From: Candidatus Desantisiibacteriota bacterium
Lineage (GTDB): Bacteria; JACRDZ01
Assembly: GCA_016209155.1 (NCBI GenBank)
Contig: JACQWU010000221.1
Coordinates: 1-16,116, forward strand
DNA length: 16,116 bases
Reading direction: 5' to 3'
Translations under genes and position numbers: made by a program
Notes under the pieces: generated by a model
What the model was told of the DNA's origin: nothing
The model's database searches: none
What the model saw: the letters and a program-made list of their open reading frames with translations, nothing else
Part shown: in pieces, positions 1 through 16,116 of the stretch
Layout: each line of letters starts with the position of its first letter
Position numbering within the stretch: the first letter of the stretch is position 1

Positions 1-33
1 TCCTTTAATAATTTGAATATTAACTATAGGCAT
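1..33 (-). CDS. 4-oxalocrotonate tautomerase-like protein, N-terminus only
   Basis: Only the first 11 codons are in the window, reading MPIVNIQIIKG. This is the hallmark beginning of the 4-oxalocrotonate tautomerase superfamily: after Met removal, Pro-1 is the catalytic base, followed by the first beta strand. Family members are small (about 60-80 aa) and isomerise enol/keto acids, though many have unknown substrates. A strong AAAAGGAG ribosome site at 40-47 lies 6 bases upstream of the ATG, and a near-consensus promoter lies just beyond it. The assignment rests on 11 residues, so the family is likely but the substrate is unknown. Confidence 0.6.
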   Translation of the reverse strand, partial: MPIVNIQIIKG

Positions 34-54
34 ATTTTTCTCCTTTTGGATAAG

Positions 55-83
55 ATTATATATGCAATATTATTTAAAAGCAA
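55..83 (-). promoter_or_regulatory. sigma-70-type promoter for the tautomerase-like gene
   Basis: On the minus strand there is a -35 box TTGCTT (78-83, 4 of 6 consensus), a 17-base spacer, and a perfect -10 box TATAAT (55-60). The predicted start is near position 48, giving a leader of about 15 bases that consists mainly of the ribosome site at 40-47. This would make the gene independent of the cytochrome operon upstream. Confidence 0.5.
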
Positions 84-377
84 ATGTGCTTATAACATTT
101 TATTTTTAAAATTACCTTGATTTTTATTTTAATTAGTGTTAGAAATGTAACATAATATATTGGAAATTAAATTTATAAATTTTACCCCTGCCATGTCCGT
201 GATAGAGTAATTTTTTTGAGCCAACATTATTTAAAAGGAAGCCTGAATTTATATATGGCTTGCAAACCTTCTTCTAGAGAAGGACGTGAAAAATATATAT
301 GAAGGCATCCACCTGTCGAAGGGCAGGTTCAAAAGTTATTACCTCACACGGCATTACGGCGGGGGTTAATTTTTTGC
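84..377. other. intergenic region without a recognisable gene
   Basis: I see no convincing coding sequence here. It contains two short inverted repeats: CCTTCT/AGAAGG with a 5-base loop (267-283) and ACCTG/CAGGT with an 8-base loop (311-328). Either could help end the cytochrome transcript arriving from the right, but neither is followed by a convincing U tract, so I do not call a terminator. Confidence 0.4.
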
Positions 378-2123
378 TCACTTCATAATAACTATTTCCA
401 CCGTACGGGATTTACCGCCCAGCGAACTGTCATTAACCGTTAATTCAAATAGATATTTTCCTGGGAATACTGGAATAAACGAAGGATTCTTCGAACCCGC
501 ATCGTCAAATGCAATATCAGCAGGACCTTCCTTCTGTATCCATTTGTATGTAAGACCATCATTATATGGATAAGTGGAATCATTCGGATCAAAACTTTTA
601 TCACCGTTGAGAACAAAAGTTGAATCCAGATAACCGGCTAAAGCATCTCCCGCGTTTGATACCGGAGCAAGATTACCCCATAAATCCGTTAAACGCATAG
701 TTGCGATATAATTATCCGTCTGATTTTGAGCGTTCCATTTATTTAATGAATTATCTCTTATTGTATGACAATTACCGTTCATACATGAATTCGGTCTGGA
801 ATTTCCGATTAAATTATTCTCAACCGGATATAAAATATTAAAACTGTGATTTGCCAGGTCACCGGTAGCCGCGGAAGCACCCGTAAACGGCATATGACAG
901 GAAACGCATTTACTTCCGCTTTCACTATGTTTTGTATGCCCGGAAACATTCCCATCCACTGTAATTCCGGAAATTTTATTTTTTGAATTAATACTCACTG
1001 AATGGCATGTCTTATTCAAACATACAGAGTTATCATCTATATTATTTTTTAAACTATGCGCAAAATTCCCATTGTGAGGGTCGTGACAGGTAAAACATGT
1101 AAGTCCGGCCTTTGCATGTGCGCTCACTGCAAACTCCGATGCCTGCGCATGATTAGATCTCTTTGAGAGGGAATAATCAGACCAATTATCTGTATTATCA
1201 ACCGCAAAAAACTTCTCCAGATTTTCGCCCGGCTTAAACGAAGCCCCCGTTAAATCATTATAGGCAAAAGCATAAGTTCCATCCGGAACACTTCTCCCTC
1301 GCATATGACAGCGTGCGCAGATATCATTCGCTCGCGGGAAAGTAAGCTTTTCGGGATTTATTATTGTATCCGGTGCACCTCCGGCGGCAACATGTTTTAA
1401 CCCTGAACCGTGACAAGATTCACATCCCACATTAAATTCCTTATAAACTGTTGTATAATCGCCGGAATCATTTTTACCCGCATACACTAAACCGGTTGTG
1501 TGACATCCTGAACAATTTTTTTCCCAGGAAGCATTCCCATCCGGAGTACGCGGAGTTTTTCCGCTAAACCACACACTTGAATCATAAAAAAACCAGGAAT
1601 TGGTTCTTTTAACATACTGAATAGGTAAAACAAAAATCAGATTATTTAATTTTGTAAGGAAAAGCTGTTTCCATGCGCTTCCACCAATGATATAGGAGAC
1701 CGGATAAATTTTATCTTTAATATCCACATTATATTCACCTGAAATATATGATAAAGCAGGAGCAACACGCGAGTACCAGTAATCTCTAAAGACAGAATCA
1801 TTTACAGGAATATTTGTACTGTCACCCAATACAATTCCCTGCTTAAAGTCATTTATTCCGTTAAAATCACTATCAGAAATAATACTGTTATCATCCTCAG
1901 GTTTTTTGATAAACGAAGCATGAAGACTTTCTTTCCAGCGATTATATACATTAAGATGGCAATCCCTGCAGCTTTCGGAACCTGAATATTCTTTTGCAGG
2001 ATCGGGGAATACTATTGTTGTCTTTTTTTCTTCTTCCTTTTTTTTATCCTGGGGACTGGTGGTACATGCAAGCGCTAAACCATATATAATAATTCCAATA
2101 ACAAACAAAATTTTTCTATTCAT
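378..2123 (-). CDS. eight-haem cytochrome c lipoprotein with C-terminal PKD-like domain
   Basis: A 581-aa exported electron-transfer protein. The N-terminus has a hydrophobic segment ending in ALAC with the possible lipidation Cys at residue 20, followed by a charged Lys/Glu-rich tether, so it probably sits on the periplasmic side of a membrane. Six standard CxxCH haem sites start at Cys 52, 204, 234, 269, 343 and 406. Two spaced CX4CH sites start at Cys 368 and 447, giving up to eight haems. The pattern resembles cytochrome c-554/nitrite-reductase-like multihaem proteins. Residues about 485-581 (rich in Asn, Asp and Gly, with a YKWIQ segment and a terminal VEIVI strand) resemble a PKD/REJ-type beta-sandwich, which may bind a partner or the cell surface. 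The start codon overlaps the preceding gene's stop (ATGA), indicating translational coupling. The redox partner is unknown. Confidence 0.85.
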   Translation of the reverse strand: MNRKILFVIGIIIYGLALACTTSPQDKKKEEEKKTTIVFPDPAKEYSGSESCRDCHLNVYNRWKESLHASFIKKPEDDNSIISDSDFNGINDFKQGIVLGDSTNIPVNDSVFRDYWYSRVAPALSYISGEYNVDIKDKIYPVSYIIGGSAWKQLFLTKLNNLIFVLPIQYVKRTNSWFFYDSSVWFSGKTPRTPDGNASWEKNCSGCHTTGLVYAGKNDSGDYTTVYKEFNVGCESCHGSGLKHVAAGGAPDTIINPEKLTFPRANDICARCHMRGRSVPDGTYAFAYNDLTGASFKPGENLEKFFAVDNTDNWSDYSLSKRSNHAQASEFAVSAHAKAGLTCFTCHDPHNGNFAHSLKNNIDDNSVCLNKTCHSVSINSKNKISGITVDGNVSGHTKHSESGSKCVSCHMPFTGASAATGDLANHSFNILYPVENNLIGNSRPNSCMNGNCHTIRDNSLNKWNAQNQTDNYIATMRLTDLWGNLAPVSNAGDALAGYLDSTFVLNGDKSFDPNDSTYPYNDGLTYKWIQKEGPADIAFDDAGSKNPSFIPVFPGKYLFELTVNDSSLGGKSRTVEIVIMK

Positions 2124-2560
2124 GTTTTCCCCTCTTTTTCATTTTTTTTCCCTGCTTCTAAATCTTCACCGGTTTTTTCCAATCCCTGATCTTTTTTTGT
2201 TTCGCAATTAACTTTCTTTTTAGGCAAATTTCCTACAACAATAGTAAGATCGCCAATCTGGATTTTCTGCGCATCTTTACTTTTGTTAGCGGAATCAGGA
2301 ATAGGTGATTTATGCATTGACATCATTAATCTTGCCATATCTTCAGAATATTCTACTTTTGAAACTTTTTTAAAAGTACTTTTATCATACCAGTCATGCA
2401 ATTCCTGTTCGGTCATTTCTTTCTTTTTTTTACCGGAAGAATGTTTCCTGTCATACATTAATTTCTTAGCATATCGAAAAAAAGCCAAAAAAAGGACCAC
2501 TTTAATATTAAGATAAATAAAAAAACCTATTGTATAAATCAATACCGACTCTTTTTCCAT
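2120..2560 (-). CDS. small membrane-anchored protein, function unknown
   Basis: A 146-aa protein that I do not recognise. Residues about 7-28 form one hydrophobic membrane segment (IYTIGFFIYLNIKVVLFLAF). It is followed by RYAKK and a Lys-rich stretch, so by the positive-inside rule the bulk of the protein is probably cytoplasmic. The middle contains a predicted helical segment with Glu-Leu-His-Asp-Trp-Tyr, then a short strand-like GDLTIVVGNLP, and the C-terminus is highly charged (Lys/Glu). It overlaps the cytochrome gene by ATGA and follows the ATPase pair, so it is likely in the same operon. It may be a membrane anchor or a client for the upstream ATPases; that is inference from context. 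The likely ribosome site (AGGA) lies in the 3' arm of a 12-bp inverted repeat. Confidence 0.65.
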   Translation of the reverse strand: MEKESVLIYTIGFFIYLNIKVVLFLAFFRYAKKLMYDRKHSSGKKKKEMTEQELHDWYDKSTFKKVSKVEYSEDMARLMMSMHKSPIPDSANKSKDAQKIQIGDLTIVVGNLPKKKVNCETKKDQGLEKTGEDLEAGKKNEKEGKT

Positions 2561-2567
2561 TATATTG

Positions 2568-2624
2568 GTCCTGATTATAATATCTTCTTAAACAAATCCT
2601 CCCATAAAATAATATAATCAGGAC
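2568..2624 (-). promoter_or_regulatory. 12-bp perfect inverted repeat covering a likely ribosome site
   Basis: GTCCTGATTATA (2568-2579) and TATAATCAGGAC (2613-2624) are perfect reverse complements separated by 33 bases. Read on the minus strand, the 3' arm contains AGGA about 8 bases before the start of the 146-aa gene, so folding would hide the ribosome site. On the plus strand the right arm is followed by a T run, which would look like a terminator, but no plus-strand gene precedes it. Confidence 0.5.
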
Positions 2625-2680
2625 ATTTTTTTGATTATATCATCTTTTATCTGGAAGTGCCAAAAATTGCAGCTTCACGG

Positions 2681-3667
2681 CTAAAACAGATAATCCGCAA
2701 CTTTTTTTAATTTTTCCACTCCTAAAATTTCATTTTCAAATCTCGGGACTAAAGCTCTTACATCCGGAAATGATTGAAAAATTTCGTCTAAATATTTTGA
2801 TTGTGAATTAATTCTATTTATAACAAATTCATGCGTAAAATTTTTTGTAACATTCTTATCAATAAGCCCGTTAACAACAACACCGCCTATTGGTATCCCG
2901 AAATCCTGAAACCATCCGATAAATCTTTTAATAACCGCAATAGGTAACGCTTCAGGCAAAGTGGCAAAAAAGAAAGCTGTTTTTTGTTTATCTGTTAATA
3001 ATTTATGAACTCTGTCAATCCGTCCTTTGAAATTCATAAGATAATCAAGCAAAGGATCCTTTTCATCGGTTTTTGATACAGATAATTTTTTCCGTAAATT
3101 TGTTGACTCTTCCCTGCTTGACAATATTTTCTCTACCCACAAAGTATAAACTTTTGACATACCTAATAATTTACGCGCATTAGCCGCCGGAGCAGTATCA
3201 AAAACATACACATCATATTTATCTTCAAACATCAGATCAACCATCTGCTCAAACATGGCTGATTCCTCAAAAGCCGGATTCATAGTTGCTGTTTCAATAA
3301 ACTCATTAGTCTTCTGACTTGAAATATCGGCAAACTTTAAAAACCATCCAATTTTTTCTTTTATTTCTATTTTCTTTTTTACAATAGTCTCTTTTGTATC
3401 AATTTCCAATGAAAAAAGCCTGGTATCTTTAACAGCTGTTTCCTTACCGAATACATTTTGACATAAAAGACCGCTCAAACTATGAACCGGATTAGTTGAA
3501 ACAAGTAGAGTCTTTTTACCTTTTTCCGACAGCCGTAAAGCAGTTGCGGCGGCTAAAACAGTCTTCCCCACACCGCCCTTACCGCCATAGAAAATATATT
3601 TAAGCTGATTTTTGGACATAAAAAAATCATTCATATTTTCTTTAATAAGTTCATGCTTCTCCGGCAT
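2681..3667 (-). CDS. ArsA/Get3-like ATPase with altered switch I (paralogue 1)
   Basis: A 328-aa P-loop ATPase of the SIMIBI class, ArsA/Get3 family. The deviant Walker A reads GGKGGVGKT (residues 28-36). The switch I region reads STNPVHSLS where Get3 and ArsA have STDPAHxLS, so the catalytic Asp is Asn here (AAT codon). The switch II/A-loop region reads DTAPAANARKLL instead of the usual DTAPTGHTLR. Family members work as dimers that couple ATP hydrolysis to anion export or tail-anchored protein delivery. I see no CxxC zinc motif as in Get3. The Asn substitution suggests weak or absent hydrolysis, so it may pair with the other ATPase encoded 18 bases upstream. The start ATG at 3667 is preceded by GAGGA. 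The true client is unknown. Confidence 0.8.
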   Translation of the reverse strand: MPEKHELIKENMNDFFMSKNQLKYIFYGGKGGVGKTVLAAATALRLSEKGKKTLLVSTNPVHSLSGLLCQNVFGKETAVKDTRLFSLEIDTKETIVKKKIEIKEKIGWFLKFADISSQKTNEFIETATMNPAFEESAMFEQMVDLMFEDKYDVYVFDTAPAANARKLLGMSKVYTLWVEKILSSREESTNLRKKLSVSKTDEKDPLLDYLMNFKGRIDRVHKLLTDKQKTAFFFATLPEALPIAVIKRFIGWFQDFGIPIGGVVVNGLIDKNVTKNFTHEFVINRINSQSKYLDEIFQSFPDVRALVPRFENEILGVEKLKKVADYLF

Positions 3668-3685
3668 ATAATCCTCTATAAAAAA

Positions 3686-4663
3686 TCAAAAGTCCCCAAA
3701 CATTTTTTGAGCTACTTTTTCTATCATATCAAGTCCCGTAATATCCTGTTCAAATTCCGGAACAAAACCCATAATTTGATCACAAAAAACAGTTCTTATC
3801 TTATTAAGCGGCTCCTGCTGGCTGATAATACGGTTCCTTAAATAATCCGGAATATTTTGAGTAAGGAATTCTGAAGGAATAACCCGGTTAACAACATATC
3901 CGGAGATTGGGACCCCAAATTTAGAAAAAAGCTCTTTAGCCTTAATCGTATCAAAAATAGTCATTTCCTCAGGCGTTAAAACAAAAAAGAATCCTGTCTT
4001 TTCCTTATCGGTAAAAATACTTGAAGAAAGATTAATACGCTTTTTAATATCTAAAAGTTCATTTAATATTTCATCCTCTTCGCTCGATTTTTCATTTCGC
4101 ATTTTTGCGACAACCGCATCATATTTATGCATTTCAGTCCGCAAATCAGTAATTTTATTTATCCACTCATCATATATCGACGTCATAGATAAATAATAAA
4201 GAGCATGCCCCAGAGGAACAAGATCATAGATATAATAATCATAATCCCCTTTAAATACAATATCCACAACCGCATCAAATATAGCGCTTTCTTCCATTGC
4301 CGGTTCTGCTGATGCCGCTTTAATATAAGTTTCAACCTCCTCCGGCACTTTCTCAAGCCCGTAACGATCAAGAATTTTCTGCTTTATCTCTTTTTGATAT
4401 TGCTTTATCCTCTCATCAGCATCAATTTCCTGAGCAAATAAATTGGGCATTATTTCTGTTGCCCCTTTGCCAAAAATATTTTTCTTAAAAATATCGCTTA
4501 AAGATGCCTGCGGATCAACAGAAAAAACAAGTACCTTATATCCCTTTTTCGCCAGATAATATCCGCATGCCGCAGAAAAGGTAGTTTTCCCCAATCCGCC
4601 TTTTCCACCAAACATAATATATTTAGTCTTTGATTTTATATTCAGCAATTCTTTTAAATTCAT
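3686..4663 (-). CDS. ArsA/Get3-like ATPase (paralogue 2)
   Basis: A protein of about 325 aa, homologous to the neighbouring ATPase along its whole length. It has the deviant Walker A GGKGGLGKTT near the N-terminus. Switch I reads SVDPQASLSD with the catalytic-type Asp retained, and the A-loop region reads DLVPLGHALYYL, so the TGH region is also altered. I chose the ATG at 4663 (MNLKELLNIK) because translation from the upstream ATG at 4696 would run through an AT-rich repeat; the ribosome site is weak either way. The gene lies between the 94-aa gene and paralogue 1 in one transcription unit. It is likely the catalytically competent member of a heterodimer (inference). The substrate or client is unknown. 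Confidence 0.8.
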   Translation of the reverse strand: MNLKELLNIKSKTKYIMFGGKGGLGKTTFSAACGYYLAKKGYKVLVFSVDPQASLSDIFKKNIFGKGATEIMPNLFAQEIDADERIKQYQKEIKQKILDRYGLEKVPEEVETYIKAASAEPAMEESAIFDAVVDIVFKGDYDYYIYDLVPLGHALYYLSMTSIYDEWINKITDLRTEMHKYDAVVAKMRNEKSSEEDEILNELLDIKKRINLSSSIFTDKEKTGFFFVLTPEEMTIFDTIKAKELFSKFGVPISGYVVNRVIPSEFLTQNIPDYLRNRIISQQEPLNKIRTVFCDQIMGFVPEFEQDITGLDMIEKVAQKMFGDF

Positions 4664-4673
4664 ATTCCTGCCC

Positions 4674-4707
4674 GAATTTGAAATTTGAAATCTCAAATTT
4701 GAAATTT
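4674..4707. repeat. AT-rich AAATTTGA repeat with hairpin
   Basis: A short run of AATTTGAAA-type units between the 94-aa gene and ATPase paralogue 2. It contains a perfect 8-bp inverted repeat, AAATTTGA (4681-4688) and TCAAATTT (4693-4700), with loop AATC. A related run occurs at 7781-7801 at the cas4-remnant/four-helix-bundle junction, suggesting an interspersed repeat family in this genome. Confidence 0.5.
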
Positions 4708-4709
4708 AT

Positions 4710-4994
4710 CTATGCAAGCGTATCAGTAAAATCTTTTTCCCTCAGCATTCTTCTTTTCCATGTTGATATTTGAGGAACAACATAAGGCAGAAGCCGCAGG
4801 GAATAATAGGGAGGTAAAATAGGTACTCCAAGCATATCACCCATTGTAATAAGAATAAACAGATGCTCCATACTGCCGCGTGTTTTCAAAGCAAAACGCG
4901 CAGTATCATGAGAAGCCATCCCATAAATAAATTCCTTAATATTCTTCCCAAAACTAAAACTTTTTTTTTCTTCTTTTTCATCTTTATCCGGCAT
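4710..4994 (-). CDS. 94-aa protein of unknown function, first gene of ATPase operon
   Basis: A small protein that I do not recognise. The N-terminus is charged (Asp/Glu/Lys-rich, about 15 residues). The core contains MASHDTARFALKTRG and a moderately hydrophobic stretch LFILITMGDMLGVPILPPYY, followed by a basic segment (KRRMLREKD). The hydrophobic part could be a membrane-associated helix or a buried helix; it is short for a confident membrane call. An AAGGAG ribosome site is 5 bases before the ATG and a good promoter sits just upstream. It is the first gene before two ArsA/Get3-like ATPases, so it may be a partner or adaptor of them (inference from position only). Confidence 0.7.
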   Translation of the reverse strand: MPDKDEKEEKKSFSFGKNIKEFIYGMASHDTARFALKTRGSMEHLFILITMGDMLGVPILPPYYSLRLLPYVVPQISTWKRRMLREKDFTDTLA

Positions 4995-5021
4995 ATCATC
5001 TCCTTATATAAATTGATTTGT

Positions 5022-5050
5022 ATTTAAACATGAAAAATCATGAAAGTCAA
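5022..5050 (-). promoter_or_regulatory. sigma-70-type promoter of the ATPase-cytochrome operon
   Basis: On the minus strand there is a -35 box TTGACT (5045-5050, 5 of 6), a 17-base spacer, and a -10 box TTAAAT (5022-5027, 4 of 6), followed by AAGGAG and the start of the 94-aa gene. The spacer contains CATGA/TCATG, a small inverted repeat with a 4-base loop, placed where a repressor could bind. The operator role is speculative. Confidence 0.55.
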
Positions 5051-5170
5051 CGATATTTTAAGTAAAACTTTCTGCCTTTTCTCTTACAAATGGAAGGATT
5101 TTTGAAGATTCTATATTCCTAATCTATTATTGTTTTTTTTACTCTTTATTCTCAATTTTAAAACATTGTA

Positions 5171-5194
5171 TGGGCGGCTCCCTGTGGCCGCCCA
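5171..5194. repeat. GC-rich REP-like palindrome at the leader-distal end of the array
   Basis: TGGGCGGC (5171-5178) and GCCGCCCA (5187-5194) form a perfect 8-bp stem with an 8-base loop. It stands out in AT-rich DNA 3 bases beyond the last CRISPR repeat. It could help end the array transcript, but no U run follows directly. A related palindrome in the opposite sense lies between cas1 and cas2 (6322-6343), so it looks like an interspersed palindromic repeat. Confidence 0.6.
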
Positions 5195-5197
5195 TAT

Positions 5198-5828
5198 ATT
5201 TCAATCCACGCGCCCGCAAGGGGCGCGACAAGCGATCTAATTGTCAACCGCATCAAGCAAAAGTTTCAATCCACGCGCCCGCAAGGGGCGCGACCTGCGT
5301 CCACTGATCAGGACGACACAGGGGGGGGTTTCAATCCACGCGCCCGCAAGGGGCGCGACTCGTGTCCGCGTCCGAGCCTGCGTCCACTGATCAGGTTTCA
5401 ATCCACGCGCCCGCAAGGGGCGCGACCAATCCATCGTGTCCGCGTCCAATCCTGACCAGGTTTCAATCCACGCGCTCGCAAGCCCGCAAGGGGCGCGACA
5501 TGTAATAACCGCAATCGGAGAAAAACTTGAAAAGTTTCAATCCACGCGCCCGCAAGGGGCGCGACTCCATAAATCCATTGGAGTATTCATTGGTGTCCCT
5601 GGTTTCAATCCACGCGCCCGCAAGGGGCGCGACTGTATCGTACGTTAATTCTATCGAGGACCCAGGTTTCAATCCACGCGCCCGCAAGGGGCGCGACCAA
5701 AGTGGAAAGATAGGCACAGCTATTGGGTTCGTTTCAATCCACGCGCCCGCAAGGGGCGCGACATTCTCAATTTGAATTTTTTGTAAAATGTTACTTGTTT
5801 CAATCCACGCGCCCGCAAGGGGCGCGAC
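5198..5828 (-). CRISPR. type I-C-like CRISPR array, 10 repeats and 9 spacers
   Basis: Repeats are 32 bases, on the plus strand starting GTTTCAATCC and ending GGGGCGCGAC; the transcribed minus strand starts GTCGCGCC and ends GGATTGAAAC, the classic I-C form. The RNA hairpin has a 7-bp stem (CGCGCCC/GGGCGCG) and a 5-base loop. Repeats start at 5198, 5263, 5328, 5395, 5460, 5534, 5602, 5666, 5731 and 5797. Spacers are 32-36 bases. The leader and cas2 are on the right, so the newest spacer is at 5763-5796 and the oldest at 5230-5262. The leader-distal repeat at 5198 has one terminal substitution, as expected for the old end. The repeat at 5460 is 40 bases because of an insertion. Spacers 2, 3 and 4 counted from the left share sequence. 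Confidence 0.98.
5460..5499 (-). repeat. aberrant CRISPR repeat with 8-bp internal duplication
   Basis: This repeat is 40 bases instead of 32. After the common first 16 bases it reads TCGCAAGC and then CCGCAAGGGGCGCGAC, so an 8-base unit of the loop/stem region is present twice, once diverged. The duplication splits the 7-bp stem: the outer 5 bp can still pair, but the inner part would bulge or refold. Confidence 0.9.
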
Positions 5829-6015
5829 TGTCTAAATAAAAAATCCTTTAAAATCAATATGTTATATATGCATTTTTGCGAAAGTATTTCAACTAATATA
5901 TCTAATATAGAGCAATAAAATTTGAACCTTATAAAAATCTTTATTTCAAAAGAGAATACCCTTATTGCGAACATCCTAAGGGAATGCATCCTAACTTAGG
6001 GTTCGCACTGAGGTT
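5829..6015 (-). promoter_or_regulatory. CRISPR leader
   Basis: AT-rich stretch between cas2 and the first (newest) repeat, where the I-C leader is expected. A possible promoter reads TTGAAA (5887-5892), an 18-base gap, and TATATA (5863-5868), with a start about 25-30 bases before the first repeat; the -10 match is only moderate. The cas2-proximal end carries a conserved-looking inverted repeat at 5966-6007. No gene is visible in it. Confidence 0.75.
5966..6007. repeat. inverted repeat at the cas2-proximal end of the leader
   Basis: TGCGAAC (5966-5972) and GTTCGCA (6001-6007) are perfect reverse complements. Inside them CCTAAG (5975-5980) and CTTAGG (5995-6000) also pair, giving a 13-bp arm with a 2-base bulge. 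From memory, many I-C leaders carry a similar GTGCGAACC...GGTTCGC element after cas2. It could be a protein-binding site or an RNA hairpin. Confidence 0.6.
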
Positions 6016-6306
6016 TTATACAATTAATGGCCCCTCCAAATCCACTATACTTTTTGCTCCAATATGTTCTACTTTTCTTTTCCAATTTGACCCGAGAAAA
6101 TAAAATCTCAAACTGTCTTTTTCTTCATCTATTTCATCTATCAATTTTTGCCGCAATACCGCCCATTGTGTTGGGTCAATATTACATTCAAATACTGAAT
6201 ACTGAACCCGCTGTCCGTAATTTAAACAAATTTTTGCTACATGACGCAAGCGTTTTGCACCGCCGGGGTCAGATGTCATAACATCATAACTTACAAGAAC
6301 AAGCAT
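6016..6306 (-). CDS. cas2: CRISPR adaptation protein Cas2
   Basis: A 96-aa protein with the typical I-C Cas2 sequence: N-terminal strand MLVLVSYDV with the conserved Asp at residue 8, GGAKRLRHVAKICLNYGQRVQYSVFEC in the middle (quoted positions about 15-41), and a C-terminal LRFYFLG...VEHIGAK. Cas2 forms the dimer that bridges two Cas1 dimers in the spacer integrase. I chose the ATG at 6306 because AGGAG lies 6 bases before it; the in-frame ATG at 6312 directly abuts AGGAG. The reading frame is open further upstream through a GC-rich palindrome, but those codons look non-native. Confidence 0.95.
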   Translation of the reverse strand: MLVLVSYDVMTSDPGGAKRLRHVAKICLNYGQRVQYSVFECNIDPTQWAVLRQKLIDEIDEEKDSLRFYFLGSNWKRKVEHIGAKSIVDLEGPLIV

Positions 6307-6321
6307 GTTCATCTCCTTTTT

Positions 6322-6343
6322 GGGCAGCCACGGGGAGCTGCCC
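6322..6343. repeat. GC-rich REP-like palindrome between cas1 and cas2
   Basis: GGGCAGC (6322-6328) and GCTGCCC (6337-6343) form a 7-bp stem with loop CACGGGGA. It lies between the cas1 stop (TAG at 6344-6346) and the cas2 ribosome site. Its stem and loop are related to the palindrome at 5171-5194 but in opposite sense (loops CACGGGGA and CACAGGGA). Confidence 0.6.
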
Positions 6344-7375
6344 CTACCGCCAGATAAAAACAGGATATCCATCTAAATCACCGCGCAAATGACGGGATAA
6401 CAATAATGCCTGAATATAAAATAATAAACCCACCGGAACAGTCTCTTTTATAAATGGATGCATTATTTCCTCTTGTTTCCGTTTTTGATAAGCAACTAAA
6501 ACAATTTTACGGGTATCATCATCCATCAGCACAGCTCCGGATTCTGATTTTTTAAATCCCTTTTTTTGAACCTGCTCCCGGTTAATCAAAGATAAAACCA
6601 ATCTATCAGGTAAAAATGCCCTAAATTCCTCCATTATATCTAAAGCCAGTCCCGGCCGTCCGGGTCTATCTCTATGCATAAAACCAACGTATGAGTCCAA
6701 ACCAACAGATTCTAATGCGGAACGTACATCATGCGCTAAAAGTGTATATAAAAAAGATAATAAACAATTCACTTCATCAAGCGGCGGTCTGCGGTTTCTT
6801 TCTTCAAATTTAAAATCATTTTTTTGCGCAACAATTAAATGATCAAAAACAGAAAAATAAGAATGCGCAGAATCACCTTCAATCCCGCGTAATACATCTA
6901 ATTCTAAATTATTTTCAAGATGCCTTAATGAAGAACTTAAATTTTTTGAAGCATTGGAAATTTCCTCTAAATTAATTTTATCACTATGGTCTCTTATTGC
7001 TCTTTGTAATACTGTTCGTGAATTTGAAATTTTCCCAATTAAAATCGACCTTGCTATTTCAGATGCATATTTCATATCATCAGCACGCCGATATTGTTCA
7101 CGACGCAAAAGCACATTGCCCGAAGTCTTACCATGAACTCTTGCTAAAAAATGCCCATATTCTGTTAAAAAGCTTATTGTAACATTATTTTCAGCGCAAA
7201 AGCCCATTAAAAAAGGGCTTAGCATTACATTGCCAAAACATACAATACTGCCAAGAGTATGAATTGGCGCTTGCAGCTTAACTTCCTTTTCAACAGAAAC
7301 AACCACAGTTTCGCCTTCTTTAGAAAGATAAGCTCCCTGTGTAGTTATAAAAAGTGTATTAAGATATTTTTTCAT
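6344..7375 (-). CDS. cas1: CRISPR spacer integrase Cas1
   Basis: A 343-aa full-length Cas1 of the I-C type, the nuclease/integrase that inserts new spacers together with Cas2. The N-terminal beta domain begins [20 protein letters not shown]. The C-terminal catalytic domain has the expected metal-binding positions: Glu 166 in LRGIEGDSA, His 234 in VGFMHRDRPGRP, and the LALDIMEEFR motif (Asp 246/Glu 249). The protein ends DGYPVFIWR, a normal I-C Cas1 terminus. GAGGA stands 5 bases before the ATG. It is the only intact cas1 here; the first 32 codons of a second copy lie at 8799-8894. Confidence 0.96.
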   Translation of the reverse strand: MKKYLNTLFITTQGAYLSKEGETVVVSVEKEVKLQAPIHTLGSIVCFGNVMLSPFLMGFCAENNVTISFLTEYGHFLARVHGKTSGNVLLRREQYRRADDMKYASEIARSILIGKISNSRTVLQRAIRDHSDKINLEEISNASKNLSSSLRHLENNLELDVLRGIEGDSAHSYFSVFDHLIVAQKNDFKFEERNRRPPLDEVNCLLSFLYTLLAHDVRSALESVGLDSYVGFMHRDRPGRPGLALDIMEEFRAFLPDRLVLSLINREQVQKKGFKKSESGAVLMDDDTRKIVLVAYQKRKQEEIMHPFIKETVPVGLLFYIQALLLSRHLRGDLDGYPVFIWR

Positions 7376-7421
7376 TTAAATCCTCAATCAACATAATTAC
7401 TTCTTAGGCTGCCAATATTTT

Positions 7422-7766
7422 TTAATGTTTCTTCAAACTCTTTTTACTTCTTTTTTTGTTCGAATATATAAAAATTTCAGATTTCAGATCATCAAAAACA
7501 GGAATTTGTTCTATAACAGCCAAAATAGAGCGAACCTCACCGGCTGACCCGCGTGCATAATATAAAAAAGCAATCAATTCCTGAGTAGTTCCACGTTCAA
7601 ATCCTTCAGCTATATTGTTAGGGATAGATAACGCTGCCCGTTGAATCTGATTGGCTATATCACCTTTAAACCTAAATCGTTTATCTTCTATGAGTTTAAA
7701 CACCTCTGTAGTTAATTTAATTCCATCCTGCCACACAGGAACATTTTCAAACCGATCAAATGTCAT
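7422..7766 (-). CDS. S23/IVP-type four-helix-bundle protein
   Basis: A 114-aa protein of the '23S rRNA intervening sequence'/S23-type four-helix-bundle family, beginning MTFDRFENVPVWQDGIKL and containing the family signature SIPNNIAEGFERGT. Members are small helical oligomers; some occur in rRNA intervening sequences and relatives (Avd) in diversity-generating retroelements, but the general function is unknown. It has its own AAAGGAG ribosome site (7772-7778) 5 bases before the ATG, so it can be made alone. However, the frame is open upstream through the cas4 remnant, so a 276-aa Cas4-remnant fusion starting at 8252 is also possible. It sits inside the cas operon just before cas1, in the same orientation. 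Confidence 0.85.
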   Translation of the reverse strand: MTFDRFENVPVWQDGIKLTTEVFKLIEDKRFRFKGDIANQIQRAALSIPNNIAEGFERGTTQELIAFLYYARGSAGEVRSILAVIEQIPVFDDLKSEIFIYSNKKRSKKSLKKH

Positions 7767-8252
7767 AATATCTCCTTTACAAATTTCAAATTTCAAATTT
7801 TCTTTTAGATAATCAACCACCGATGTTTTTCTCCCTATTGCTTTTGGCATACATATATCAAAAAACGAACATGAATCACATTTTGCCATATAAACCGGTT
7901 TAGGTGTTTTACGCGCATCAATAAAATCATGCAAACGAACAGCCGTATCTTTTGTTTCTTTACATAACGCATCATCAAACTCAACATCAAAACGATGCCG
8001 GGTCTTACCATAAAAAAGCGCGCCTGATGGTATTTTCACATTTAACATTTCTTCAAGACACAAAGCTTGAGCGCAAAGCTGAATTTTATCGCAATCATCC
8101 ATCTTTGGTTTTCCTCTTTTATATTCTACAGGAAAAGGAATCCAGCACCCTGATTCATCTTTATGAAACTCAACAACATCCGCTTTCCCGTTTAACCCAA
8201 GTTCAGTAGAACGCAAAGGCATACCACGTTCAATTCTTACATCATTCCTCAT
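7767..8252 (-). pseudogene. second cas4 copy, N-terminus missing, fused in frame to a four-helix-bundle gene
   Basis: About 150 residues homologous to residues 54 to about 203 of the intact Cas4 encoded at 9765-10400; by eye about two thirds of positions agree. It keeps the nuclease motifs GKADVVEF and FPVEYKRGK and the C-terminal cysteine cluster CDSCSFFDIC. It lacks the first 53 residues, including YCQRRC (the N-terminal Fe-S Cys) and the HDKAH motif, so a functional 4Fe-4S nuclease is unlikely. Homology starts right after a 9-bp repeat tract (8250-8276). At the other end, the native stop is gone and the frame runs through an AT-rich AAATTTGA repeat into the four-helix-bundle gene. Probably inactive, unless the shortened domain has acquired a new role. 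Confidence 0.85.
7781..7801. repeat. AAATTTC/GAAATTT repeat at the cas4-remnant/four-helix-bundle junction
   Basis: About three tandem copies of a 7-base unit (AAATTTC on the plus strand) where Cas4 homology ends and just before the ribosome site of the S23-type gene. It resembles the repeat at 4674-4707. It may be a breakpoint or part of the inserted segment. Confidence 0.5.
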
Positions 8253-8276
8253 AAGTCCTATAGGTCATATACGACC
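8250..8276. repeat. 9-bp tandem repeat tract after the four-helix-bundle suffix gene
   Basis: Three 9-base units on the plus strand, CATAAGTCC, TATAGGTCA and TATACGACC, followed by TATT. They start at the gene's stop codon (TAG, 8276-8278) and end where homology to cas4 begins. They are the same kind as the in-gene tract at 8392-8418. Confidence 0.75.
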
Positions 8277-8791
8277 TATTTTTTTTCAAATTCTTTTTCC
8301 AAAGCCCGCAGCTGCTGATCAAGCAAAAAGTTTGTTTGGTGAATCAGGCAAATAATGGTGTTTGCCGCAACTTCGGGAGGTGAAGCCTCAATATAGGACT
8401 TATAAGTCGTATAGGACCTATTCTTCGCCCAAGCCATTTTCCTGACAGCTTGGGCTTTTGGGTGTTCTTTTCCCCAAAAGGGAAGTCCTTTTTGCCGCAA
8501 ATAGTCCTCAAAATCAAGAAGCAGCTCTTCCTGACTTGCCCGCGCCACGCCAATGAGTTTTAGCTCAGTCTTTTTAGAAGTGCCTGACGCCATGCAACCC
8601 TCGGCAATATTCTGCTTACCGCTTCGAGCTGCCTGCACCATTTGGTCATGTGTACGGGATCGGCGATCAATAAAACGGTCGCAAAATTTTACCGTAGCGT
8701 CATAAACAATCTCAGACATCTGGTAAGACTTGAGATCGCGATAACCGCCGTGAGGCGGAATAAGCTTAGGGGATTCTTTTGGATTAAGCAT
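8276..8791 (-). CDS. four-helix-bundle suffix domain protein
   Basis: A 171-aa protein of the 'four helix bundle suffix' family. It begins with the typical [24 protein letters not shown] and carries NIAEG (residues 61-65), the signature shared with S23-type bundles. Residues 125-134 ([10 protein letters not shown]) come from a 9-bp tandem repeat with a three-residue period, a pattern I recall from other members. Its molecular function is unknown. The start ATG overlaps the end of the truncated cas1 reading frame (AATGCTTAA), and GAGGT from cas1 codons 31-32 serves as a plausible ribosome site. So the gene sits exactly where the second cas1 breaks off. On its other side is the truncated cas4. 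Confidence 0.85.
8392..8418. repeat. 9-bp tandem repeat tract inside the four-helix-bundle suffix gene
   Basis: Three units, TATAGGACT, TATAAGTCG and TATAGGACC on the plus strand, followed by TATT, encode the Ser/Thr-Tyr-x repeats of the protein. A sister tract with the same period and the same TATT flank lies at 8250-8276 after the stop codon. Confidence 0.75.
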
Positions 8792-8894
8792 TTTTATTTA
8801 CCTCTTTTTCTACTGAAACTACTACAGTTTCACCTTCTTTAGAAAGATAGGATCCCTGTGTAGTTATAAAAAGTGTATTAAGATATTTTTTCAT
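8784..8894 (-). pseudogene. truncated second cas1 (first 32 codons)
   Basis: A 36-codon reading frame whose first 32 codons match intact Cas1 almost perfectly (one change, Ala to Ser at residue 15). By eye the first 42 bases are identical and the next 54 carry about 10 differences, mostly synonymous. After codon 32 the homology stops and the frame ends four codons later, inside the start of the four-helix-bundle suffix gene. The ATG overlaps the stop of the Bro-N gene (TAATG). Too short to fold as Cas1; a remnant. Confidence 0.9.
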
Positions 8895-9721
8895 TATTTT
8901 ATCTTCTTTTGAGATTCTTTTTCTGTTAAATAATTATTTCCGGAGACAATAGGTCTTTTCAACCGTTTCTCCAGAGCTTTTCTGGCATTACCGGCAATAC
9001 TTCCGCCGGCATTAGCGTCTGCTTTAAGTTTTTTTATTCCTTGTGAATTTTCATTCCTATGAATTTCTGTTGTGGATCGTTCTCCGAGCATTGTAAAAAT
9101 TAACTCAAAATCATCCATATGATCACGAAGATTCTCCCGTTTAAGTCCTTTTACTTCCTTATATTGTGAAGGGGTGATCCCAAATGTAGCTTTAGATATT
9201 TCCGCTGTTAAAATTTCATAATCCTTCTCTTCTTTCGCGCCGCGATTCTGCCATTCATCGGTCAGTTCTGCGCGAATAGCAATCCCGCGCATACGTTTTT
9301 CAATCCAGTCGTCACTGTAGCCTTTAAGTTTATAAAGCATTCGCGTTCTTTTTGTTGATAGTTCCGGATCCTCAATTTCTTGAATTCTTTCGTATCCAGT
9401 TTTTGCCAACCAGCGTTTTAATGGTTCTGCTTTTGGTGATGGGATTGACTGGATAATTCTTAATATTCCCTCTGTATTAGCGCAATCCGTTTCATATTTT
9501 TTACCGTCAGAAGCTTCCAATTTCAGTCCGTGACAAAATGTCACGACCTCACTTCCTTCTTCCGATAATCGTTGTTTAAGCTTTCGCCAATACGCGCCTG
9601 CATCCACACTATCAGTAAGAACACCGCACACATCAACAACCGAAAACCACCATTCGTTTTGATGTAAAACTTTTCTAATTTTTTTACCTTTAAAAATTGC
9701 GATTTTTGTTTCTAGTTGCAT
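8894..9721 (-). CDS. Bro-N domain (antirepressor/DinD-like) protein
   Basis: A 275-aa protein. Residues 1 to about 110 match the Bro-N DNA-binding domain found in phage antirepressors and baculovirus BRO proteins ([22 protein letters not shown], with [13 protein letters not shown] following; quoted in parts). The C-terminal part resembles DinD/'BRO family' bacterial proteins, with a basic tail ([11 protein letters not shown]). Such proteins are usually linked to phages or DNA-damage responses; the exact role is unknown. AAAGGAG lies 9 bases before the ATG. It sits 43 bases after the intact cas4, and its stop overlaps the start of the cas1 remnant, so it is embedded in the cas operon. Probably an inserted gene, possibly regulatory. 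Confidence 0.8.
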
Positions 9722-9764
9722 TAACGGTTTCTCCTTTCAAATTTTATTTTTATTATACTTTGAC

Positions 9765-10400
9765 CTACTCACATTCAGAACTTTTAATAATATCTTTAAG
9801 ATAATTTGCAACAGTTGTTCTTTTTTCAAATGTTTTTGGAAGACAAATTTCCAATAAAGAACATTCTTTGCATTTTTTAGAATATTCCGCTTTTGGAGTA
9901 ATTTTTGTCATAACAAGTTCATAAACTTTTTTTATCGTTTCTTTAGTTTCTATTCTTAAACTTTCATCAAAATTCACATCTTCCCGCCGCTTTGTCTGTC
10001 CATAAAAAAGTGCTCCACAAGGTATTTTTACATTTAATATTTCTTCAAGACACAATGCTTGCGCACAAAGCTGAACTTTATCGCTATTATCAGATTTAGA
10101 TTTTCCTCTTTTGTATTCAACCGGGAATGGAATCCATTTATCAAATTCATCTTTGTGAAACTCAACAACATCAGCTTTTCCATTTAATCCAAGTTCATTC
10201 GAACGCAAAGGAATACCTCGTTCAATTTTAATATTTTTTCTTATTTCAAAATTTTCCTCATGTGCTTTATCATGCATAATTCTTCCTTCAGCAGTGAAGA
10301 CATTTTCTACCCAAGCTTGTTCAATATGAACCAAAGCACATCTCCGCTGGCAATACATATAATGACTAAGTGCTGAAATCATTACAAATTCTTCATCCAT
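9765..10400 (-). CDS. cas4: CRISPR adaptation nuclease Cas4
   Basis: A 211-aa intact Cas4, a RecB-type nuclease with an Fe-S cluster that trims prespacers and selects PAM and orientation with Cas1-Cas2. Visible motifs: YCQRRC (Cys 17 and 21), HDKAH (His 43), GKADVVEF (Asp 77), FPVEYKRGK (Glu 95, Lys 97), and the C-terminal cluster CKECSLLEIC (Cys 177, 180, 186). I chose the ATG at 10400 because AGGG lies 6 bases before it and the protein then begins MDEEFVMISAL, normal for Cas4; an upstream TTG at 10415 is less likely. It begins 11 bases after the cas3 stop. The diverged, truncated second copy at 7767-8252 makes it the only functional cas4. Confidence 0.95.
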   Translation of the reverse strand: MDEEFVMISALSHYMYCQRRCALVHIEQAWVENVFTAEGRIMHDKAHEENFEIRKNIKIERGIPLRSNELGLNGKADVVEFHKDEFDKWIPFPVEYKRGKSKSDNSDKVQLCAQALCLEEILNVKIPCGALFYGQTKRREDVNFDESLRIETKETIKKVYELVMTKITPKAEYSKKCKECSLLEICLPKTFEKRTTVANYLKDIIKSSECE

Positions 10401-10411
10401 TTTTATCCCTA

Positions 10412-12619
10412 TCAAATAATAAAATTTTCAGGAGTGTTATCAAGTTTTAACACTCCAGCCATATAACCTAAAAAATCTTCGTCATAATCCAATAACCATA
10501 AATATAAATCATTAAATCCATGTAATGGTTCTAATGCATACAAATCAATTCTATTGCTATAAATAGCTACTGATTTTTGTTGCAATTCCATAAAATCAAT
10601 CTTCTCGTGCCGTTCTATTCTTTCTTTTAAATCCTTATCAATAATAGTTGTTACGGTATTAGAGGGAATGATTTTAAACTGTTCCTTTACAGATGGAAAC
10701 TCTTTATTCCTTTCAGCTATAACTATAGAATTATTATCTGCTGATGTTTGATTCTTTTCCCGTACTTCACGCTTCATGGCTTCTGTACAAAATTCAGAGA
10801 ATATTTTTCCTTCATCATACATTTGTTTCAAAACTTTAGATGAAGTTAGAAATGTTGGATGCTCTCTTAAAAAACCTCCTAGAGAAATTTGAAAACCCCA
10901 TAAATTACTTATCCCATATTCACCGGATCTATTTATTCGTCCTGCAGTTTGAAGTGTGCTCGTAAGACTACAAAACTCTCTTGCTGCTGTATTAAATGAG
11001 AAATCCACACCAGCCTCAACACAAGAAGTAGCTACTAATGTCCAGTCTTTATCATTACGATTTAAAAGTCTTTGTTTTATTCTGTCAATTATTTTTTTCC
11101 TATGAATCGGGGCTAAAGCTGTTGAAATATGTTCAACATATTTTCTATCTCCATGTAATTCACATAATCGTTTAGCAACTGCTGCTGCTGAATGCACAGT
11201 ATTCAGAATAAGCAATCTAGGCCCATCCATATTTTTTATCCAATTACAAAGTTCATCCATATTTAAAGATTTTTCTTTTTTTAAATATTTTACCCTTACG
11301 GATTCACCTTTTATTGCCTTATTACGAATAACATCAGTAACAAGTTCTGGAATATTTTTAGATGGTGGATTTGAGAATTCTTCAAGTTCCCAAAAACGAT
11401 TTAACGAACCTGATGCTAGCACAATATAGCAACCCCAATCATCAACAAGTTCTTTTAACCATTTCCATGCTTGCGCCCAGAGTGATGCAGGTAATGTAGC
11501 ATGTGTTTCGTCAATAAATATTGCAGATCCAGCAAGTTGATGGAGTTTGCGCAATGAGCTTGTACGGTTGGTTGCCAGCGTTTCAAAAAACTGCACTGCA
11601 GTAGTTACGGTTACAGGAGCATTCCATAAAAATGAAAAAACTCGTGTACTTTCATCTTCAAACTCAGCTTTATGGTGATGTGCCGCAATTACTTTTTCAG
11701 GATTTTCATCTGGTAAAATTAATGCTTTACGATATATATCAACAGATTGTTCAATAATATTTGTAAAAGGTAATACAACAAATATACGGCGTAATTTTTT
11801 AATTTTTGCGATATTTAGTAAATGCGCCATTACAGCAGTTGTCTTTCCTGTTCCTACAGGACTGTCACAAGTAATTATTCCTTTATCAGATATTGGCGCA
11901 TTTCGACATGCTTCGTATATCTCCTGCCGCAGATTATCTCTTTCTATTTTTGAAGGATCACCACTAGTAAGACCTTTAACAAAATTATCCAATAGCGAAA
12001 GTCTTTCATCTGCCTGTAATAATATCTCTCCACTAGGAACAACGCCATTATAATTACGAGCTGTATCGGTATGATCAGCATCTACAAGACATGAAAGTCC
12101 AATTCTCATAAATAACTGAGTAGGAGTTATTTCTTTAGATTGTGATTCTTTTATATCTGGGAAAAAATTCAAAAGACTTTTATTGTCTTCCATGTATTTA
12201 TTTAATGATTGGTTCATAAGTTCTTTTATTGTTATATCACGGAAAATATTTCCTTTACCCTTTGCATTCTCTTCCGGCAATGATGGTAACCCTATATGAT
12301 GAGAATATACAAACAAAGCAGCAAGGTTTTCTGCTATAGACAAATTCCCTGATTGCAATGCTGCAACACCACAATCAACATGATTTATCGGAAGACTACC
12401 TTTACAATTTCTACGTTCTAATATTCGTTGATTTTCAGGAGCAAGTTTTCCTAAATCATGAAAGAATGCAGCATATTTAACAGATGCTAATAATAATTCT
12501 CTATATTTTGTATGTACCCCTGCTTTTTCAGCATTAGTAATTGCTGAGTTATACACATTAAGAATGTGTTCTTCATATGGTTGTGCAGGGATATCTTTTT
12601 TTGCACTATGTGCTAACAT
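10412..12619 (-). CDS. cas3: CRISPR helicase-nuclease Cas3
   Basis: A 735-aa single-chain Cas3 that unwinds and degrades target DNA after Cascade binding. The N-terminal HD nuclease has FFHDLGK (His 54, Asp 55), His 80, SHH (about 106-108) and the Cas3-typical DADHTDTARNYNG (180-192). The SF2 helicase has Walker A SPVGTGKTT (253-261), a DETH box (370-373) in place of the more common DEAH/DExH, motif III SGS (403-405) and motif VI QTAGRINRSG (557-566). The start overlaps the cas7 stop by 7 bases with GGAG 5 bases upstream, so the two are translationally coupled. In standard I-C loci cas3 is the first gene; here it lies between cas7 and cas4. Confidence 0.95.
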   Translation of the reverse strand: MLAHSAKKDIPAQPYEEHILNVYNSAITNAEKAGVHTKYRELLLASVKYAAFFHDLGKLAPENQRILERRNCKGSLPINHVDCGVAALQSGNLSIAENLAALFVYSHHIGLPSLPEENAKGKGNIFRDITIKELMNQSLNKYMEDNKSLLNFFPDIKESQSKEITPTQLFMRIGLSCLVDADHTDTARNYNGVVPSGEILLQADERLSLLDNFVKGLTSGDPSKIERDNLRQEIYEACRNAPISDKGIITCDSPVGTGKTTAVMAHLLNIAKIKKLRRIFVVLPFTNIIEQSVDIYRKALILPDENPEKVIAAHHHKAEFEDESTRVFSFLWNAPVTVTTAVQFFETLATNRTSSLRKLHQLAGSAIFIDETHATLPASLWAQAWKWLKELVDDWGCYIVLASGSLNRFWELEEFSNPPSKNIPELVTDVIRNKAIKGESVRVKYLKKEKSLNMDELCNWIKNMDGPRLLILNTVHSAAAVAKRLCELHGDRKYVEHISTALAPIHRKKIIDRIKQRLLNRNDKDWTLVATSCVEAGVDFSFNTAAREFCSLTSTLQTAGRINRSGEYGISNLWGFQISLGGFLREHPTFLTSSKVLKQMYDEGKIFSEFCTEAMKREVREKNQTSADNNSIVIAERNKEFPSVKEQFKIIPSNTVTTIIDKDLKERIERHEKIDFMELQQKSVAIYSNRIDLYALEPLHGFNDLYLWLLDYDEDFLGYMAGVLKLDNTPENFII

Positions 12620-13506
12620 TTTTTCTCCATTAAATCTTCAATGCTTTTAACTTTGCTTTTTAATTCATCTGATAATTTATCGAGAATATCATATTCATCG
12701 CGTGATGAAGACCATTTATTTGGTTCTGATTTTTTTTTAGGTGTCAGTGCATCAATAAGCTTATAATCCGGGCATGAACCAAGCGGCGATGAATGCTCAA
12801 TGTACCAAGCATGCAGCAATTCAACATTAGACCTGATATATGATCGTGTGTGAGCGTAAGCATGAGGAATAAGAGCAAGAAGCAAATCAATATCAGGTTT
12901 TGTACATCCGGTATTCCGTTCACCGCTTGCGGCACTTGGGTTAATAAAAAATGGCATACAATAAATACCGTGTTTCACAATTCTGTATGCCATTGGAGCC
13001 ATACCTCTGTCCTTATCCACTTCAACCCCAGCCTTACTTGTATTTGTGCTTCGCTCAATATCAATAGGAGCAAGTGAAAGCCCAAGTCCAAATTGAACAA
13101 CACCAGTTTTAATAGTTGTTGATGCCCCTGTTTCTAAAAAAGTATTTCCAAATACTCTACCATCCCAATATTTCTTTTTAAACGCATTAAAGTCATTTGT
13201 TAATAGCTTCGTAATCTCATCTCTCTTTCTCCCTCTTGATTCAAGAATTGCATAATCATCATTATTATTTAAATTTAATTTTTTGTTTATTTCAGTCCAA
13301 ACTAACCCTTGTTTATCTTCCACCAAATCCCTCAATTTACGTTTAAATGAAACAGGAGAGATTTCGCCTTTTCCATCTGGACGCTGACGAGGATCACTTT
13401 CACGATCAGGATCTCCATTTGGATTTGAATTAATAACCTCAATAACTAATAAACCCGTTGCGCGCGTAATTGGTTGTTCTGTCTTTACACTATTTTGTTC
13501 TGTCAT
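12613..13506 (-). CDS. cas7: Cascade backbone subunit Cas7 (Csd2/DevR-type)
   Basis: A 297-aa Cas7 family protein that would polymerise along the crRNA as the Cascade backbone. The N-terminal ferredoxin-like strand GLLVIEVINSNPNGDPD carries the NPNGDPD signature (about 28-34) of the Csd2/Csh2 group, followed by SPVSFKRKLRDLV. The middle has Asn/Thr-rich loops and a FGLGLSLAPIDIERSTN stretch that leads to the variable thumb. An AAGGAG lies 9 bases before the ATG and 26 bases separate it from cas8. The sequence fits the type I-C/I-B branch of Cas7; I assign I-C from context. Confidence 0.92.
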   Translation of the reverse strand: MTEQNSVKTEQPITRATGLLVIEVINSNPNGDPDRESDPRQRPDGKGEISPVSFKRKLRDLVEDKQGLVWTEINKKLNLNNNDDYAILESRGRKRDEITKLLTNDFNAFKKKYWDGRVFGNTFLETGASTTIKTGVVQFGLGLSLAPIDIERSTNTSKAGVEVDKDRGMAPMAYRIVKHGIYCMPFFINPSAASGERNTGCTKPDIDLLLALIPHAYAHTRSYIRSNVELLHAWYIEHSSPLGSCPDYKLIDALTPKKKSEPNKWSSSRDEYDILDKLSDELKSKVKSIEDLMEKKC

Positions 13507-13532
13507 AATATATTTCTCCTTTTTAATTAAAT

Positions 13533-15605
13533 TTAATTGCTCTCTGATTTCGCCATATATCCAAGTAACATTTGTGCTTTATCTGCATCGGAACACCGAA
13601 TAGGAATTGTTAATTCTCTTAATTGATTGGTGATATCACCAATCTGACTCAAAAAATATTTAACCAGTCCTACATCCTGATTTTCACCAAAAAAAGTTTT
13701 TGCCCATGATTGATAGGGAAGAATCCTTTGACTTAGCATACTCAATGCCTTTTCTGGTTCTTCCAAAGCTGTTGACATTAGAGCATTTCCAACCAATTGC
13801 GGCGGGATAGAACCTTTTCGTACATGCTGACAATATTTTAAATGAAGATCATCAGAAATACTTAAAAATCGTCCAATAAGATATGTTGGTGAATTCATAT
13901 ATTCTCCTTTTTCTATATTAATTTTATAAAGCAATAAACCAAGTATCGAAGGTAGAAGCAATGCCTGTTTTTCATAATTTTTATTTATTTTAAAAACTCT
14001 GCCAGATGCAGCTTCTTGCCCAATTGATAAAAGTAGTTGAGAGCAATTTTTTATAATTGTATCTATTGCCCTTATAGAAAACATTTTCACTACATCTCCT
14101 TCATCAAGAAGCAAACAAAGAGCATCGTTTATTGAAAATCCATGTATACGTTCAGCATATGATCCCTGTCGTCGCCAAGCAGTGTTTAAACACCAAACAA
14201 CTTCTGCTGGAAATGGAACTAAACATGGTTTCCACATTGGAGTTCCGTTTTCAAATTGTCTTATTTTAATATTAGGAATATTGAGACATCCTATCTGCCA
14301 GTTTTCAGCGGATTTTACTGTATGTTCAGTAGTATATCTTTTATTAACTATAACTTTTGTTCTTGCATCTCCTGGTCTTTTTACAAGAACAAATATTCTT
14401 ACTTCGTTATTTGTAAAACCTGACGCAATACCTTTAAGAGTCTGCGTTACTCTCGAAGCAATCGCCGAGAAGGTCACTCCATCAGGATCAATAGCATCTT
14501 CTTCACCCCCTCCCATTAATCCGGCAAGTTCAGGAACTGCATCAGGCATTTTTGCAGGATATGCAAATAGGATTGAAGAATTATCTATATTTTTTGTCAG
14601 GTCAATCCATGTTTTAGTTTTTCGTGCATCATCAGAAAGCCATTCAAGAGCCCCTTTCATTTCTTTACGTGCATTTGCTCCAATTGGAAATGAAGCAGCA
14701 TCGATCATGCCATATCGTTTTTGACATTGTGATTCACTACTCATAGCACGCAATATAACATTTCCAAGAACTGACATACGAACAGAAGGAAACTTTTCTT
14801 CCCATCCTATGTCATTGTCATTAAAAGCATCCTTATTAATCTCACCTGCTATTCTTCCTTGATCAGTAAAATTCATGAATCTATCATTCATCCATCTTTG
14901 AACAGTTGGATGATTAGCAGGATAACTCGCTTTAATTTCTCCCCAATAATTAATTTCAAAAACTAGCTGAAATTTTGCTGTTTTAGCTGTTTGAAAAAGC
15001 ATATCCATAAAATCCGAATTCATATTTACCATTAATTTTTGCAATATTTTCTCTTTCAAATTTTGATGGAAAATTTTTACATTTACTTTTTTTGCTCTTT
15101 CTAATAATTCTTGAATTGATAAATATTCAGAAGGTATCTTTCCAAGCTTTTCTTCAATTTCTGTTATTGCTCTCGATAAGCATAAATTAATTTTTGAAAT
15201 AATAGTGTCATCCCAATTAATAACAAAATTATTAATAAGCTCATTAATTTTTGCAGATTCTACTGGGTTACCTTTTTTCAAGTATTTTTTGATTTGATTT
15301 ATTTCTTTGATCAATATATCATTTTTTTCTTTGATTGATTTATTACCTTCATCGTCTTGCATTTTGAAAAGGGGTGGAACATTAAAAGCTGGGAAAGAAC
15401 ACCCATTTGATTTTTCCCATTTCCTAATGCTTCTGACATCAAAATCAGGTTCAGGCAGTGCGATGTCATTAATACCATCAGTTTTATCAAGATAAATAAA
15501 ACAAGTAGTTGCATTAGGACATTTTTCGAAATTAGGATGCCAATCTGTTAATTGAATTCCAGCATTAATAAGACTTTGCGAAAGTTCCCTAAGTTCATTA
15601 AGCAT
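13533..15605 (-). CDS. divergent Cas8 large subunit, probably Cas8c-like
   Basis: A 690-aa protein in the position of the Cascade large subunit, which would recognise the PAM and recruit Cas3. I do not see the usual Cas8c/Csd1 beginning, and it is larger than the roughly 600 aa usual for that family. There is a Lys/Glu-rich helical region around 90-200, a YGMIDAASFPIGANARKEMK segment in the middle, and a helical C-terminus with YLIGRFLSISDDLHLKYC that loosely recalls the Csd1 'YLLGRL' segment. The ATG at 15605 is chosen because GGAGG lies 8 bases upstream; it overlaps the cas5 stop by 8 bases. The identity as Cas8 is inferred from gene order, size and this weak C-terminal resemblance. Confidence 0.75.
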   Translation of the reverse strand: MLNELRELSQSLINAGIQLTDWHPNFEKCPNATTCFIYLDKTDGINDIALPEPDFDVRSIRKWEKSNGCSFPAFNVPPLFKMQDDEGNKSIKEKNDILIKEINQIKKYLKKGNPVESAKINELINNFVINWDDTIISKINLCLSRAITEIEEKLGKIPSEYLSIQELLERAKKVNVKIFHQNLKEKILQKLMVNMNSDFMDMLFQTAKTAKFQLVFEINYWGEIKASYPANHPTVQRWMNDRFMNFTDQGRIAGEINKDAFNDNDIGWEEKFPSVRMSVLGNVILRAMSSESQCQKRYGMIDAASFPIGANARKEMKGALEWLSDDARKTKTWIDLTKNIDNSSILFAYPAKMPDAVPELAGLMGGGEEDAIDPDGVTFSAIASRVTQTLKGIASGFTNNEVRIFVLVKRPGDARTKVIVNKRYTTEHTVKSAENWQIGCLNIPNIKIRQFENGTPMWKPCLVPFPAEVVWCLNTAWRRQGSYAERIHGFSINDALCLLLDEGDVVKMFSIRAIDTIIKNCSQLLLSIGQEAASGRVFKINKNYEKQALLLPSILGLLLYKINIEKGEYMNSPTYLIGRFLSISDDLHLKYCQHVRKGSIPPQLVGNALMSTALEEPEKALSMLSQRILPYQSWAKTFFGENQDVGLVKYFLSQIGDITNQLRELTIPIRCSDADKAQMLLGYMAKSESN

Positions 15606-16116
15606 ATTCAAGACCTCCCTTCTCTATTTTTTTATCCTGCTTATATTCAGGATTTTTTTTACCTGATGGTTCAAAAACGCTATGTAAAAAACTTGGAAGT
15701 GATAGGTTAATAGTCTCGTTGACTTTAGACTTTTCTCTAAAAGGCCCAAAATAATCCGGTGCAAATTCACGCCAACCAAGAAATGGAATATCATGACATT
15801 TTCCTTGTTTTAAACGACGATTAAAAATCTCCTGACATGAATGCAGCATATTAATACCCTTATCTTTATAAAATTGAGCTTTTTCTGACAATGCTGGATT
15901 ATACCTTGCAGGTCTAACGTCTGCATAAATTCGGTAACAAACATTTATTAATACTGTTGCTAAAAGTTGGTAACTTCCAAAAGGCATTATTTTACTCTTT
16001 CGTAATGGTCCCCCATAATTAGTCACATAATTATGATAAATAATAGGCGAACATATTTCTACTTTTGTCGGTACTATCTCAACTGATTCAATACGCGTAA
16101 TAGCTTCAAATATTCC
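15598..16116 (-). CDS. cas5: Cas5 (Cas5c/d-type), N-terminus beyond the window
   Basis: 172 residues of the C-terminal part are visible; the open frame runs to the window edge, beginning GIFEAITRIESVEIVPTK, which matches an internal stretch of Cas5c. The segment RRLKQGKCHDIPFLGWREF corresponds to the conserved Cas5c 'KGxCxxxPYLGxREF' region near the catalytic Lys-His of the I-C processing endoribonuclease. With no cas6 visible, this protein likely cuts pre-crRNA and caps the crRNA 5' handle. The C-terminal tail is Lys-rich. Probably 50-70 residues are missing compared with the usual length. Confidence 0.88.
   Translation of the reverse strand, partial: GIFEAITRIESVEIVPTKVEICSPIIYHNYVTNYGGPLRKSKIMPFGSYQLLATVLINVCYRIYADVRPARYNPALSEKAQFYKDKGINMLHSCQEIFNRRLKQGKCHDIPFLGWREFAPDYFGPFREKSKVNETINLSLPSFLHSVFEPSGKKNPEYKQDKKIEKGGLEYA

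Follow-up and report, generated by a model that had tools for sequence, protein, structure and literature searches.

The stretch of DNA analyzed here, termed the window, is 16,116 nucleotides long and represents the entire contig C132 of a draft MAG (3.08 Mb, 78.8% complete, 352 contigs). Its minus strand carries, in this order, cas5, a cas8c-like gene, cas7, cas3, cas4, the segment under study, cas1 and cas2, followed by a CRISPR array. The I-C-like cas5 gene at the contig end (15598..16026) has no Pfam or NCBIfam match and is, by tblastn, 65% identical to its counterpart in locus L099 and 45% to that in L091. The gene for the cas8c-like large subunit (13533..15605) shows 48% identity to the cas8 gene of L099, and its weak Cas_Csd1 match remains below the cut-offs (Csd1/Cas8c, 25.2 bits versus 218.65 for subtype I-C). 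The subtype I-C cut-off of 182.25 bits is also not reached by the Csd2-like cas7 gene (12613..13506; PF05107, E 8e-51; TIGR02589, 107.8 bits), which precedes a cas3 gene with HD and helicase parts (10412..12619; TIGR01596, PF22590) and an intact cas4 gene (9765..10400; TIGR00372, 142 bits). On the far side of the segment are an intact cas1 gene (6344..7375), whose match to Cas1c is far above the cut-off (TIGR03640, 526 bits versus 385), and cas2 (6016..6312; TIGR01573, PF09827; 84% to the cas2 of L104). The adjoining array (5199..5828, recorded without strand) was recognized by its tandem and self repeats in units of about 65 bp, which are 68-78% alike in self-comparison (repeat plus spacer). 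Since Cas1c is clear but Cas8 and Cas7 are under the I-C cut-offs, the system is named I-C-like here. It shares with subtype I-C the cas4-cas1-cas2 order and the array beside cas2, but differs in the effector order cas5-cas8-cas7-cas3 and in the accessory genes that interrupt its adaptation genes.

Structure of the interrupted adaptation segment

The segment reads cas4, Bro-N, cas1 stub, four-helix suffix gene, N-terminally truncated cas4', S23, cas1 and cas2 in a single orientation, a structure far beyond chance expectation. Gene order, strand and junctions are as the initial annotation had described them, including the TAATG overlap and AATGCTTAA, both present in the sequence, and the gene strands bear out its statement that the operon is co-oriented throughout. 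The Bro-N gene (8894..9721, minus strand, as are all parts of the segment; 275 amino acids; PF02498, E 1e-12; 86% to L104/L111, both with the gene ahead of cas4) is the sole undamaged gene among the inserts and is full length, as are the intact cas4, cas1 and cas2. It is followed by cas1' (8795..8894), i.e., the first 32-33 codons of a cas1 gene, which match positions 7278-7376 with 90% identity over 99 bp (E 7e-33). The suffix gene (8276..8791; TIGR04258 and TIGR02436) passes the TIGR04258 cut-off of 40 with 48.9 bits, yet covers only positions 1-33 of 49; it ends in ALEKEFEKK and a stop codon where its relatives run on with EGGFTERLYRTRSQMR, so that about 19 C-terminal residues are missing. 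A filler of 8253..8275, which, as read from the sequence, resembles a repeat within the suffix gene (8400-8425), joins it to the cas4' remnant (7780..8252), which lacks about 50 N-terminal codons and matches TIGR00372 from position 51 onward.

The S23-type four-helix gene (7422..7766; PF05635, E 2e-21) matches TIGR02436 at positions 1-82 of 109 and departs from the model thereafter, and its usual C-terminus lies in another frame past an A-rich run, indicative of a C-terminal frameshift. The initial annotation had proposed an in-frame fusion of cas4' and S23. Both do share an open reading frame, but S23 has a start codon and a ribosome site of its own (7764-7766), and the apparent fusion is therefore a read-through of the stop-less cas4'. 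While the S23 and suffix genes match families of 23S rRNA intervening-sequence or four-helix bundle proteins (TIGR02436, TIGR04258), the window copies are located in a cas operon instead of an rRNA gene and are truncated or frameshifted. Since cas4, cas1 and cas2 remain full length, spacer acquisition is probably still functional in this operon.

With respect to cas1', the first 42-43 coding bases are identical to those of cas1, and the later differences are nearly all synonymous. This pattern, which is explained no less well by a once-functional second cas1 gene than by a decayed copy, suggests an origin from such a once-functional gene by module exchange rather than from decay of a copy of the present cas1. 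Because the differences are almost only synonymous, module exchange and insertion can be separated only in part for the window.

Two adaptation modules of different lineage

The initial annotation had derived the segment from an ancestral cas4-cas1-cas4-cas1 arrangement that arose by duplication. Its recognition of two adaptation modules held up, whereas the duplication did not. The two cas4 sequences are 78% identical at the DNA level over 292 bp (E 2e-65), and in a Cas4 tree of 86 sequences they were paired in none of the 200 bootstrap trees, by which a tandem duplication with the copies as closest relatives is ruled out. The cas4' remnant is sister to the cas4 of L104 (support 100/84), and the intact cas4 is nearest to those of the Nitrospirota loci L049/L050. 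Bro-N, cas4', cas1 and cas2 each have their nearest or almost nearest relative in L104, a locus with the order Bro-N-cas4-cas1-cas2. In the Bro-N tree, the window gene is sister to that of L104 (95/77), within a clade that comprises the window, L104, L111 and L061 (99/94). The operon contains parts of two I-C adaptation modules of differing lineage. One, lineage A, is represented by cas3-cas4, and the other, the L104-like lineage B, by cas4'; Bro-N, cas1 and cas2 are likewise close to lineage B. Two I-C adaptation modules, together with insertions, thus make up the locus.

Replacement of the 3' part of one cas1 and the 5' part of one cas4 by the suffix gene, as initially envisaged, is at odds with the related loci, at least six of which carry the suffix gene directly upstream of an intact cas4. 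Since it is a normal upstream neighbor of cas4 in these relatives, the suffix/cas4' joint would be explained more simply by a deletion of about 300 bp that took the end of the suffix gene and the start of cas4'.

Occupancy of the slot beside cas4 and distribution of the inserted genes

A scan with cas1 resulted in 78 loci from many phyla, the open reading frames of which were compared by similarity searches; the same scan of viral contigs returned no relatives. In the cas1 relatives, genes are often found on either side of cas4, in the gap toward the last effector gene or in that toward cas1. Our own count was based on the 28 loci with at least 66% identical cas1 and a readable region. Whole or fragmentary Bro-N, suffix, RhuM, Fic or S23 genes are located beside cas4 in 22 of these closest I-C relatives. 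L049 and L063 have another occupant or an unassigned gap, and the slot is empty in the remaining four (L047, L053, L060, L062). The order Bro-N-cas4-cas1-cas2 is found in L035, L039, L041, L072 and L104, and suffix-cas4-cas1-cas2 in L037, L038, L040, L043, L044, L046 and L052. More distant I-C loci mostly have an empty slot or one with small genes that resemble toxin-antitoxin genes by their sequences. For the I-C slot, recurrence of these five gene types immediately ahead of cas4, or in the interval between it and cas1, is hence established. The insertion hot spot that had been suggested for four-helix genes is supported and extends to Bro-N and similar genes, and the proposed comparison with I-C loci lacking the inserts yielded both empty and differently occupied relatives.

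The Bro-N tree requires a minimum of 6-9 label changes between I-C and other locations, and Bro-N must therefore have reached I-C operons several times independently. Adaptation operons with S23 genes were also observed outside the I-C relatives: a second, unrelated operon of the same genome has the order cas1-cas2-S23-cas4 (L269, G000:C29, 12548-14946), a genome of the same phylum has cas1-S23-cas2-cas4 (L268, G001:C37, 8160-11254), and in a third genome the adaptation operon is devoid of S23 (L272, G041:C60). Since these orders differ, S23 arrived in adaptation operons at differing joints.

Relatives of Bro-N are present in 46 of 386 genomes. Most Bro-N and suffix genes sit away from cas genes, and a CRISPR-dedicated role of Bro-N was rejected since most copies are located elsewhere. 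Its occurrence in only 4 of 50,697 phages and 11 of 72,556 plasmids likewise led to the rejection of a phage or plasmid passenger. Restriction-type genes are frequent neighbors of Bro-N, but control open reading frames also lie in defense-rich regions, and no enrichment of defense genes is therefore claimed.

Stubs, direct repeats and the origin of the segment

Several of the related loci exhibit a 5' stub, an inserted gene and then the complete form of the gene to which the stub belongs. This applies to L104 and L066, where Bro-N has a cas4 stub before it and a full cas4 after it; L051 harbors another cas4 stub, and in L052 a 182-bp suffix stub (84.6% identical) stands ahead of Bro-N and the full suffix gene follows. 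Of the 47 Bro-N genes with readable flanks, 17 (16 of 46 without a locus that is counted twice, L129/L212) lie between direct repeats of 28-129 bp, versus 6 of 232 other open reading frames of the same regions, and randomly cross-paired flanks of different loci gave repeats in 2 of 200 cases. About two-thirds of the Bro-N loci are without flanking repeats. Repeats also flank 7 of 26 RhuM genes. For S23 (2/27) and suffix genes (4/26), the flanking repeats are mostly low-complexity motifs, and no such claim is made for these families.

The repeats are locus specific and often correspond to the beginning of the gene downstream (cas4, hsdR, proS, dinB), e.g., as stubs of proS in L179 (81 bp, 97.5%) and dinB in L211 (68 bp, 97%); L204 differs in that the 3' end of hsdM was copied. 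L188 (G001:C93, 9090-14659) shows the order hsdR'-BroN-hsdR'-DUF1016-hsdR with an older Bro-N fragment upstream. In L193 (G354:C31, 747-5720), one leader of 100-128 bp including the first codons has been copied four times and precedes BroN, RhuM, DinD-like and AlbA-type genes; the region as a whole is an array of orphan genes that also contains an ASCH-like one. The names proS, dinB, hsdR, DinD and AlbA were read off the translations, and Pfam backs dinB, hsdM and DUF1016. Across the genomes, locus-specific direct repeats thus often surround Bro-N and RhuM genes, typically with a 5' stub before and the full gene after. A single syntenic empty site (G393 versus L191) fits, but lies within a tandem gene array; the families of L179 and L188 provided no clean empty site, and the neighborhood of L196 was too repetitive.

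The window follows this scheme in part. Its cas1' and cas1 share the form of stub, inserted gene and full gene, and the 99-bp pair of 90% identity flanks a compound insert (suffix-cas4'-S23). No stub was found ahead of Bro-N or between the suffix gene and S23. The simple stub rule therefore fits only partly, because the compound insert splits the stub from cas1 and the other stubs are absent.

In our assessment, a permissive slot in a subtype I-C-type operon underwent repeated insertion and recombination, and the segment is the resulting scar rather than a new machine (probability of roughly 0.6); it is not a new CRISPR system. A foreign orphan gene would enter at or near a start codon, and the insertion would be accompanied by a long target duplication, which could arise via a staggered break with fill-in or via template switching. 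Insertions would survive only if they restored a complete downstream gene and left co-transcription undisturbed. The inserted genes would decay, as exemplified by the suffix gene, which may have been truncated and joined to cas4' by a deletion, and by the frameshifted S23, and recombination between I-C modules would add to the insertions.

The different lineages of cas4 and cas4', the synonymous-only divergence of cas1' and cas1, and the known exchange of effector and adaptation modules (PMC12669027) would also be compatible with pure module recombination. In that case, an incoming adaptation module would have recombined homologously on the downstream side and joined illegitimately on the upstream side, thereby replacing most of the resident cas1-cas2 and leaving the resident cas1 stub; the small genes would be passengers that the two modules already carried. 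Such an origin is somewhat unlikely: the stub would be expected to adjoin the lineage A cas4, yet Bro-N intervenes and groups with the incoming L104-like lineage, and the stubs of L104, L066 and L052 require an insertion process regardless. A highly improbable source of the order is an assembly chimera of strains or loci within the MAG. The assembly is a draft of 352 contigs and the window a whole contig, but the joints resemble those of independently assembled loci, the sole long identity of the cas1 and cas1' starts is not located at the new joints, and the orientation and overlaps of the genes are tight. A simple chimera at the identical first 42-43 bases could not yield the order, because cas1' continues into diverged sequence.

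That Bro-N, suffix, RhuM or Fic proteins cooperate with the CRISPR operon or protect it, as regulators or CreTA-like addiction modules, is quite improbable, even though occupancy is high in this cas1 clade, the intact Bro-N is well conserved (86%) and further copies reside between cas12a and cas4 (L176) and beside cas9 (L180). The occupants are unrelated, interchangeable and often broken (L035, L055 and L059, as well as the suffix and S23 genes of the window), four close relatives lack an occupant, and Bro-N and suffix genes are mostly found away from cas genes. CreTA, the toxin-antitoxin of class 1 CRISPR-Cas systems (PMC10097628), likewise represents a passenger within or beside cas operons, with the distinctive feature of being RNA based and kept in check by the effector.

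The closest precedent for repeated insertion with target duplication comes from restriction-modification systems, all types of which are stated in a passage of PMC3031569 to insert with "long and variable target duplications" with reference to Nobusato et al. 2000, a study also cited for long target duplication in a passage of PMC3874152. Common to both is a transposase-less gene between long, variable and locus-specific direct repeats, and restriction-modification operons (hsdR, hsdM) are themselves among the targets observed here. In contrast, the mobile genes of the present study are Bro-N, RhuM and perhaps suffix instead of restriction-modification genes, the targets include CRISPR adaptation operons, arrays of repeated stubs occur (L188, L193), and no clean strain-pair empty site was obtained. 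Our search of the literature retrieved no paper connecting Bro-N or four-helix genes with cas operons; long target duplication for Bro-N and RhuM genes and within CRISPR adaptation operons appears to be new. Insertion at the slot would explain the odd genes between effector and adaptation genes in many I-C operons of uncultured anaerobes, and adjacency alone should not be taken as grounds for calling such neighbors CRISPR accessory proteins. The arrangement of 5' stub, inserted gene and full gene offers a searchable signature of a mode of mobility so far mainly described for restriction-modification genes, including for families whose movement has no known enzyme.

A sequence search for a solved structure retrieved none. 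The best PDB match of the predicted Bro-N model (pTM 0.65) is DdrC of Deinococcus (E 4e-6, TM 0.41-0.50). DdrC binds broken and nicked DNA. Participation of the Bro-N protein in its own insertion is thinkable but unproven. A far-reaching extension, unlikely as a whole, would be that the DdrC-like Bro-N genes and the RhuM genes are transposase-less single-gene mobile elements that enter defense operons (I-C, V-A and II CRISPR, restriction-modification) at start codons, copy 30-180 bp of the target each time, possibly since their own break-binding product directs the insertion, and prefer CRISPR adaptation operons.

Two Bro-N genes were encountered beside other CRISPR types. In a type V-A locus (L176, G125:C3, 8933-10364), one lies between cas12a (Cpf1) and cas4 and overlaps both of these neighbors, and the other immediately precedes a cas9-like gene (HNH, RuvC), with a CRISPR-like array nearby (L180, G191:C209, 4524-8708). 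Short tandem 8-12-mer motifs, variants of GTCCTATA/GACTTATA, are present at 8256-8285 and 8400-8425 of the window, and the S23 or suffix genes of L154, L166, L172, L226 and L229 likewise contain or border 8-12-mer motifs, which differ from genome to genome.
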